A stretch of DNA of 64,000 nt from Bacteroidetes bacterium GWF2_43_63 (GTDB lineage: Bacteria; Bacteroidota; Bacteroidia; Bacteroidales; DTU049). The position numbers were made by a program, and so were the translations under genes. The stretch spans positions 62,001 through 126,000 of the forward strand of contig MEOQ01000009.1 in the NCBI GenBank assembly GCA_001769275.1, read 5' to 3'. This document shows, piece by piece, positions 1 through 64,000 of the stretch (positions within the stretch are counted from its first letter, which is position 1; each line of letters starts with the position of its first letter). The notes beneath the pieces are model-generated. The model was not told the DNA's origin. It did not search any database and saw only the letters and a program-made list of their open reading frames with translations.

Positions 1-902
1 TTGTTATACAATCTCACTGATGGACTAAAAGGAGTCGTGCCACATGACATTGAAGGAATGCTGTCAAGGTCAGCAACACCAGCATCGAGTGGGAACGGTA
101 CTTTAAATTCATCACCACTCAGAATTTCCTTGTTTCCCTGCGAAACAAAAGCAACCAGCTTTAAATTATATAATTCAGCGGGAATAGTTCCGTATGTTGC
201 AGGTACAGTATATACAAAAGCGGTGTCAAAAAATGTTCCCGCGGTAGTTGTGGGAATTGTGATACCCCATTGACCAAAAATAAGATGCCGCAGCATGTGC
301 ATATGATAGTAGCTGGAACCTGTAATATAATCGGGATTATATGAAGATCCGGACTGTGGCCCGACAACATAATCCTGAAGAACGGCAATATTAAGTTTAT
401 TTGTCGCAGTAGCTTCAGTTGCTGTATGATAAACTTCAACAAGTATTGAAAGTTCACGGGTAGCTTCATTCATTGTAGCATCGATGGCTACATTCACAGG
501 AGATGTTTGAGCAAGCATGGTATTGGCAGCTGATGTCCATGAACCACGGTCCAAAGCTATATTAGTTCCTGAAAACACATGACGGTTAACAGTTCCTGAA
601 GGATAACCGGTCAATCCGGTTTGACTTGCCAGCGCATCGCCAAAAGCAGTCCTGTAATCAGGTTGTCCTGAACTTGGAACTGAATAAGATCCCTGATGAA
701 TGTTGATTGGAAACACATCGCCCGGATTCGCGGTGGCTAATTCATTGGCAATCCGATGTCCATCAGGACAATACGGACAATTGATACCGGTATATTCTTC
801 CAGAACAACGTTCTTTGGGGCAGGAATTGTGCTCACAATTGTTTGTGCCATCACTGTCATGCCAAAGCTCAAAAGCAATGCAAAGGTTAAAACATGTTTC
901 AT
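1..902 (-). CDS. Omp28-like secreted thioredoxin-fold protein, 3' end outside window
   Basis: Reading the minus strand from an ATG at 902 gives 300 open codons that run off the window edge, so the C-terminus is missing. The protein starts with a signal peptide ending MTVMAQ (about residues 1-20). A redox-type CPYC motif follows at residues 42-45, in the context EEYTGINCPYCPDG. This is the signature of Omp28-related outer-membrane proteins of Bacteroidota, which have a thioredoxin-like N-terminal domain and a beta-rich C-terminal part. A well-formed TAnnTTTG promoter lies 37 bp upstream. It is divergent from the T9SS protein gene at 1237. The usual C-terminal type IX sorting tail would lie outside the window and cannot be verified. 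Function beyond an envelope role is unknown. Confidence 0.85.
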   Translation of the reverse strand, partial: MKHVLTFALLLSFGMTVMAQTIVSTIPAPKNVVLEEYTGINCPYCPDGHRIANELATANPGDVFPINIHQGSYSVPSSGQPDYRTAFGDALASQTGLTGYPSGTVNRHVFSGTNIALDRGSWTSAANTMLAQTSPVNVAIDATMNEATRELSILVEVYHTATEATATNKLNIAVLQDYVVGPQSGSSYNPDYITGSSYYHMHMLRHLIFGQWGITIPTTTAGTFFDTAFVYTVPATYGTIPAELYNLKLVAFVSQGNKEILSGDEFKVPFPLDAGVADLDSIPSMSCGTTPFSPSVRLYN

Positions 903-1236
903 ATTACTGTGTGGTTTTGTTTTATTATTTTGACCGTTCAAAAGTACTATCATACAGACAGAAAACCAAATGAAAAGTTGCAGAATTCTGTAAATATACA
1001 GTTTTCGACCTGTGTTTTATTCAAAATGTCATATTTTGTTACAAACATGAAATTAAAACGGATTTTTCATGATGAAAAAAAGGTGTTAGATTTAGTAATA
1101 CACTATACGAACGTTTTTTTTAGTTTTGGAGAAACAGGTAAAAATGTGGTCTTTTTATCAATAATCTAAGCATGTTGGAAAATTTTCAACTCCAGTTCAA
1201 ATACAAATAGTATTTTTGAAATCAAAAAGCAAAAAT
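903..1236. other. divergent intergenic region
   Basis: A+T-rich spacer between two divergent genes. It holds the promoter at 939-970 (minus) and a -7-like TATTTTTG at 1211-1218 (plus), the latter without a clear -33 partner and only 18 bp before the chosen ATG. No gene or repeat seen in the remainder. Confidence 0.6.
939..970 (-). promoter_or_regulatory. Bacteroidota-type promoter of the Omp28-like gene
   Basis: On the minus strand a -33 TTTG (967-970) and a -7 TACTTTTG (939-946) are separated by 20 bp. This fits the Bacteroidota consensus TTTG-N19-21-TAnnTTTG. The ATG at 902 follows 36 bp after the -7 box. Confidence 0.7.
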
Positions 1237-1971
1237 ATGAAAATGAAATCTGCTCTACTTTTTCTGTCATTTATTGTTGTGACAATATCAACAATGGGAC
1301 AGAACCTTTCGCTTTCAACCGACAATGGGCCTCTGGCTATGGATGAAACAATATACATCTGGGGCGATTCAGGACAGTATAGCACAATTTATTGCTACCT
1401 GCATGTAACCAACAACAGTGCAGCCGATATTGATGTACTGGTGAAAAAAACAGAAGTTGATATACTTGCCGGAACCGAAAATTCATTCTGTTGGGGAAAT
1501 TGCTACCTGCCAATTGTTTTTGTATCCCCGGATTTTATTACCATTGGAGCTGGACAAACCAACGAGTTAAGTTTCTCAGGCGATTATATGCCCAAAGGTC
1601 AGGTAGGTTTGTCAACCATTCTCTATACTTTTTTCAATAAAAGTAATTCAGCCGATTCAGTGGCAGTAAATGTTGTGTTTGGCTCAGGAACAGCCTCCAT
1701 TGATGGCATCGAAGCCGAAAATGCATTGGCAGCCTATCCGAATCCGGCTACGTCGCAGGTTAATTTCACCTATCAATCAGAAAACATGCAGGATCAGGCT
1801 CAACTTATTATTATGTCAGCTGCCGGATCTGAAGTTTATCGTGCTGAAATGCCGAACGACAATTCGCCGTTTTCGATTGACGTAAGCAACTTCAATTCAG
1901 GTGTTTACTATTATTCTGTATTGATCAACGGTCGAACCAGTGAAGTGCGCAAGTTAGTCGTGATGCACTAA
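1237..1971 (+). CDS. T9SS type A sorting-domain protein, copy 1
   Basis: Exported protein of 244 residues. An upstream TTG at 1216 is open, but ATG 1237 places the hydrophobic signal peptide (KSALLFLSFIVVTISTMGQ) directly at the start. The mature part is a beta-rich domain with the motifs LVKKTEV and SFCWGNC, the latter holding a potential disulfide pair. The last ~80 residues form a type A sorting tail with AYPNPATSQVNF and end in RKLVVMH. Type A tails direct proteins through the type IX secretion system to the cell surface or medium. It is a paralogue of the next gene: both share NGP near the mature N-terminus, VKKTEV, NSFCWG and YTFFN. An intrinsic terminator follows. The substrate or binding partner is unknown. 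Confidence 0.88.
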   Translation: MKMKSALLFLSFIVVTISTMGQNLSLSTDNGPLAMDETIYIWGDSGQYSTIYCYLHVTNNSAADIDVLVKKTEVDILAGTENSFCWGNCYLPIVFVSPDFITIGAGQTNELSFSGDYMPKGQVGLSTILYTFFNKSNSADSVAVNVVFGSGTASIDGIEAENALAAYPNPATSQVNFTYQSENMQDQAQLIIMSAAGSEVYRAEMPNDNSPFSIDVSNFNSGVYYYSVLINGRTSEVRKLVVMH

Positions 1972-2026
1972 TCTGAAGAATACATTTCCTTTTCCGAATT
2001 TTGTTAAATTCTTGAATATATTGATT

Positions 2027-2048
2027 AGCCCTGAAAAGGGCTTTTTTT
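2027..2048 (+). terminator. intrinsic terminator after T9SS protein copy 1
   Basis: Stem AGCCC/GGGCT (2027-2031 with 2038-2042), loop TGAAAA, then seven T's. It lies about 55 bp after the stop codon. Confidence 0.75.
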
Positions 2049-2155
2049 ATTTTCCAAAAACCATGAAGCCATTTGTTTCAGCTCATTTTGACCAATGTAA
2101 TAATCATGGCAAGCATATGATAAATGGATCGATTTGTCTAAATAGTCAGGAATGT

Positions 2156-2187
2156 ATTGTTATTGGCTCACTTTTCGCCTAAATTTG
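2156..2187 (+). promoter_or_regulatory. promoter of T9SS protein copy 2
   Basis: A -33 TTG (2157-2159) and a -7 TAAATTTG (2180-2187) with a 20 bp spacer match the Bacteroidota promoter consensus. The ATG at 2213 is 26 bp downstream, so this copy is transcribed independently of copy 1. Confidence 0.65.
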
Positions 2188-2212
2188 TTATATCCACGAA
2201 AAAATTATAATC

Positions 2213-2947
2213 ATGAGTAAAAATATATTCGCATTATTTCTGTTTTCTGCGTTAACCCTCTCTCAGGTTTTTGCGCAGGGTTTATTATTGTCGGACGATA
2301 AAGGGCCGATTGCAAACAATTCAATTATTAACGTGTGGGGCGATTCTGCCAACTCCAAATCTATATTTTCTAATATTGATATCACAAATTCCAGTGCTTC
2401 TCACATTGAGGTGCTTGTAAAAAAGACAGAAGTAAGCGTTGTCCCCGGATCCGAAAACAGTTTTTGCTGGGGTACATGCTTGCCTTCAAATGTATTTTTA
2501 TCCACCACTCCTATCTTAATTGGCTCCCGCACGACCAATAAGAGCAGCTTTACCGGAGAATACAAACCATTGAATAATAACGGAACAACCACAATCCGAT
2601 ACACATTTTTCAATCAAAATGACATCAGTGATTCTGTAGCAATTACAGTTATTTACAATGCGGTTACTGCCATTGCTGACGAAATTCCGGTGATAATTGA
2701 TTTTTCAAATGCTTATCCTAATCCGGCAGCAACAGTTGCTAACTTTAATTATGAATTTCAAAGTATTGGTTATGCTGAACTTGTAATTTCAGATCTGCTG
2801 GGAAGTGAAATTCACAAAACTGTGCTGCACAATGAAAAAAATAAACTTAGTGTTGATGTATCATCTTTCATTCCTGGCGTCTATTTTTACTCCCTCCGAG
2901 TTGACGGGAAATTGTATTTCACCCGAAAGTTGATTGTCAGACATTAA
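2213..2947 (+). CDS. T9SS type A sorting-domain protein, copy 2
   Basis: Secreted protein of 244 residues with signal peptide FALFLFSALTLSQVFAQ. The mature domain matches copy 1 (DDKGP, LVKKTEV, ENSFCWGTC, YTFFNQ). The C-terminal type A sorting domain begins at NAYPNPAATVANF and ends FTRKLIVRH. It is a tandem paralogue of the gene at 1237, with its own promoter and terminator, so the pair looks like a duplication maintained as two transcription units. The central domain is not one I can name. Both copies keep two nearby cysteines. Location is inferred as cell surface or extracellular by T9SS. Confidence 0.88.
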   Translation: MSKNIFALFLFSALTLSQVFAQGLLLSDDKGPIANNSIINVWGDSANSKSIFSNIDITNSSASHIEVLVKKTEVSVVPGSENSFCWGTCLPSNVFLSTTPILIGSRTTNKSSFTGEYKPLNNNGTTTIRYTFFNQNDISDSVAITVIYNAVTAIADEIPVIIDFSNAYPNPAATVANFNYEFQSIGYAELVISDLLGSEIHKTVLHNEKNKLSVDVSSFIPGVYFYSLRVDGKLYFTRKLIVRH

Positions 2948-2964
2948 GAAAATTCTTAGCAGAG

Positions 2965-2994
2965 AAAAGGCCGGTTTTTACCGGCCTTTTTTTT
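2965..2994. terminator. bidirectional intrinsic terminator
   Basis: Ten-base-pair stem AAAAGGCCGG/CCGGCCTTTT (2965-2974 with 2981-2990) around loop TTTTTA, T-rich on both strands. It sits between two convergent genes and ends inside the stop region of the minus-strand DUF218 gene. Confidence 0.85.
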
Positions 2995-3760
2995 AAATGT
3001 ATCCAACCATTCTGTAGGTCAGATATCCAATAATTTCATGCAGCAACTCATCCCAGATGTCAAGAGCTTCGGTTTTTGGCATCAGAAGATTCATCCAGTA
3101 CCAGCTTCGGTCGCCAGCTGTCAAATCAACCGGAAACGGATCGACATTCAGATTAACCTGGCGGAAACAGCCAATACTGCGGCGCATATGCGATGCTGAA
3201 GTGATCAATAAAAACTCGCCGCCAGGTATTGAATCGTTTAATATTTTTGCCGTATTTACAGCGTTTTCGCGGGTATTGTTTGATAAACTATCTATCAGAA
3301 TGTCTTCGGCAGGCATGCCTATGTCAATCAGAAAATCGCGCAGTAAAACACTTTCGAGCATATCGGGATACTGCATGGAACCTGAGCCACCCGAAATAAG
3401 GATTTTTGCAGCCTTGTCATTTTTATACAGCCACAAAGCCTGCATGATGCGGTCGGGATTGTGGCGAAAAGTCAATGTTTGATTCTGCGCATCGGTAGTG
3501 ACAATGCCGCCGCCAAGCACTATAACTGCATCGTACTCCTTTTGGATGGAATACACCGAAGACGGCTCCGGCTCCCACATACGCATGAATTCCTTAGCAA
3601 TAAACGGATTGGTAAAAAACAAGCCGGTTGCCAATGCAGCAATCAGAAAGCGCTTTTTGAGTTTTGGCTTGCGCAGAAACAGGGAAAGCGCAATCAGAGC
3701 CAGAATCCAGGTGATCGGACTAAACAGAAATGCCAATATTTTGCTTAGGATAAAAAACAT
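2993..3760 (-). CDS. DUF218/YdcF-SanA family membrane-anchored protein
   Basis: 255 residues from ATG 3760. A longer open frame to 3832 would overlap the upstream gene and adds no typical sequence. The N-terminus has two hydrophobic segments (about residues 2-25 and 33-52). The soluble DUF218 domain follows, with the landmark DAVIVLGGGI, then ILISGGSGS, NTRENA and ITSASHMRRS. These are the conserved blocks of the YdcF/ElyC/SanA family, linked in other bacteria to envelope and lipid-carrier homeostasis without a firmly defined reaction. The upstream TIGR02757 gene ends only 7 bp away, suggesting one operon. Confidence 0.82.
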   Translation of the reverse strand: MFFILSKILAFLFSPITWILALIALSLFLRKPKLKKRFLIAALATGLFFTNPFIAKEFMRMWEPEPSSVYSIQKEYDAVIVLGGGIVTTDAQNQTLTFRHNPDRIMQALWLYKNDKAAKILISGGSGSMQYPDMLESVLLRDFLIDIGMPAEDILIDSLSNNTRENAVNTAKILNDSIPGGEFLLITSASHMRRSIGCFRQVNLNVDPFPVDLTAGDRSWYWMNLLMPKTEALDIWDELLHEIIGYLTYRMVGYI

Positions 3761-3767
3761 ATTGCTG

Positions 3768-4559
3768 TCAAAAATAGTGTTTTTCGTTGATACCGGTACC
3801 AAACAAAGCAAAATCGAAACGTGCAGGATCATTCGGGTCGAGCAATCTGCAGTTTTCAGAGACTTCTAAAACAGCTTTGGCATCGGTCTGAAGTCGGCTT
3901 AGAATGCCGGTTTCACGAGCAATGCGGGCTGAATGCACATCGAGAGGAATGAGCAATCGACTCATTGGGAAAGTATCGGTCCACAATCCGAAGTCGACAC
4001 CGCATTGATCGCGGCGCACCATCCAGCGGAGAAACATGTTGAGCCGTTTGGCAGCACTGCCCCGCTCCGGCGAACTGATGTGCTTTTCGAAACGCGCTTC
4101 GTGCGGATAACTCAACAAAATATTTCTGAAATTTCCGATGGCATCGAAAGCATTTGAGTTTTTGTTTTTCCGAATTGGTTCTGAAAACACGCTCTGCATG
4201 CCGCCTTCGCGCGTATAAATATTTTTCAGTCCTTCGCAAAGAGTGGCTGCATCGAACGAATTGAATGTGCGATATACAAAGCCCTGCAGGTTTTTCAGAT
4301 CTTTTTGGGTATGTCCTGTCACAAACTGGAATGGAGCATTATCCATCCTCTGCATAAGTTGTTTTGCACCGGAGATAATCGCTTTGCGGTTTCCCCACGC
4401 AAGCAGCGCAGAAAATAAAGCTGCGATTTCGATGTCCTCCTTTTTCGAAAACATATGCGGAATCGACACGGGGTCTGTTTCAACAAACGAGGGGTTGTTG
4501 TAATAAGCGGCTTTTTCGTTGAGCCAGTCTGCTATTTTCGAGTCTATCTGATTATTCAT
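3768..4559 (-). CDS. TIGR02757 (DUF2400) family protein
   Basis: 263 residues, the normal length for this Bacteroidota-conserved family. Diagnostic stretches are FSALLAWGNRKAII near residue 50, FVYRTFNSFD near residue 93, RLNMFLRWMVRRD in the middle and IPLDVHSARIARETG towards the end. The blocks resemble a helix-hairpin-helix glycosylase-like fold, which is an inference rather than an established activity. No signal peptide, so cytosolic. Followed at 7 bp by the DUF218 gene. Confidence 0.85.
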   Translation of the reverse strand: MNNQIDSKIADWLNEKAAYYNNPSFVETDPVSIPHMFSKKEDIEIAALFSALLAWGNRKAIISGAKQLMQRMDNAPFQFVTGHTQKDLKNLQGFVYRTFNSFDAATLCEGLKNIYTREGGMQSVFSEPIRKNKNSNAFDAIGNFRNILLSYPHEARFEKHISSPERGSAAKRLNMFLRWMVRRDQCGVDFGLWTDTFPMSRLLIPLDVHSARIARETGILSRLQTDAKAVLEVSENCRLLDPNDPARFDFALFGTGINEKHYF

Positions 4560-4601
4560 TCAACAAGTCATTAAGAAGTCCACGAATCCTTGAGTCCACA
4601 A

Positions 4602-4671
4602 ATTATTCACTCATTATATCATTTTTATCGGTGTTCATGAGCTCAGCGCCTTTCAGTCGCTTCGGTTGTCA
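4602..4671. repeat. dispersed TCATGAGCTC-hairpin element, copy 1
   Basis: ATTATTCACTCATTA, a variable stretch, TTCATGAGCTC, then a short variable hairpin (AGCG/CGCT) and TTCGGTT. Other copies are at 25022-25088, 26946-27005 and 45179-45240. The flanks are conserved while the hairpin stem changes. Confidence 0.6.
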
Positions 4672-4798
4672 CGAATTGCACGAAAATACCTTTTTATTTG
4701 AACGAATGTACACGAAGAATTAAAAAACTTTGCCAAATGTTCAACACGAGTTTTTCAAAATGAGCATGACATTCGGAGGATGTCGAATAATAATAGCG

Positions 4799-4980
4799 TC
4801 CGGCAAAGCCGGATGTGATAACGCCCAAAAGCAAGACCCTGCAAGGGTCTAATCCACGTGTACCTGGATAATATTGATACATTATATCATCCTTTATTTG
4901 ACCTCTCCGAGGTCGCTATATTCTATTTTTGACACGGCCTTGCAGGCCGCGCTATTATTGTTTGACCTGCGCTGCAGGTC
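4799..4980. repeat. array of five triloop hairpins
   Basis: Five perfect short hairpins, each with a 3-nt loop: TCCGGCAAAGCCGGA (4799-4813), AGACCCTGCAAGGGTCT (4834-4850), GACCTCTCCGAGGTC (4900-4914), CGGCCTTGCAGGCCG (4935-4949) and GACCTGCGCTGCAGGTC (4964-4980). Stem sequences differ, while architecture and spacing class are shared. Confidence 0.6.
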
Positions 4981-5213
4981 AGGCAAAATCTTCAGACTAA
5001 ATGTTACACTCAAAACTTGTATAACCAAAAATCGAAAAAGAAAGGACTATGATTATGTCGCCGACTTTCGTGTAATTCGTGCCATTCGTGGATAAAAAAT
5101 GACACCAGCATTCTTCCCGACAGCCTGTCCGCCCTTTGGCGGAATTCCAGGTCAGCAGTAGCTGGAGTTTACCCCGCATTTGGCGGAGCAAAAGTGTCAG
5201 GGAAGATATTGAT

Positions 5214-5290
5214 GGTAACAATCCAACGCAGAGAGATTGCTTCACGTGAAACGTGACAAAGTCGCAACGCACTCAGGTTGGACTGACGCT
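5214..5290. repeat. dispersed ~75 bp element, copy A
   Basis: Nearly identical to the reverse complement of 60248-60333. It contains GAGAGATTGCTTCACGTGAA and ACGTGACAAAGTCGCAA. The core TTCACGTGAAAC resembles the chromosomal parS palindrome (14 of 16 bases to TGTTTCACGTGAAACA). Confidence 0.65.
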
Positions 5291-5312
5291 AAAATGTCGG
5301 GAATGCAAAAGT

Positions 5313-5346
5313 AAAAAAAGCTCCACCTTTCGGAGGAGCTTTTTGC
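5313..5346 (-). terminator. intrinsic terminator of the oxidoreductase operon
   Basis: Stem AAGCTCC/GGAGCTT (5318-5324 with 5335-5341) with T-rich tracts on both strands. It lies 25-58 bp beyond the stop of the gamma-subunit gene. Confidence 0.8.
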
Positions 5347-5370
5347 AAGTAGTAATGAAGTTGTTTTGTT

Positions 5371-5922
5371 TTATTTCACTGTGTAAGGCACAATGATTTC
5401 GCGTCCAATGCCGACGGCTTTCACGTTCTCAGGAATGAGGCCGTGATGGCGGGTTGGCAAAGATTTTTTGAGACCTGCTTCGATGTACTGGTCGGTAACA
5501 ACCGGTTTCACTTTGAGAAAACCACCCAAAACAATCATGTTGAAAATTTTGGATAATCCAAGCTCCGAAGCTTTTTTGGTAGCATTGATTTCGTAAATGG
5601 TGATATCTTTCCGTGTTGGCGGATTGACAATGCCATTGGGATCAAAGATGAGAATACCACCAGGTTTCACCGAGCTTTGGAATTTGTCGAGCGATTGCTG
5701 GTTGAGAATAATGGCAGTATCGAACTGGTTGAGAATCGGCGAGCTGATGCGATTGTCGCTGATAATGACGGTTACATTTGCAGTACCACCGCGCATTTCA
5801 GGACCATATGAAGGCATCCAGCTGACTTCGAGACCTTGCATCATTCCGGAATAGGCAAGAATTTTACCCATCGAAAGAACGCCCTGTCCGCCGAAACCGG
5901 CTATAATCATTTCTTCAGTCAT
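5371..5922 (-). CDS. 2-oxoacid:ferredoxin oxidoreductase, gamma subunit
   Basis: 183 residues with the N-terminal GFGGQGVLSMGKILA (about 9-23) and MPSYGPEMRGGTANV (about 37-51), typical of the gamma domain of 2-oxoacid:acceptor oxidoreductases. It is the last gene of a four-gene operon ordered ferredoxin-alpha-beta-gamma on the minus strand, 17 bp after the beta subunit. The complex oxidatively decarboxylates a 2-oxoacid to its acyl-CoA with reduction of ferredoxin in the cytosol. Gene order and subunit sizes match the VorDBAC-type (3-methyl-2-oxobutanoate or 2-oxoglutarate) complexes of Bacteroidales. The exact 2-oxoacid cannot be read from sequence. Confidence 0.9.
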   Translation of the reverse strand: MTEEMIIAGFGGQGVLSMGKILAYSGMMQGLEVSWMPSYGPEMRGGTANVTVIISDNRISSPILNQFDTAIILNQQSLDKFQSSVKPGGILIFDPNGIVNPPTRKDITIYEINATKKASELGLSKIFNMIVLGGFLKVKPVVTDQYIEAGLKKSLPTRHHGLIPENVKAVGIGREIIVPYTVK

Positions 5923-5939
5923 AGTTTGCTGTTTTAGGA

Positions 5940-6740
5940 TTACTTTTTAGTGACCATTTGACCATCAACCTTAATGTCGCCCAGTTGATAGAATGGGAAC
6001 ATGTTCTCTTCCATCCAGACATTGGCATCGGGGGCAGTCATTTTCCAGCCTGAATTGCAGTTGGAAACGACTTCGATGAAAGAAAGGCCTTTGTTGTTTT
6101 TCTGATTTTCGAAAGCCATGCGAACGGCTTTTTTGAATTTCCGGACAGCGCCGGGTTTATGAACCGCATGGCGAGCCACAAAATACGTACCCGGAAGCTG
6201 AGCTACCAGTTCGGTCATTTTAAGTGGGTTTCCCATCATTTCAACATCGCGTCCATAAGGGCTCGTGCTCGATTTCATGCCGGGTAATGTTGTCGGAGCC
6301 ATTTGGCCACCGGTCATTCCGTAAATACCGTTGTTCACAAAAATGATCACGATATTCTCTCCACGGTTGCAGGCATGAATGGTTTCAGCTGTACCAATAG
6401 CAGCGAGGTCGCCATCGCCCTGATAAGTGAACACATATTTTTCGGGCCACATACGTTTGATTGCAGTTGCCACAGCCGGAGCACGACCGTGAGCCGCCTG
6501 CTGCATGTCGATATTGAGAAATTCATAGGCAAGAACAGAACAACCTACCGGTGCAACACCAATGGTTTTATCCTGAATTCCCATTTCTTCAATAATTTCA
6601 GCAACAACACGGTGAGCAGTACCATGGCCGCAGCCGGGGCAATACGACAAGGTTTTGTCGGTTAACAAGGAAGTTTTAGAAAAGACCTTGTTTTCGGGCT
6701 TGATTATGTCTTTCCAGACATCTAAAGTTACATCTGCCAT
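5940..6740 (-). CDS. 2-oxoacid:ferredoxin oxidoreductase, TPP-binding beta subunit
   Basis: 266 residues. SYCPGCGHGTAH (about 32-43) gives the CPGCGHG block of the family. The thiamine-diphosphate motif runs from GDGD (108-111) to NNGIYGMTGGQ (136-146), with the usual spacing of about 25 residues. GVAPVGCSV lies between them. The subunit binds TPP-Mg and carries out decarboxylation of the 2-oxoacid. It follows the alpha gene by 4 bp and precedes gamma by 17 bp, so translation is probably coupled. The few extra N-terminal residues before the CPGCGH block (DVWKDIIKPENKV) are normal in Bacteroidota homologues. Confidence 0.92.
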   Translation of the reverse strand: MADVTLDVWKDIIKPENKVFSKTSLLTDKTLSYCPGCGHGTAHRVVAEIIEEMGIQDKTIGVAPVGCSVLAYEFLNIDMQQAAHGRAPAVATAIKRMWPEKYVFTYQGDGDLAAIGTAETIHACNRGENIVIIFVNNGIYGMTGGQMAPTTLPGMKSSTSPYGRDVEMMGNPLKMTELVAQLPGTYFVARHAVHKPGAVRKFKKAVRMAFENQKNNKGLSFIEVVSNCNSGWKMTAPDANVWMEENMFPFYQLGDIKVDGQMVTKK

Positions 6741-6744
6741 GGTA

Positions 6745-7824
6745 TTATCCTCCGATTATTTGTTTTTTAAGAGCCTCAACAACTTCAGTTGGAGAATGAA
6801 TCATTCCACCAACACGGCCAAAATGTTCGACTTTGGTTTTGCCATTGACTGCCAGGCGAACATCTTCGACCAGCTGTCCAAGGCTCATTTCGACTGAAAG
6901 CATTCCTTTAACCTGTAAACCAAGTCTGTTGAGTTCAGCTTCGGGGAAAGGATAGAGTGTGATTGGACGGTGAAGTCCGACTTTAATTCCTTCGGCGCGT
7001 GCAAGGTCAACTGCTTTTTGGCAGATACGAGCGCTGGAGCCGTAGGCAACGAATAAATATTCAGCATCGTCGGTCATAATGTTTTCGAACATAATGTCCT
7101 GCTTCATGCTTTCATATTTTCTTCCAAGCTTTTCAACATGTGTTTCCTGAACCGACGGGTCAAGGTTCAACGATGTAATGATGTTACGCTCGCGATTGGC
7201 TGTTTTGCCGGTGGTAGCCCAAGGGCATTCCTTAATAATTTCTTCTTCGGTACGGCGTGGAATCGGGTCGAATAATTCAACTTTCTCCATCATCTGGCCA
7301 ATAACACCGTCGCTCAAAAGCATAGCAGGTGTGCGATATTTGAAAGACATTTCAAATCCAAGTTTCACGAAATCGGACATTTCCTGCACACTGGCCGGAG
7401 CAAGAACAAACATGCGATAATCGCCATGTCCGCCACCTTTAACAGTTTGAAAATAATCGCACTGACCAGGCTGAATGGTTCCGAGACCGGGACCACTGCG
7501 AACAACATTCATCAATAAACAGGGCAGTTCGGCGCCTGCCATATACGAAATGCCTTCAGCCATGAGACTTACGCCCGGACTTGAAGACGACGTCATCACA
7601 CGTTTACCGGTGCCAGCGCCGCCGTAAAGCATATTGATAGAGGAAGTTTCACTTTCGGCTTGCAGAACAACCATTCCGGTGCGTTCATAAGGTTTTTCAG
7701 CCATGAGATATTCAATCACCTCAGACTGAGGGGTAATCGGATAACCGTAATATCCGTCGCAGCCAGCGCGGATGGCGGCTTCGGCAACGGCCTCATTTCC
7801 CTTCATTAATTTTAATTCACCCAT
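6745..7824 (-). CDS. vorB: 2-oxoacid:ferredoxin oxidoreductase, alpha subunit (VorB-like)
   Basis: 359 residues. The N-terminal half has MKGNEAVAEAAIRAGCDGYYGYP and the PITPQSEVIEYL motif for the pyrimidine end of TPP. TSSSSPGVSLMAEGISYMAGAELP and GPGLGTIQPGQCDYFQ follow. The C-terminal domain has LFVAYGSSARI and the LHRPITLYPFP block. Length and order fit VorB of Bacteroidales, which supports a branched-chain or 2-oxoglutarate substrate rather than the long single-chain pyruvate enzyme. It starts 17 bp after the ferredoxin gene. Low-potential electrons delivered to ferredoxin indicate fermentative or anaerobic metabolism. Confidence 0.9.
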   Translation of the reverse strand: MGELKLMKGNEAVAEAAIRAGCDGYYGYPITPQSEVIEYLMAEKPYERTGMVVLQAESETSSINMLYGGAGTGKRVMTSSSSPGVSLMAEGISYMAGAELPCLLMNVVRSGPGLGTIQPGQCDYFQTVKGGGHGDYRMFVLAPASVQEMSDFVKLGFEMSFKYRTPAMLLSDGVIGQMMEKVELFDPIPRRTEEEIIKECPWATTGKTANRERNIITSLNLDPSVQETHVEKLGRKYESMKQDIMFENIMTDDAEYLFVAYGSSARICQKAVDLARAEGIKVGLHRPITLYPFPEAELNRLGLQVKGMLSVEMSLGQLVEDVRLAVNGKTKVEHFGRVGGMIHSPTEVVEALKKQIIGG

Positions 7825-7841
7825 TGTTTATGGTCTTTAAA

Positions 7842-8066
7842 TTATTCAACTTTTTTTGAGTAAACAGTGATAACCGCATCCGGACAAACTGTTGCACAGT
7901 TGGTACAGCCAATGCAGGCATCCTGGTAAGGCTCAGCATAAAAATAACCTTTGATGTTTACTTTATCCCCCAGCCTTATAACGGAGTTCGGGCAAACCGG
8001 GACACAAACGCCGCAGCCCTTACACCGGTCTTTGTCAATTACAATAGCACCTTTAACTTTTGCCAT
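7842..8066 (-). CDS. 2 x [4Fe-4S] ferredoxin subunit of the 2-oxoacid oxidoreductase
   Basis: 74 residues from ATG 8066 (MAKVKGAIVIDKDRCKGCG). The open frame continues to 8105, but the extra residues are A+T-rich and unlike the family. Two cysteine clusters, CKGCGVCVPVCP and CIGCTNCATVCP, each give C-x2-C-x2-C-x3-C for one [4Fe-4S] cluster. It is the first gene of the operon and supplies the electron-transfer subunit (delta, VorD-like) of the complex. No promoter with good spacing was found in the ~260 bp upstream. Confidence 0.9.
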   Translation of the reverse strand: MAKVKGAIVIDKDRCKGCGVCVPVCPNSVIRLGDKVNIKGYFYAEPYQDACIGCTNCATVCPDAVITVYSKKVE

Positions 8067-8271
8067 ATCATGATTTTTTGTAAGATTCGTGGCGAAATTA
8101 TACATTTTTTATTAATAATGGAAATTTCACAACGATTTTATCACACCTCTCAAAACCGCACTGCATGCGGCTAGCAGAGGCATGATACAAATCATTCAAA
8201 AATAATCTTGTAAATCAGGCCTTTTAGCTGAATAAAACAATGATATAGCTATATTTCAATGATTTTTCAAC

Positions 8272-8302
8272 AAAAAACCCTGAAGTTGAAAGCTCCAGGG
8301 TT
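8272..8302 (-). terminator. intrinsic terminator of metK
   Basis: Stem AACCCTG/CAGGGTT (8276-8282 with 8296-8302) with a run of A's at 8272-8277 that reads as U's on the minus strand. It lies 25 bp beyond the metK stop. Confidence 0.8.
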
Positions 8303-8326
8303 AATTAAAACGAATATCTCTTAATA

Positions 8327-9604
8327 TCAGAGACTAAAAGCCTTTTTTATGTCTTCAACACGGTTGAGTTTTTCCCATGCGAAGAATGTGATTTTTTTCA
8401 TCCATTTCTGCTTACCATCAATTGTCTTCTGAATGGCACCAGCGTGAAGCTCTGAAACTTCGACTTCCTGCTCATAAGAAGTACGGCCAAAATGCCCATA
8501 AGCAGCTGTAGGAGCATAAATAGGATTGCAAAGTTCATAATTTCGCAGAATAGCATATGGACGCAGATCAAACAGACGGCGAACAATGTCGCTGATTTCA
8601 GCATCGGTCATTTTTACTTTAGCAGACCCAAAAGTATTTACATTAAATCCAACCGGTTCTGCAACGCCAATGGCGTAAGCAACCTGCACCAGCGCTTCCT
8701 GAGCAACACCGGCAGCCACGAGATTCTTGGCAATATGACGCACCGCATAAGCTGCAGAGCGATCCACTTTCGAAGGGTCTTTGCCCGAGAAAGCACCGCC
8801 GCCATGAGCACCACGTCCGCCATAGGTGTCAACAATAATTTTGCGGCCAGTAAGGCCTGTATCGCCGTGTGGGCCACCGATTACGAATTTTCCGGTAGGA
8901 TTTACATGTAATGTAAAATCACCTTTGAAAAGATTTTTCACACGCTCCGGTGTATCGTCCGATTCAATAACACGCGGGATCAAAATGGTTTGAACATCGC
9001 TTCTGATTTGCTCAAGCGAAACGTTTTCATCGTGCTGTGTTGAGATCACAATGGTGTCGATGCGCTGTGCAATGCGGTTGTCGTCGTATTCGATGGTTAC
9101 CTGCGACTTCGAATCGGGACGCAGATAAGTCATGACTTTTCCTTCTTTGCGAATGGCAGCCAGCTCCTGAACAAAGATGTGAGCCAATTCGACCGGCATG
9201 GGCATATAATTGTCCATTTCATCGCAGGCATAACCGAACATCATTCCCTGATCGCCGGCACCCTGATCTTCTTCCTTTTCGCGGTCAACACCCTGATTAA
9301 TGTCGGGTGACTGGCCATGTATAGCGGAAATAATTCCGCATGAATTAAAGTCGAAGCGGTATTCCGGTTTGGTGTATCCAATTTTCTGTATAATGTTACG
9401 AGCTGTCTCCTGCTGATCAATCCAACCGGTGGTGGTTACTTCACCTGCCAGCACTACAAGTCCTGTAGTAACCAGTGTTTCACAGGCAACACGCGATTTG
9501 GGATCGTGCCGTAAAAATTCGTCAAGCAATGCATCTGAGATCTGATCGGCCACTTTGTCCGGATGGCCTTCGGAAACGGATTCCGACGTAAATAAAATTC
9601 CCAT
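8327..9604 (-). CDS. metK: S-adenosylmethionine synthetase
   Basis: 425 residues, full length for the family. It makes SAM from methionine and ATP. Signatures: [18 protein letters not shown] (about 11-28) with the ATP-contacting histidine, the GAGDQG hexapeptide (115-120) and the glycine-rich [19 protein letters not shown] near 270-290, which contributes P-loop-like contacts. Single-gene unit with its own promoter (9728-9760) and terminator. The leader of ~115 nt holds a 9-bp inverted repeat. Housekeeping gene with no sign of transfer. Confidence 0.97.
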
Positions 9605-9727
9605 TGTCTTTCTTTTTGAAGATTAATAATTCGGTTCAAGAAGTGAATGGGTTTGATTGCGTGTGTGCGGCAAATACTTTTTAGCATTTTTTACCGTGGT
9701 TGCAAGCAATCAAATCTTTCCACAGCG

Positions 9728-9760
9728 CAAAATTACAATTTTTTTCAAAACGGGCAATAA
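9728..9760 (-). promoter_or_regulatory. metK promoter
   Basis: On the minus strand a TTG element and a -7 TAATTTTG (9728-9735) are separated by 19 bp, matching the Bacteroidota consensus. The inferred leader to the ATG at 9604 is about 115 nt. Confidence 0.6.
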
Positions 9761-9995
9761 TTGATTTTAAAGCTTTCCAATTCAAAGGTGCTTCGCATCA
9801 TCTTTGTCCCTGGGGCGGAGTTTATCCCGCCCAGCGGGGCCCAAGACTATTTAATTTTAGCGCTGTCGGCACAAAAGTTTTCGAAATTCATCCGCCGCAG
9901 CGGACAAACATCAAGTCGGAAATCTAAAATCGATATTCTTAAATCGGTTTGTGCCTTAGTGGCCTTATCCGCGCGCCCAAAGTGGTTGGAGACCA

Positions 9996-10019
9996 CAAAA
10001 AAAGCCGCACAAGGCGGCT
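9996..10019 (-). terminator. intrinsic terminator of the barrel protein gene
   Basis: Stem AGCCGC/GCGGCT (10003-10008 with 10014-10019), loop ACAAG, with a run of A's just beyond (U-tract on the minus strand). It lies about 25 bp after the stop codon. Confidence 0.75.
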
Positions 10020-10042
10020 CTGAAAATATTTTGAATATAGAC

Positions 10043-10771
10043 TTAGAATAAGCTGTTGTTTTTTCCTCCAAAATAGAGTTTGATGCCGCCCATGAAAGAC
10101 CCAAAAGCATCATCGGATTTGGTAATGCCTTCGCGTGCATCGAGCAAATCGGTTGGAGTGTTGTACCATGAATACTCGCCATAGATAGAAAGCATCGGAA
10201 ATACATTAATTTCAGTTCCAAATCCGAAAATATAAGTGAAGGCAATTTCGCGTTCTTCGACACCAACTTCGTTGACTACAATTGCTGTAGTTGCGACGCG
10301 TTGTTGTGAACGATAGAAAATAGCGCCTGCGCCCAGTCTACCATAAAAATCAAACGGAAGAAATTCACAGGATTTATTTGTAATATTGGTCAGTTTGAAA
10401 AAATGCGCCTGAAAATCGGCTGACAGCGCCCATAAATTGCAACTGAATGCCTGATCGGTGGGAGCGCCATCGGAGTAAAACATTTTAGTCCCGTTAAGAC
10501 GACCGTCCAAAACTTCAATATTTGAGCTGAGTGCAGGACTCCAATGCTTTCCAAGGCGAATAGCATAACCGCCGCTGACTTCATTAAACTCTTCGATGAG
10601 ATGAAAACCGTTGTATGAAGTAATGTCTGTATAAGGCAGGAGTTGTCCGCCGGAAACACCGACAAACCATCCTGTATTTATGTCATTACATTTTAATCCT
10701 TCAGAACTGCATTGAGCATGAATGTTTACAACAAAGATAAGACTACAGATAATCGTAATTAGGATTTTCAT
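10043..10771 (-). CDS. outer-membrane beta-barrel protein
   Basis: 242 residues with signal peptide MKILITIICSLIFVVNIHA. The mature protein is alternating-hydrophobicity beta-strand sequence with many aromatic and glycine residues (GWFVGVSGGQLLPY, FYGRLGAGAIFYR, FTYIFGFGTEINVF, IYGEYSWYNTP). It ends in GGIKLYFGG, typical of small 8-10-stranded OmpA/OmpW-like barrels. I cannot assign a substrate. Preceded by TACATTTG (10792-10799) as probable -7 box and followed by its own terminator, so monocistronic. Confidence 0.8.
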   Translation of the reverse strand: MKILITIICSLIFVVNIHAQCSSEGLKCNDINTGWFVGVSGGQLLPYTDITSYNGFHLIEEFNEVSGGYAIRLGKHWSPALSSNIEVLDGRLNGTKMFYSDGAPTDQAFSCNLWALSADFQAHFFKLTNITNKSCEFLPFDFYGRLGAGAIFYRSQQRVATTAIVVNEVGVEEREIAFTYIFGFGTEINVFPMLSIYGEYSWYNTPTDLLDAREGITKSDDAFGSFMGGIKLYFGGKNNSLF

Positions 10772-10791
10772 GGTGTTTGGATTTTAATGCA

Positions 10792-10799
10792 CAAATGTA
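10792..10799 (-). promoter_or_regulatory. -7 box of the barrel protein gene
   Basis: TACATTTG on the minus strand, 20 bp before the ATG at 10771. No clear TTTG at -33. Confidence 0.4.
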
Positions 10800-10895
10800 A
10801 AGATAAAAATCAATAACGCTGAATTCTCTTCATATAATCTTATTTTTGATGCATGAAGTATGAAAATTAAATGTGAAATCAGAGCTTATTGCAGT

Positions 10896-11170
10896 GGCGA
10901 ATGACTTTTGCACCCAACGATTCCGTGTCCGCTCCTATTCTCATGTTATGTGCCCCCTGACATTTTACCGTCTGCCCGAGGAGGTTGACACTTTAGCATT
11001 GCTGACGTGGAATCGTCAGGGGCGAATGCCTTTTGCACCCAACGATTCCGTGTCCGCTCCTATTCTCAAATCAATGTCCGGCGAACGACAAAATGTTGGG
11101 TGCCCCCTGACTTTTTACCGTCTGCCCGAGGAGGTTGACGCTTTAGCATTGCTGACGTGGAATCGTCAGG
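10896..11170. repeat. upstream REP/BIME-like array next to the RAYT gene (2 units)
   Basis: Unit A (10896-11020) lacks about 24 internal bases. Unit B (11021-11170) is complete at ~150 bp. A full unit contains two nested inverted repeats: GCACCCAAC with GTTGGGTGC, and GCCCCCTGAC with GTCAGGGGC. Arms of the second carry different cores, ATTTTACCG on one side and GATTCCACG on the other (same strand sense). Same unit as 11928-12318. Confidence 0.85.
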
Positions 11171-11233
11171 TGGTTAGAGCTCCCTGCAAATAACAGATTA
11201 GAAAAAATGCTTTTTTAATTATTCAACTTTTTG

Positions 11234-11241
11234 TAGTTTTG
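11234..11241 (+). promoter_or_regulatory. -7 box of the RAYT gene
   Basis: TAGTTTTG, 17 bp before ATG 11259, preceded by a T-rich stretch at -33 rather than a clean TTTG. Confidence 0.4.
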
Positions 11242-11258
11242 TATAAACCAATTAATAA

Positions 11259-11891
11259 ATGACTGAACCACTATTAGCAAACAAGTATTATCATATATTC
11301 AATAGAGGCAACAACAGCGACTCTGTTTTTAAAAGCTATGACGATTATTCATATTTTATTCACTTATATTCCATTTATGCTCATCCATTTTTTGAGACTT
11401 TTTCGTGGTGTTTGATGAAAAATCATTATCATTTTTGCGTTCGGGTGAAAAATGAAAACGAGTTTGAGAGATTTGACAAACGAAACCGATGGAAAATAGA
11501 ACCTGTAATAAAATGGCAAATGTATTCTATCAATGAAATTCCACTGGAAAAACAAATAATTCCGAAACCGCATCGAATGTTGGGTTTTATGTTCGATGCT
11601 TATTCAAAATACTATAATAAAAAATATGATCGGACTGGTGTCGTTTTTGAAAGAGGTTTTGAAAAAAAACTGATTGAAAAGGAAGATTATTTGATGGAAC
11701 TAATTACCTACATACATAATAATCCGGTTAAACATCAAATTTCGAAAGATGCTGGATTGTACCAGTGGTCGTCATATAATGAAATACTTAATAACAGCTC
11801 CGCCTTTTGCAATTCTGAGAAAATTATTCAGATGTTTGATTCAAAAGAGAACTTTGTTTTCATTCATCAATCAAAGCACGCTGATGAATAG
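11259..11891 (+). CDS. REP-associated tyrosine transposase (RAYT, Y1/HUH family)
   Basis: 210 residues. The N-terminal YYHIFNRGNNS is the family entry motif. WCLMKNHYHFCVRV (about 51-64) contains the metal-binding HUH-type pair H-Y-H. The catalytic tyrosine candidates lie in FDAYSKYYNKKYDRTG (about 110-126). FERGFEKKLI, then MELITYIHNNPVKH, complete the TnpA_REP pattern. Enzymes of this family nick single-stranded hairpins of REP sequences. The gene sits between two arrays of a 149 bp palindromic unit with only ~90 bp and ~37 bp of other sequence between. That is the arrangement expected of a RAYT and its own REP targets. The gene looks intact, without terminal repeats of its own. Confidence 0.9.
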   Translation: MTEPLLANKYYHIFNRGNNSDSVFKSYDDYSYFIHLYSIYAHPFFETFSWCLMKNHYHFCVRVKNENEFERFDKRNRWKIEPVIKWQMYSINEIPLEKQIIPKPHRMLGFMFDAYSKYYNKKYDRTGVVFERGFEKKLIEKEDYLMELITYIHNNPVKHQISKDAGLYQWSSYNEILNNSSAFCNSEKIIQMFDSKENFVFIHQSKHADE

Positions 11892-11927
11892 TGTTGTGTT
11901 AGTTTAGTGTTGGTTAGTTCATATCCG

Positions 11928-12318
11928 CACCCAACGATTCCGTGTCCGCTCCTATTCGCAAATAATGTCCGGCGAACGACAAAATGTTGGGTGCCCCCTG
12001 ACATTTTACCGTCTGCCATAGGAGGTTGACATTTTAGCATTGCTGACGTGGAATCGTCAGGGGCGAATGCCTTTTGCACCCAACGATTCCGTGTCCGCTC
12101 CTATTCACAAATAATGTCCGGCGAACGACAAAATGTTGGGTGCCCCCTGACATTTTACCGTCTGCCCGAGGAGGTTGACGCTTTAGCATTGCTGACGTGG
12201 AATCGTCAGGGGCGAATGCCTTTTGCACCCAACGATTCCGTGTCCGCTCCTATTCACAAATAATGTCCGGTACCGCCTGCAGCAGGATAAACTCCCGACA
12301 AAATGTTGGGTGCCCCTG
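11928..12318. repeat. downstream REP/BIME-like array next to the RAYT gene (3 units)
   Basis: Unit C (11928-12061), unit D (12062-12210) and truncated unit E (12211-12318). The period between D and E is 149 bp. Units C and D each contain GCACCCAAC/GTTGGGTGC and CCCCTGAC/GTCAGGGG arms. In unit E the first hairpin is interrupted by CCGCCTGCAGCAGGATAAAC, a copy of the dispersed GGAGTTTATCC word in reverse. Confidence 0.85.
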
Positions 12319-12326
12319 TAGCAACA

Positions 12327-13943
12327 TCAAAAATCGTAATACAAATTATTTAAACTTGTTCGGAAACCGAGATACAAAAATGTGCATTCGTTGCGATCAA
12401 TTTCTGAGATAGCTACACGCTTCATCAATCCAAGCGTTAGATTCATGTTTGAGGCTGGATTTATCAGATAGCTCACGCTTGCATCAATTATATTCACCTC
12501 CGTTTTGTTACCTTGCCCAACATAAACTCCATACTCAAACGGGCGCGTGGTGTATGATTGCCAGATGTCGTTGCCATAATTGACTCCAGCACTATCGGCT
12601 CCGTAGACAATGAAATTGTATTTCAGCTGTGCGAAAAATCGTTTGTGATGATATTTAAGAATACTCACGTTTTCAATAAAATTCGCACCAAGCGGATGAG
12701 CCAGCGCTTCGTTGTAATGTCCGTAAGACAAAGTGCTGGTGCGACTTGAGTATGTATATGGCCGCACAAAATTCAACTCGCTCTGCAATGAAAGCCCGTT
12801 GAGACCTGCGATATCGAATGTGCGGAAACCAAGCTGCAGCGCAGATTTGTTGCCCCACCAGCCATCGCCTGAAAGAATTTCATGTACCTTGATTTCATCG
12901 AGCATGAATTGTGCATACAACATATTTTTCTTACGGAGTTTATACGAAGCATTTAATCCGATCAGCACATTGTCGGGCGAGCCGAGCGAAAATTCAACCG
13001 GGCGAAAGAATATTACGGGGTTCAGATAATTCACATCGAATCCGCGATGGCCGGTGCTGTCTTCGTTAATCCAGATTACTGCTTCGTACAATCCAAGCTG
13101 CAAGCGATTGTTCACAGCGTAGTTCAGAAAGTGAAAAGTGCCGTATTTTTTCTGATAGCCAATGTTGTAGCCATGCGGTACACGCAAGTCCTGGAACTGA
13201 GCATACATAATGCTGTACTTCAGTTTCCATGCTTCGATATTGAGTTTCAAAAATGGATAATTGAACGCATAATCCGACAAAAGCAATGATCGATATCCGT
13301 CGCCATAAAAGTTTTTCCCGTGTCCGGCCTGAATATTCAAATGTTTAGATGGTGCATAGGAAATATGTCCGCTTGAAAACCCATAATCAAAACCGTCGCT
13401 GTAAAAAGTACGGGCCATTCCCTGCCCCGGCACCATATGCGTGTTTCGGATGCGGGTATCGAGGAAATTTACAAAGGTCCCTTGATTTTCATAGAATGAT
13501 GTGATGAATGAAAACTTAGTTCCAATGCTGCCTTGAGCCTGCACGCCGCGTGTACTAATAAACCGAAAATCTTCATCGTTCGAAAAATCTTTGCCTGGTT
13601 CGAAAGCAAATACCGGATCGATATCGAGATAAAAATCATCGGTGCGCACCTGGAAAAAATGTTCGTTGAATGCTTTTCGAAAAAGCCAGCTGTCGAATTT
13701 ACGCCGTGCCGGATTGCTGAACAATACAGCATTTCGCGACGAGTCGAGATTATAAACTTTACTAACATCGGCTTCAACAAAGGGACGTATGTTGGTGTGA
13801 AACGAAACAGAAGGATCATACAATGCTTCTTCGATATCCGGGGTAAAGGCTGAATTCATCGGAAGCGTGAGTTGTTGCGCTTTTGCAGAGTGCGATGAAA
13901 AAACAATGAGAGATACAATTATAGAAATTTTGAAAATAGTCAT
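12327..13943 (-). CDS. RemB/Wzi-like outer-membrane protein
   Basis: 538 residues with a signal peptide ending SAKAQ (about residue 23). A long beta-strand-rich barrel-type sequence follows, with many aromatic strand ends (FFQVRTDDFYLDIDPVFAFE, GHGKNFYGDGYRSLLLSD, YLNPVIFFRPVEFSLGSPDN). The GHGKNFYGDGYRSLLLSD block and overall length are those of RemB-type proteins of Bacteroidota, which are related to the capsule-anchoring lectin Wzi. In this position, 560 bp from a WecA-type transferase at the end of the polysaccharide region, a role in surface polysaccharide attachment or gliding adhesion is plausible but inferred. It ends about 10 bp from the truncated RAYT-associated unit, with no terminator seen. 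Confidence 0.75.
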   Translation of the reverse strand: MTIFKISIIVSLIVFSSHSAKAQQLTLPMNSAFTPDIEEALYDPSVSFHTNIRPFVEADVSKVYNLDSSRNAVLFSNPARRKFDSWLFRKAFNEHFFQVRTDDFYLDIDPVFAFEPGKDFSNDEDFRFISTRGVQAQGSIGTKFSFITSFYENQGTFVNFLDTRIRNTHMVPGQGMARTFYSDGFDYGFSSGHISYAPSKHLNIQAGHGKNFYGDGYRSLLLSDYAFNYPFLKLNIEAWKLKYSIMYAQFQDLRVPHGYNIGYQKKYGTFHFLNYAVNNRLQLGLYEAVIWINEDSTGHRGFDVNYLNPVIFFRPVEFSLGSPDNVLIGLNASYKLRKKNMLYAQFMLDEIKVHEILSGDGWWGNKSALQLGFRTFDIAGLNGLSLQSELNFVRPYTYSSRTSTLSYGHYNEALAHPLGANFIENVSILKYHHKRFFAQLKYNFIVYGADSAGVNYGNDIWQSYTTRPFEYGVYVGQGNKTEVNIIDASVSYLINPASNMNLTLGLMKRVAISEIDRNECTFLYLGFRTSLNNLYYDF

Positions 13944-14499
13944 GCCTGAATTATTTCCGCAAAGATAATAATACCAAATTGAAATTGTAGATAGTCCAAG
14001 GACGTACTACAAATTCAAATTTGGTTAATGCCGTTAGCAAATACAAATCAAGCAACAATCTGATTTTGTATCTTGGACTATGTTATAAGTAAACACGGTA
14101 TAAGTTGACGTCAGTCATCATCAGCTGTCGGTGATAAACTTCAAAATTATTTTGTGCAATAAATCAAGAGTGTTTGGCTTTGTTTGAAAAGACTTTTTTT
14201 TCTAATAATCCGCCAAAGAAAAGATGCAACCTATGTTTCGACGGAGTTTATCCTGCTGTCGACATTTCGACGGAGTTTACCCCGCCGCTTTTACTCAGAA
14301 AAAGTCTGTTCGCCTGTCGAGTCTTCGACTCCGCTCAGACTGACAGGAGCCAAGATCAAATAAAATTGGCGGGACTCAGCATGGCAGCGGCGGGGCTCAG
14401 CGTGACAGCAGCTTTTCTGTCATTTTTTTCACGATAGTTATCGTGATAGGTTGCGAGGCGCGCATCACTGGATGTCTCAGGATGACAATGACTTTAATG
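13944..14499. other. spacer with GGAGTTTATCC and FDSAQTDR-type repeat words
   Basis: Has a -7 box TATCTTTG (13960-13967, minus) for the RemB-like gene. Near 14240-14420 are CGACGGAGTTTATCCTGC, CGACGGAGTTTACCCCGC, CTTCGACTCCGCTCAG and alternating GCGGGGCTCAGCGTGACAGC phrases. These occur also at 47205-47390. Open frames here are products of the repeats, not genes. Confidence 0.55.
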
Positions 14500-15639
14500 T
14501 CATTTAGCATCATGCACCTCAGACCTGCCGGTCACTTTGCCTGAAATCCGTCGGGCCCATTTGGTCACAGGAATCAGATACCAAATCGTAGCAATGACAG
14601 TAAGTATGAGTATGATTTTCAAACTTCCCAAATGTTGCAATATAAATGCCAACACAATAAAAATTATGCTTGCGACCGAAATTATTAATGTGGCCTGCGG
14701 ATGCGAATATCCAAGATCGAGCAACTTGTGATGCAGATGTCCGCGATCGGCTTTAAATGGCGATTGCTTCCGCAAAATACGGGCAGTCATCACCCGAATA
14801 GTGTCGTAAATAGGGATAAATAAAATGCCAATTGCCACGCCTGGAGCTGAATATATATGATGCTCGTTGCTCAACAATCGGTTTAGTTCAATAAAACGAA
14901 TTGTGGCAACAGCAATCACAAAGCCAATGAGTAAAGAACCTGTATCGCCCATGAAAATTTTATTTTTTCCATTCGAAAGGTTATATCGAAGGAAACCAAT
15001 GATTGCTCCGGCAAGCGAAAAACACATGATTGCATACACATAGTCACCTACCAGCGCAAACCAGGATCCCAAAGTAATTGCAGCAATATTGCCGAGCGAC
15101 CCGGCCAATCCATCGATACCGTCACTAAGATTAAAAGCATTTATGATTGCAATGACAACGAAAAAAGAAAATAAAACACTAAACCAATAAGGAATTTCAT
15201 GAATGCCAAAGAGGCCTTGAAAATCGCTGATGAAAAGATTTCCAAGAATCACGACCAGTAATGTTGCAAATATCTGAGCCAGAAATTTTTTGATAGGGGC
15301 CAGTACGAAAATATCGTCTTTCATTCCCATCAGGAAAATAACCAGACAACCTGCAGCTATAAAGGGTCGTTCGGGCAAAGGCTCATTACCCGAAAACACC
15401 AAATATGAAAACTTGAATCCTGCAAAAATAGCAAGTCCCCCAAGCGTTGGTGTGGCAATTTTGTGTGCTGATCGTTCATTGGGTTCTTCAAATAATTTTT
15501 TCGCATTCGATAAAGCAACAATAGGAGGAATGGTTGCCCAACTAACAATCAGTGCAACGGAAAAGGCGAAAACCAGCATCAGATAAAATGGTACTGAGTA
15601 AATGTCGAAAACGACAGGATGCGTTAAAATACTGTACAT
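14500..15639 (-). CDS. WecA/MraY-family undecaprenyl-phosphate sugar-1-phosphate transferase
   Basis: 379 residues, about ten membrane helices. It transfers a sugar-1-phosphate (GlcNAc-1-P in WecA/TagO) from a UDP-sugar to undecaprenyl phosphate, starting a polysaccharide repeat unit at the inner membrane. Motifs: GMKDDIFVLAPIKKFLAQ (acidic D-D pair), NAFNLSDGIDGLAGSLG (the N-x2-N-x2-D-G-x-D-G-L-A catalytic block), FMGDTGSLLIGF, and HHKLLDLGYSHPQATLI, the cytoplasmic histidine motif of the WecA subfamily. It is preceded by a TACATTTG -7 box (15701-15708) and is separate from the legionaminate genes. It is the only initiating transferase in the window, so it probably starts the lipid-linked unit that Wzx and Wzy handle. 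Confidence 0.9.
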   Translation of the reverse strand: MYSILTHPVVFDIYSVPFYLMLVFAFSVALIVSWATIPPIVALSNAKKLFEEPNERSAHKIATPTLGGLAIFAGFKFSYLVFSGNEPLPERPFIAAGCLVIFLMGMKDDIFVLAPIKKFLAQIFATLLVVILGNLFISDFQGLFGIHEIPYWFSVLFSFFVVIAIINAFNLSDGIDGLAGSLGNIAAITLGSWFALVGDYVYAIMCFSLAGAIIGFLRYNLSNGKNKIFMGDTGSLLIGFVIAVATIRFIELNRLLSNEHHIYSAPGVAIGILFIPIYDTIRVMTARILRKQSPFKADRGHLHHKLLDLGYSHPQATLIISVASIIFIVLAFILQHLGSLKIILILTVIATIWYLIPVTKWARRISGKVTGRSEVHDAK

Positions 15640-16447
15640 AATGCTATAGTAACTAAATAATCAATCTCTTCTGTAAATTTCATACCTATTGAGAAACATG
15701 CAAATGTAGACTTTTTTTTTGTCTCCGGCTAAATAATTTTTTTAAATATTCCCAGTGTTAATAAGATAAGCAGGCATGCTCATACACAATATATGTAAAT
15801 ACACCTATTAATACGACCTGTCCGGCTAAGGGTTGAACACGTTATAGTGCAATTCTCTGGTTTATGCATTCCGAATTCAGCACTCAGCATAGCTTTCGGA
15901 CGTATTTTCTTCGCGAAATCGTGTGATTAATGAGTTTTGAAGGAAAGTTAAGGTTAAGACAAATATTGGGGTTGAGGGTGTTGTTCAATTCACGCATCAA
16001 CATTGAACGATGCAATTGAGAGGCGCGTGCCCAATGTAGGGTTCAGCCACAAAGACGTGATGATTTATTTTTTACCTTCATGACTTCGTAGTTATATTCT
16101 GTCTCCTTCGATACAATGAAGCTTGAGAAGCATAATGCGAAATGCTTCATCACTGCTAATGACACTCTCGTATAAACAACTAAATATCAAGCAGAAGAGC
16201 AAAACCGATCTTCCATCAAATCAACAATCACCGATCTTTTATCCCAAGGGTGATGAGCGAAATGCTCCCCGAGGCCCTGCCATCACGTAAAACGTGATAA
16301 ATCGGCTAATGTATATTGCGCTATCAACGCATCGGATGGAGCTTCACGTAAAACGTGACACGGTCGCAGCTTTTTTTGACGCCTTCGGCTCATAAAAAAT
16401 CGCAAATCATCCGTCGCAGCGGATTCCGTGTTCAATATTCAAGGAGC
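15640..16447. other. long spacer, no gene
   Basis: About 800 bp between legF and the WecA-type gene. It contains the -7 box at 15701-15708 and degenerate repeat phrases, among them ATCACGTAAAACGTGAT near 16285 and TTCACGTAAAACGTGACA near 16343. Both are decayed versions of the palindromic word in the elements at 5214 and 60248. No open frame of protein quality. Confidence 0.5.
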
Positions 16448-17149
16448 CTAACTATTTTTGCCAAGTCTTATAATGGATTCTGCAACTTGGAAATCCAGCA
16501 AGGAGTCTACATCTACTGAACTTTCATCATCCATCGCAAATTTTCGAACTTTGTCAAATTCAGCAATGGGCCTGTTTGTCAGGGATTGGATGTTTATGAA
16601 ATAAATTGCGCCATTGTATTCCCAAACCATCGGGGCCTCCTGTCTTCTGCTGAAATTTCCTTCTTTCGATTTCTTTAAAAAGCCATTTGACTGCTCTTCA
16701 AATAAATTAAAATATGGGTTTGCTTTACTCTCCCTAACTGAAACAACCATGTCGAGATCATCGCTCCAAAGCTGATGTGCTGCCAAAATATGGTGAGATA
16801 CGCGCAAAGGACTGGTGGCCTGAAGTAAACAAATTTTTGAAAACGAACGATTTAAATGGTTCCTGTAAAAATCAATGGCATGAAGCAATACTTCCCGCGT
16901 GCCTGCAGTATCGGATGCCAATTCCGCCGGTCGGATAAATGGTACAGATAGACCATAGTTTTCAACAACTTTTTTTATTTCCATATCATCAGTGCTGACA
17001 CAGATGTTGTTGTTCGATGTTACACCCTGCGCTGCATCTATGGTGTAACAAATCATGGGTTTGCCGTTTATTGGCAAAATATTTTTTCGTGGCAATCCCT
17101 TTGATCCACCACGTGCAGGTATAATAAAGAGTGTGTCGTTAATTTCCAT
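16448..17149 (-). CDS. legF: CMP-legionaminate synthetase (acylneuraminate cytidylyltransferase family)
   Basis: 233 residues. IIPARGGSKGLPRKNI (about 9-24) is the nucleotide-binding signature of CMP-sialate synthetases. LLQATSPLR (about 107-115) and the acidic ending block near FAMDDESSVDVDS complete the family pattern. It activates the nonulosonate with CTP for transfer. Within this cluster the substrate is most likely legionaminic acid, not N-acetylneuraminate, because the neighbours make a 4,6-dideoxy-diamino precursor. Last gene of the operon. It overlaps the preceding ptmE/legX gene by 11 bp, so translation is probably coupled. Confidence 0.9.
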   Translation of the reverse strand: MEINDTLFIIPARGGSKGLPRKNILPINGKPMICYTIDAAQGVTSNNNICVSTDDMEIKKVVENYGLSVPFIRPAELASDTAGTREVLLHAIDFYRNHLNRSFSKICLLQATSPLRVSHHILAAHQLWSDDLDMVVSVRESKANPYFNLFEEQSNGFLKKSKEGNFSRRQEAPMVWEYNGAIYFINIQSLTNRPIAEFDKVRKFAMDDESSVDVDSLLDFQVAESIIRLGKNS

Positions 17150-18188
17150 CTTTCAAATGCTTCACAATTTCCTGTGCGTTTTTGTAATCCTGATGCTGAC
17201 CAATATCAATCCAATAGCCAACTATGGGATTGTGGATGACCTTTTGTCCATCGAGAATTAATTGTTCCAACAGATCGGTAATATTGTAGTGCGTGTTTCG
17301 CGGAATTTTATTTAGAACCGATGTGTTGAGAATATAGATGCCGGCATTGGCATAATCGGTATAAACCGGCTTTTCTTTCAGCCCCGTAATCTGTTCGTTG
17401 ATTGTTGTAAAAATTCCCAGCGGCACTTTGGTTGTGTATGGAACGCTTGCTACGCCTGCCGCAGCCTGATGCTTCATGGTGTTGATGAACAGATCTTCGA
17501 AATCGGCATCGGTAAAAAGATCGCTGTTCATCAGAAGAATGTGTTCCGTGTCGAAACGATTTACCAGCGACAGAGCGCCGGCTGTACCCAGTGGCACGTC
17601 TTCCCAAACGTATTCTATTTGAATTCCCTTGGCTGAACCATCACCAAAATAATCGACAATTTGTTGCCCAAGATATTTAACGGAGATATAAAATTTTTCA
17701 ATTCCAAAACTTATCAGGCGATCAATGTTGTGTTCAATGATAGGCTTGTTGCCCAGTGGCAGCATTGGTTTTGGCGTTTTATCTGTCAATGGAAGCAGTC
17801 GCTCCCCTCTTCCACCGGCCATTATCATGCATTCGAGCGGAAGGATGCTTTTTCGTTTTTTAAGATCATAGACCTTTACAATCTGACCAGCATCGTTGAG
17901 TAGCGGTAATAAACGAATTCCTTTGTCGCGGGCTTTTTTGAAATCAAGAATGCTGAATCCTTTATTTACTCGGTGAAACGATGTCAACATAAATTTATTG
18001 ACGGAATCTGTCAACAGCAAGCCTTTGATGAAACCACGACGAATGTCGCCATCAGTAAGCGTTCCGACAAGTTGCTGTTTTTCATCCACAACAAATAAAG
18101 TCAAAGTGCCGGGAATACTGTTCATCTGTTTCAGGGCATCGAGAACAGGTGCTGTTTGCAGTATAATATTTCTGGAAAAATCGTTCAT
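17139..18188 (-). CDS. ptmE: CBS-domain glucosamine-1-phosphate guanylyltransferase-like protein (PtmE/LegX)
   Basis: 349 residues in two parts. Residues ~1-118 form a pair of CBS motifs (FVVDEKQQLVGTLTDGDIRR, LLPLLNDAGQIVKVYDL). Residues ~119-349 are a sugar nucleotidyltransferase with MAGGRGERLLPLTDKTPKPM, VPLGTAGAL and LMNSDL. This fusion is characteristic of PtmE/LegX, which in Campylobacter makes GDP-glucosamine for legionaminic acid. CBS domains bind adenine nucleotides and may control flux, an inference. Position between legG and legF, with overlap to legF, supports the pathway role. The start was kept at 18188 because it gives a complete first CBS motif. Confidence 0.88.
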   Translation of the reverse strand: MNDFSRNIILQTAPVLDALKQMNSIPGTLTLFVVDEKQQLVGTLTDGDIRRGFIKGLLLTDSVNKFMLTSFHRVNKGFSILDFKKARDKGIRLLPLLNDAGQIVKVYDLKKRKSILPLECMIMAGGRGERLLPLTDKTPKPMLPLGNKPIIEHNIDRLISFGIEKFYISVKYLGQQIVDYFGDGSAKGIQIEYVWEDVPLGTAGALSLVNRFDTEHILLMNSDLFTDADFEDLFINTMKHQAAAGVASVPYTTKVPLGIFTTINEQITGLKEKPVYTDYANAGIYILNTSVLNKIPRNTHYNITDLLEQLILDGQKVIHNPIVGYWIDIGQHQDYKNAQEIVKHLKDGN

Positions 18189-18206
18189 TGAATTACAAAT
18201 TAATTC

Positions 18207-19376
18207 TTACGCGTTGTTTTCTCTGAGCTGGAAATCGATATTGTAAAATTGTTTTTTCAGTTCAATTTTATTCGTTTTCTTCAAAATATTCAGAATCTTT
18301 TCGGCTGCATTTCCTTCGCCAAAAGGATTGGATACCGGTAACGTTTTATCAAATTCAAAAGCCTTCTCCAACGCTTTGCTGATCTCGTTTTTCGATGGTT
18401 TGCAACTAATAACCGAACGACCCATGATGCGTCCTTTTTGCCTGTCGCCAATGTTTATGGTCGGCACATTGAACGAAGGTACTTCGATGATTCCGCTGGA
18501 TGAATTGCCGACAACCGCATTCATAAATGGGATGGCAGACAAATAGCGCAACTGTCCCAACGATGTAAAAGCAATTGCCTTGTGAGGATTTTTACTTACA
18601 AATTCATCAATCATCTGGATAATGATACGTCCGTCTTTGTCGGAGTTGGGTTTGGTGAAAATCAACAAGGTATTATCCAGTTCATTCAGCGCATCCAGCA
18701 GTTGTTGAAATTGCTCGTGAGCTGTTTGTTTTTCCAAAGTAACCGGATGAAATGTTATCAGAAGATTTCGCTCCAATAATTTTTTTTCAATGGATTCTTC
18801 AAAAGCTGATTGGTCCAGCAGATTCAGCCTTTTTATATTATCCAGACCCATGGCCCCGACATTGAAAACCGTTGCAGGTTGTTCGCCCAACTGGATCACT
18901 CTTTTACGATATTCATCGGTTGCCGTAAAATGCAGGTGGCTCATTTTTGTGATTGAATGCCGGATAGCATCGTCGTAGGCGCCTTCGGTAAGTTCTCCGC
19001 CGTGGATATGTGCAACCGGAATTCCGGCAATTAAAGCGGCCTGCGCTGCAGCAAATATTTCGGTCCTGTCGCCCAGCAAAACAACAATCTCTGGCGCCAA
19101 TTCTTCGAACGTTTCAGCAAAAGAAAGAAGGGCGAGAGAGTTTGATTTTGAAATGCCGACAGCAGTATCAGACGACAAAAGAATTTCCATTTTTTTTGAA
19201 ATGGGGAAGCCGTCTTTTTCAATTTGCTTCCAGGTGAGTCCAAACTCAGGCGACATGTGCATTCCGGTAACGAGGAGTTGAAGCTCCAGCGCGGGATCTT
19301 CGTGTACTTCCTTAATCAGCCAGTAAAGCAGACCATATTCAGCGCGGGTTCCGGTTACAATACAGATTCGTTTCAT
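18207..19376 (-). CDS. legG: hydrolysing NDP-sugar 2-epimerase of the legionaminate pathway (NeuC-like)
   Basis: 389 residues, NeuC-type. Landmarks: TGTRAEYGLLYWLIKE at the N-terminus, LLGDRTEIFAAAQAALIAGIP, HIHGGELTEGAYDDAIRHS in the middle and GNSSSGIIEVPSF near residue 297. It removes the nucleotide and inverts C2 of the 2,4-diacetamido sugar, giving the hexose that LegI condenses with phosphoenolpyruvate. The NeuC form, rather than a PseG-like hydrolase, argues for legionaminic and against pseudaminic acid. It lies 18 bp before ptmE and 6 bp after legI. Confidence 0.9.
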   Translation of the reverse strand: MKRICIVTGTRAEYGLLYWLIKEVHEDPALELQLLVTGMHMSPEFGLTWKQIEKDGFPISKKMEILLSSDTAVGISKSNSLALLSFAETFEELAPEIVVLLGDRTEIFAAAQAALIAGIPVAHIHGGELTEGAYDDAIRHSITKMSHLHFTATDEYRKRVIQLGEQPATVFNVGAMGLDNIKRLNLLDQSAFEESIEKKLLERNLLITFHPVTLEKQTAHEQFQQLLDALNELDNTLLIFTKPNSDKDGRIIIQMIDEFVSKNPHKAIAFTSLGQLRYLSAIPFMNAVVGNSSSGIIEVPSFNVPTINIGDRQKGRIMGRSVISCKPSKNEISKALEKAFEFDKTLPVSNPFGEGNAAEKILNILKKTNKIELKKQFYNIDFQLRENNA

Positions 19377-19382
19377 TCGTTT

Positions 19383-20393
19383 TTAAATTTCAATGAGTTC
19401 ATCCAATTTGAAATCCCGACTGGAAATCAGACCAATCACATCATCCCATTTCATCGGACTGATGCCGTTTCCAGGACGTTTTACGGTCAAATTTTCTTCT
19501 GAAAATATTTCTCCTTTGCGAATGTCTCTCGCGGCCACAATACTTTTTCGTGCAACTGCAATATTTTTAATTTCACCCGGACCTGGTTCCTTTATTCCTG
19601 AACCAGAAATGGCTTTTTCAATATTTCGGATGGCATCCACCATTTGCTTCAATTCAGCCGGCTCCAGCGATGCCTTGTGATCGGGCCCTTCCATATTTCG
19701 GTCGAGTGTAAAATGTTTTTCAATGACACAGGCGCCCAAAGCGACCGCTGCAACAGGAACTTCGATACCATTGGTGTGATCGGAATATCCGACTTTTACG
19801 CCCAAAGCTTCGCGCATATATTCCATGGCTTTCAGGTTTACATCCTCCATGGACGTTGGGTATTCAGTATTGCAATGCAACACTGTGATTTGATCTTTCG
19901 GCACACCGTTATCAATCAGGACAGAAAGAGCATCATTAATTTCATCCATGTTTGCCATTCCGGTACTCATTATCACTGGCTTTTTGCGGCTGGCAATGTG
20001 CTTCAGATAGGGCTTGTTCGTAATTTCTCCCGAAGGAATTTTGTAAAAAGGAATGTTGAGTTTTTCCAGAAAATCAATACTGTCAATATCAAAACCGGTA
20101 GATAAAAATTGAATGTCCCATTTTATGCAATGCTCGATTAATTCGTAGTGATTTGCTTCGGTTAATTCTAATTTTTTGAGCATCGAGAATTGAGAGTCAT
20201 CACCATCACCGATGTTTGCTTTCTGGTAATCCGCTTTCCTGGCTGATTTGCTCACCAGAGAGCCAGCCTTGAAAGTCTGAAACTTCACAAAATCAGCTCC
20301 GGCCTGAGCAGCTGCCTCAATCAGTTGCTTCGCAATTTCAATGCTGCCGTTATGATTCACGCCGGCTTCGGCTATGATTAATGTGTGTTGCAT
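19383..20393 (-). CDS. legI: legionaminic acid synthase (NeuB family)
   Basis: 336 residues. The N-terminal (beta/alpha)8 NeuB barrel has IAEAGVNHNGS, FVKFQTFKAGSLVS, PFYKIPSGEI, MSTGMANMDEI and GYSDHT. EKHFTLDR precedes the C-terminal SAF domain (about 275-336: AARDIRKGEIFSEENLTVKRPG), which closes the active site of a dimer partner. It condenses phosphoenolpyruvate with the 6-deoxy-mannosamine derivative. Adjacent to legH (3 bp) and legG (6 bp). NeuB, LegI and PseI are sequence-similar, and the legionaminate assignment rests on the pathway context. Confidence 0.92.
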   Translation of the reverse strand: MQHTLIIAEAGVNHNGSIEIAKQLIEAAAQAGADFVKFQTFKAGSLVSKSARKADYQKANIGDGDDSQFSMLKKLELTEANHYELIEHCIKWDIQFLSTGFDIDSIDFLEKLNIPFYKIPSGEITNKPYLKHIASRKKPVIMSTGMANMDEINDALSVLIDNGVPKDQITVLHCNTEYPTSMEDVNLKAMEYMREALGVKVGYSDHTNGIEVPVAAVALGACVIEKHFTLDRNMEGPDHKASLEPAELKQMVDAIRNIEKAISGSGIKEPGPGEIKNIAVARKSIVAARDIRKGEIFSEENLTVKRPGNGISPMKWDDVIGLISSRDFKLDELIEI

Positions 20394-20396
20394 ATA

Positions 20397-21035
20397 TTAC
20401 CCGATATTTTTTAAAGGATTTCCAATATAAACACCCGGCTTGTCAATGTTTTGCAAAACCACTGAACCGGCAGAAATAACTGCGTGTTCAGAAATATTGA
20501 TATTGTTTGCAACAACAGCATTACTGCCAACAAACGAATGAGAACCAATATTTACCTGACCATTGATGCAAGCTCCGGTTGAGATGTGACAGAACTCGCC
20601 CACCCGGGCTTCATGTTCAATCAACGATTTTGTATTAATGATGCTACAACAACCAATTTGCGCCGCAGCATTGACTATGGCCTGATGCATAATTATGGAT
20701 CCTTCACCAATTACTGAATGCCTGCTTACATGCGCCATAGGACTCACAATCACGGGTAGCTGGCCGCCTGCATTTTTTACTTTACTGTAAATGCTGCTTC
20801 GAACATCGGAAGTTTTGATTTGACCAACTGTGATCAGAAAATTGGGACAGGTTTTTACCAATGCGACAATATCTTCATCATTTCCGATTACGTCGTAACC
20901 CAACACTTTGGTTCCAAGTTTTTCGGGCTGGTCAATAATGCCTATAATTTCATACTGGGCTGTTTGTTCAACAACATCGATGCATGAAATGCAATGGCCG
21001 CCACCGCCAACTAATATGATAGGTTGCTTTTTCAT
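20397..21035 (-). CDS. legH: NeuD/PglD-type sugar N-acetyltransferase
   Basis: 212 residues from ATG 21035 (MKKQPIILVGGGGHCISCID). The open frame upstream to 21083 is a leftover of legC, not part of this gene. The N-terminal PglD domain has VGGGGH for acetyl-CoA or sugar-nucleotide binding. The C-terminal left-handed beta-helix follows hexapeptide rhythm (IGEGSIIMHQAIVNAAAQIG, VGEFCHISTGACINGQVNIG) and ends PGVYIGNPLKNIG. It acetylates the 4-amino group made by LegC. Its ATGA start overlaps the old TGA of the legC remnant, showing former coupling to legC before a gene was inserted. Confidence 0.88.
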   Translation of the reverse strand: MKKQPIILVGGGGHCISCIDVVEQTAQYEIIGIIDQPEKLGTKVLGYDVIGNDEDIVALVKTCPNFLITVGQIKTSDVRSSIYSKVKNAGGQLPVIVSPMAHVSRHSVIGEGSIIMHQAIVNAAAQIGCCSIINTKSLIEHEARVGEFCHISTGACINGQVNIGSHSFVGSNAVVANNINISEHAVISAGSVVLQNIDKPGVYIGNPLKNIG

Positions 21036-21041
21036 TTGAGT

Positions 21042-21095
21042 ATTGCGCTGCTCGTTATATTCACCAGACGATCCGAATTCCATTCTGCATTTTTT
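21042..21095. repeat. 54 bp direct repeat, relic of the original legC 3' end
   Basis: 53 of 54 bases identical to 22498-22551, which lies inside the present legC end. In frame it would read NSDRLVNITSSAILK and stop with the TGA that overlaps the legH start codon. Confidence 0.92.
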
Positions 21096-21110
21096 TTATA
21101 GTCATGCGAT

Positions 21111-22487
21111 TCATGAGATAAAGTTTTTTTCGAGTATTTCCCAGTAGCCGCCTTTTTCAGAACCTATTCTTTTTAGTTTGTTCATTTGCTTCAATTTATC
21201 AATGTCACGCCTTATCGTTCTGGTAGAGACCTTCAGCATTTCAGCCAACTCTTTCAAAAGAATCCGGTTGTTTGCCTGCATTAATTGAAGAATTGATATT
21301 TGCCTTTTATCGGGGACATTATCGGGGACATTATCGGGGACATTGTCGGGGACATTGTTTTGTATATTTGATTTTTTATCATTGTCTGGCCTTTCAATAG
21401 TAACCATAATTCCACCCATTGTGGTTTCAAAAACCGGAATATTTAAACCTTCATTTTTGAAGCCATTGGTTATTTTAGCAATGCCCCGCCCCCATGATTC
21501 AATAAAACCTGCTTTAAAAAAAACATCAGCTATATTCTTATTAAACGGCCGTGAAGGGTGTTTTCCAAGCAGTGTTTCGATGGTAAAATCATCGGGCAAT
21601 CGGCCTTCGTTCCAAAGAATTAATTTGTCGTTATACACACTCAACTGGATTGGAGCCCCGGTATAATCTTTATGGATAATCGCATTGAATATTAATTCGC
21701 GTAATGCCATTTCAGGTATCTCAAGTTTTTCGATGCGTTGCAAGCCTTCATAACTTATTGGAGAGACAAGGTATTTTGTTTTAAGTATTTCCATTACCTT
21801 GTCGGCCATTTGCAAGATATTGCCTTCAACAAAGTCTTGGTAACGCAAATCGTCGTCGCTAGTTATAAAACGGCCAATTTTAAATGACACCGATGGGAAA
21901 AACTTTGAAGGTTTCATGCCAAATAACAATAAAGCCGCATTTTTAAGTTTATTGCCGTGGATTATAAGGTTTAGGTTTTCAAGGGTGGTTCTTAAATCTT
22001 CTTTGCCATTGTGGTTGGTTAAACGCTTACAGCTTGCGGCTTTTTTGAAGAAATAGGAAATCGCATCCGGATCAATATCGGATAAAGTAGCGTTTTCACA
22101 AGGCAAATCATCCCATGTTTTTCCTAATCGCTTTAACAGAAACTGTTGCAATGCCGACCCTTTGATTTCTTGCTTTGTACTCCCTGAACGATAATGATAT
22201 ACTCCTTTATATGAAATTGGCACACCCGAAGGAGATACAATGATTTCAATGTAGGGCTTACTTTCCTTTTGTAATAAATTAACATCGGCAATGATTCCCA
22301 AATAATTGACAATTTTATTTGGAATATCTTCCATTAATTTACGTGCATTGCTTAAACCAACAGCTTTTCCAGTATCATCAAAGCCAATACAAATTTTGCC
22401 GCCGGAAGCGTTTGCAAACCCGGCAACCCACTTGAGGTATTCGTCTTTCCAGGTTTGTTTGTATTCTATGTTTTGGCTTTCATTCAT
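21111..22487 (-). CDS. AlbA_2 (Schlafen-type) ATP-binding regulator with wHTH, inserted in the leg operon
   Basis: 458 residues. The N-terminal AlbA_2 domain has ESQNIEYKQTWKDEYLKWVAGFANASGGKICIGF-type sequence across residues 3-36 and YHYRSGSTKQEIKG near 97-110. The HATPase_c_4 domain has ALRELIFNAIIHKDY and FIESWGRGIAKI. After a linker of four NVPD repeats (12 bp DNA units at 21315-21362) a C-terminal winged helix follows (LLKELAEMLKVSTRTIRRDIDKLKQ). Such proteins are putative transcriptional regulators often carried in accessory DNA. It has nothing to do with sugar synthesis. It starts 3 bp after the present legC stop and lies between the copies of a 54 bp direct repeat, so it is a late insertion that now rides in the operon. 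Confidence 0.88.
   Translation of the reverse strand: MNESQNIEYKQTWKDEYLKWVAGFANASGGKICIGFDDTGKAVGLSNARKLMEDIPNKIVNYLGIIADVNLLQKESKPYIEIIVSPSGVPISYKGVYHYRSGSTKQEIKGSALQQFLLKRLGKTWDDLPCENATLSDIDPDAISYFFKKAASCKRLTNHNGKEDLRTTLENLNLIIHGNKLKNAALLLFGMKPSKFFPSVSFKIGRFITSDDDLRYQDFVEGNILQMADKVMEILKTKYLVSPISYEGLQRIEKLEIPEMALRELIFNAIIHKDYTGAPIQLSVYNDKLILWNEGRLPDDFTIETLLGKHPSRPFNKNIADVFFKAGFIESWGRGIAKITNGFKNEGLNIPVFETTMGGIMVTIERPDNDKKSNIQNNVPDNVPDNVPDNVPDKRQISILQLMQANNRILLKELAEMLKVSTRTIRRDIDKLKQMNKLKRIGSEKGGYWEILEKNFIS
21315..21362 (-). repeat. 12 bp tandem repeat encoding NVPD
   Basis: Four consecutive units of GGGGACATTATC (one with ATTGTC), each coding for the tetrapeptide NVPD in the linker between the ATPase-like domain and the winged helix. 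In-frame, so copy-number change alters only linker length. Confidence 0.85.
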
Positions 22488-22490
22488 TCT

Positions 22491-23642
22491 TTACATGATT
22501 GCGCTGCTCGTTATATTCACCAGACGATCCGAAATCCATTCTGCATTTTTTAAATCGGCACATTGCGCATTTTTAAACATGGGCAAACGGTTTATCAGTT
22601 CCCATGCCGGCCGCGTCATTACGCCATGATTGTTGGTATAAGACAAAAATTCATCGCGTTCTTTGCGGTCGTTTAAGAAAATGGCATTGAGCCAGTAATT
22701 TGATTTTGCATTTTCAGGTTCAGTGAAAAAACGGATTCCAATCTGCTGAAAAAAAGTTTTGTATTGTAAGGCCAATGCTCGTTTTGATTCCAGAAACCGT
22801 TCAATCTGCTCGAGTTGTGCCACGCCCATGGCCGCGTTGATGTTTGGCATGCGATAATTGTAACCGATTTCATCGTGCGCAAATTCCCACGGATGAGGCA
22901 CCTTGGCCTGTGTGGTGATGTGTTTTGCTTTTGCTGCCAATTGTTCATCGTTGAAAAGAAGCATGCCGCCACCACCGGTGGTGATGATTTTGTTTCCGTT
23001 GAAGCTCAGTATACCTGATTGGCCAAAAGTGCCGGTGTGCTGACCTTTGTAATAACTGCCCATGCTTTCTGCAGCATCTTCGATTAATGGAATATTGTAT
23101 TGCTTACATACGTCGGAAATTTCATCAATCCGGCATGGGTGACCAAAAGTATGCATGGGAACGACGGCCGCGATTCTTTTTTTCGTTTGTTTATTGTAGC
23201 ATCCTTCTGATCGCAATTCAGCATTTTCTTCCAGAAAACTTCGGAGTGCATTTGGGCTCAATCCCATTGTATCCTGATCGACATCAACGAAAACCATGGC
23301 TGCACCACAATAACTGATGGCATTGGCGGTGGCAATAAAACTCAATGGCTGGGTAATCACTTCTTCATGCTGCCTGACGCCTGCAAGCATCAGCGCAATG
23401 TGCAGCGCATTGGTGCCGTTTACACAAACCACTGCTTTTTTCGCACCTGTAAAGCGGGCCATGTCTTCTTCGAACTGATCAACAAATTTTCCAACACTCG
23501 AAACAAAGGTTGAATCAATGCATTCAGAAATATATTTTTTTTCATTGCCGATGAACACTGGCTCATGCAGGGCAATGAAACCTTCGGGTTTATTGTAGGT
23601 TGTGCGGATAAATGAAACGACTTTTTCAAATTTTTCCATCAT
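22491..23642 (-). CDS. legC: DegT/DnrJ/EryC1 aminotransferase of the legionaminate pathway
   Basis: 383 residues from ATG 23642 (a GTG at 23648 is also open). A PLP-dependent sugar aminotransferase. CVNGTNALHIALMLAGV (about 72-88), PLSFIATANAIS, VVPMHTFGHPC, LIEDAAESMGS and SFNGNKIITTGGGGM, with the lysine in SFNGNK as the Schiff-base residue. It aminates C4 of the 4-keto-6-deoxy sugar from LegB, using glutamate by family precedent. legB ends 2 bp before this ATG. The C-terminus has been rewritten from SSAILK to SSAIM by the insertion of the AlbA_2 gene. The change is at the extreme end and probably harmless. Confidence 0.92.
   Translation of the reverse strand: MMEKFEKVVSFIRTTYNKPEGFIALHEPVFIGNEKKYISECIDSTFVSSVGKFVDQFEEDMARFTGAKKAVVCVNGTNALHIALMLAGVRQHEEVITQPLSFIATANAISYCGAAMVFVDVDQDTMGLSPNALRSFLEENAELRSEGCYNKQTKKRIAAVVPMHTFGHPCRIDEISDVCKQYNIPLIEDAAESMGSYYKGQHTGTFGQSGILSFNGNKIITTGGGGMLLFNDEQLAAKAKHITTQAKVPHPWEFAHDEIGYNYRMPNINAAMGVAQLEQIERFLESKRALALQYKTFFQQIGIRFFTEPENAKSNYWLNAIFLNDRKERDEFLSYTNNHGVMTRPAWELINRLPMFKNAQCADLKNAEWISDRLVNITSSAIM
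22498..22551. repeat. 54 bp direct repeat within the legC 3' end
   Basis: Partner of 21042-21095, one mismatch. The copies are offset by 1456 bp and bound the AlbA_2 gene and its flanks. Confidence 0.92.
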
Positions 23643-23644
23643 AA

Positions 23645-24838
23645 TCACATTTTTGAATCCAGATATTTACCCTTCTCGATATAGCCGAAATCCGGAATCA
23701 TCTCGAAAAACAAATCCACCAGTTGTTGCCGGGTCCATTTTCCATTCTCTTTAAAATTTTGAATGGTATTTGTAAAATGGCTGATCAGGTTTGCATCAAA
23801 CAATGCATCGTTCTTTATAATTCCAAGGCTAATGTAGCGATTTAAATCCAGCATTTCATTCTCGGTAAAAAATTCCTCAAAATCCTTTTCTCCGGTCGTA
23901 TCGCTGGGTGTGAACAAACAGGGCCATTGTCGCTTATCGGGCAATGTGTTTGCAAGTTCCCGTGCTTCGTCTTCGGAATTGCACAAAAATGGCTCAAAGC
24001 CTTTGCTTTTTAAATAACGAACGGCAATTTCGGAGAATGTTATCAGATGCAGGCTCTCACTTAATTTTGGAAAAAATATATCGCGGTTTTCGCCAAAAAT
24101 GCACGACATCAGACAAAGTTCACCCGATTCTTTGGGGATTACGAAGTATCGTTTCACATCGCTGGGAGCCACAATCGGCTGTCGTTTTTCGATGCGCTGA
24201 TTAAAACCATGAAGCAAGGAGCCATCGGAGAAAGCCACATTGGCAAAACGTGCCGTTGAAAAGCTGATTTGCTCGCTTTTTTGCATCAGATACATTTCCA
24301 TGATTCGTTTCGATGCACCCATCATGTTGGCCGGGTTGGCAGCCTTATCGGTAGAAACGCAAAAATATTTTTTTATCCCTTTTTCAATTGATTGCTGAAT
24401 TGTTTTTTCGGTATTGAAAACATTCACATCAATCATTCGCATGAGCGTGTAAGGATCTTTCTCGCTGCGCACATGCTTCAATGCTGAGAGATTCAGCACG
24501 TAATCGTAATTTCCGTCATTTTCCCAGAAAGCATCGTACATGCACGATCCGATATCGATGGCAAATGTTTGAAAATCACCGTCAATATAACCAAACGAGC
24601 TGCGGATATCGCGCACCAGTTCCACCAAATTGTTTTCGCTGATGTCTACAACGTGTAGCTTTCGGGGTTTGCGTTTGAAAATTTCTTTAGTGACGGCCTG
24701 GCCGATAGAACCAGCACCACCAATGATTAAAAACCGTGAAGAAGAAACGATTTCAGACAATTCAGTTTCATGATTACCAATATCGTCGGTAAACAGTTCT
24801 TTATTTCTTCCGATCAATTGCAGCAAATTCATATTCAA
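23645..24838 (-). CDS. legB: NDP-GlcNAc 4,6-dehydratase of the legionaminate pathway
   Basis: 397 residues, an SDR-type polysaccharide biosynthesis (CapD-like) dehydratase. GGAGSIGQAVTKEI (about 39-52) is the NAD-binding fold, DYVLNLSALKHVRSEKDPY contains the K-H-V pair of this subfamily, and STDKAANPANMMGASKRIME holds the catalytic block. The protein is longer than PseB and carries the C-terminal extension (EKDFEEFFTENEMLDLNRY) seen in LegB. First gene of the leg operon. Upstream is a 17 bp perfect palindrome (24874-24890). It makes the 4-keto-6-deoxy intermediate consumed by LegC, probably from GDP-GlcNAc given the PtmE partner. Confidence 0.88.
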   Translation of the reverse strand: MNMNLLQLIGRNKELFTDDIGNHETELSEIVSSSRFLIIGGAGSIGQAVTKEIFKRKPRKLHVVDISENNLVELVRDIRSSFGYIDGDFQTFAIDIGSCMYDAFWENDGNYDYVLNLSALKHVRSEKDPYTLMRMIDVNVFNTEKTIQQSIEKGIKKYFCVSTDKAANPANMMGASKRIMEMYLMQKSEQISFSTARFANVAFSDGSLLHGFNQRIEKRQPIVAPSDVKRYFVIPKESGELCLMSCIFGENRDIFFPKLSESLHLITFSEIAVRYLKSKGFEPFLCNSEDEARELANTLPDKRQWPCLFTPSDTTGEKDFEEFFTENEMLDLNRYISLGIIKNDALFDANLISHFTNTIQNFKENGKWTRQQLVDLFFEMIPDFGYIEKGKYLDSKM

Positions 24839-24873
24839 ATCTTTCAGGAAACCAATTCGACTGATATTTTGTA

Positions 24874-24890
24874 AATCAATAATATTGATT
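24874..24890. promoter_or_regulatory. 17 bp palindrome upstream of legB
   Basis: AATCAATAATATTGATT, a perfect inverted repeat around a central A, 36-52 bp before the legB ATG. Suitable as an operator for a dimeric regulator or part of an A+T-rich promoter; function unproven. Confidence 0.35.
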
Positions 24891-25021
24891 GTTCAAAATT
24901 AAGAAATTCTTTCTGGTTACGAAAACTATAATTCAATTTGAGGTTTTGTTTGAGTTTGAGCGGCCGTAAGCCTAACATCATAAAATACGGCAAATCCACG
25001 CGCTTCGCTGGTCTTCCGCGA

Positions 25022-25088
25022 ATTATTCACTCATTATATTGTTTTAAGAGGTGTTCATGAGCTCAGCGCCTTGCAGTCGCTTCGGTTA
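25022..25088. repeat. dispersed TCATGAGCTC-hairpin element, copy 2
   Basis: ATTATTCACTCATTA, then GTTCATGAGCTCAGCGCC, TTGCAGTCGC and TTCGGTT. Closest to copy 1 at 4602. Confidence 0.6.
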
Positions 25089-25519
25089 CGCTAATGGACG
25101 CGAAAGATTTTGCTTCCCTCAGCAGGTCTTATTGACGCAAATCCGCCAGCATCAGTCACTGGCGTGACATGAAGGGCGGACATGTTCGAATCCGCCTTCA
25201 TCTGCGATGAAGACTGATTCCGTTGTGTATAATATTTTTACTCAGCGTTTATCGGGATATTGTATTCAATTATTTTCGCGTTATTCCGCGTCTGATAAAA
25301 TGCCACAAAGGGCACAAAGCCACCAACTTTTTTTTGTGCCTTCGTGTCTCAGTGGCAAAACCTCAGCGAATGAAGCCCGTTTCAGAAATTCCTTAGCATA
25401 AAGCTTAAGATTTTGTGGATGTAATTTTCACCGCTCTTTAAGCCTTAAACATTAAGCCTTAAGCGTTAGTAATATTCCGCGTTACTCCGCGTCTAATCTC
25501 ATGCCCTAAGCCGCATGCG

Positions 25520-26731
25520 TCATGCTTCATGCGAAAAATGCTTATGAAATGGTTCAACCAAAATATTTTTACCCGCAACATGAAATGAATCCTGTTGATC
25601 AGCGGTAATGATTCTGGCTGTTTTAATGCCGAAAAATTCCATGGCCTCAAGAAGTCCGTTCACTTCCCGGTCTGTATTATCTTCATCCAGTTGCCAGCAA
25701 ACCTGATAAAGTGAGGTGATTTTACCTTTTTCTGCAATGGCAAAATCACATTCTTTTCCTTCATTGAAATAGAAAATCTCTTTGTGCTTTCTTCGTAACT
25801 CAATAAATACCAGGTTTTCCAGCAAGCGGCCATAATCATCACTGAATGAAACCGAGTTGGCCCGGATAAATCCATTATCAATGCAATAGACCTTCCTTGG
25901 ATTAACAATCTGTACCTTGTTTGAATAACTGAACTTCGGTACAAAGAAAAATAAATAGGCGTCGGCAAAATACGACAGATACTCCATGATGGTAGATGCC
26001 GACTTTATTCCGAATGTCTTTCGCAGACTGTTTCCGCTCGCTGGCTTTCCTGCATTGGTAACCAGCCACACCGCCAGCTGACGCAATACCGTGCTGTTTT
26101 TTATATTATAACGGATGGCTATATCACGGGCAATAATATCATTAAATGTCTGCATAAGTACATCGGGCAGATTGGTTTTAATATATTCGGGAAAGCCGCC
26201 CCCTTCCAAATATTTCATCATGGACGACTTACCTGCTTTCCGTTTGGTGAAAGCAAGAAATTCCGTGTACGAAAACGGAAACAACTCTTTCGATATATGC
26301 CTTCCGGTGAGTTTGCTCCCTAACTCAGTACTGAGCATGGTGGCATTTGATCCGGTAATGAAAATCCTGTATCCTTCATCCAATCTGAAACGGGCAAATT
26401 TCTCCCATTGATCGACCAGTTGAACTTCATCGAAGTAATAGGCCTTTACTTTCTTTTCTTTGCCGATATCATGCAACCGGTTCATATCGCTTATGTCGAA
26501 GCCGGCCAGGCGCGGATCTTCAAAGTTCAGATAAATGCTTTCCGTTTTTTGGGATTCGTGAATCTGCTGCAAAACGGTGCTTTTCCCACAGCGCCTTATA
26601 CCGCAGAGTATAAAGGCGTGACTGCTTAATCGCTCATAACCGCTTACCTTTCTCAATAATCCGGTATTGATTGAAGCCAGCCGTTCCTTTTGTGACTTTA
26701 TTACCTGTTCTATTACGAGTCTGGATATCAT
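25520..26731 (-). CDS. AAA_14/DUF4143 ATPase, copy 1
   Basis: 403 residues. Walker A is CGIRRCGKSTVL (about 43-54), Walker B YYFDEVQLVDQWEKF, and a sensor-like FITGSNATMLS follows. The C-terminal DUF4143 part ends with LLENLVFIELRR and FNEGKECDFAI, spaced like the acidic residues of a PD-(D/E)xK fold. Stand-alone gene with long non-coding flanks on both sides, typical of this poorly understood family in Bacteroidota genomes. It is not part of the legionaminate operon although on the same strand. No activity is established; nuclease-like chemistry is only a fold-based guess. Confidence 0.85.
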   Translation of the reverse strand: MISRLVIEQVIKSQKERLASINTGLLRKVSGYERLSSHAFILCGIRRCGKSTVLQQIHESQKTESIYLNFEDPRLAGFDISDMNRLHDIGKEKKVKAYYFDEVQLVDQWEKFARFRLDEGYRIFITGSNATMLSTELGSKLTGRHISKELFPFSYTEFLAFTKRKAGKSSMMKYLEGGGFPEYIKTNLPDVLMQTFNDIIARDIAIRYNIKNSTVLRQLAVWLVTNAGKPASGNSLRKTFGIKSASTIMEYLSYFADAYLFFFVPKFSYSNKVQIVNPRKVYCIDNGFIRANSVSFSDDYGRLLENLVFIELRRKHKEIFYFNEGKECDFAIAEKGKITSLYQVCWQLDEDNTDREVNGLLEAMEFFGIKTARIITADQQDSFHVAGKNILVEPFHKHFSHEA

Positions 26732-26945
26732 GGAATGAATAGTTTTCGTTTACAAAGATAACTATTTTTCGTTATAAACGCAAACTAATGTTTGTTATTA
26801 ACAAACACTTTGTCATTATATGATTTCTGAAGCACGTTTCATTGGCGTACTGAGTTCCCGGTCACCGATTGCGTTTCAGCTTCTGATACCGTGCCGGGAT
26901 CTCCTGGAAAACCTTCGAAGACGCAGCATCTTCTTCGTCCACAGA

Positions 26946-27005
26946 TTATTCGTTCATTAAATTATTTTCCAGCGGTACTCATGAGCTCGCGCTACGCGCT
27001 CGGTT
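26946..27005. repeat. dispersed TCATGAGCTC-hairpin element, copy 3
   Basis: ATTATTCGTTCATTAAATT, then TCATGAGCTC, hairpin GCGCTACGCGC, and TCGGTT. The stem differs completely from copies 1 and 4 but stays complementary. Confidence 0.6.
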
Positions 27006-27541
27006 AACGCAGATGTTCACAGATTAAAATCGTAAAATTCCCTCAGCAGCCTATTCAATTGACGCAAATTCGAATCACCCTTCACCTGCGGTGAAGACTG
27101 ATTCAGTTGTATCGCGCAGAGCTCGCAAAGTCGCAGAGAGATTGGCCACAAGGGCGCCAAGACATCATGATATAAGATATTAGAGTTTTGATTTGAGATT
27201 TGAGAGCTGATGTTGGATTTGAAGGTCCTTTCTACTTTATGAACATTCTACTTTATGAACTACTGAGTTCCCGGCCGGAGCTTTCGAATCATCCCGCCGA
27301 AGCGGGACAAGTTCCCAAGAAACAAGGAATTCTGAAGTAAGAAGTAAGTTTTGAAGTGAATTTTACTTCATCTCGCGATAGCTATCGCGACTCACTTCCT
27401 TGTTCAGCGTTCAGAGTTCATGGGAGCCGGGGTCTCCCCGAAAACCTTCGCCGCTGCGCCTCTTTTCTTCCGCGAATGACACGAATCTCCACGAATGGAT
27501 TAAGACCACAAGTACTGCATATTGACGCAAATGCAAAACAA

Positions 27542-27715
27542 GCTTCATCTGTGATGAAGCCCGTTTTAGATTGTACAATAAAAATCTTCCGTGCCTTCGT
27601 GGCTCAGTGGCGAAATTCCAAACTTCGCCTTTAAACTTTCTACTTTATAAACTTTTCACTTTTCTGGTGCGAAGCACATCGTAAATAAAAGTTGGCCCCG
27701 ACACAAAGGTCCTTC
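27542..27715. repeat. ~175 bp direct repeat, copy 1
   Basis: Matches 30849-31025 over its whole length with few differences. It includes a GCTTCATCTGTGATGAAGC hairpin, the phrase CGTGGCTCAGTGGCGAAATT and the 3' end of a TagA/WecG-like gene on the minus strand. Confidence 0.85.
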
Positions 27716-27719
27716 ACGC

Positions 27720-28913
27720 TCAATAAAGCAGGCCAAACATCCACAACGGAATAACGTTGCTGTGGCCGGATTCCAGATGATCAGCGGCGACGTAGGCATG
27801 AGGAATTCCGCGAATTTGCCGGTCATTCTTCGATCGGCCACCAATCTCAAAAACATAACGGCCGTCCACCAGAAAATCGCCTTCAGCAGTATATTCCACG
27901 CGATGTGCATACTCAAGCTGGTTCATAAAATAGGTTTCGCGCAGACTGCCGGTATTCACTTCTTCGGGTGCAAAAGCATACATGAAATTCGTGTTTTCAA
28001 GAAAAATTTTGTCGGGCTTCTGCAGGCGACTGATTCCTTTTGAATCACGATAAAGGTTTCGGGTCAGGTGGGCTTCTCTGAGGAAGAAAAGATAGGTTGA
28101 AAGGGTATTCCGGTTAATGCCGATCTTTTCGCTCAGTTTGCTCACATTGGGTATAAAAGGTGCTGTCTCAGAAATGACCTGCAGCAGTTGTTTGATTTTT
28201 GACACATACTGAATCTCCACCTTCCTGAGCAGGGGAAGTTCAATTTCCAGGATCATATTGGCCACCTCACCGATGCGTTGAAAATACAGATCGGCGCCTT
28301 CAGTGAAAAAGGGGTAGTACCCTTGTTTGAGATACACCGGAAAATGTTTCAGTGGCCGGATGACTTTATTGATTTCGCGGGCTATTTCCACATGTCCTTT
28401 CAAAAGGTCATGCAGCGATACTATCGGAAAATTGTGATCCAGAGTCATATTGAGGTACTCCCTGAACGAAAGACCCTGCATAGAATAAACCACTGCGCGC
28501 CGGCTAAGGTCGGCCCGGGCATTCAGAATTTCAAGCAGGGATGAACCTGTAAAAACGATCTTCAGTTTTGGAAAATCATCATACAGATTTTTCAGGACGA
28601 TGGACCAGTCGGGGTACTTATGCACTTCATCCAGGCACAGATATCGACCGCCTTTCTTCTCGAAATCGTCGGCCAGATCCAGCAGCGAATGACTGGCAAA
28701 CCACAGGTTGTCGAGGCTGGCATACAAAACTTCATCAGGATCCTTGCGTATGCTGTTTAAATGCTGCAGCAGCAAGGTGGTTTTCCCCACTCCCCTGGCA
28801 CCCCGTATCCCAATCAAACGGGCATTCCAGTTAATGGAATCCATGAGCCCACGGTTAAAGTCGGTGGACACATTGTTGATTCTGCGTTCCGATCGCTCGT
28901 ATAGTTCGTTCAT
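27720..28913 (-). CDS. AAA_14/DUF4143 ATPase, copy 2
   Basis: 397 residues. Walker A IRGARGVGKTTLLLQ (about 34-48), Walker B RYLCLDEVHKYPDW, sensor motif IVFTGSSLLEI. The middle part has a winged-helix-like stretch (LSEKIGINRNTLSTYLFFLREA) and the C-terminal half is DUF4143-like (YFMNQLEYAHRVEYTAEGDFLVDGRYVFEIGG). It is divergent from copy 1 and not a recent duplicate. Its stop codon lies only a few bases from the end of direct repeat copy 1, so the gene abuts a rearrangement junction. Stand-alone, function unknown. Confidence 0.85.
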   Translation of the reverse strand: MNELYERSERRINNVSTDFNRGLMDSINWNARLIGIRGARGVGKTTLLLQHLNSIRKDPDEVLYASLDNLWFASHSLLDLADDFEKKGGRYLCLDEVHKYPDWSIVLKNLYDDFPKLKIVFTGSSLLEILNARADLSRRAVVYSMQGLSFREYLNMTLDHNFPIVSLHDLLKGHVEIAREINKVIRPLKHFPVYLKQGYYPFFTEGADLYFQRIGEVANMILEIELPLLRKVEIQYVSKIKQLLQVISETAPFIPNVSKLSEKIGINRNTLSTYLFFLREAHLTRNLYRDSKGISRLQKPDKIFLENTNFMYAFAPEEVNTGSLRETYFMNQLEYAHRVEYTAEGDFLVDGRYVFEIGGRSKNDRQIRGIPHAYVAADHLESGHSNVIPLWMFGLLY

Positions 28914-29090
28914 AATTGCTTAATAGAATAAGCAAATATAGTCTTTTTTTGCTTAATGTGGTAATAAAAAGTGTTTTTTTGAAAGGCGGGAATCTAAAAT
29001 CAACACGTATTTTTCTTTTATCCGCTTTTATCATAGATTTATTCAGATGTTTCAGCGTTCTTCCGCGTCTAATGTCGTGCCTTAGTGTCT
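28914..29090. other. spacer to the left end of the IS110 element
   Basis: A+T-rich, with the phrase TTCCGCGTCTAATG and, at the very end, CTTAGTGTCT, which forms the left half of the inferred IS110 target. No gene seen. Confidence 0.5.
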
Positions 29091-29133
29091 TATATGTTTG
29101 TATTTTGAAACAGAAAAAGCAAAATATCAATAA

Positions 29134-29254
29134 ATTTGACTTTGAGGGGGCTTGTGTAAAAGCACTGTGATGCTGTCACTGAGAGACCCCCAAATGTCAA
29201 ATCCAATACGTGGTATATCTTGATTTCCAAAAATCGCATTTGATAAGAAAGTAT
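29134..29254 (+). ncRNA. predicted IS110 bridge RNA (target loop plus donor loop)
   Basis: Two consecutive structured loops precede the transposase. Target loop: outer stem ATTTGAC/GTCAAAT (29134-29140 with 29196-29202), inner stem GGGGG/CCCCC, apical hairpin AGCA/TGCT. Its left guide is CTTGTGT (29151-29157) and its right guide CACTGAGA (29177-29184). The right guide is fully complementary to TCTCAGTG of the rebuilt target. Donor loop: stem ATAC/GTAT (29206-29209 with 29251-29254), apical hairpin GATTT/AAATC. Its left guide GGTATATCT (29212-29220) is identical to the element's right end (30726-30734), and ATAAG (29243-29247) is complementary to CTTAT at the left end. Architecture as described for IS621; not transcript-verified. 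Confidence 0.8.
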
Positions 29255-29291
29255 CATGATTTGACAATTTTAAAACTAAAAACAACCGTCA

Positions 29292-30695
29292 ATGAAACAG
29301 AAAAGTATTTTTATGGGAATTGATGTCAGTTAAGGATATGCGGATTTCTGCATCCTGTCATCGACCAGAGAACCTTTGGAACCTGATTTTCAGCTCGATG
29401 ATCAAAGAGATGGGCATCAACTTCTTAAGGAAAAAGTTACTTCATTGCTTTCTCGTTCAGAAGACGTTTTTGTAGGGGTTGAAAACACGGGAGGATATGA
29501 ACGCAATTGGATTAACGCGCTTCATGCAATCAGAAAAACAAATTCAAAACTGCATGTGTTCAAGTTTAATCCCAGAGCAGTAAAATATCAGATACAAAGT
29601 CTGATGAAGACTGTTGTTGATGATGGCGTTAGTGCATATGGCATTGCAATTTACATGATTAACAACCATAATCTGAGAGAAAATGACTGGGAAAAAAGTA
29701 CCAATCAGAGCGAATATGAAAGAGAAATGCAGCTTTTGTACAGCATGATTCAAGCTCTGATTAAGCAAAGAACAGCCAAACTCAATCAGCTTGAAAAGCT
29801 TTTGTATGGCGCTTTTCCTGAGATATTAAAGTACGTTAAAGACTCGGTGCCAGCATGGGTTTTGAGACTAATCGAAAAGTATCCGGATGCAAAAGCTGTC
29901 GCAAAAGCAAAAATTGAAGGGCTGACAAAGATCAAGGGCATCAGCGAGAAAAAGGCGACTGTCCTTAAACAACTGGCAGTAAACAGCGTAGCATCATTAC
30001 AGGGTGACATCACCCGAAAAATTATCTCACAGTACAGCCAGGATATAATGTATCTGAACAATGAAATAGATACATACAAAGCAATGCTGGTCTCTGTTTA
30101 TAAGGACACTCCGGAATTGAAAGTGATCAATACCGTGAAAGGCATCGCTGATTGGACTGCCACATCGTTTTTGATTGAAATCGGAGATTACAAAAGATTT
30201 GGATCTACAGATCAGCTTGCATCTTTTTATGGTGTAAATCCATCTTTCAAACAAAGTGGTGATGGCCTTTACAAAGTAAAAATGAGTAAACAGGGAAGTG
30301 CAAAAATGAGGGCGGTTTTGTACCTTATTGCGCATAATCTTGTTATACATAATCAGTACTTCCGCGATATATATGCCAAGCACAAAGCCAAGGGTAAAAA
30401 GCACAATGCCGTAATGGGCATACTTATGCATAAGGTACTTCGGGTTTTGTGGGGAATGCTGATGACCAACACTCCATTTACTGAAAAAATCGATCTTATA
30501 AACCGGCAGAAATCAGTTGATAGTCAGGCAAACAATCACCCCATCAGTGAACGTGCCCGCAGATACCAGCCCCTTAATCTTGACGCTCCAATATCCAGGT
30601 CAAACTCTAAAAAAAGAAAGGCTATTCTCACGCCTCAATCATCAACAAAGGATGAATCATGCGAGGTCTTGGAGAATAACCCAGTGCAAACTTAA
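29292..30695 (+). pseudogene. IS110 transposase with in-frame stop at codon 14
   Basis: Reading from ATG 29292 gives MKQKSIFMGIDVS, then TAA (29331-29333), then GYADFCILSSTREPLEPDF and the rest of a full IS110 transposase in the same frame (467 codons without the stop). GIDVS carries the first Asp of the DEDD RuvC-like site. VGVENTGGYE supplies the Glu and VVDDGVSAYGIAIY the following acidic positions. The C-terminal Transposase_20 domain has FYGVNPSFKQSGDG and MSKQGSAKMRAVLY with the catalytic serine region. TAA most simply arose from AAA or AAG. Any product starting downstream (for example TTG 29376) would lack the first catalytic Asp. The element is therefore probably immobile unless readthrough or a helper copy acts. 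Confidence 0.88.
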
Positions 30696-30716
30696 AAAAA
30701 GTTTGCGAATTTTTTG
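30686..30716 (+). terminator. terminator-like hairpin after the IS110 transposase
   Basis: Stem GCAAACTT/AAGTTTGC (30686-30693 with 30699-30706), loop AAAAA, followed by GAATTTTTT. It overlaps the stop codon region. Confidence 0.6.
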
Positions 30717-30848
30717 GAAATTAACGGTATATCTCAGTGGCAAAATTCCAAACGTCTGTTTTTTGTCCACAGATTAGCGCAGATTTACACAGATTAAAAC
30801 CGTGAAATTTCCTCAGCAGGTCCTCCGATTTGCGCAGATACGAAACGG

Positions 30849-31025
30849 GCTTCATCTGTGATGAAGCCCGTTTTAGATTGTACAATAAAAATCTTCCGTG
30901 CCTTCGTGGCTCAGTGGCGAAATTCCAAACTTCGCCTTTATAAACTTTCTACTTTATGGACTTTCCACTTGCTTTGGTGCGTAGCACATCGTAAATAAAA
31001 GTTGGCCCCGACACAAAAGTCCTTC
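30849..31025. repeat. ~175 bp direct repeat, copy 2
   Basis: Matches 27542-27715 with a shift of about 3.3 kb. Begins at a CGGGCTTCATC/GATGAAGCCCG hairpin and runs into the glycosyltransferase remnant. Confidence 0.85.
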
Positions 31026-31170
31026 TCCACAATCTTCGCGGCTCCATCAGCAACCGGCTAAACCACTCAAGCCCAATGCTGATCATCCATTCGGGCGGGC
31101 GCTTGGTGGTGCCGGCATAGAAAAAACGGCGCCCAAAATAATCTTCCGGAGGCCGTCTTTTGGAGAGATA
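30949..31170 (-). pseudogene. 3' remnant of a TagA/WecG/CpsF-family glycosyltransferase
   Basis: A 73-codon open fragment without start that begins after an upstream stop (31171-31173). It reads KRPPEWMISIGLEWFSRLL, then MEPRRLWRRTFVSGPTF and IYDVLRTKASGKSIK. The sequence AGTTKRPPEWM, then GLEW, RLL and EPRRLWRR, is the characteristic C-terminal end of WecG/TagA N-acetylmannosamine(uronic acid) transferases. The N-terminal ~170 residues are missing. A second, shorter copy of the same tail sits at 27645-27715. This points to a lost glycosyltransferase gene and local rearrangement between the two copies. Confidence 0.75.
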
Positions 31171-31308
31171 TTAAAAATCTATTATCTTATAATTCTTACC
31201 ACCGGAACCCGCTCCCAATCAATGTTTTCAAGGAATGTAAAATTATGGTATCTAGAAAATATTGCAATCTTTAAGCTTTAAAACATTATGAGCTAAACGT
31301 AATCCAAA
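31171..31308. other. spacer before the DUF1972 glycosyltransferase stop
   Basis: A+T-rich sequence without gene or clear terminator. Marks the switch from rearranged repeat DNA to the intact glycosyltransferase operon. Confidence 0.4.
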
Positions 31309-32400
31309 TTAAAACAATTCAGCATATTTATTCGAAATGTTTTTCCATGTATATCGTCTATGCGCAATCGATGACATTTCACTCGATAACTTTTCTGTTT
31401 GCTCTTTATCCAGTTTTGAAATAATTCCGAACAAATCAGTTTCATCTTTGAAGTATAATGCCTTCTCTTCTGTTGTGAAATGATTGGTTGTTACATCAAA
31501 AGCTATAATTGGCAAACCTAAACACATGGCTTCAACCAACGATGGAGCTGTTCCGCAAAAAGAGTGACTATGTATGTATAAATCAGCATTACTTCTGATT
31601 GCATCAAGTTCTTTTTGGTCATAAACCGCATCCTGCAAAAACAGATTTGGAAAATGTGAATATTTGTTTTTCAACGCTCTACCATATTCAAATTTGTTGT
31701 AGTTTGAAACAAGAACCAGATTTCTTTCTGGCACTTTACTATACGCTTCTAAAAGTAGATGCAAATTATTGTCAGCCTGCGCGCGCGAAACACTTACATC
31801 ATAGTCATTGGCAAGAAACGGATATTTATTTAATAGTTGCTTGTCAATCTGAATTTTTTCAGTGTGATCTCCACCATATTCAATGAGGGTGCTATTTTTT
31901 TTATAAACGTCCTTTATATAATTACAAAAATGCTGGTTGTCTGCAACAATTGAAGTGGCATTTCGAATAGCAATTTTCTCCGATAACTTCAAATGCCAGC
32001 TTCCAATCTTACCCCATTTATTTCTTTTCCACTCCAATCCTCCAAAATTTATAACTGTGTTCGTTTTCTTAAAGAGCCTGAAAAAAGGAAGTATCATGCA
32101 TCCACCGGTTCCAAGAATTAAGAGTGAATCATATTTGAACCAACTCAAAGCAATTGATACTATGTCGTAAATTATACTTTGAGCTCCATTAGCTTTAAAT
32201 GGCAAATAGCGGAGTTTGCTGCCATTATATTCTTTTATTCTCTTTTCCTTGGGAGCTTTTTGACAAAAAACAGTAATGTCAAAGTCTTTGCTTTTTTCAA
32301 TAGTCAAATAATTTACCAGCGTTTCAAATCCACCATAATTGGCTGGTAAGCCAACACTTCCAATTATAGCAACCGTTTTCTTTCTTCTGCTATTCATCAA
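31309..32400 (-). CDS. DUF1972-type glycosyltransferase
   Basis: 363 residues. The N-terminus has AIIGSVGLPANYGGFETLV (about 11-29), the hallmark of DUF1972 rhamnosyltransferase-like proteins. INFGGLEWKRNKWG and a GT4-type C-terminal half with SVSRAQADNNLHLLLEAY, and SFCGTAPSLVEAMCLGLPII as donor-binding E-x7-E-like region, follow. It probably adds a deoxyhexose to the growing repeat unit at the cytosolic face. It overlaps the preceding RmlD-like gene by 4 bp and is the last gene of the overlapping glycosyltransferase operon. Confidence 0.85.
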   Translation of the reverse strand: MMNSRRKKTVAIIGSVGLPANYGGFETLVNYLTIEKSKDFDITVFCQKAPKEKRIKEYNGSKLRYLPFKANGAQSIIYDIVSIALSWFKYDSLLILGTGGCMILPFFRLFKKTNTVINFGGLEWKRNKWGKIGSWHLKLSEKIAIRNATSIVADNQHFCNYIKDVYKKNSTLIEYGGDHTEKIQIDKQLLNKYPFLANDYDVSVSRAQADNNLHLLLEAYSKVPERNLVLVSNYNKFEYGRALKNKYSHFPNLFLQDAVYDQKELDAIRSNADLYIHSHSFCGTAPSLVEAMCLGLPIIAFDVTTNHFTTEEKALYFKDETDLFGIISKLDKEQTEKLSSEMSSIAHRRYTWKNISNKYAELF

Positions 32401-33299
32401 TCAATATATCCCTGATAATAATTCTCAACATATTCTTTCAACGAAACTTTCCAATCGCGCATATGATTTACGCCTCTCAGATCGAGCTTCTTTGTGAGCA
32501 AGCGCTCTGAATCAGGCCTTGCAGCAAAGTATTCTCGTTTGAAATATTCTGAAGTAACTACATCTATCTTTACAGAATCTTCAATTTTTAGAATTTTCAA
32601 AAGTTCCTGTGCCACTTCAAGGCGGCTGGTTTGACCACCGCACACACAATTATACAATCCCCAAAATTCCTTTTCAATCAATTCTTTAACGGTTCTAGCA
32701 AAATCGTGGGTATATGTTGGTGTCCCATCTTTATCATTCACAATATGAAGTTCTCTTTTCCCTTCCTTCAGCTGCTTCATTATTTTCTGAATGAATTTTT
32801 TGTCTTTTTTTGGACCTGAGCCCATCATCCAGCCAGCTCTGCAGATAACATAGCGTCTTGCATTTTCAACTACAAACCGCTCTCCCATATATTTAGAACG
32901 AGCATACACCCCCAGTGGATTTGGCGTATCCCAATCATCGTAAAGCTCCTTATGACCATCGAATATTCCGGCAGTTGAAATATACAACAAGGGTATATCG
33001 AGTTTGTTGGCTAAATATACAGCATTTTCAACCGAAGTAGTATTAGTCTTGTATGTGTCGGCTACATTTTCTTCGCAAAATTCTAGATCGGTGTATGCAC
33101 CCAAATGAAACAAATAATCGGGGTTGAATTCCTTGACATCTTTTTTGTATGCATCATAGTCTCTGAAATCGAGAAATGAGAGCCAATCTTCATTCACATC
33201 CTTATCCGTGCATTTAATGTCATAATCATTTCTGAAGCAATGATAAAAAGCTTCACCAAGCATACCGCCGCAACCGGCAATGTAGATTTTCTTTTTCAT
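32397..33299 (-). CDS. RmlD-like NAD(P)-dependent sugar reductase (SDR)
   Basis: 300 residues. AGCGGMLGEAFYHCF (about 8-22) is the Rossmann glycine motif. FHLGAYTDLEFCE (about 65-77) and YARSKYMGERFV (Y-x3-K) are the catalytic parts of the dTDP-4-dehydrorhamnose reductase (RmlD) family. No RmlA, RmlB or RmlC is in the window, so true dTDP-rhamnose synthesis would need genes elsewhere. A different 4-keto sugar is equally possible. Start 8 bp after the acyltransferase stop; 4 bp overlap with the next gene. Confidence 0.85.
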   Translation of the reverse strand: MKKKIYIAGCGGMLGEAFYHCFRNDYDIKCTDKDVNEDWLSFLDFRDYDAYKKDVKEFNPDYLFHLGAYTDLEFCEENVADTYKTNTTSVENAVYLANKLDIPLLYISTAGIFDGHKELYDDWDTPNPLGVYARSKYMGERFVVENARRYVICRAGWMMGSGPKKDKKFIQKIMKQLKEGKRELHIVNDKDGTPTYTHDFARTVKELIEKEFWGLYNCVCGGQTSRLEVAQELLKILKIEDSVKIDVVTSEYFKREYFAARPDSERLLTKKLDLRGVNHMRDWKVSLKEYVENYYQGYID

Positions 33300-33307
33300 C
33301 TTTGTTA

Positions 33308-34012
33308 TTAGATTTGTTTTCTGTATTTAATCACTTTTGCAGGCACACCTCCAACAATAGAATATGGAGGTACGTCCTTTGTAACTATACTGCCTGCCGC
33401 AATGATACTGTTCTTCCCAACCGTTACTCCATCAAGAATAGTAGCTTTGGTTCCTACCCAAACGCCATCTTCAATTGTAACACCTTTCCTTGTTTCACCC
33501 TGGACAGAAACAGGCAAATCAGGATTCTCGAAAATGTGATTCTCGGAAAACACTGAAACATTGGGGCCAAAAATTACATTGTCGCCTATAACAACTTTTC
33601 CTCTGACCTGAATAAAGCAATTTTGTGCAATACCAACATTATTTCCAATAATCAATTCTACACCTAAATTTCTGATTACTCCTGTACAATCAATAATAGT
33701 GTATTTATGAATGGAAACATTATTTCCAATGGTTACACCGCCTCTAGATAATGCATTTATTTCTACGTAATCGCCAATAATAATCGATTTCCCTAATCTG
33801 ATTCTTGACTTTGATCTAATTTTGACTTTCTTTCCTTTGAAAATAACACCTTTTGATTCTTTCAGAAAAGGTCTTAACAGGCTTCCTCTAATAGCTTGAC
33901 AAAATCGGATTTTTAATTCAATAATTATATCTGAATTATTTAGTGCCGGATCAATTTGATAACCAACACGCCCCATTTTTTGAATTATTCGGGTTATTAG
34001 TTTTTTAATCAT
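33308..34012 (-). CDS. hexapeptide-repeat acyltransferase 1
   Basis: 234 residues. A left-handed beta-helix with isoleucine-patch hexapeptides ([42 protein letters not shown] in part). The usual ending is [31 protein letters not shown], and [18 protein letters not shown]. The His in ENHIF is the likely catalytic base of the maltose/galactoside O-acetyltransferase group. Probably O-acetylates a sugar of the polysaccharide. It overlaps the next upstream glycosyltransferase gene by 8 bp. Confidence 0.85.
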
Positions 34013-35216
34013 GTAATGCGGATTTATAAATATTCATCAACGCTTTATAATGAGCATCCTCTGAGAAATTCTCAGTTGCAAAATCAAACACGGTCTTTGA
34101 TATTTGATTATATTCTACATTTGACATTTTCATTGCCTTATCAATGGCAGTCATCATTGAACTCTCATTTTTTGGTTCAAATAAAATACCTCGGCCATGC
34201 TCAAGCAACTCAGGTATTCCGCCAATATTTGAACCAATGACAGGCTTCCCGAATGAAAACGATTCAACAACCGTTAATGGATTGTTTTCATACCATTCAG
34301 AAGGTACAATTACAAATGAAGAATTACGAATTAAATTCCAAAGTTCTTCTCCTCTTTTGTATCCTATAATCTCTAGGTATTCATCACTCTGGTTTATTAA
34401 ATCATCCATTAATGGCCCTGTACCAGCAATTATCAACTTACATTTAAGTCTTTTCGAACATTTTATTAAAAGTTCTATTCCTTTTTCGCGAGATAGTCTT
34501 CCATAAAAGAATAAGTAATTACCTTTAACAACAGACATTGAAAAAACTCCGGGCTTGAAATTGTACAAAACATTTGCATTTAATGCGTAATTGCTATTAA
34601 ACTCAGCATGCTTGTTTCTGGAAAAATTACTTACAAAGATTAACTGGTCAATTAATTTCGAGGGATTTTTACAATACTTTCTGTAATAGGCATCCAAAGT
34701 CAGCATCATACTATGTGAAAAACGACCTTCTAATGAGCAGCGGTGAAAAGCACATCTTAAATACAAACCATCTTTACACAACTCGCATACATTGTTTTTT
34801 CGATCCAAAAATGTATAAGCCGGGCATATAAGCCGATAATCATGAACCGTGTGAACTGTTGGCACATTGCATTTTTTTAATGTACTAATTATTGATGTTG
34901 TAAGGCCGCCCAAAAACAAATGTATATGTGCGATATCAGGCTTTTCGTCTTTTATTAGTGCACTCAGATTCCGACTCGCTTTTCTATTATAAATAAAAGA
35001 CTTAATTGACAACATCTTTTTGAACAATGAACCAGTCCTATAATCAGTACTTTCGGGAAAATAATGTGAATATTCGCTCTCTTCATTTTTATCAACTCTT
35101 AATGCAAAATCAACTACTTGATGCCCATGTTTTCTTAGCAGTTCGGCAGTATTAAAATACACAACATCGGCACCGCCGCGACGGTTATGATAGTTGTTGG
35201 TTAGGAGGATTTTCAT
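34005..35216 (-). CDS. GT4 glycosyltransferase with Cys-rich acceptor region
   Basis: 403 residues from ATG 35216, which overlaps the upstream stop as [24 protein letters not shown] starts the N-terminal Rossmann domain. A cysteine-rich segment ([31 protein letters not shown]) is typical of one Bacteroidota GT4 group. The C-terminal domain has [38 protein letters not shown] and [14 protein letters not shown], the donor-sugar E-x7-E region. Retaining glycosyltransferase acting on a lipid-linked saccharide at the inner membrane; donor unknown. Confidence 0.88.
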
Positions 35217-36382
35217 TTTTGACATACGAATTTTACAGCGTTCTCAATACCATCCACCATGTTTGGCACATCAATGACTTTTGATGTTTCAAATGCTCCT
35301 GCACACAATTTTCCATATAGATCAGACTGCGTAAAAATAATCTTCAATTTTTCCGTTAATGCAGCAATGTCATTTATATTAATAACATATCCATTTAAAT
35401 CATCAGTAACATAATCATAAATAGAGTCTGTGTCAGGAGACACAGACTCCCTAGTTCCAATAAAGGGTTTTTTGCAGGCATAGGCATGATTAATTGACAA
35501 CCCGCCCTGACCAGGCAGAACAACTACATCTGATACTAAAATATAGAGCACTGCGTCTGCAATATGCTTTCCGGCGAAGATTGTACATTCTAACTCATCG
35601 GCTGTCATATGACTTTTTATCCATTGAATATCAAAGCCATCTCCAACAATTAATGTCTTTGCCTTTATACCAGCCTTATTAATATTCGCAATGGCTGAAA
35701 TTAAATTATTAATTCTCTTACGTTTTTCGATACCACCAATAAATAAGGCAACTTTACAATCTGAGAGTTCTAATTCAGCCTTCTTTTTGTCAATGCTCCC
35801 GCTGAACTTTTCAATTGCAGCGAATATCTCTTTAGTATCTAATGCATTCTGTGCTCTGAATATCTTTTCTTTGGGGATATTTAAATATTCCATCAGATAT
35901 TTATCAGCAAATGAATTATATGTTATATACGCATCTGCCTTCTTAGTCATACGATTAACAATCGGATCCATGAATTTTCTATTTGCAGTTCTTTCGTTTT
36001 CAGGAACCGCACCTGCTTCGTACCAAATGAATTTTCTTTTAAAAAGTTTGCAATAAGGAAATATAATTAAATCATTAAAAATATTTGTAGTGGGTTCTAC
36101 GATTATCACATCAAAATTCCCAAAAAGCAGCCTGAAAATAAGAAAGGGATGAAAAACTATTAGTTGCTTATTATATCTGTTTAAAAACGAAAGAAAAATA
36201 GTAAACAATTTCACATGTTTAAACCCATCAATTTTCTCAGCATTTGCCGAAGCTCCTGACTTAAACCCCTTCCCGTAAAACACAGTAAGATCTATGTCCT
36301 TTCGTTCAGAAAGCTCAGTAAAAACTGGTACTCGATAATGCGGAATTATCCTTTGACTAATTGCAACCTTGATTTTTTTCAT
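35213..36382 (-). CDS. GT4-like glycosyltransferase
   Basis: 389 residues from ATG 36382 (open to 36391). The N-terminus IKVAISQRIIPHYRVPVFTEL is the pattern of glycosyltransferases that begin with a short strand and H-Y-R-x-P. The C-terminal half has ALFIGGIEKRKRINNLISAI, VGDGFD, and VLPGQGGLSINHAYACKKPF, where GQGGLSINHA is the donor-binding stretch. Overlaps its upstream neighbour by 26 bp and its downstream neighbour by ATGA. Confidence 0.85.
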   Translation of the reverse strand: MKKIKVAISQRIIPHYRVPVFTELSERKDIDLTVFYGKGFKSGASANAEKIDGFKHVKLFTIFLSFLNRYNKQLIVFHPFLIFRLLFGNFDVIIVEPTTNIFNDLIIFPYCKLFKRKFIWYEAGAVPENERTANRKFMDPIVNRMTKKADAYITYNSFADKYLMEYLNIPKEKIFRAQNALDTKEIFAAIEKFSGSIDKKKAELELSDCKVALFIGGIEKRKRINNLISAIANINKAGIKAKTLIVGDGFDIQWIKSHMTADELECTIFAGKHIADAVLYILVSDVVVLPGQGGLSINHAYACKKPFIGTRESVSPDTDSIYDYVTDDLNGYVININDIAALTEKLKIIFTQSDLYGKLCAGAFETSKVIDVPNMVDGIENAVKFVCQK

Positions 36383-37484
36383 ATATGTCAATAAAAAGTT
36401 TTTCGTAGTTTGATACCATAGCTTCCATGCTGAAATTTTCTACGGCATATTTATATCCATTTTCAATGATATTGTACCCTTCTTCAGTATTATAAACACT
36501 ACGTGTTATTTCGATAACCAAACACAAGTCATCGTCAGTGCCATCATATTCATAACCGTTAATTCCATTAATAATAAATCCATCCGAGTTTGCATGCTTT
36601 GAAATAATACAAAAACACTTGCTGAGCATTGCTTCAAACAGCACATTTGGACAGCCTTCATAAAAAGAGGATAGAATAAATATATCCATACCCTTGTAAT
36701 AGTCCTCTATGTTCTGAACTTTATCAATTAGTTCAACACAATTTTTTAATCCATTAGAATCAACATAACTTACTAGTTTTTCTGTTTCATCACTGAAAGA
36801 ACCAATAATTTGTAATTTATAGGAATCTTTCTTTTGACCTGAAAAAACCCTCAACAATTGAATCTGATTTTTCTGTGTTGTCATGCGCCCTACATTTCCA
36901 TATATTAGTTTTTCATCTGGCTTTCTCTTTTCACTTACATAATATCTATTTTTATCATACCCATTGTAAATGAACTGAATACGCGATTGATTTATATTCT
37001 TTTTTAAAATTGCTTTAAAATCATTAGCCGCTGATTTGCTATTTGCTACAATATAAGAACGTTTAATAAAATATTTCTCAATAAATATATGCTTTGGCGT
37101 ATAAATAGAAAATGAGTTTCTGATTGTTGAAACGACTTTATTTTTATAATTTCTTCTTGAAGCAGCCAACCTTACCAAGAGACCATTCATAAATAAAGAA
37201 GTAAAAACAATATCAAAAACATTTTTAGATAAATAATTTCTTATAAAAAATATTGCCTCAAGAATTTTAAGCAATTTGTTTTCATGTTTGAGTATTTTCT
37301 TTGTAAAAATAATATTTTCAACACTTTCAATCTCATCATAAAAAACACCTTTATTAACTGCATATAAGCAAACGCTTACATTAAATCTTGACTTATCTAT
37401 GTTTCTAATCAACTCCAAGAATTGGCGTTCAGCGCCACCCTGGCCGAGATTACTAATAATAAATGCTATTTTAATCTTGCTCAT
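36357..37484 (-). CDS. GT4 glycosyltransferase
   Basis: 375 residues. AFIISNLGQGGAERQFLELI (about 6-25) is the classical GT4 N-terminal G-G-A-E-R motif. In the C-terminal domain YGNVGRMTTQKNQIQLLRVF and FILSSFYEGCPNVLFEAMLS give the donor-binding E-G-x-P-N-V-x-x-E-A pattern. Overlaps both neighbours (14 and 26 bp). A+T content is clearly higher than in the flanking housekeeping genes, as for the whole 31.3-43.7 kb block, consistent with horizontally acquired surface-sugar genes. Confidence 0.88.
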   Translation of the reverse strand: MSKIKIAFIISNLGQGGAERQFLELIRNIDKSRFNVSVCLYAVNKGVFYDEIESVENIIFTKKILKHENKLLKILEAIFFIRNYLSKNVFDIVFTSLFMNGLLVRLAASRRNYKNKVVSTIRNSFSIYTPKHIFIEKYFIKRSYIVANSKSAANDFKAILKKNINQSRIQFIYNGYDKNRYYVSEKRKPDEKLIYGNVGRMTTQKNQIQLLRVFSGQKKDSYKLQIIGSFSDETEKLVSYVDSNGLKNCVELIDKVQNIEDYYKGMDIFILSSFYEGCPNVLFEAMLSKCFCIISKHANSDGFIINGINGYEYDGTDDDLCLVIEITRSVYNTEEGYNIIENGYKYAVENFSMEAMVSNYEKLFIDIYEKNQGCN

Positions 37485-37995
37485 AAATAGTTTTTATAAC
37501 CTTTGCTGGAACACCAGCAACCATAACATTTGAAGGAATATCCTTTGTTACGACCGCTCCAGCTCCAATAATGCAATTCTCATTAATTGTTACTCCAGGC
37601 AAAATAACAGCTCCTGCTCCAATCCATACATTGCTAAATATTTCGACTTTTTCAAATGTATGCCCTTGAATTCTAAAAGGAATATTAGGGTTTGAAAAAT
37701 TGTGATTTGCTGTATGGATTATGACGTTGGGGCCTAATATAATATCATTGTGCAGAACTAATCCGCCGCCACCACTAATCCAACAACCCCTATTGAATGA
37801 ACAATTATCGCCAATAACAATGTTCTTTGTAGCTTCGAAATGACAATGAACATTAACACCTAAACCTTTTCCCACCTTTCTGAAGCAAGCCTTGTAAAAA
37901 AGGCGTCTTAACCGATTCCCTAAATAAAAATCAGGAAATAGATTAAGGAAATTTTCGCAGTAATTGTAGATTACCAGTTTAATTTGAAACATCAT
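37471..37995 (-). CDS. hexapeptide-repeat acyltransferase 2
   Basis: 174 residues, a WbbJ/maltose-acetyltransferase-like LbH protein. NVHCHFEATKNIVIGDNCSF, GPNVIIHTANHNFSNPNIPF (with the catalytic-type His), and VWIGAGAVILPGVTINENCI, ending VPAKVIKTIYEQD. Likely O-acetyltransferase for the polysaccharide. It overlaps the next glycosyltransferase gene by 14 bp. About 95 bp of non-coding sequence separate it from the upstream gene, the largest gap in this operon block. Confidence 0.87.
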   Translation of the reverse strand: MMFQIKLVIYNYCENFLNLFPDFYLGNRLRRLFYKACFRKVGKGLGVNVHCHFEATKNIVIGDNCSFNRGCWISGGGGLVLHNDIILGPNVIIHTANHNFSNPNIPFRIQGHTFEKVEIFSNVWIGAGAVILPGVTINENCIIGAGAVVTKDIPSNVMVAGVPAKVIKTIYEQD

Positions 37996-38090
37996 ATTTA
38001 AACGATTTTACTTTTATGACTTTTTCACCAGATGCAAATATGCCTATCAGAAAAATGAATGTCAGCATCTGCTTGCAATTTCTATTAACT

Positions 38091-39245
38091 TTATGAACCT
38101 TTCATAAAGTTCAAAATACTTGCACCATGATTTGCGAAATTAAAAGGGCCACTAGCTAGTTCAAATGCCTGTAATCTCATTTTATTTGAAATTTCTTTGT
38201 TATCGGCTACAAATTTCATAGCTTCACTTAGCTCGAGAGGATCGTCACTATTCAATAAAACTGCATTTTGCTTGTTCGTAAAAAAGTTCGGAATTTCTCC
38301 CCAGCGACTTGTTATGATCACACCTTTTGAAGCACAGTATTCTCCAATTTTATGAGGAAACCGTGCTTTATCTCGCTGATCAAAATTTAAGGGAATTAAT
38401 AATGCTGTTGCCCGAGTATAATAGCCCCATAACTGGGTTTTGGGCAATGCAGATTTCAACACTACCCTATCGGAAAATCTTGAACTTTTTATCAAATGGA
38501 CAGCATTTTCCATACTTCTCTTCCCACCATTTAAAACCAGAAGTAATTTAATGTTCCCTTTTGTTCCCTCAAAACCTCTTATAATTTGAATGATCGTTTT
38601 TTCATAATCAGACGAGCCGCAAAACATAAAATAATCTTCGTTAATTGGATCGACATCAATCGCATTCATTGCATCTTCAGGGTTTACCAAAACAGGGATA
38701 TTAAAAACTGGTAAACTGGGATTTTTACTAATTACCTGTCTTCTGAGTTCTTCACTTATAGGGAATACTCCGTCAATTTTCGACCATGTCAATGATTCGA
38801 AGGCGTCAATTCGCTTTAAAAGTTTGCCATCTGCTTCAGGATGCATACTTCTGTAATCCTCAACGTGGGTAAGGAATATTTTCTTTTTTCGCAAATGTAT
38901 AATAAACGAATAACATTTAACTTCCATATAATTTCGAGAATTAACAATAGCACAATCATATCTTGCAAAAAGAAGGTATAGCTTTTCTACAATTCCGCCA
39001 ATGCTCCACAGTATCCTATTTACTATTTTGTTTTTATGTCTCCTCGATAAGAAGCTTGTATAGATATAATTAATATCATGAACAGTTCCCTTATATGGCA
39101 GGTCGCTATCGTAATTAAAGCTTTTCTTGCATACAAAGGTGACTTCACATCCTTGTTCTTGCAAGGATCGTCCAATGAGGGTTTGCTTTTCAACTTCCGC
39201 CATGCCGAAAGGGAAGCTGCTGGTACCTAAAAATAAAATATGCAT
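38091..39245 (-). CDS. glycosyltransferase (GT4-like)
   Basis: 384 residues. The N-terminus HILFLGTSSFPFGMAEVEKQ contains the loop between first strand and helix of the GT-B fold. The C-terminal half has YFMFCGSSDYEKTIIQIIRG, RATALLIPLNFDQRDKARFP and HKIGEYCASKGVII, an E-containing donor-site helix. Ends with FANHGASILNFMKGS. Less canonical than the other GT4 members here. It begins at the base adjacent to the acyltransferase 3 stop (39246), so the two are translationally linked. Confidence 0.82.
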   Translation of the reverse strand: MHILFLGTSSFPFGMAEVEKQTLIGRSLQEQGCEVTFVCKKSFNYDSDLPYKGTVHDINYIYTSFLSRRHKNKIVNRILWSIGGIVEKLYLLFARYDCAIVNSRNYMEVKCYSFIIHLRKKKIFLTHVEDYRSMHPEADGKLLKRIDAFESLTWSKIDGVFPISEELRRQVISKNPSLPVFNIPVLVNPEDAMNAIDVDPINEDYFMFCGSSDYEKTIIQIIRGFEGTKGNIKLLLVLNGGKRSMENAVHLIKSSRFSDRVVLKSALPKTQLWGYYTRATALLIPLNFDQRDKARFPHKIGEYCASKGVIITSRWGEIPNFFTNKQNAVLLNSDDPLELSEAMKFVADNKEISNKMRLQAFELASGPFNFANHGASILNFMKGS

Positions 39246-39854
39246 TTAATTAATTTCGAGGGTCTTTATTACTCTAGCTGGAATGCCACCGGCAAGTGAA
39301 TTTCGTGGAATTTTTCCTGAAACAACACTGTTAGCAGCAATTACAGAATTTTCACCAATTTCAGAACCCTTCAGTATTGTAACGTTCATTCCAAGCCAAA
39401 CATTGTCTTCAATAATTACTGGAGCCTTCTTTGCAAATTTCGAAGCTCTCTCATTTGGATATATTCCGTGCCAATCTGTATCAGTAATTGAAGTATTGGC
39501 TCCACACATAACATTATTACCGATTACAATTTTTTCAGCCGCTGAAATCATAGTGCCACTAAAACCGCATCCTGAGCCAATTTGTATTTTAGCATTCCTG
39601 GTCAAGGTTTCAATTGTACAAGGTCTCATAATACCAGCTTGAAAATTCATCCTGATTCGGGATCGGAATCTACAATCTTCGCCAATTGATATAGAAGACC
39701 CATTGCATTTATAGAGCATTGGCTTTCCATGAAAAACTGAGTGCTTGCCTAAATCAACACCAATCAATGTGCATTTTAATCGAATGAATTTTGTATTAAT
39801 GGTGGATGAAACTGCATTCCAAATAAAATACATTTTATTAAAAATTCTATTCAT
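39246..39854 (-). CDS. hexapeptide-repeat acyltransferase 3
   Basis: 202 residues with an LbH core: GVDLGKHSVFHGKPMLYKCN, CRFRSRIRMNFQAGIM, IGNNVMCGANTSITDTDWHG and VWLGMNVTILKGSEIGENSV. ITDTDWHG takes the place of the usual N-x-H base region. The end GGIPARVIKTL is typical. Third acyltransferase of the operon, so the polysaccharide is probably modified at more than one position. Overlaps the next upstream gene by 8 bp. Confidence 0.85.
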   Translation of the reverse strand: MNRIFNKMYFIWNAVSSTINTKFIRLKCTLIGVDLGKHSVFHGKPMLYKCNGSSISIGEDCRFRSRIRMNFQAGIMRPCTIETLTRNAKIQIGSGCGFSGTMISAAEKIVIGNNVMCGANTSITDTDWHGIYPNERASKFAKKAPVIIEDNVWLGMNVTILKGSEIGENSVIAANSVVSGKIPRNSLAGGIPARVIKTLEIN

Positions 39855-41103
39855 GCTGTGTATTTTGTTCTAAAATTGTTTGGTAAGCACTTCCAACCAT
39901 TGCTATAGATTTTTCGATATCATGTCTTCTATGACTAACTTCATATGCCTTTTGACCCAGACTAACAGCAAACTCATCATCAGAAAAAACAATTTCTATT
40001 TTTTTTGCTAAATCCGCATTGTTATTATTAAAATAGTTCAAAGCGCTATTATCATCGACATAGGATGCAACACCTCCAGTAATATGAGCAACACATGGCA
40101 GACCTATCATTTGAGCTTCTGCCAGCGTGTTTGGACTATTTTCAATTAGTGATGTCAAGCAGAAAACATGAGATTTTTTAAGCCATCTAATTGTTTCATA
40201 ATCTGACAAGTATCCTAATAATTTCACCTTCGATGATAAATTATTTCTGCGTGCAAATTTCATCAAATATTGACCATAATAACCTTTTTCATCAATTCCG
40301 CCAACTCTAAGTTCAATATCAGGATACTTGCTATTTAATAAAATCAAAGCTCTAATTGCAGTTTCGGCACTTTTCGCAGGACCCCTAATGTTCAATAATA
40401 AAATACTATTTCTGTCTGCCTTATTAAGTTCCCATTTGTCATGATAAAAAGGTTCTCTTAAAATTCTGGGCTCAGGAAAATACCGAGCTTTCGAATTAAA
40501 TTTCATCAGTGTACTCTTATCAAAGTCGGTTCTTCCAAAAAAATACTTATTGATTTTCAATATTCTCCTTTCACGTAACCCACTACGAAACATGTTAATC
40601 ACGTATTTGGTTTGGAAATATAAATCCTTCATTTTGTAATAAAACGATTCATCAGACTTTAAGACTATGTGATATGCTTTAAAAATTCGTTTAATAACGA
40701 CCTTTGAGATTTGACTAGTTAATCCTTGAAGGGAAATAATAATTGGGACATTGATAATCTCTCCCTCCTCGCACAACAAACCAGAACGCCTTTCACTACC
40801 ATGTATGTGAATTAGATCAGGCTTGATATTAAAAATAATTTTTTTAATTTGGTATAAAAATTCTTTTTCAGTAGAATTATAAATGCTAAGGTTACTGTGT
40901 ATTATATAAAAAGTTATTCCTTCCTCGACAAACGAAAAGTTCTCAATTGGATATGGTGAAATTATATAGAATTCATACGCTTTACTTTTTAACAGCCCGG
41001 TTAAAAGATTGTCCATCCAGGTTCCAGTGCCAAAAAGGCCAAGATTAAGTTTTTGCTTAACTGCAGCAAGAGGAGTGTTTGTAATCCAAACAATTTTATA
41101 CAT
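39847..41103 (-). CDS. GT4 glycosyltransferase
   Basis: 418 residues. IVWITNTPLAAVKQKLNLGLFGTG-type start (about 4-27), DLIHIHGSERRSGLLCEEGE in the N-terminal domain, and in the C-terminal domain LLNIRGPAKSAETAIRALIL, VFCLTSLIENSPNTLAEAQMIG, where E-N-S-P-N-T-x-x-E-A is the donor-binding motif. Overlaps Wzy by 8 bp and acyltransferase 3 by 8 bp. Donor and linkage unknown. Confidence 0.88.
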   Translation of the reverse strand: MYKIVWITNTPLAAVKQKLNLGLFGTGTWMDNLLTGLLKSKAYEFYIISPYPIENFSFVEEGITFYIIHSNLSIYNSTEKEFLYQIKKIIFNIKPDLIHIHGSERRSGLLCEEGEIINVPIIISLQGLTSQISKVVIKRIFKAYHIVLKSDESFYYKMKDLYFQTKYVINMFRSGLRERRILKINKYFFGRTDFDKSTLMKFNSKARYFPEPRILREPFYHDKWELNKADRNSILLLNIRGPAKSAETAIRALILLNSKYPDIELRVGGIDEKGYYGQYLMKFARRNNLSSKVKLLGYLSDYETIRWLKKSHVFCLTSLIENSPNTLAEAQMIGLPCVAHITGGVASYVDDNSALNYFNNNNADLAKKIEIVFSDDEFAVSLGQKAYEVSHRRHDIEKSIAMVGSAYQTILEQNTQHE

Positions 41104-42340
41104 GCTTTAACGCTGTTTTAATCTGATCATTAGTAAGATTTCTAATTGATTTCGATAGGCAAAAACCCGCAAGAAGCCATAATAGCATGAAATACGGGTC
41201 TGCAGCTGGGACTCTTGCCCAAAACATGACAAGCATGTGAACAATAATTGCAAAAGCAAATATTTTAGTCAAAGTATTTTTAGTCCTCCAGAGACCATAT
41301 GATACCGCTTTAATAATAATTATTAAATAAGTTATTAATAGCAAAACACCTCCTTTTAAAATGATTTGCAAATAGCCAATTTCAATTATATCTCTTCCTC
41401 CAAAATTTTGATCATAGTATGGTGAAAATGTGGGAGTCGCATACATGCCAACTAATCCTCGTCCAGTAAGCAAATCACTTTTAATATCCTCGTAAAAATC
41501 CAGTGGTAGAGTCCCTCTTGAATCTTCGAACAACAATTCAGAAATTGACTTATCATTAATTTTAATTTTTTGCGGTAAAATTCTTTCAGAAAATTCAATC
41601 ACGTCCTCAGGTTGTAATACAACAAAAAATAAAACAAGAGCACTGAAAACGTACAAAAATACTTTCCATTTTTTATGCTTTCGATGTGTGAATATCAATA
41701 AACCAGAAAACATAATTAATGCAAATAGTAAATCTTCTCTTTTATTACTTGAAAATGCTAAAAGAAAAAATATTATAACACCCAAAATAATTAAATTTCG
41801 TTTGCTTCTCAACCCATAAACCACAAAGATAATTAGTAATAAGCATGACCCAAATAGCATTGCTGACGAAAATCTTCTTATACTAATTGGTGTAAAATAT
41901 TGCATGCATAAAAACACTATACCTACAACCAGCCCAAAAATTGATATTCTCTTCACCACCTTAATAAATGCATAAAGCTCTTTACTGCTTCTTGAATACA
42001 AAATAAAAGCTGGGAAAAGCCAAGTTGCGAATCCATAGATGTTCCATAAAACAAAATTATTAATAGTACCCCCGAACATGAAAAACTGAAAATAAACGCA
42101 GTATGCGGTAATAAAAAAGCAAACAATTAGTAAATAACTGTTGCTATTGATGGATTTAATAGAACTAAAGATTTTAATCAGGAGAATAAAAATAATTATT
42201 GGGGAGATTATATAGGTTGCATATTTAAAAATCCCACCAAACAGCAAATACAATTCGAATATAACACAGTTGATCGGCACAAGCCAAAGCAACAATTTTA
42301 AACTGAATTGCGTTAAACTATTTTTTCGAGAAGAAAGCAT
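41096..42340 (-). CDS. wzy: O-antigen/capsule polymerase (Wzy-like)
   Basis: 414 residues, almost wholly hydrophobic with about 11-12 membrane helices. A large polar loop near residues 250-320 contains LPLDFYEDIKSDLLTGRGLVG and FSPYYDQNFGGRDIIEIGYL. R-G-L-x-G in that loop and the E-x-G-Y helix start are typical of Wzy/O-antigen ligase-like proteins. It joins repeat units on the periplasmic side. Polymerases are so variable that this call rests on topology and on the position next to Wzx, whose gene it overlaps by 23 bp. Confidence 0.8.
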   Translation of the reverse strand: MLSSRKNSLTQFSLKLLLWLVPINCVIFELYLLFGGIFKYATYIISPIIIFILLIKIFSSIKSINSNSYLLIVCFFITAYCVYFQFFMFGGTINNFVLWNIYGFATWLFPAFILYSRSSKELYAFIKVVKRISIFGLVVGIVFLCMQYFTPISIRRFSSAMLFGSCLLLIIFVVYGLRSKRNLIILGVIIFFLLAFSSNKREDLLFALIMFSGLLIFTHRKHKKWKVFLYVFSALVLFFVVLQPEDVIEFSERILPQKIKINDKSISELLFEDSRGTLPLDFYEDIKSDLLTGRGLVGMYATPTFSPYYDQNFGGRDIIEIGYLQIILKGGVLLLITYLIIIIKAVSYGLWRTKNTLTKIFAFAIIVHMLVMFWARVPAADPYFMLLWLLAGFCLSKSIRNLTNDQIKTALKHV

Positions 42341-43748
42341 TAAATTTTATCTTTTCGTAATTACTATTAGCAGGTACGGCAATATACTGTAAGAAAAATA
42401 AAGTACAATAAAGTGCTATAGCTACTAATTTATTAAAAATATTATCAACTACTAACGAATTTAAGACATAACACACTATGCCTGATGACAAACAAAACAA
42501 GAATGGGAATAAACTAGTGAGGACAAACTTATTTATTTGAAGAGTGTACTTTTTCATCAATAAAATAATAATAAATACATTTACAAATTCGCTAATAACC
42601 AGGCCTAATGCACACCCCCAAAGGCCCCAAAATAGAGTGCCGCTAATAATTAATGAGAGTTTGATCACGTTTTTTGCAACGCCAATTTTATTATATGATA
42701 ATGAATCTCCTTTTGCAAGAGGTATTTGATCACTTATTGTATTAAACGGCAGAAACAGAAAACTTACTGAAATTATTCTCAAAAGAGGAACAACGTCATC
42801 CCACCCAGGTCCAAGATATAATGAAATTATTACATCCGCAAACCAAAATAAAACACCTCCTATCAAACAATTTATAAAAACAATTAATGCATAGCTCTCA
42901 AATATCTTTTTAAAAAACACTAAATCATTATCTTGATTTTTAGCTAAAATTGGGAAGGAAACAGTGAAAATCGTACCTCTTAATTGTGTATTTAAAATAT
43001 TTGTCAAAGAAATGGCTCTGGAATAAAACCCAGTTGCTGTTATGCCTGCGAATCTACCAAGCAGTGATAAATCCGCGTTTTTAGTAATCCTGTTTAAGAC
43101 ATTCATTATATTAACTGAAATGCCAAATTTCATGGATCCTTTAATCTCATCATCAATTTTGAATTTTCTAATTTTATATTTTGATAGAATAAAATATCCA
43201 AATAACAACAAAATGCTATCGGCTAGCTGCATATATATTAATGACCAATATTTATAACCGTTTATAGCAAGCATTACACCAACGAATGAAGAAACAATGG
43301 TGGTCGATATTTCTAATAATGTAATTCTTTTAAACTTAAGTTCTCTCTTTAATTTCACAAGTGCTTGTGAATAAAGAGAAATGATAAGATAATTTATAGC
43401 GAGCGCATATACAATATTAACCGCTTCAAAATTATTAAGATAATTACCAATAAATGGTGCAATGAGTGATAAAATAATTACTAAAAGTGAACCGATTACA
43501 ACATTAAACCAGAAAAATGCACTTTCTGAATTCGAAGACAGTGTCCTTTTCTGGAGTGCAGCTGTTGTCATTCCAAAATCACCAAGAATTGTTGAAAGGC
43601 CTATAATTCCTTGAACAGCTGCAACTATCCCATAATCCTCAGGAAGAACGAAGCGAGCAATAATACCAACTCTTACGATCTGTATTAAGTATTTACCCAT
43701 GCTTCCTATCAACGGCAAAATACTTTTTTTGATAATACTATCTGACAT
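42318..43748 (-). CDS. wzx: oligosaccharide-lipid flippase (Wzx-like)
   Basis: 476 residues with 12-14 predicted membrane helices. IARFVLPEDYGIVAAVQGII and FGMTTAALQKRTLSSN near the N-terminus are landmarks of polysaccharide flippases of the MviN/Wzx (PST) superfamily. It moves the undecaprenyl-linked repeat unit across the inner membrane. First gene of the overlapping operon that continues to 31309; the 80 bp gap to the epimerase gene suggests shared transcription from upstream. Confidence 0.88.
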   Translation of the reverse strand: MSDSIIKKSILPLIGSMGKYLIQIVRVGIIARFVLPEDYGIVAAVQGIIGLSTILGDFGMTTAALQKRTLSSNSESAFFWFNVVIGSLLVIILSLIAPFIGNYLNNFEAVNIVYALAINYLIISLYSQALVKLKRELKFKRITLLEISTTIVSSFVGVMLAINGYKYWSLIYMQLADSILLLFGYFILSKYKIRKFKIDDEIKGSMKFGISVNIMNVLNRITKNADLSLLGRFAGITATGFYSRAISLTNILNTQLRGTIFTVSFPILAKNQDNDLVFFKKIFESYALIVFINCLIGGVLFWFADVIISLYLGPGWDDVVPLLRIISVSFLFLPFNTISDQIPLAKGDSLSYNKIGVAKNVIKLSLIISGTLFWGLWGCALGLVISEFVNVFIIILLMKKYTLQINKFVLTSLFPFLFCLSSGIVCYVLNSLVVDNIFNKLVAIALYCTLFFLQYIAVPANSNYEKIKFNAFFSKK

Positions 43749-43827
43749 GATTTAATTATGTACTACGTTCAACTATTATAAAACAATACTTTTTGAAATC
43801 TAGTCGTGCTGAATAAGTATGCTTGAT

Positions 43828-44841
43828 TCAAAAAGTTGTTTTATTTTTATACCAATCAACAAAATTGAAAATTCCATTTGAAATAATAGTATTTGCTTGA
43901 AAGTCAAAATCAGTTTTCAATTTTGAAATATCAGCCCATGTCATATCTACATCCCCATCTTGCATAGGCAAAAATTCTTTTTTTGCTTCTTTGCCGAGTG
44001 CAGCTTCAATTTGGTGAATAAAATCAAGCAGCTTCTCGGGCTTTCCATTGCCTATATTGTAAATGTCATACAGTTTTTCTTTATTCAATCGGCCTTTATC
44101 AACTATAGTAACAATGCCGTTTACGATGTCATCGATATAAGTGAAATCGCGGGAGAGTTCGCCATTGTTGAACACCTTTATGGGTCGGTCATTCATAATA
44201 GCATCAGTAAAAAGAAACAAAGCCATATCAGGCCGCGCCCATGGACCATACACTGTGAAAAAGCGCAAGCCAATGCACGGAATTTTATATAAGTGGCTGT
44301 AAGTTGCTGCCATGAGCTCGTTGCATTTTTTTGTGCAAGCATACAAACTTACCGGGTGATCTACATTATCATCTTCGCTGAACGGAACCTTTTTGTTGTT
44401 ACCATACACACTGGAACTGCTTGCATAAATAAGCTGTTCAACCGGGTAATGACGGCATGCCTCCAGTACATTATGAAAGCCATTCACATTGCTCTGAATA
44501 TAAATATCAGGCGCTTCCATACTGTAACGCACACCTGCCTGAGCAGCCAAATGAATTACATAATCGAACTTTTCCATTTTAAAAAGTTCCATCATAAAAC
44601 CCTTGTCCTCAATATTCTGTCTGATAAAAATGTAGTTGGGGTATTTATGACTTTTGATCAAACGTCCCCATGCAATTTCATCCTTTAGTATTCCGGTTTC
44701 AGCCAGCCGTGCGTATTTCAGATTCACATCGTAATAATCATTGATATTATCAAGGCCTATTACTTCATGTCCTTTATTAATCAACGCAATGGCCGTGTGC
44801 ATTCCTATAAATCCTGCTGTTCCCGTTACTAAGATTTTCAT
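43828..44841 (-). CDS. NAD-dependent sugar epimerase (UDP-glucuronate 4-epimerase type)
   Basis: 337 residues from ATG 44841 (open to 44889). KILVTGTAGFIGMHTAIALI is the Rossmann start, GLDNINDYYDVNLKYARL the acidic nucleotide-binding loop of UDP-GlcA/UDP-Glc 4-epimerases, LAAQAGVRYS the substrate loop and YACTKKCNELMA the Y-x3-K catalytic pair. FFTVYGPWARPDMALF is a strong family marker. It should supply UDP-galacturonate or a related sugar donor. Between the DUF4143 ATPase spacer and wzx. Confidence 0.9.
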   Translation of the reverse strand: MKILVTGTAGFIGMHTAIALINKGHEVIGLDNINDYYDVNLKYARLAETGILKDEIAWGRLIKSHKYPNYIFIRQNIEDKGFMMELFKMEKFDYVIHLAAQAGVRYSMEAPDIYIQSNVNGFHNVLEACRHYPVEQLIYASSSSVYGNNKKVPFSEDDNVDHPVSLYACTKKCNELMAATYSHLYKIPCIGLRFFTVYGPWARPDMALFLFTDAIMNDRPIKVFNNGELSRDFTYIDDIVNGIVTIVDKGRLNKEKLYDIYNIGNGKPEKLLDFIHQIEAALGKEAKKEFLPMQDGDVDMTWADISKLKTDFDFQANTIISNGIFNFVDWYKNKTTF

Positions 44842-45518
44842 TGTTTTCAAAATTCTAATATTACTATTGTTGCAGTATGTTTTGTGCAATTATCAACTTT
44901 TCAGAATGTCAATATATTGATTCACTTCTTCGCCAGCGCACATTCATGTCCTTTATTGAAGAAGTTTGAGATGCTGGATTTTATGGTGGAAATGAAAGAC
45001 ATTTGTTTTATCAATTTTTTAAAGCGTAATGTTTCCGCGCGGGTCGGATATTTTGGGGAGAGAGATTAGTTGGGGGAGCATATTTTTTTAATGTGAAAAT
45101 GTGAAGCTTCGCTTATGTGGAAATGTGATAATATTCGATTCTGGAAATGATTTGAAATACGATAAGTTAATTTGAAAATTTATTCACTCATTAAATTAGT
45201 TTCAAAGGAGTTCATGAGCTCACGATTTCATCGTTCGGTTGAAAAATTAATAATTTGATGGTTTATTTTGGGTGCGAAAATACGAGAAAATTTGCTTATG
45301 TGGAAATGTGGGAATACGAGATTCTGGGAAAGATTGGTAACGTCTCCCGCTGGTCATTGAGCCTGTCGAAATGCAGCGTGATAAATTCCACGATTGTAAC
45401 GTCTGTAACGATTGTAACAACAAAGCCCCGTCTCAGAGCTGACAACTGATTATCCCGTGCCTTGCGGACTGGACTTCGCTGATGGCTGACAGCTGATAGC
45501 TGATCCGCAAGCCGTATG
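44842..45518. other. repeat spacer between epimerase and ATPase 3
   Basis: Contains TCATGAGCTC element copy 4 (45179-45240), short-period TGTAACGATTGTAAC-like phrases (45385-45420), and AAGCCCCGTCTCAGAGCTG (45424-45442), which recurs exactly near 53135. No gene supported. Confidence 0.55.
45179..45240. repeat. dispersed TCATGAGCTC-hairpin element, copy 4
   Basis: TTATTCACTCATTAAATTAG, then GTTCATGAGCTC, hairpin ACGATTTCATCGT and TCGGTT. A third, independent stem sequence in the same slot. Confidence 0.6.
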
Positions 45519-46772
45519 CTATTTCCCCAGCGCAGCCAACGAAACCACATTTATGCCATCGGGTCGGGTGTAGCTCATTCCGGTACCGGTGATAATGTTT
45601 AATGAAGCTGGCATTTCGATTTTACCTGGATCAATAACACTCTTTAATTTCAATAAATTTTTTGCAGCATCATCAATCATTCCAATGCCGAGTTTTACTT
45701 CAAAAGCAGCCCAGACTCCCCCGCGTTGGTGAACAATGGCATCAATTTCAAGCCCTGTAGAATCACGATAATGATAGACATCGGCATCGTTAGCTCTGGC
45801 ATACATTTTCAGATCGTGATAAACCATCGATTCGAATAAGAAGCCACAATACTTCAGGTCTTTCAAAAGCGCCTCTTTATTAAGCTTAAGTGCAGCAATA
45901 GCAAGCGACACGTCGCAAAAATGCCTCTTTGGTGATTTGCGTAGTGCATTTGCCGATCTTATATGTGTATTAAATGCCGGTTGCTCTTCAAAAATCATTA
46001 ACCCGGTCAATGCATCCAGATAATCAATAATAGTAGGGCGCGAAATGTCGGCATCTTCAATCCCCTTTATATCTTTTTCGAGCGTTGAATTATCAACCAT
46101 TGTGGCAATATTACGGGCAATCGAACGGAGTAGTGACCGCACTTTCCTCGGATCACGTTTTATATTTGAAACTCTGCTCATGTCTGTTTCAGCCAGCAAA
46201 TCGACATAACCACGGTTTAACAGAATGGCATCAGCGAATGTTCTGTCAAGGAGCGCTGGCCAACCGCCTTTTATCATTCTCTCAATAATCAGTTCAAGCG
46301 GAAGCTCAACATTAAGAAATGGAACGGCTCTGTTATCAAGGAGCTGCCTCATACTAACTTTACCGGAAGAATAGCCCATTTCCTGCCACGACATAGTCTG
46401 CATTTCTACAATGGTAAAACGTCCTGCTCCGCTATGCATTTTTACGTCCTCGTCAGGATTGGCCGAACCGGTAAGAATGAACTGTCCGGATTTTTTTCGC
46501 TCATCAACCTCATGCCGCACATAATTCCACAATTTTGGCTGATTCTGCCATTCATCAAGCAATCTGGGTGTGGCTCCGGCCAATAAAATACCCGGATCAA
46601 TATTTATAATAACCGGGACTTGTTCATCTTTGTCAACCTGTAAAATGCTTTCGACAAATTGCTTTGCAGTTTCAGTTTTTCCACACGATTTAGGACCTTT
46701 TATCAATAACGCCCCCGAAGCGAGAAGTTTTCGCTCAATTTCGGTTTCAATGATTCTTGAATAGTAAGTCAT
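45519..46772 (-). CDS. AAA_14/DUF4143 ATPase, copy 3
   Basis: 417 residues. Walker A LIKGPKSCGKTETAKQF (about 23-39), Walker-B-like LLDEWQNQPKLW, sensor FILTGSANPDEDV. The C-terminal DUF4143 domain has LKYCGFLFESMVYHDLKMYA, DSTGLEIDAIVHQRGGVWAA and FEVKLGIG, an E-D-E-x-K series matching the PD-(D/E)xK-like pattern closely. Third member of this family in the window and a different subfamily from the other two. Isolated by 680-740 bp spacers. Role unknown. Confidence 0.87.
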   Translation of the reverse strand: MTYYSRIIETEIERKLLASGALLIKGPKSCGKTETAKQFVESILQVDKDEQVPVIINIDPGILLAGATPRLLDEWQNQPKLWNYVRHEVDERKKSGQFILTGSANPDEDVKMHSGAGRFTIVEMQTMSWQEMGYSSGKVSMRQLLDNRAVPFLNVELPLELIIERMIKGGWPALLDRTFADAILLNRGYVDLLAETDMSRVSNIKRDPRKVRSLLRSIARNIATMVDNSTLEKDIKGIEDADISRPTIIDYLDALTGLMIFEEQPAFNTHIRSANALRKSPKRHFCDVSLAIAALKLNKEALLKDLKYCGFLFESMVYHDLKMYARANDADVYHYRDSTGLEIDAIVHQRGGVWAAFEVKLGIGMIDDAAKNLLKLKSVIDPGKIEMPASLNIITGTGMSYTRPDGINVVSLAALGK

Positions 46773-47517
46773 TACGAATAATAGATGCTACAAAGATAAT
46801 TAAACATTGACGACTTTACAAATTGTTTCACCTTTGCTTTACACTTTGACATGCTATGGCTTTACATTATGTCGAATTTTTTGGATGTTTTGTTTCAATT
46901 GTTCATTGAGCGTGAAATTTCCGCGCGGGTCGGATATTTTGGGGAGGGATATTAATTGGGTTTGCATGATACAGTTATGAGTTATGGGTTATGAGCTATG
47001 AGTTGGGGTTTAGGCATCAGTCGTCAGGCGATAGGCGATAGAAAATACGAAATACGAGATACGAGCGAGTCGTCAGGCGAAAGGCGTTAGGCGACAGAAA
47101 ATACGAGATACGAAATACGAGATAAGAAATACGAGCGAGTCGTCAGGCGTTAGGCATCAGGTGATAGGCGTCAGGGTTTTATTATTCCCTTCGGGAGAGA
47201 GAATGTGTGCTGCGCGGAGTTTATCCCGCCATTTCGCACTTCGACGGAGTTTATCCTGCTATTGACACTTCAACGGAGTTTATCCTGCGGAACGCAGGGC
47301 TCAGAATGACAGCAGCGGGGCTCAGTGTGACAATGGCGGGGATCAGGATGACAGCGGCTTTGCGCGGGAGTGTGTGTACTGCGATCAGGCGTCGCTTCGC
47401 ACTTGTCGCGTTTCACGCGATCATCGCCTTGTCGCATCAACGCCGCAGTGCTTCGCTAACGTTGCCTTTATGAACTTTATGAACTTTCCACTTAAGAGGC
47501 GCTTTATGCCGCATGCC
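46773..47517. other. short-period repeat spacer downstream of wzc
   Basis: 46975-47010 has ATGAGTTATGGGTTATGAGC-type runs. 47040-47170 has ATACGAGATACGAAATACGA, GCGAGTCGTCAGGCG and AGGCGATAGGCG words in imperfect tandem, with one ~60 bp block repeated. 47205-47390 holds three GGAGTTTATCC words and GGGGCTCAGTGTGACA phrases also seen at 14235-14420. No gene supported. Confidence 0.6.
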
Positions 47518-49944
47518 CTATGCCTTATGCTTTGTCTCATCATCAATATACCCCTGTCCATAGCTGCTAACATACCCATAGCCATATCCAGCGCGTTTCT
47601 GAATAGGAACATCATTTATTATCAATACTGTATTTCTGACATTTTTCGTTTTCAGATCTCTCAGCAGATCACGCAGAATATTTTTTCTTGTGTTGCGCAA
47701 TCGCACTACCAAAGCAAGCGCATCGGTTTGTTGGAGCAGAACTCTGGCATCGGTCACGGCTATCATTGGCGGAGAGTCGATCACTATAACGTCGAATTGC
47801 TGTTTCACCTGTTCCAGCAAAAAAGACATCTCCGCGCTTTCCAGCAATTCCGCCGGATTAAACGGTATTTTTCCTGAGGTAAGGATAAACATATTCTGAA
47901 TTTCGGGACATGGCCTCAGCACCTCTTCAAGACTGACATACCCGGTAAGATACTCACTCAGACCCGGGCTTTGCGACAGCGTGGTCACTTCAGATAATCG
48001 CGATTTGCGCATATCGGCTCCAATGAGCAATGTCTTTTTACCCGACACTGCAAAGGCATGTCCCAGATTGATTGAAACAAAAGTTTTTCCCGCTGAAGGC
48101 AGATCAGATGAAACAATGATGGAGAAACCTTTTTTATTTTTTGCCATCATGTTAATATTGGTACGCAGATTACGGAAACTTTCCGCCACAATCGAATGTG
48201 GAGCACTGCTAAAAACTATTTCGTTAGCAACGTCGTTGTGCATAATATTACCGGCAGAAGGATAAGGCGACATTTCTTCGATCTCGCGCGGATATTCAAA
48301 AGTGTTTTTAAGCCAGCCAGGCAGAAATATAATTCCAAGTGCTATCATAAGCGACAATACGAAAGCAATCATAAGCACCATGCTGGTTTTTGGCTTTATC
48401 TGAACAACTTTACTGCAAACATCAATCACACTGTTGTCTGACATATTGGTGGCTGCGGTGATTTTGGCTTCTGCTCTGCGCTCCAGCAAAAACACATATA
48501 ACTCGTTGTAGAGATTGAATTGCCGCTCAAAACCCAGCAGATTGCGCTGATTGGTGGGTAGCAATGAAACACGTGCATTGATACTACCTGAGCGCTTCTC
48601 CATTTCTGAAATACTCAGATTATTAAGCTGAATGATGTTTTTGGTGTTTTCAAGAATACTCTCTCTGGTTTGCTTAATCTGTGCGTTGATCTTCTGTACG
48701 GCGGGATTTTTTTCTCCGGCACTTTTCACCAAAGCCGAACGTTCGTTGTAGAGCCGTGCAAGCTCCTCAATCAACGATGCGGTGACAGCATCTTCAATCC
48801 CCATGCTGCTCGGAATCACAATGCTCTCGAGATCGCGTTCCTTTGCAACATAATCGCGCAGATAGATGTAATATTTGTTATTAAGCATCAACGCAGCTTT
48901 CTGCTCATCAATATTGCGCATCTGCTCAAAAATGGCTACCGCCTCTTCATCAAGACTTAAAATTTTATTTTCCTTACGATAGGTTTCAAGATCAGATTCA
49001 GCATTGCTCAGCTCTTCGGTGATCAACTCAAGTTCAGAATCTATAAATTCAATGGTCTTTATTGCAACACTGTTTTTGTTGTCAAGACCTGATTCGATAT
49101 ATACGGTTGTAATCGCGTTCAGAAAATCTTTCAGGATTTCTGGCTGATAATATTGCGAAGTAATTTTCAGAACCGATGAGGTTTTCGAAGCAGGTTCAAT
49201 CACAAGTCCCTTGTTCAGTTTTTCTGAAAACGATTGCAGATCATTAAGCCTGAACGAAAGATCACCTTTGTCAAAAGTAGAAGGAAGTGCATTACCGCGA
49301 ACTATTACAAAGCTGAAATTGGCAGTGTGAATGGTATCGCCGAAATGATGTTCTTTCTCGTAAATAGTATTAGCGACTTCGACATAATTGCCCTGCCGCA
49401 GATAATAATCATTCACGCGGTAATCATATAGTTTGCCTTCATTTTTATCAGATTTAAGAATAAAGGTATTGTCATCCTTAAATTCAATTTTGAAAAAAGC
49501 GCCGGCCACCTGTGGTTGCAGGGTGTCGACAATGATAGAAAATGGACGAACCGCGTAGATAGTGTTTGTGCGTATGCGGCCTGAGAGATAATAACTCACC
49601 TGCCAGTCGATGCGTTTCACGGCTTCTTCGGACATATGCATCGATTGCAGAATTTGTTGCTCATTTTCCACCGTGGTGGATGATTGGCCAATATCGAGCC
49701 CCATAAGTTTCTGCGCATCCATCAGCTTGTTTTGCTTATCCTGCACCAACACCGTAGTCGATCCCTGATAAAGGCGCGGAGCTTTACGCAGATAAAACAA
49801 TGCGGCTCCAATGCCGATCAGCACGCAAAGTACAACAATGTACCATTGCCGCAGCACCCTGTAAAACAGCATTCGAAAATCAATGGTTTTTTCTTCCTCG
49901 TTCGAAGAATACTGTTTCATTTGTTCCTGACTATCCTGAGTCAT
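47518..49944 (-). CDS. wzc: polysaccharide co-polymerase / tyrosine autokinase (Wzc)
   Basis: 808 residues. Membrane helices near 33-53 (WYIVVLCVLIGIGAALFYL) and near 530-555 enclose a periplasmic coiled-coil-rich domain. The cytoplasmic BY-kinase domain has Walker A SSDLPSAGKTFVSINLG, Walker A' LLIGADMRKSRL and Walker B FDVIVIDSPPM. The tail GYGYGYVSSYGQGY supplies the tyrosine cluster for autophosphorylation. It controls chain length and export together with Wza. The kinase is fused in one chain, as in Gram-negative capsule systems. Followed by a repeat spacer; upstream lies wza after ~330 bp of repeat DNA. Confidence 0.93.
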   Translation of the reverse strand: MTQDSQEQMKQYSSNEEEKTIDFRMLFYRVLRQWYIVVLCVLIGIGAALFYLRKAPRLYQGSTTVLVQDKQNKLMDAQKLMGLDIGQSSTTVENEQQILQSMHMSEEAVKRIDWQVSYYLSGRIRTNTIYAVRPFSIIVDTLQPQVAGAFFKIEFKDDNTFILKSDKNEGKLYDYRVNDYYLRQGNYVEVANTIYEKEHHFGDTIHTANFSFVIVRGNALPSTFDKGDLSFRLNDLQSFSEKLNKGLVIEPASKTSSVLKITSQYYQPEILKDFLNAITTVYIESGLDNKNSVAIKTIEFIDSELELITEELSNAESDLETYRKENKILSLDEEAVAIFEQMRNIDEQKAALMLNNKYYIYLRDYVAKERDLESIVIPSSMGIEDAVTASLIEELARLYNERSALVKSAGEKNPAVQKINAQIKQTRESILENTKNIIQLNNLSISEMEKRSGSINARVSLLPTNQRNLLGFERQFNLYNELYVFLLERRAEAKITAATNMSDNSVIDVCSKVVQIKPKTSMVLMIAFVLSLMIALGIIFLPGWLKNTFEYPREIEEMSPYPSAGNIMHNDVANEIVFSSAPHSIVAESFRNLRTNINMMAKNKKGFSIIVSSDLPSAGKTFVSINLGHAFAVSGKKTLLIGADMRKSRLSEVTTLSQSPGLSEYLTGYVSLEEVLRPCPEIQNMFILTSGKIPFNPAELLESAEMSFLLEQVKQQFDVIVIDSPPMIAVTDARVLLQQTDALALVVRLRNTRKNILRDLLRDLKTKNVRNTVLIINDVPIQKRAGYGYGYVSSYGQGYIDDETKHKA

Positions 49945-50275
49945 ATATTGTTTTTTTTAATTCACTAATTCCCGATCTCAACCTTAGCCTTGACCTCAAC
50001 CTTAACCTGGGCGCGCGTCTCCTGCTTGCAACGTTTTACGTTGACGCGTGACCTTGACCCAATTACTGGTGCTGCGCGAATATTACCCGGGGCCTTCGCG
50101 CGAAGCGCTTGACCATGGGCTAAGATATTTAGCGCTGGAATTCACTCCGCAGTAGGCGGAGGCGCATCGGATGGAGCTCCGCAGCTTTTCTTGACGGCTT
50201 CGCCCTCTTGACCTTGACCTTGACCTCAAGCTTGACCTTAACCTGGGCGCGCGTCTCCCGACGCGTGACCACAAT
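49945..50275. other. spacer wzc-wza with satellite and GC-rich hairpin repeats
   Basis: Two short CCTNAA-type arrays (49978-50010 and 50206-50247), each followed by the GGGCGCGCGTCTCC element (50009-50054; shortened at 50246-50272). Between them is degenerate GC-rich sequence. No gene; the open frames seen are low-complexity. Confidence 0.55.
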
Positions 50276-51046
50276 CTATCTAAACAGCGAATAAACCACC
50301 AGACTCGTCGAGATGACCGACAATACAAGGCTATATGGGAAATTCGCAAATCCGAATTGTTTGGCCTTCAGCGGCTCGAAATAAAGCTGATCGCCCGGCT
50401 GCATGTAATAAAACTGCGACAACAAAATATTTTTATTCGTCAGATCAATGCGCTCCACCAAAAGACTGTCGCTTCCAACCTTGCGCGTGATCACCACTTC
50501 TTTGCGATTTGCAAAATCGGTTGGTCGGGCAAGTGCAATCACATCAAAGATGGTCACCGTCGGCGAATAGAATGCAAATGAGCCAGGTGCAGAAACTTCT
50601 CCATTCACACTTACTCTGAAATTTGACAGCTTCACCGATACAACGGGATCAATAATATACGGACTCAAACTATCCACCAGCAACGAAGAAATTTCGCCCA
50701 TGGTGAGCCCACTCACACCAATACTGTCGAGAAACGGAATCTGTACGGCGCCATTGGAGCCAACTTCATAACCTTTGAAATACAAGGTCTGCTCAGTCAG
50801 CATTTGAGAGTTGTAAGCTTGTGCCGTAGCTGGCCCATTGATAAAGGTTGTTGCTTTTTCATCAACCGATTTTACATCGATGTAGAGTACATCGCCATTT
50901 TGCACGCGGTATTGCGACGGCGTTTGCGTTTTTTCAATGCTTGATCCGTCCATGCCCTGATAGAGAAGAATTTTTTTCTGCGGTACGCAACTGGCAAGCA
51001 TCAGTACTGCTGCCGAAATCAGAAAAAGAAGTCTGTATGTTTTCAT
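50276..51046 (-). CDS. wza: polysaccharide export lipoprotein (Wza/BexD family)
   Basis: 256 residues. Signal peptide with lipobox LMLASC (Cys about residue 20) makes it a lipoprotein of the outer membrane. The Poly_export domain starts at QYRVQNGDVLYIDVKS, with SLSPYIIDPVVSVKLSNFRV and VNGEVSAPGSFAF (SLBB-like). A C-terminal hydrophobic helix (SLVLSVISTSLVVYSLF) replaces the long helix used by E. coli Wza to form the outer-membrane pore. Forms the export channel with Wzc. Shorter than E. coli Wza but normal for Bacteroidota. Confidence 0.92.
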   Translation of the reverse strand: MKTYRLLFLISAAVLMLASCVPQKKILLYQGMDGSSIEKTQTPSQYRVQNGDVLYIDVKSVDEKATTFINGPATAQAYNSQMLTEQTLYFKGYEVGSNGAVQIPFLDSIGVSGLTMGEISSLLVDSLSPYIIDPVVSVKLSNFRVSVNGEVSAPGSFAFYSPTVTIFDVIALARPTDFANRKEVVITRKVGSDSLLVERIDLTNKNILLSQFYYMQPGDQLYFEPLKAKQFGFANFPYSLVLSVISTSLVVYSLFR

Positions 51047-51119
51047 TGAAAATAATTTACTTGTGTCTTTACTCAGTAGATGTCGCGACTTAAAGGTTAG
51101 ATTAGGTTTAGGTTAAGCG

Positions 51120-51236
51120 GCTTAGTCTCAACCTTAGCCTTAACCTTAGCCTCAGCCTTAACCTTAGCCTTTACCTTTGCCTCAGCCTTAACCTTAGCCT
51201 TTACCTTTGCCTCAACCTTAACCTTTTTCTCTCATC
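51120..51236. repeat. CCTNAA-type hexamer satellite array
   Basis: Run of hexamers such as CCTTAA, CCTTAG, CCTCAG, CCTTTG and CCTCAA without interruption between wza and the four-helix-bundle gene. A 36-bp block occurs twice in tandem (51141-51212 region). Confidence 0.75.
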
Positions 51237-51588
51237 TCCTCATCGTCTTAATAATTTTATTCAAACTATTAATCAGCTCCTCATATTGCATTATCAATTT
51301 CGCTACTACGTCCTTATCAAAATACCCCACTGCACAACCATACCGTAAATGATGCTTTGTTTCATACGCCGAGCCTCGCGAGACTGCATAAAAATAAGCT
51401 TTATCATTCCCCGTAACACGACCAAACCCTTCTGAAATGTTTGCCCCAACACTGTTCGCAGAACGCCGTAACTGAGAGGTCAATCCATAATCCTCAGACT
51501 TCGGAAGAGTTGCTGTAAGATTAAATACTTCGACAGACAAATCAAAGGCGGTTTTCCAGACAGGCATTTGGTTGAATGAAGTATACAT
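51232..51588 (-). CDS. four-helix-bundle protein (23S rRNA IVS-type family)
   Basis: 118 residues. MPVWKTAFDLSVEVFNLT begins the first helix, LTSQLRRSANSVGANISEGF (about 41-60) is the family signature and AYFYAVSRGSAYETKHHL precedes the last helix. Small cytosolic proteins of this family (TIGR02436, first noticed in intervening sequences of 23S rRNA) are common in Bacteroidota and have no assigned activity. Here it lies between two satellite arrays inside the polysaccharide locus, where a structural role is not obvious. Confidence 0.88.
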   Translation of the reverse strand: MYTSFNQMPVWKTAFDLSVEVFNLTATLPKSEDYGLTSQLRRSANSVGANISEGFGRVTGNDKAYFYAVSRGSAYETKHHLRYGCAVGYFDKDVVAKLIMQYEELINSLNKIIKTMRR

Positions 51589-51644
51589 GATATTTATTTA
51601 TTATTTCTCAAATCTCACCCTTCTCTTACTGCTGAAAGCAGCTT

Positions 51645-52013
51645 GACCTTAACCTCAGCCTTAACCTCAACCTTTGCCTCAGCCTCAGCCTTAACCTCAG
51701 CCTTAGCCTCAACCTTCTCTCAGCTGCAAGCTGCTCAACCTTTACCTCAGCCTCAGCCTCAGCCTTAACCTCAACCTTAACCTTCTTCTCCCAGCTGCAA
51801 GCTGCTCAACCTTAACCTTAGCCTCAACCTTCTCTCAGCTGAAAGCTGCTCAACCTTTGCCTCAGCCTTAACCTCAACCTTAACCTTCTTCTCCCAGCTG
51901 CAAGCTGCTCAGCCTTAACCTTAGCCTTTGCCTCAACCTTTGCCTCAACCTTTGCCTCAACCTTTGCCTCTGCCTTAGCCTCAACCTTAACCTTATCTTC
52001 AGCCTCAATCTGG
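51645..52013. repeat. composite satellite: CCTNAA hexamers punctuated by triloop hairpins
   Basis: About 370 bp of hexamers CCTTAA, CCTCAA, CCTCAG, CCTTTG, CCTTAG. They are broken every 50-70 bp by CAGCTGCAAGCTGCTC or its variants at about 51720, 51790, 51837 and 51897, and by CTGCTGAAAGCAGCTT at 51639. The hairpin stems read CAGCT/AGCTG or CTGCT/AGCAG, so stem changes are compensated. Confidence 0.8.
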
Positions 52014-52084
52014 CGCTTCGCACCCACAGCTTCGCCGCGTCAGTCCCATTGAACCAACAGCGGAAGTTATTTTAAATCAACACC

Positions 52085-52585
52085 CTACGATGCCGAAAAC
52101 GGCAAAACCAGAAACTTACCCAGTTCTTCCACTTCCAGCACAAAATGTGATTTTCCTTTCAGTCGCACTACCATTCCCGAAATTCCTTTCAGCGGTCCGG
52201 CATTGATTGAATATTGAGTCCCCGGCTGAGGAATTTCATCCACCATTTCGGCCATCAAACCGGCCTCGGCGATTCGCCTGATATCCGCAATCGTTTGTTC
52301 ACGAAGCTTTGCAGCCTTCCCTTCGAACCGGATGTAACAAACCAAACCATCGGTATTGATGGCCTTGAAATATTCTTTCTGATCAACCTGCACAAAAATA
52401 TAAGATGGAAAAAGCGGCTCCTCAACCCATTTCTTGCGATCAGTCCACTGACGCAATGATTTTTTCACTGGAAGATAATGATTGATTCCCTGGTCCTTCA
52501 ATCGTAAAGATACTTTCTTCTCAGCACGCGGAGCTGTATAAGCCACATACCAATGACGCAAACTATCTTTATCACTCATATTCAT
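52085..52585 (-). CDS. UpxY-type NusG-like transcription antiterminator
   Basis: 166 residues. The NGN domain starts HWYVAYTAPRAEKKVSLRL and contains NHYLPVKKSLRQWTDRKKWV and EEPLFPSYIFVQVD. The C-terminal KOW part has INAGPLKGISGMVVRLKGKS. This is the UpxY/LoaP branch of NusG paralogues that promotes transcription of a linked capsule operon in Bacteroides. It is the first gene of the locus in the direction of transcription, just before wza and wzc, the expected position. Upstream lies ~270 bp of A+T-rich leader or promoter DNA, including TAAATTTG at 52635-52642. Confidence 0.88.
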   Translation of the reverse strand: MNMSDKDSLRHWYVAYTAPRAEKKVSLRLKDQGINHYLPVKKSLRQWTDRKKWVEEPLFPSYIFVQVDQKEYFKAINTDGLVCYIRFEGKAAKLREQTIADIRRIAEAGLMAEMVDEIPQPGTQYSINAGPLKGISGMVVRLKGKSHFVLEVEELGKFLVLPFSAS

Positions 52586-53177
52586 ACAGGCATATAAATA
52601 TATAGCTTTTTGCTATATTCATTTTTCAAGACTGCAAATTTACGATTTTTCTCGTTCATTTCGATATAAATTGACCTTATATATTGCAAAATTATCGTCT
52701 TGGAATCAAATATAGGCTTCAGAAAAATTGTTTTTCATACTAAATAAGTTATTTTAATCGTAAATAACGATCAATATATAATCAATTTAAACAACTTTAT
52801 ATAAATAGTTCTGTTATTCTGAATGATTTTTTTTATCAGTGACAATGAACATAAACATCAGAGCTCTGTCCGCCGCGGCTGATTCGTATTTTGCTCGCCG
52901 CTCACCGATTTATCACGTTCCACGTGAAGGTGCTCAACCTTAGCCTCAACCTGACGATATATGATATACGCCCTTCGTCTTCGCTCAGGATAAAAATTTG
53001 AGATATGTGATTTTAGAAGTAAAGACTTAATTATGAACGAAGCTTCTTCTTGTTTTTAGCATAGCTCGCTGGTCACTGCTTGCTGCTCACCGAAGGTGCT
53101 TAGCCTTAACCTTTGCCTTAACCTCAACCTTCTAAGCCCCGTCTCAGAGCTGACAACTGATTACTGACAACTGAAAA
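52586..53177. other. promoter region of the polysaccharide locus and repeat tail
   Basis: 52586-52860 is A+T-rich and free of the dispersed repeats, with a -7 word TAAATTTG (minus, 52635-52642) about 50 nt before the UpxY ATG; no -33 partner at normal spacing. 52910-52930 has ACGTTCCACGTGAAG, related to the parS-like word. 53100-53135 is a short CCTNAA array, then AAGCCCCGTCTCAGAGCTG as at 45424. Confidence 0.5.
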
Positions 53178-54083
53178 CTACTTCGTCAGCTGCTGAAACA
53201 ATTCTTCAATCGAGTGTTTCTCTTTGTTCAGCGACAGCACTTTGTATTGATTGCGAACAGCAAAATCAAAAATTTCCTTGCGGACATCAATGTCATTATC
53301 TGTCTCAATTTCCCAGACGTTATTGCCTTTTGTGGTAGCATCTTTCACGCCCTTAACGGCGAGAATAGCTTCACGACTCACTTTGCGATCAAACTCAACC
53401 ATCAGCATTTCTGCGGCAGAAAACATCGAAGCCAGATCCGCCGTCTTGCCATCGGCCACAATTTTTCCTTTGTCAATGATCACAACCCGGTTGCAGATGG
53501 CTTCCACTTCCTGCATGATGTGCGTCGAAAGCAGAATGGTTTTTTCAGATCCTAACTTTTTAATCAGTTCGCGGATTTCAACAATCTGATTCGGATCAAG
53601 GCCGCTGGTGGGTTCATCCATAATCAGCACTTCCGGGTTGTGAATGAGCGCCTGAGCCAATCCCACACGCTGCTTGTATCCTTTCGACAACGCTCCGATG
53701 CGTTTATGCATTTCGGGCTTCAGTCCAGTGATTTCTATCATTTCATCCACCCGCGATTTCTTGTCTTTCAGATTGTGAATGCCCGCAATGAAAGTCAGAA
53801 ACTCGCGTACATACATGTCGTAGTACAAGGGATTATTCTCCGGCAGATACCCAATGATGCTGCGAACTGCCAGACTTTCGTCGGCACAGTTCATATCATT
53901 TACAAAGGCCTGACCGCTGGTGGGCGGAATATAGCAGGTGAGAATTTTCATCAGCGTTGACTTCCCTGCCCCGTTTGGGCCCAGCAATCCAACGATTTCG
54001 CCTTTTTCGATTTCAAGCGAAACGCCATTCAGCGCTTTCTGTTCGCCATACACTTTTGTAACCTGATTGACCCTGATTGACAT
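53178..54083 (-). CDS. gldA: gliding-associated ABC transporter ATPase GldA
   Basis: 301 residues from ATG 54083 (MSIRVNQVTKVYGEQKALNG); the longer open frame to 54152 lacks family similarity, and a TACTTTTG -7 box sits at 54098-54105. Walker A LLGPNGAGKSTLMKIL, signature LSKGYKQRVGLAQAL, Walker B VLIMDEPTSGLDP. A C-terminal ~80-residue extension after the ABC domain is typical of GldA. It couples ATP hydrolysis to an ABC-2-type complex with GldF and GldG, which are not in the window. Present also in non-gliding Bacteroidota, so motility cannot be concluded. Confidence 0.85.
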   Translation of the reverse strand: MSIRVNQVTKVYGEQKALNGVSLEIEKGEIVGLLGPNGAGKSTLMKILTCYIPPTSGQAFVNDMNCADESLAVRSIIGYLPENNPLYYDMYVREFLTFIAGIHNLKDKKSRVDEMIEITGLKPEMHKRIGALSKGYKQRVGLAQALIHNPEVLIMDEPTSGLDPNQIVEIRELIKKLGSEKTILLSTHIMQEVEAICNRVVIIDKGKIVADGKTADLASMFSAAEMLMVEFDRKVSREAILAVKGVKDATTKGNNVWEIETDNDIDVRKEIFDFAVRNQYKVLSLNKEKHSIEELFQQLTK

Positions 54084-54097
54084 GAGAAATATTTTTG

Positions 54098-54105
54098 CAA
54101 AAGTA
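54098..54105 (-). promoter_or_regulatory. -7 box of gldA
   Basis: TACTTTTG on the minus strand, 14 bp before the chosen ATG (54083). It supports that start over the one at 54152. No good -33 match. Confidence 0.45.
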
Positions 54106-54177
54106 ATGGTTTCTTGCTTACCTCGCATTTGAAAGTTTTTGAACTCATTCACTCAGCTCATTTCACGGCACTTTAGT

Positions 54178-54325
54178 GCAAGCTGAAAGCAGCTTAACCT
54201 CAGCCTTAACCTCAGCCTCAGCCTTAACCTCAGCCTTAACCTCAGCCTTAACCTTAACCTTAACCTTACCCTTCCTCTCCCAGCTGCAAGCTGCTTATCC
54301 TTAATCTCAGCCTTACCCTTGCTCT
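54178..54325. repeat. CCTNAA-type hexamer satellite array with hairpins
   Basis: Hexamers CCTCAG, CCTTAA and CCTCAA from 54195, with an AGCTGAAAGCAGCTT hairpin before them and CAGCTGCAAGCTGCTT near 54281. It fills the space between gldA and the porin-like gene. Confidence 0.75.
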
Positions 54326-55586
54326 ACTTCTTCTCAGAAAAATATTTCAGAAAAGTCGGCTTAAACTCAAGCATCACATAGGCCCAATGCGCCAACTTTG
54401 AATTGTCTCTTCCCTGAATCAACTCAAGCGTAGTGCTGCCGCTGAGAATGGAATACCCAAGCGAAACGTTGAAGTCCTTGGCGAAAGCCATCTTCCATGT
54501 AAGATCGACTTCATGCGCAAGGAACTGATCGATATGCGCGCCACCGGTAATCGTATTCTGCTGCGTTGCAAAATAATGATAATCGAGCGCAAGTGAATGT
54601 ACTTTCGATAGTTTATAGTTTCCTTTCAGGTACGTGTCAATAAATCCGGTGCCGCCAGTATGGGTTGCAAAATTGGTGAAATAATCCATGAACCCCGCAA
54701 AGGTGTGATTAGAAGCGTATTGTGGCAGGAATTGCTCGTATTTTTCTGTCGCAACATCGTCGCCGCTCAGTATTTCACCACCCATTTTCGCACTCCATTT
54801 ATCAGCTTTGTACTCTGCTTCGAAAGCTGCAAACCATGATGCAAGCGCGGTTCCGGCAACATTGTGTCCGGTCTGATAATATCCCATGCCGCTGAAAATA
54901 AATTTGTTCAACGTATATTTCGCTTCCGCACCTTGTGTACTCCGCACGTATAGCGCCTTTCCATTCAGATCCTGAAACCCGTCGGCAAAACCCATGACTG
55001 CAAAATCAAGGTCTTTGATTTTCTGCTCATATCGCAAAATCGTCAATGTCTTGTAATTATCTTTTATATCTGCGGTATTGCTCAAATAATCAGTGCCAAA
55101 AATATTCTCGGCTTTTTGATTGAATGCCTGCACAAAATATAAATGCTTTTGCCCCGATTTCCAGTCAAGCAAAGCTGCATCGTGTGCCTGAGCGGTCTGT
55201 GACCAGTTGTTGCCACTAAACATTCGCTGATTTCCAAACAACAATGGCTGTCGTCCCATGCGGAGTTTCAGAGAGTCACTCACTTTCAGGCTAACCCATC
55301 CTTCGTAAATACCAATGGTTGCTTTGCCGCTTTTAAGCAGCTCATCGCCCCATATGCGGCCTTCCTGCAATGTGAACTGGGTTTCATACTTTTCACTTTT
55401 GTAGTGCAGTCCAATTCTGTTGCGCTGAGAGACAAAACCCGCTGCTTCCGAAACGCTGTCTGGCAAATGTTTGTAGCCATTTCTAAATTCAGGTCTGAAC
55501 CGGAATTCTCCGGTCAGCTCAAAGGTCTGCGCAAATAATGCGGTGCTCATGAGCACGAAAAACACAAAAATAATTGATCTGTTCAT
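54324..55586 (-). CDS. alginate-export/porin-like outer-membrane protein
   Basis: 420 residues with signal peptide ending STALFAQ (about 20). TGEFRFRPEFRNGYKHLPDS, GFVSQRNRIGLHYKSEKYET and LRMGRQPLLFGNQRMFSGNN are the N-terminal strands of the alginate_exp porin family (16-18-stranded barrels). The C-terminus LAHWAYVMLEFKPTFLKYF ends in an aromatic-rich strand. It lies downstream of pstB after a 420 bp repeat spacer, so it may serve phosphate or another anion. That is only contextual; no phosphate-specific signature was seen. Confidence 0.78.
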   Translation of the reverse strand: MNRSIIFVFFVLMSTALFAQTFELTGEFRFRPEFRNGYKHLPDSVSEAAGFVSQRNRIGLHYKSEKYETQFTLQEGRIWGDELLKSGKATIGIYEGWVSLKVSDSLKLRMGRQPLLFGNQRMFSGNNWSQTAQAHDAALLDWKSGQKHLYFVQAFNQKAENIFGTDYLSNTADIKDNYKTLTILRYEQKIKDLDFAVMGFADGFQDLNGKALYVRSTQGAEAKYTLNKFIFSGMGYYQTGHNVAGTALASWFAAFEAEYKADKWSAKMGGEILSGDDVATEKYEQFLPQYASNHTFAGFMDYFTNFATHTGGTGFIDTYLKGNYKLSKVHSLALDYHYFATQQNTITGGAHIDQFLAHEVDLTWKMAFAKDFNVSLGYSILSGSTTLELIQGRDNSKLAHWAYVMLEFKPTFLKYFSEKK

Positions 55587-56009
55587 ATTCGCTTTTTTTG
55601 TTTTCTGTTTGACATTTTCAAACTAACTTTATTTGGGATCTCAGATGATAAATATCATGTGCTGCATTTTCAATTCAAAATGCATTCGTCACTCAACATT
55701 AACGTGGGCGCGCGTCTCCTGCTTGCAGCGTTTCACGTTGACGCGTGACCTGTTTTTATTTTTGCTCCCGGGATTTTATCCCGGGCTAATATCTGCAGCG
55801 CCTTCGACGCTATTTGTGCTTCGCATCTTATTTTTCGCATTCAGCTCCTCAACCTCTAAACCTATCAACCTCTAAACCATTAACCGTTAACCAATAACCG
55901 TTAACCAATAACCGATAACCATTGACCTCAACCTTAACCTCTACCTCAACCTTAACCTTGACCTTGACCTTAACCTTGACCTTGACCTTAACCTTGACCT
56001 CACTGACTA
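55587..56009. other. spacer porin-pstB with hairpins and satellites
   Basis: GGGCGCGCGTCTCC element (55706-55750), triloop hairpin CCCGGGATTTTATCCCGGG (55767-55785), a smaller AGCGCCTTCGACGCT hairpin after it, then TAACCGTTAACCAATAACCG-type repeats (55878-55920) and a CCTNAA array (55922-56003). No gene. Confidence 0.6.
55852..56005. repeat. short-period satellite (AACCNNTAACC then CCTNAA)
   Basis: Two neighbouring arrays with different units: TAACCGTTAACCAATAACC and CTTAACCTTGACC. The second directly precedes the pstB stop codon. Confidence 0.7.
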
Positions 56010-56774
56010 CTAATAAAAAACTCCCTCCAGATATTTCTTTGTCATTTCGTTTTTTGGATTCGAGAAAAATGTTTTTGCATCGCCGCTTTCAATCATTTCG
56101 CCCAGATACATGAAGACCACGTGATCCGCTATCCGCCGGGCTTGCCGAAGAATATGACTTACCAGAATAATCGTGTAATCATTTTTCAATTGCATGAATG
56201 ATTGCTCAATGGCTTGCGTAGAAATAGGATCCAGCGCCGAAGTTGGCTCATCTGCCAGAATTACTTCGGGATCAACCGCCAACCCACGTGCCAGGCAAAG
56301 CCGCTGCTGCTGCCCGATACTGAGTGTCGAAGGTGATTGATGCAGTCTGTCCTTTACTTCGTCCCATAAGCAGGCAAGTCGAAAATAATGCTCCACCTGA
56401 CTCCGGATTTCAGTTTTGCGCGATATTCCTTTCAGCCTGACCGCATACGCCACATTCTCAAAAATGCTCAGCGGCAATGGATAAGGACGCTGCGAAAGTA
56501 GTCCCATCCTTTGACGCATGGCTGCCACATGATAACCGCGCAAAGAAAGAATATCGGTTCCGCCAAATTTTATCTCTCCACTTACGCGCAGTCCACTCAA
56601 ATCGGTAAGCCGGTTTAATGACCGCAGCAGTGTTGTTTTTCCGCAGCCGCTCGGCCCCATAATAACGGTGATGGTGCCACGTGGAATATTCACCGAAATA
56701 TCGCTGAGCAACTTTCTGTCGCCAGCATAAACATTGAGATCGCTGATTTCTATAATTGATTTATTTTCAGCCAT
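56010..56774 (-). CDS. pstB: phosphate ABC transporter ATPase PstB
   Basis: 254 residues. Walker A GPSGCGKTTLLRSLNRL, Q-loop MGLLSQRPYPLPLSI, signature LSIGQQQRLCLARGLA, Walker B ILADEPTSALDP, all close to PstB consensus, including the S-x-F-E-N-V-A-Y helix (SIFENVAYAVRL). It powers high-affinity phosphate uptake with PstA, PstC and PstS. Last gene of the pstSCAB operon (3 bp after pstA). No phoU follows, which is unusual because phoU commonly ends this operon. Confidence 0.95.
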   Translation of the reverse strand: MAENKSIIEISDLNVYAGDRKLLSDISVNIPRGTITVIMGPSGCGKTTLLRSLNRLTDLSGLRVSGEIKFGGTDILSLRGYHVAAMRQRMGLLSQRPYPLPLSIFENVAYAVRLKGISRKTEIRSQVEHYFRLACLWDEVKDRLHQSPSTLSIGQQQRLCLARGLAVDPEVILADEPTSALDPISTQAIEQSFMQLKNDYTIILVSHILRQARRIADHVVFMYLGEMIESGDAKTFFSNPKNEMTKKYLEGVFY

Positions 56775-56777
56775 TGC

Positions 56778-57623
56778 TTAGATATTTTTTTTGTAAATAC
56801 GCCCAAACAGACGTGCAGAAAGACTAATGATCAGAATGATAATGGTGAGTATCAGCGCCGATGCATAGGCCCGCCCCTGCACTTCTTCGACCGGAGAACC
56901 CAGTTGAAAAAATATAGCAAGCGGCAACGTTGCTACCGGCTGACTGAGCGATGTCGGAATATAATCGGTATAGCCTGTTGTAAGCAGCACTACGGCGGCA
57001 TCTCCAATGGCACGTCCGAATGAAAGCAGAATGGCTGTGACAATTCCCGGGGCAGCTTTTCGCATGAAAAAACGAAATGCTGTTTCTGTCTTAGTGCATC
57101 CCATGCTGTATGCAGCTTCGCGGATGCCGTTTGGTACGCGTTGCAATACTTCATCCATAGCTCTGATCATAATGGGTGCGACAAAAATGCCAACCACCGC
57201 AATGCCGCCCAGCAACGATGTTCGGATGCCCAGGGCCACCATCATCGTAAATCCAAAAGCACCATAAACAATAGACGGAATTCCCCACAAAACATCCAGG
57301 AAAAAACGAAATGCGCGCACCGCTCTACCGTTGCGCCGCAGAAAAACATTCATGTACAAAGCCACAGGAACGCTGATGATCAATGCGAGTAAAGTGGCTC
57401 CCAGAGCCAGATATATCGATCCGACAATGGCATTGAGTACGCCACCTTCCTTCCCGAAATAATAACCGCCTTTGGGTAATGAGGATATCATGTCCCAGTT
57501 GAGATATCGAAATCCTTTGGCGACAATTGAATAAAGTATAGATCCAAGTGCAAATGCAATCAGCAGTGTAGCTGCGATCATCAGCACTTTCATAACAACT
57601 TCTTCGATGCGTTTATGCTTCAT
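56778..57623 (-). CDS. pstA: phosphate ABC transporter permease PstA
   Basis: 281 residues, six membrane helices. YFGKEGGVLNAIVGSIYLAL and the cytoplasmic EAAYSMGCTKTETAFRFFMRK loop (EAA-x3-G permease motif) with the PstA landmarks WGIPSIVYGAFGF and TTGYTDYIPTSLSQPVATLP. Overlaps pstC by 11 bp. Forms the channel with PstC in the inner membrane. Confidence 0.94.
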   Translation of the reverse strand: MKHKRIEEVVMKVLMIAATLLIAFALGSILYSIVAKGFRYLNWDMISSLPKGGYYFGKEGGVLNAIVGSIYLALGATLLALIISVPVALYMNVFLRRNGRAVRAFRFFLDVLWGIPSIVYGAFGFTMMVALGIRTSLLGGIAVVGIFVAPIMIRAMDEVLQRVPNGIREAAYSMGCTKTETAFRFFMRKAAPGIVTAILLSFGRAIGDAAVVLLTTGYTDYIPTSLSQPVATLPLAIFFQLGSPVEEVQGRAYASALILTIIILIISLSARLFGRIYKKNI

Positions 57624-58518
57624 GTTCCCCTGGCTTTATAGTAAAACGTCGAATGATCATGCGCATGAGAATATTGAAAATAACCGTGATTGCAAGTAGA
57701 ATTAATGCAGCAAACATGAGCGCGCTGTCATATTTCGGAATACTCATCATCTCTCCGTAATTGTTTGCAATCAGCGCAGGGAGCGGATATCCGGGACTCA
57801 CAATTGAATCAGGAATTACAATGGTGTTTCCAACAACCATCATCACGGCAATGGTTTCACCAATAGCTCTGGCCCAGCCCAGTCCTACAGCGGAAATAAT
57901 TCCCGCACCGGTTTTGCGAAGCACCGTAACTTTCACCATCTCCCATTTTGTTGTGCCCATCGAATAAGCTGACTCTCTCAATTCACGCGGAACGGTTGCA
58001 AATAACTCAAGCAGAATATTCAATATAAAAGGAATGGTCATAACTGCCAAAACAAGACTGCCGGCCAGAATCGAATAACCGGTGCTTTCAATTCCCATGG
58101 CTGGTGCAATCACATTTCGAACAAAAGGAACAATAAAAAGAATACCCCAGACACCATAAATGACAGAAGGAATTCCTGCCAGAATATCGATCACCGGCTG
58201 CATCATGCTGAGAATTTTCCGATGAGCATATTCCGAAAGATAGATGGCAGCAAGAATGCAAACGGGTGCAGAAATCAGAATAGCCAGAATTGAAACGTAC
58301 AAAGAGCCTATGATAAATGGCTTGAAACCGAAACTTCCTGCACCCGGTTTCCATTCATTTCCCGAAAGTATATTCAGGAATCCGTTGTCCTGCAGCAGAG
58401 GCAGCGACTTGTCAATCAATACGATCAGCATGATGAGCGGCACAAGGATAACAATGATTTTCGAAATCATCATCCAGCCCCGGCCCGCGTAATCACGTAT
58501 GCGTCGCGTCGCCAGCAT
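57613..58518 (-). CDS. pstC: phosphate ABC transporter permease PstC
   Basis: 301 residues, six membrane helices after a basic N-terminus. NGFLNILSGNEWKPGAGSFG, LAGIPSVIYGVWGILFIVPF and the EAA loop ESAYSMGTTKWEMVKVTVLR identify PstC. Its ATG shares a base with the pstS stop (TAATG), so translation is coupled. The periplasmic loop between helices 1 and 2 is of normal length. Confidence 0.94.
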   Translation of the reverse strand: MLATRRIRDYAGRGWMMISKIIVILVPLIMLIVLIDKSLPLLQDNGFLNILSGNEWKPGAGSFGFKPFIIGSLYVSILAILISAPVCILAAIYLSEYAHRKILSMMQPVIDILAGIPSVIYGVWGILFIVPFVRNVIAPAMGIESTGYSILAGSLVLAVMTIPFILNILLELFATVPRELRESAYSMGTTKWEMVKVTVLRKTGAGIISAVGLGWARAIGETIAVMMVVGNTIVIPDSIVSPGYPLPALIANNYGEMMSIPKYDSALMFAALILLAITVIFNILMRMIIRRFTIKPGEHEA

Positions 58519-59468
58519 TAGTCGAGTTTTTTCTTTTCAGTTTCCACCATTGCTTCAGGCAGTTTCACGTAACCGCTTTCTTCAACCCATTGTTGACCAG
58601 TAGTAAGAATGTAATTCAAAAAGGCCAAAACAATTGCGTTGTCAGGTTTCCCTTTACAAATAAAATACAGCGGACGTGCCGGTGGCTCCGGAAATTTTCC
58701 ATCACGAATGGCACCGGTGAGTAATTTCATATCGCTGTAAAGATCTTCTTCCGGATCAACTTTCCCGTTTCCGTTAATGTCAATCGGAATAATCCCAATG
58801 CCATCCTGAATTTTCCCGGTCTTATAATCGTAAGCATATATAATATTATTGAAGCCAACCCCTTTAACATCATTCTTTACTGCATCTGCAATACCTGGAT
58901 CACCAAACACTCCAACACCTTTCAAATCTTCCTGAGCACCGTCCATGAATTTTGCCCACATCTCAGCAGCACCACACGCATCGCTGCGCGAAAACAAACT
59001 GATGGCACCACCACCTTTCAGCTTCAGCTGGCTCCAGTCCTTGATTTCCTGTGTGATGTATATTTTTTGAAATTCTTCTTTTGTAAGTCCGCGTGTTTTC
59101 AGTTCAGCATACACCGGATTTTTTGCATTGATTGTCGGCAACACAACGTCCTTTGCTACTGCGATTTTCCATGCACCCTGATTTTCTTCTTCGGGAGAAA
59201 CACTGCGCGAAAACATGGCCATATCTACCATTCCGTTCAAAACATCGGTCATGCCTTTCCCTGCTCCACCTGCTGAAATGTCAATCTTTACATCCGGATT
59301 TTCTTTCATAAACTCTTCGGCCCATTTCTGCGCCATCGGATACAAGGCAAAAGCACCTGAAATGCTGATGTTGCCGCTTAATTTATCCGATTTTTGTTCC
59401 TGTTTTTTGTTTCCGCATCCGGCTGCAATGATTGCCAGCACAAGAAAAATGACTGAGTATGATTTCAT
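58518..59468 (-). CDS. pstS: phosphate-binding lipoprotein PstS
   Basis: 316 residues from ATG 59468 (MKSYSVIFLVLAIIAAGC); the open frame to 59537 is rejected because it would place the signal peptide internally, and a TATATTTG -7 box lies at 59487-59494. Lipobox IAAGC makes it a lipoprotein. GNISISGAFALYPMAQKWAE and SAGGAGKGMTDVLNGMVDMA are the phosphate-binding loops of the PBP/PstS-like family, with VLPTINAKNPV and LFSRSDACGAAEMWAKFM. DINGNGKVDPEEDLY in the middle is a Ca-binding-like insertion. First gene of the operon. Confidence 0.92.
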   Translation of the reverse strand: MKSYSVIFLVLAIIAAGCGNKKQEQKSDKLSGNISISGAFALYPMAQKWAEEFMKENPDVKIDISAGGAGKGMTDVLNGMVDMAMFSRSVSPEEENQGAWKIAVAKDVVLPTINAKNPVYAELKTRGLTKEEFQKIYITQEIKDWSQLKLKGGGAISLFSRSDACGAAEMWAKFMDGAQEDLKGVGVFGDPGIADAVKNDVKGVGFNNIIYAYDYKTGKIQDGIGIIPIDINGNGKVDPEEDLYSDMKLLTGAIRDGKFPEPPARPLYFICKGKPDNAIVLAFLNYILTTGQQWVEESGYVKLPEAMVETEKKKLD

Positions 59469-59486
59469 AGAATTACTATTTTTCGA

Positions 59487-59494
59487 CAAATATA
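59487..59494 (-). promoter_or_regulatory. -7 box of the pst operon
   Basis: TATATTTG on the minus strand, 18 bp before the pstS ATG. No obvious -33 TTTG or Pho-box-like direct repeats were seen. Confidence 0.45.
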
Positions 59495-59651
59495 ATACAT
59501 TTCCTATCGACTTAGTATAGATAAGAATATTTTGCATACATTTAACTATGCGTATATAAGAGCGACTGTAAGAGCGAGACCGCGGCCACTCAAGGCTCCA
59601 TGCTGCATGCCCGATGCCGCATGCCTTGTGCGTTGAGCAGCATGCTTTTAT

Positions 59652-59659
59652 TATCTTTG
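59652..59659 (+). promoter_or_regulatory. -7 box of the DUF2179 gene
   Basis: TATCTTTG, 11 bp before ATG 59671. It supports that start instead of the longer open frame from 59614, which would place this box inside the coding sequence. Confidence 0.45.
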
Positions 59660-59670
59660 CAAAAAAAACA

Positions 59671-60240
59671 ATGGAATTTTCCTGGTATGAGTTTGTTCTG
59701 TTACCGCTTCTGATTTTTTTCGCCCGAATTGCTGATCAGAGTGTCGGTACGCTGCGACTTATTTTTCTTGCACGTGGCATTAAATTCTGGGTGCCCATTC
59801 TCGGATTTTGCGAAGTAATTATCTGGTTGCTTGCGGTCGGACAAATTCTGAACGATCTGACCAACTGGGTTGCCATCATTGCCTACGGCGCCGGCTTTGC
59901 CGCAGGGAATCTCATTGGTATGTGGATCGACGAAAAACTTATGATCGGAACTTTAATCGTAAGGGTAATCCCAAAATTCGACACGGCAGATTTGATTGCC
60001 GACCTCTCGTCAAAAGATTTTGGAGTTACCGTCTCTGATGCTTCTGGCGCTCGTGGCCCGGTTAAAATTATTATGTCCATTATTAAACGAAAAGACCTCT
60101 CGGCTTTTGTTGAAATTGTGCACAAGCACAACCCAAATGCTTTCTACACAGTCGAAGACGTGAAATCAGCATCTGATGGCGTTTTCCGGACATCCAAACG
60201 CAAATCAATCTTCTCGTTCAATAGCCGGATTGGAAAATAA
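59671..60240 (+). CDS. UPF0316/DUF2179 membrane protein (YebE-like)
   Basis: 189 residues. Three N-terminal membrane helices (about 5-25, 38-58, 62-82) with the family phrase ARIADQSVGTLRLIFLARG and GAGFAAGNLIGMWIDEKL. They are followed by a cytosolic DUF2179-type domain (PKFDTADLIADLSSKDFGVT, HKHNPNAFYTVEDVKSASDG). The family is widespread with unknown function. Start chosen from length and promoter box. It is the only plus-strand gene in the 53-64 kb part. Confidence 0.85.
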   Translation: MEFSWYEFVLLPLLIFFARIADQSVGTLRLIFLARGIKFWVPILGFCEVIIWLLAVGQILNDLTNWVAIIAYGAGFAAGNLIGMWIDEKLMIGTLIVRVIPKFDTADLIADLSSKDFGVTVSDASGARGPVKIIMSIIKRKDLSAFVEIVHKHNPNAFYTVEDVKSASDGVFRTSKRKSIFSFNSRIGK

Positions 60241-60247
60241 AAAACTT

Positions 60248-60333
60248 CCTGACATTTAATTGTCAATCCAACCTGAGTGCATTGCGACTTTGTCACGTTT
60301 CACGTGAAGCAATCTCTCTGCTTTGGATTGTAA
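60248..60333. repeat. dispersed ~75 bp element, copy B (inverted)
   Basis: Opposite orientation to 5214-5290. It includes TTGCGACTTTGTCACGTTTC and ACGTGAAGCAATCTCTCTGC. Confidence 0.65.
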
Positions 60334-60525
60334 GCACCCAACGCCGCCGGGTCCGCTCCATGCCTCCATGCGTTGCTGACATGGAATCGTCGGGTATGGG
60401 TTTCAGCATCCAACGATTCCGGGACCGCTCCTTGTCGCAAATCAATGTCGAGCGGACGCCAGAATGTTGGTTGCGTCCTGACATTCTATCGTCCGAAATC
60501 AGTGAGGACATGTGACCGTCGGGAA
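60333..60525. repeat. diverged copy of the RAYT-associated palindromic unit
   Basis: CATCCAACGATTCCGGGACC, GCTCCTTGTCGCAAATCAAT, CAGAATGTTGGTTGC and GTCCTGACATTCTATCGTC follow the same order as the 149 bp unit at 12062. GTTGCTGACATGGAATCGTC (60372-60391) corresponds to the other hairpin arm. The arms are still complementary despite many changes. Confidence 0.7.
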
Positions 60526-60565
60526 CAATGACCTAAAAGTGCAAATTTAGACCAGAATATTTTTT

Positions 60566-61663
60566 TTATTTGTCTGCAAGTTTTGTATAAAACGCCAGCA
60601 TTTTTTCAATGGTACTGTCAATGTGATATTCAGTCTGCATGCGCTGTCTGGCAGCCCCGGCCATTTTTATTCTTTCGTCCGGATGATTATACATGTATTC
60701 GATGGCACGTGCAATCGCGATCGGATTTTTGCGTGGGACGACCAGTCCGCTTTCGCCATCTATTACCATTCTGCGGTTGCCCGGAATGTCAGTGATGACA
60801 GCTGCCACACCCAGACTCATGGCTTCAATAACCGATTTGCAAATAGCTTCGCCATAAATGGAACTCAATACGAACAAATCAGAATTCTTCACCAACCGCA
60901 TCGAATCGCTGCGGTAGCCGGTGAAAACAATCCGGTCCTTCATTGGACTTCGTTCACACAATGCTTTTATTTCGTTCGACTCCAACCCGTTTCCAATCAG
61001 CAAAATATACAATGGGACTGACGGGACAATATCGTATGTAGCTTTGATGAAATACTTTAAACCCTTCATTGGGCGTGCGTTTGCGACCATCGTCACGACA
61101 AAGGCATTCTCCGGAATATCGAATTCGCTGTATGAAAGCGGCTCCACATTTTTATACCAATCGGGATGATGTCCTTTGGTGATGCAGAAAGCATTTTTCT
61201 TTCCGAAGATTTTATTGCGATTGATCATTTTGGCTACTGCAGGCGCAATACACCAGATAGCATCGGCGCGCGGATGCAGAAATTTGAAATAAGCAGAAGG
61301 ATCCCACCAGTGAATATTTCCGCAGTAACCACGATACAACACCACTTTTACATCGAGTCCCCGCGCGGCTTTCAGACCATTGATGATTGCTTTGCCGTTG
61401 AAAAGATGCACTACATCGTACGCACCGGCAATCAATTCTTTTCGAATAAAATCAATTTCACTGCGATCGAATTTTTTACGTGGCTGAAAGTCGATCACGC
61501 GAATACCTGCCTCTTCGAAAACCGGCACGTATTCAGCCTTTGCTGGAGTCATGATGGTAATATCGACACCGGCACGCTTCAGTCCCAGCATGAGCTCTGC
61601 CTCGGGCCGCGAAGAATTGAGCCCGCTGTAATTGCTGATGACTAATAGTTTCAGATGCGACAT
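60566..61663 (-). CDS. GT4 glycosyltransferase, stand-alone
   Basis: 365 residues. LKLLVISNYSGLNSSRPEAE at the N-terminus, VVHLFNGKAIINGLKAARGL, and in the C-terminal domain VVTMVANARPMKGLKYFIKA, FVLSSIYGEAICKSVIEAMS (donor-site E-A-I-C-x-S-V-I-E-A) and AAVITDIPGNRRMVIDGESG. Not in the polysaccharide locus; monocistronic with a TACCTTTG -7 box at 61669-61676. It could act on a cell-envelope glycolipid; acceptor unknown. Confidence 0.88.
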   Translation of the reverse strand: MSHLKLLVISNYSGLNSSRPEAELMLGLKRAGVDITIMTPAKAEYVPVFEEAGIRVIDFQPRKKFDRSEIDFIRKELIAGAYDVVHLFNGKAIINGLKAARGLDVKVVLYRGYCGNIHWWDPSAYFKFLHPRADAIWCIAPAVAKMINRNKIFGKKNAFCITKGHHPDWYKNVEPLSYSEFDIPENAFVVTMVANARPMKGLKYFIKATYDIVPSVPLYILLIGNGLESNEIKALCERSPMKDRIVFTGYRSDSMRLVKNSDLFVLSSIYGEAICKSVIEAMSLGVAAVITDIPGNRRMVIDGESGLVVPRKNPIAIARAIEYMYNHPDERIKMAGAARQRMQTEYHIDSTIEKMLAFYTKLADK

Positions 61664-61668
61664 TGATG

Positions 61669-61676
61669 CAAAGGTA
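61669..61676 (-). promoter_or_regulatory. -7 box of the stand-alone glycosyltransferase
   Basis: TACCTTTG on the minus strand, 5 bp before the ATG at 61663. A leaderless or near-leaderless transcript would result; no clear -33. Confidence 0.35.
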
Positions 61677-61710
61677 TGTATTTTACCCTTAATGAGGCTG
61701 TCTCAAAACA

Positions 61711-61865
61711 GCGGATTGTTACGACATTCCACCGTTCCGGCAAACATCTGAGTTAAGAATTGACGTTGATGCCGGAACATGGAACCGTCGTAACAATTGC
61801 AAAAACAACGGTTCCATGTCCTTCAGCTCCTGCGTCGCTTTCGGACGGTGGAATGTTGTTTTTGT
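61711..61865. repeat. two consecutive REP-like palindromes 3' of dnaA
   Basis: Palindrome 1: GATTGTTACGACATTCCACC and GTTCCGGCA (61714-61742) against TGCCGGAACATGGAACCGTC and GTAACAATTGC (61770-61799). Palindrome 2: AACAACGGTTCCATGTCC (61804-61821) against GGACGGTGGAATGTTGTT (61843-61860). In both, one arm carries ATTCCACCG where the other, read on the same strand sense, carries GGTTCCATG. Confidence 0.75.
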
Positions 61866-61908
61866 TGCTGAAGACTATTTGAAACAACCTACGTTGCGCT
61901 TCGGGCAT

Positions 61909-61938
61909 AAAAAAACCGGCCTGCTTGCGGCAGGCCGG
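61909..61938 (-). terminator. intrinsic terminator of dnaA
   Basis: Nine-base-pair stem CCGGCCTGC/GCAGGCCGG (61916-61924 with 61930-61938), loop TTGCG, followed on the minus strand by a U-tract (A's 61909-61915). It lies 22 bp past the stop. Confidence 0.88.
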
Positions 61939-61959
61939 ACCCAATTAAAAACAAAGCGT

Positions 61960-63387
61960 TTAAAGCTTTATTTTCTTCTCGATCTCTTCGACATACACCC
62001 GAAAATGTTTGTCGGTATCGATAAGATTTTTCACCGTGCGAACAGCATGCAAAACTGTTGCGTGGTCTTTGCCGCCAATGTCAGTGCCAATGCTGGCAAG
62101 CGAACTCTTGGTCAATGTCTTTGCAAAATACATAGCCAGCTGGCGTGCCTGAACTATTTCGCGTTTACGTGAACTGCTGTGCATTTGCTCAACAGAAATA
62201 TTGAAATAATCGCAAACCATTTTCTGAATGTAATCAATCGATATCTCGCGTTTTGAATTGCGGACATACTGATCGATCATGGTCTTGGCCAGCTCAATGG
62301 TAATAGGTTTCCGGTTGAAAGATGAATGCGCAATCAAAGAAATCATCGCACCTTCGAGCTCACGAATATTGGTTGAAATGCTGTATGCGAGATATTCCAC
62401 CACATCGTCCGGAATAGTAATTCCGTCTTTGTGTAGTTTTTTGCGGATAATTGCAATACGTGTTTCAATATCAGGCACCTGAAGATCGGCAGCCAGTCCC
62501 CATTTGAAGCGTGAAAGCAATCTTGGTTCAATGTCTTCAAGTTCAACCGGCGGTTTGTCAGATGTCAGAATAATCTGATTTCCTTTCTGATGAAGTGTAT
62601 TGAACAACTGAAAGAAAACATCCTGCGTTTTGAGTTTATTGGCCAGGTTGTGAATATCGTCCATGATGAGCACATCTATCATCTGATAGAAATGAACGAA
62701 ATCGTTTGTAGTATCGTCTTTTACTGAATCGATAAACTGATTCAGAAATTCAGAAGTCTGAACGTATAAAACTGTTTTATCTGGAAAATTTTTCTTGACT
62801 TCAATTCCGATGGCATGAGCAAGATGTGTTTTCCCCAATCCGGTGTCGCTGAAAATGAAAAGCGGATTGAAAGAAGTTTTTCCCGGATTTTTTGCAATGG
62901 CTAAACCAGCAGAGCGTGCAAGCCGGTTGCAATCGCCTTCAACAAAATTGTCGAAGTTGAGACTCTCGACCAGCTGCGAATTTACTTTAATCTTTCGCAG
63001 TCCGGGGATGATAAATGGATTCGGAATTTCTTTCGAAGTTCCACGATTGATATCAATGGGTATATCCACCGAAGGATTTTTAAGTGCGCTTCTGTCTGAA
63101 GATGGATAGTTTACAGAAATTCCGTTCTGTGTGGCATCCACCAGAATGTTGTACTCAAGTTTTCCGTCCTGACCAAGTTCCTTGCGAATGATTTTTTTCA
63201 GAAGATCAATGTAGTGTTCTTCAATCCACTCGTAGAAAAAACTACTGGGCACCTGGATCGTGAGTACATTGCCATCAAGTTTCAAAGGTTTTATCGGAGC
63301 GAACCAAGTTGAAAAACTATGGTCGTCGATGTTATCCTTGATAACTTTCAGACAATTGTTCCATATCGATTTAATATCTTTTGCCAT
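61960..63387 (-). CDS. dnaA: chromosomal replication initiator DnaA
   Basis: 475 residues from ATG 63387 (MAKDIKSIWNNCLKVIKDNI; a second ATG at 63396 is also open). Domain I is at the N-terminus (FSTWFAPIKPLKLDG). The AAA+ domain has Walker A FSDTGLGKTHLAHAIG, Walker B VLIMDDIHNL, sensor SDKPPVELEDIEPRLLSRFK and box VII-like SISTNIRELEGAMISL. Domain IV has ASIGTDIGGKDHATVLHAVR, the DNA-binding signature. It binds DnaA boxes at oriC to open the origin. Single-gene unit with strong terminator. No cluster of DnaA boxes was found in the 150 bp upstream, so the origin is probably elsewhere. Confidence 0.97.
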   Translation of the reverse strand: MAKDIKSIWNNCLKVIKDNIDDHSFSTWFAPIKPLKLDGNVLTIQVPSSFFYEWIEEHYIDLLKKIIRKELGQDGKLEYNILVDATQNGISVNYPSSDRSALKNPSVDIPIDINRGTSKEIPNPFIIPGLRKIKVNSQLVESLNFDNFVEGDCNRLARSAGLAIAKNPGKTSFNPLFIFSDTGLGKTHLAHAIGIEVKKNFPDKTVLYVQTSEFLNQFIDSVKDDTTNDFVHFYQMIDVLIMDDIHNLANKLKTQDVFFQLFNTLHQKGNQIILTSDKPPVELEDIEPRLLSRFKWGLAADLQVPDIETRIAIIRKKLHKDGITIPDDVVEYLAYSISTNIRELEGAMISLIAHSSFNRKPITIELAKTMIDQYVRNSKREISIDYIQKMVCDYFNISVEQMHSSSRKREIVQARQLAMYFAKTLTKSSLASIGTDIGGKDHATVLHAVRTVKNLIDTDKHFRVYVEEIEKKIKL

Positions 63388-63539
63388 TTCAATCAATGAA
63401 ATTGAATATGTTTGAGAAGTACATTATTTTTGAAATCAAGTAATTAACAACGGTGAGAGTCATAATTAGTGTTTTCGAGTATTTGAGAGCAACTTGAGAG
63501 GGCAAAGGTGAGTAAAAAAAGTTTGATAAAAAAATTTTT

Positions 63540-64000
63540 TTATCCTTGCATTTTAAAAATATTATTCGTATAGGCATCAGCAAAAATTAAATTGCCACCA
63601 CCTGAAAAATAACAGTCGATGCGCGACATTCTTACACCGGCATATGCGTTTTGTGTAATAATGACCTGTTGATTGTCGGTGTTATACATATTTATCGGTT
63701 TAGATAAAAGGGTATGACTATGTCCACCAAGAATTAAATCAATATTCTTACTCTGTTTTGCCAGTTCATAGTCTGCAACATGTTCTCCTCCATCGGCTTT
63801 ATAACCCATGTGCGACAGGCATACAACCATCGAACATTTTTCTTCCTTCTTTAGTTTGTAAGTCATCTCTGCTGCAGTGAGCACAGGATCACGATATTCA
63901 GTGTCGCCGTAACTAATTTTGCTAATAAGGCCATGAGGATAAACGCCAAGACCAAAGACCCCAATTTTAATTTTTCCGAAAGTAAAAATCTTGTATTTCT
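63540..64000 (-). CDS. 5'-nucleotidase-type metallophosphatase, 5' end outside window
   Basis: The open frame runs off the window edge, with 153 codons before the stop at 63540. KIGVFGLGVYPHGLISK, then VVCLSHMGYKADGGEHVADY, and LILGGHSHTLLSKP. GGHSH is the last metal-binding motif of UshA/5'-nucleotidase metallophosphatases, and LSHMG carries another metal-ligand His. The N-terminal D-x-H and G-D-x-x-D motifs lie outside the window. The C-terminus KMQG ends shortly after the metallophosphatase fold, so this is the short Bacteroidota form without a nucleotide-binding C-domain, usually encoded as a separate gene. Divides nucleotides or UDP-sugars in the periplasm by family precedent. Confidence 0.85.
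   Translation of the reverse strand, partial: KYKIFTFGKIKIGVFGLGVYPHGLISKISYGDTEYRDPVLTAAEMTYKLKKEEKCSMVVCLSHMGYKADGGEHVADYELAKQSKNIDLILGGHSHTLLSKPINMYNTDNQQVIITQNAYAGVRMSRIDCYFSGGGNLIFADAYTNNIFKMQG

Follow-up and report, generated by a model that had tools for sequence, protein, structure and literature searches.

Positions 29089–30734 of the window, the whole 64,000-nucleotide stretch of DNA analyzed here, have the make-up of an IS110-type element: CT cores at both junctions, and a two-loop bridge RNA in the 5' non-coding end. We put the probability at about 93% that this is such an element, with a bridge RNA, and that it belongs to a clade whose recombinases, about 430–480 residues long, carry a D-E-D-S catalytic tetrad. 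What supports this reading was observed in silico: the anatomy of the element, covariation in the RNA, agreement of the guides with targets and with element ends, a serine at the fourth catalytic position, and near-identical copies dispersed in a relative's genome.

In the model that we infer for expression, circle formation, catalysis and the role of the serine, the excised circle would join the right end to the left end and so create a promoter before the left end, and the circle-junction transcript would be the bridge RNA. Its first loop would pair with both target halves, the left guide with the bottom strand and the right guide with the top, while its second loop would pair with the element's own junction of right end, CT and left end (RE-CT-LE). 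The D-E-D-S recombinase would exchange strands at CT. Targets vary by member and often are parts of dispersed repeats, the window's belonging to the CTTNGTG phrase.

The earlier note on this DNA had delimited the element as 29091–30734. That right end stands, but the true start lies two bases upstream, at 29089, the first CT core occupying 29089–29090 and the second 30733–30734. Every motif that the note named was found in the window sequence where it had been placed (Table 1). Both junctions of the window element have CT, and so do those of four copies in a single-contig genome (G701); elsewhere the script that called right ends required it, so that its frequency there carries no weight. The recombinase frame opens with ATG at 29292, meets a TAA as codon 14, directly after the Asp that matches IS621 D11, the first catalytic Asp, and is open over its remainder. 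Because the frame is interrupted, the window copy is probably immobile and probably a relic. The note had proposed looking for other copies in the complete genome; searches by DNA and by protein of the host's own genome (3.98 Mb, 51 contigs) found no second copy. Rfam over 28500–31500 returned no family that matches the element, a result of little weight, and a single below-threshold hit, outside it. Shortly 3' of the element, at 30768–30798, lies a second dispersed-looking phrase, CACAGATTAGCGCAGATTTACACAGATTAAA; strings resembling it adjoin two relatives (L002 and L004).

Table 1. The element, its guides and its target in the window.
Feature	Position	Strand	Basis or remark
Left target half CCTTAGTGT	29080..29088	+	inside host phrase; left-guide match 4/5
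CT core, left junction	29089..29090	+	CT invariant in 17-row alignment A4
TATGTTTG, -7 box of Bacteroidota type	29093..29100	+	-33 TTTG only in circular form
Bridge RNA region, target-binding loop and donor-binding loop	29133..29272	+	fold, covariation
Left target guide CTTGTGT	29151..29157	+	sequence position, guide-flank comparison
Right target guide CACTGAGA	29177..29184	+	complementary to TCTCAGTG spanning the joined flanks; 5/5 flank bases
Left donor guide GGTATATCT	29212..29220	+	same sequence as right end
Right donor guide ATAAG	29243..29247	+	complementary to left-end CTTAT
IS110-type recombinase gene	29292..30695	+	in-frame TAA at 29331-29333
D-G-V-S	29622..29633	+	third catalytic Asp (IS621 D102) retained; Ser at the fourth (D105)
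TTTG, -33 box	30713..30716	+	spaced 20 bases from TATGTTTG when right and left ends are joined in the circle
Right end GGTATATCT, including second CT core	30726..30734	+	sequence position
Right target half CAGTGGC	30735..30741	+	guide-flank comparison
Uninterrupted relative of target phrase	25301..25357	+	imperfect hairpin fold; GTGTCTCAGTGGC at 25344-25356

Relatives are widely distributed by record title. An order-wide search (393 genomes, E ≤ 1e-50) found three besides the window, and a search of the genome collection with a four-protein alignment found 79 loci, titled Bacteroidota, Ignavibacteria, Chlorobiota, Balneolaceae, Rhodothermaceae, Desulfobacterales and other deltaproteobacteria, Acidobacteriota, KSB1, Cloacimonadota, Calditrichaeota, WOR-3, Marinimicrobia and two archaeal bins. 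Since most relatives come from metagenome bins, single host labels are uncertain. Our script called 70 left ends; dropping three false calls (L059, L072, L082) and adding the window leaves 68, of which 54 have a strictly called left donor guide and 14 none, and in 41 of those 54 elements both flanks are long enough. Neither a search of viral contigs nor a first single-sequence scan of genome contigs gave a confirmed relative, and in the plasmid search all 1467 records fell below 60% identity (at most 26.8% among the matches listed).

The consensus of 28 aligned sequences, picked from the left ends above, forms two stem modules with internal loops, and 20 of its 25 stem pairs show compensatory changes on both sides. 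Covariation in homologues is thereby present for both loops of the RNA that the earlier note had proposed. Stems covary among relatives while loops vary. Folded by itself, the window sequence does modestly better than its shuffles (z -2.35; 3/200 shuffles as good), and because it stands only moderately above them, the weight of the fold case rests on the alignment.

The donor guides agree with the element ends in every called case. We looked for right donor guides with the pattern A[CT][AG]AG; they fit the left end in 51/51 called cases, with three of 54 uncalled; guide and end sort into the classes TGT/ACA (29), TAT/ATA (20) and CGT/ACG (2), and none lies off the diagonal. Of the 54 left donor guides, the 38 for which a comparison could be called all match the right end, across five sequence classes; right ends for this comparison were called by a generic pattern.

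Since left donor guide and right end share one sequence, the guide may itself be able to serve as a right end. In two relatives a mini-element stops, on its right side, at the left donor guide position (window 29212..29220). We compared 58 distinct left ends in which 75 bases or more follow the left donor guide: 54 go on to a right donor guide that is exact, two to a one-base variant, and two to neither; mini-elements were called by this exact test. In the two minis the sequence switches at the guide's CT to a target-like flank. One (L002/L132) is 121 bp, with right flank TAGTGGG where TAGTG was predicted, and in L002 lies 85 bases from a contig end. The other (L151) is 150 bp, with right flank TCGAGGTT where CCGAG was predicted, and sits 1,500 or more bases from a contig end. 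In a further relative (L091) the RNA is complete and the two ends lie 270 bp apart, the recombinase being absent between them. We hold it slightly better than an even bet that the minis are products of simple deletion between left donor guide and right end, which form direct repeats, and not by recombinase use of the guide: the two have about 9 bases in common, so that slippage or homologous deletion would yield the same junction, and each mini was found once. That both switch at the exact CT to the guide-predicted flank (5 and 4 of 5 bases) fits either origin. For IS621, 22 bp of donor are enough if another part of the plasmid provides the RNA (PMC11208160).

The modelled circle junction is predicted to rebuild a promoter of either Bacteroidota or sigma70 type. 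The circle of IS621 is reported to rebuild a sigma70-like promoter (PMC11208160), and the Bacteroidota consensus combines a -7 box TAnnTTTG with a -33 TTTG (PMC7366714). Among the 20 elements with TTATA-type left ends, the -7 box is preceded by TTG at a distance of exactly 20 bases in 19 modelled junctions, versus one of the same elements' integrated left flanks, or three if spacings of 19–21 are allowed. Seventeen of these 20 carry TAnnTTTG; the full TTTG is less telling (5/20 junctions vs 3/20 integrated). Of the other 27 elements, 24 junctions place a TTGACA-like box (at least 5/6) 17 bases before a TATGTT-like box, and integrated flanks do so in 0/27, four of them with too little flank. 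TAnnTTTG was found in 20/25 left ends from hosts titled Bacteroidota in the narrow sense and in 0/43 from other or unclear hosts, the groups being typed from titles, with Kapaibacterium, Ignavibacteria, Balneolaceae and Rhodothermaceae counted as others. The box is also carried by Bacteroidales relatives from a different branch (L047, L055, L070), a distribution that points to repeated promoter adaptation.

The recombinase has both expected domains over cut-off, PF01548 (RuvC-like, 40.4 bits) and PF02371 (Tnp, 67.4 bits). In the hmmsearch alignment the D102-x-x-D105-A of IS621 aligns gap-free with D-x-x-S-A. Serine occupies the fourth catalytic position in 35 of 36 aligned proteins and the D105 column in 73 of the 75 clade loci that cover it (4/79 do not); the remaining two, the sister pair L030 and L045, have Ala. 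The third catalytic Asp, in the D102 column, is kept in 75/75, and the Ser-Gly of the Tnp domain (IS621 S241) keeps both residues in 36/36 aligned proteins. In place of the DEDD tetrad, then, the clade keeps D, E and the third D, and the fourth is replaced. A PF01548 search of 60 genomes of the class supplied a contrast set of 30 loci, 29 besides the window. D-x-x-D was read in 20 of these by alignment, about ten of the 20 being near-identical copies from one genome, and in three more by motif; 6/29 were unreadable, and none has Ser. Nine D-x-x-D rows separate from the clade in the tree with support 98/96, some joins being long-branched. The nearest solved structures by sequence are ISCro4 and IS621, and a fold search with a relative's model also places these two nearest (target TM 0.76–0.78). 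An AlphaFold model of P0002 gave weaker fold matches to Nop5/Nop56 and TIGR-Tas, ranked after IS621 and ISCro4.

The serine could mean that the clade is catalytically dead and moved in trans by DEDD relatives, or else an old relic. D105 of IS621 bonds a water that holds the metal, and its mutation abolished recombination (PMC11208158); stop codons interrupt L005/L055 as well as the window copy, and fewer than 400 codons are open in 16/79 loci, some of them cut by contig ends. We nevertheless judge a dead clade improbable: Ser is conserved rather than random at this column, at least 400 codons are open in 63/79 loci, and guides track targets. Moreover, G701 holds four full copies of 1716 bp, with 0–14 differences and with open frames that carry TDKQSA, and the two copies with 0 differences occupy different sites. 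Because near-identical copies with open frames are dispersed in this genome, the DEDS enzyme probably works. In an active enzyme, Ser could hold the metal-bound water in D105's place.

Read at fixed alignment columns, the right target guide predicts 113/125 flank bases (five each in 25 elements), whereas shuffling gives 46.9 +/- 5.4, with a maximum of 74 in 20,000 shuffles. Two rows fail, L043 (0/5) and L012 (1/5), the latter with a doubtful right end; L007, L009 and L021 have 4/5 each. The left target guide predicts 93/140 flank bases in 28 elements against 39.4 +/- 6.0 when shuffled; its low rows, which include L008 and L009 (0/5) and L014 and L012 (1/5), look like a one-base alignment shift, and we left the count as it is. 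Close relatives are among the rows (L017/L018, L021/L024, L043/L056), and because rows are related, independent events are fewer than rows and the shuffle z-scores are overstated. Scans that use no chosen columns gave 6.86/8 vs 5.38 for the right guide (n=44) and 6.78/9 vs 5.84 for the left (n=49). The claim that all four guides fit the element's ends and target thus holds, in that the motifs are in place and the agreement extends across relatives. In the window itself the right target guide fits as claimed, and the left is imperfect, with 4/5 bases matched and AA, not CT, as its core-pairing bases. Taken alone, the window's guide matches might be luck; set against the relatives' sequences, they are not.

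In L043, the sequence after the right end differs from the flank that its guide predicts, and at about 1851 it reads TATATGTG, resembling the start of another left end; we rejected its right flank, which starts TATATG, as a tandem copy, similarity ending after 8 bases. A KSB1 genome (G412) has six hits (L192–L197), and its copies form a natural set of reprogrammed siblings.

Shared insertion sites also bear on the guides. The earlier note had asked whether copies with the same 5' end lie in unrelated sites; in four genomes all or most lie in similar ones. In G166, where two guide alleles are spread over five left ends, 5/5 left flanks lie in a CTTxGTG phrase; in G511, 4/4 sites fall in one repeat containing TGCCATGGCAAG; in G862, 5/6 sites share one repeat context; and in G340, 3/4 sites lie beside one palindrome arm that is ACCTAACAGGTT-like. 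G701 agrees on the right only, where flanks tagcg, cagcg, tggcg and tggcg match the predicted TAGCG at 5, 4, 4 and 4 of 5 bases; its left flanks fit the left guide poorly. Target choice by the protein, with the RNA matches as remnants of former flanks taken up into the element, would be compatible with the window's single copy and with the loose left-target agreement in G701, but we find it very hard to credit when guides vary with flanks at fixed alignment columns across relatives, when the five readable copies within G412 carry three right-guide alleles, and when covarying stems enclose varying loops. Stem covariation and the shared-site outcomes favor the bridge-RNA interpretation, which the analysis supports.

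The note had also taken the target to be a multi-copy host phrase, which proved right for a degenerate family and not for the exact 13-mer. The exact GTGTCTCAGTGGC is intact once in the own genome and, with up to two mismatches, has 60 sites vs 63 for the reversed control; with one intact copy and no enrichment, we rejected it as a dispersed repeat. When one mismatch at most is allowed, the looser phrase CTTNGTGNCTNNGTGGC has 43 sites in the same genome vs 10 for the reversed control. Over 27 host genomes, chosen partly for phrase-like insertions, CTTNGYGNCTTNGYGG has 297 matches in total vs 6 for the control, and 6/27 genomes, including G005 and G197, lack it. Several of the 27 have inverted phrase pairs separated by some tens of bases. 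Host genomes with such pairs include other groups, and the window itself has at 25301–25357 a REP-like hairpin with two inverted CTTNGTG-type arms, of the kind that the element targeted. YNGYGG right flanks were found in 13/49 elements vs 0.5 expected from composition, five of the 49 flanks having been added by hand and one duplicate dropped. The insertion sites suggest that the clade often, though not always, inserts in dispersed repeats. A search of an open library of published papers found no mention of the phrase letters. Four other relatives, mostly from Ignavibacteria (L034, L067, L068 and L080), have the right targets GGTTAGGC, GGTTATGT, GGTTATAC and GGTTAGGT, two of which we take to fit the GTTRRRY end of attC sites.

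Much of this resembles known systems. As in IS621 (PMC11208160, PMC11208158), a left-end bridge RNA carries left and right target guides and left and right donor guides, the core is CT, targets lie in dispersed palindromes, REP in IS621, and the recombinase combines RuvC-like and Tnp domains; the circle, which in IS621 has a promoter across RE-LE, is predicted to have one here too. Repetitive palindromes are already known as IS110 targets (PMC11208160; PMC1525189). Unlike IS621, whose recombinase has about 328 residues, the clade has the longer enzyme, Ser at the D105 position and other target phrases; in Bacteroidota hosts its predicted junction promoter is mostly of the Bacteroidota type. 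ISCro4 (PDB 9t56) is the best PDB sequence match by profile and has the same fold as a relative's model; unlike the clade, it keeps D-x-x-D and has 341 residues, with about 20% identity in the structural alignment. The IS1111 group, described through its seekRNA, likewise chooses targets by RNA, some members targeting attC or REP, but carries subterminal inverted repeats and has its RNA downstream of tnp, whereas here the RNA lies upstream (PMC11187229). In the window the guides precede the ORF, and just 39 bases separate its stop codon from the right end.

The bridge RNA, the CT core and repeat targeting are known features. New to us are Ser at a reportedly essential residue, a junction promoter that follows the type of the host, and minis that end at the guide; our search of an open library of published papers showed no report of these three among the matches listed. 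We advance tentatively, at somewhat under even odds, the broader proposal that a multi-phylum D-E-D-S clade works without IS621's Asp, swaps promoter type with its host, and sheds trans-moved 120–150-bp target-guide minis by using the left donor guide as an end. The open frames and identical copies in G701 suggest that DEDS recombinases are active.

Bridge recombinases are under development as genome-writing tools, and the rules for their active site are based on IS621 and a few relatives. A Ser in place of the fourth catalytic Asp, with guides and targets still matched, would indicate that this residue is replaceable. The clade supplies enzymes for direct testing and a natural set of guide-target pairs, and it ties bridge RNAs to the promoter type of the host. 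A guide that equals an end, finally, offers a simple route by which elements could shed mini-elements.
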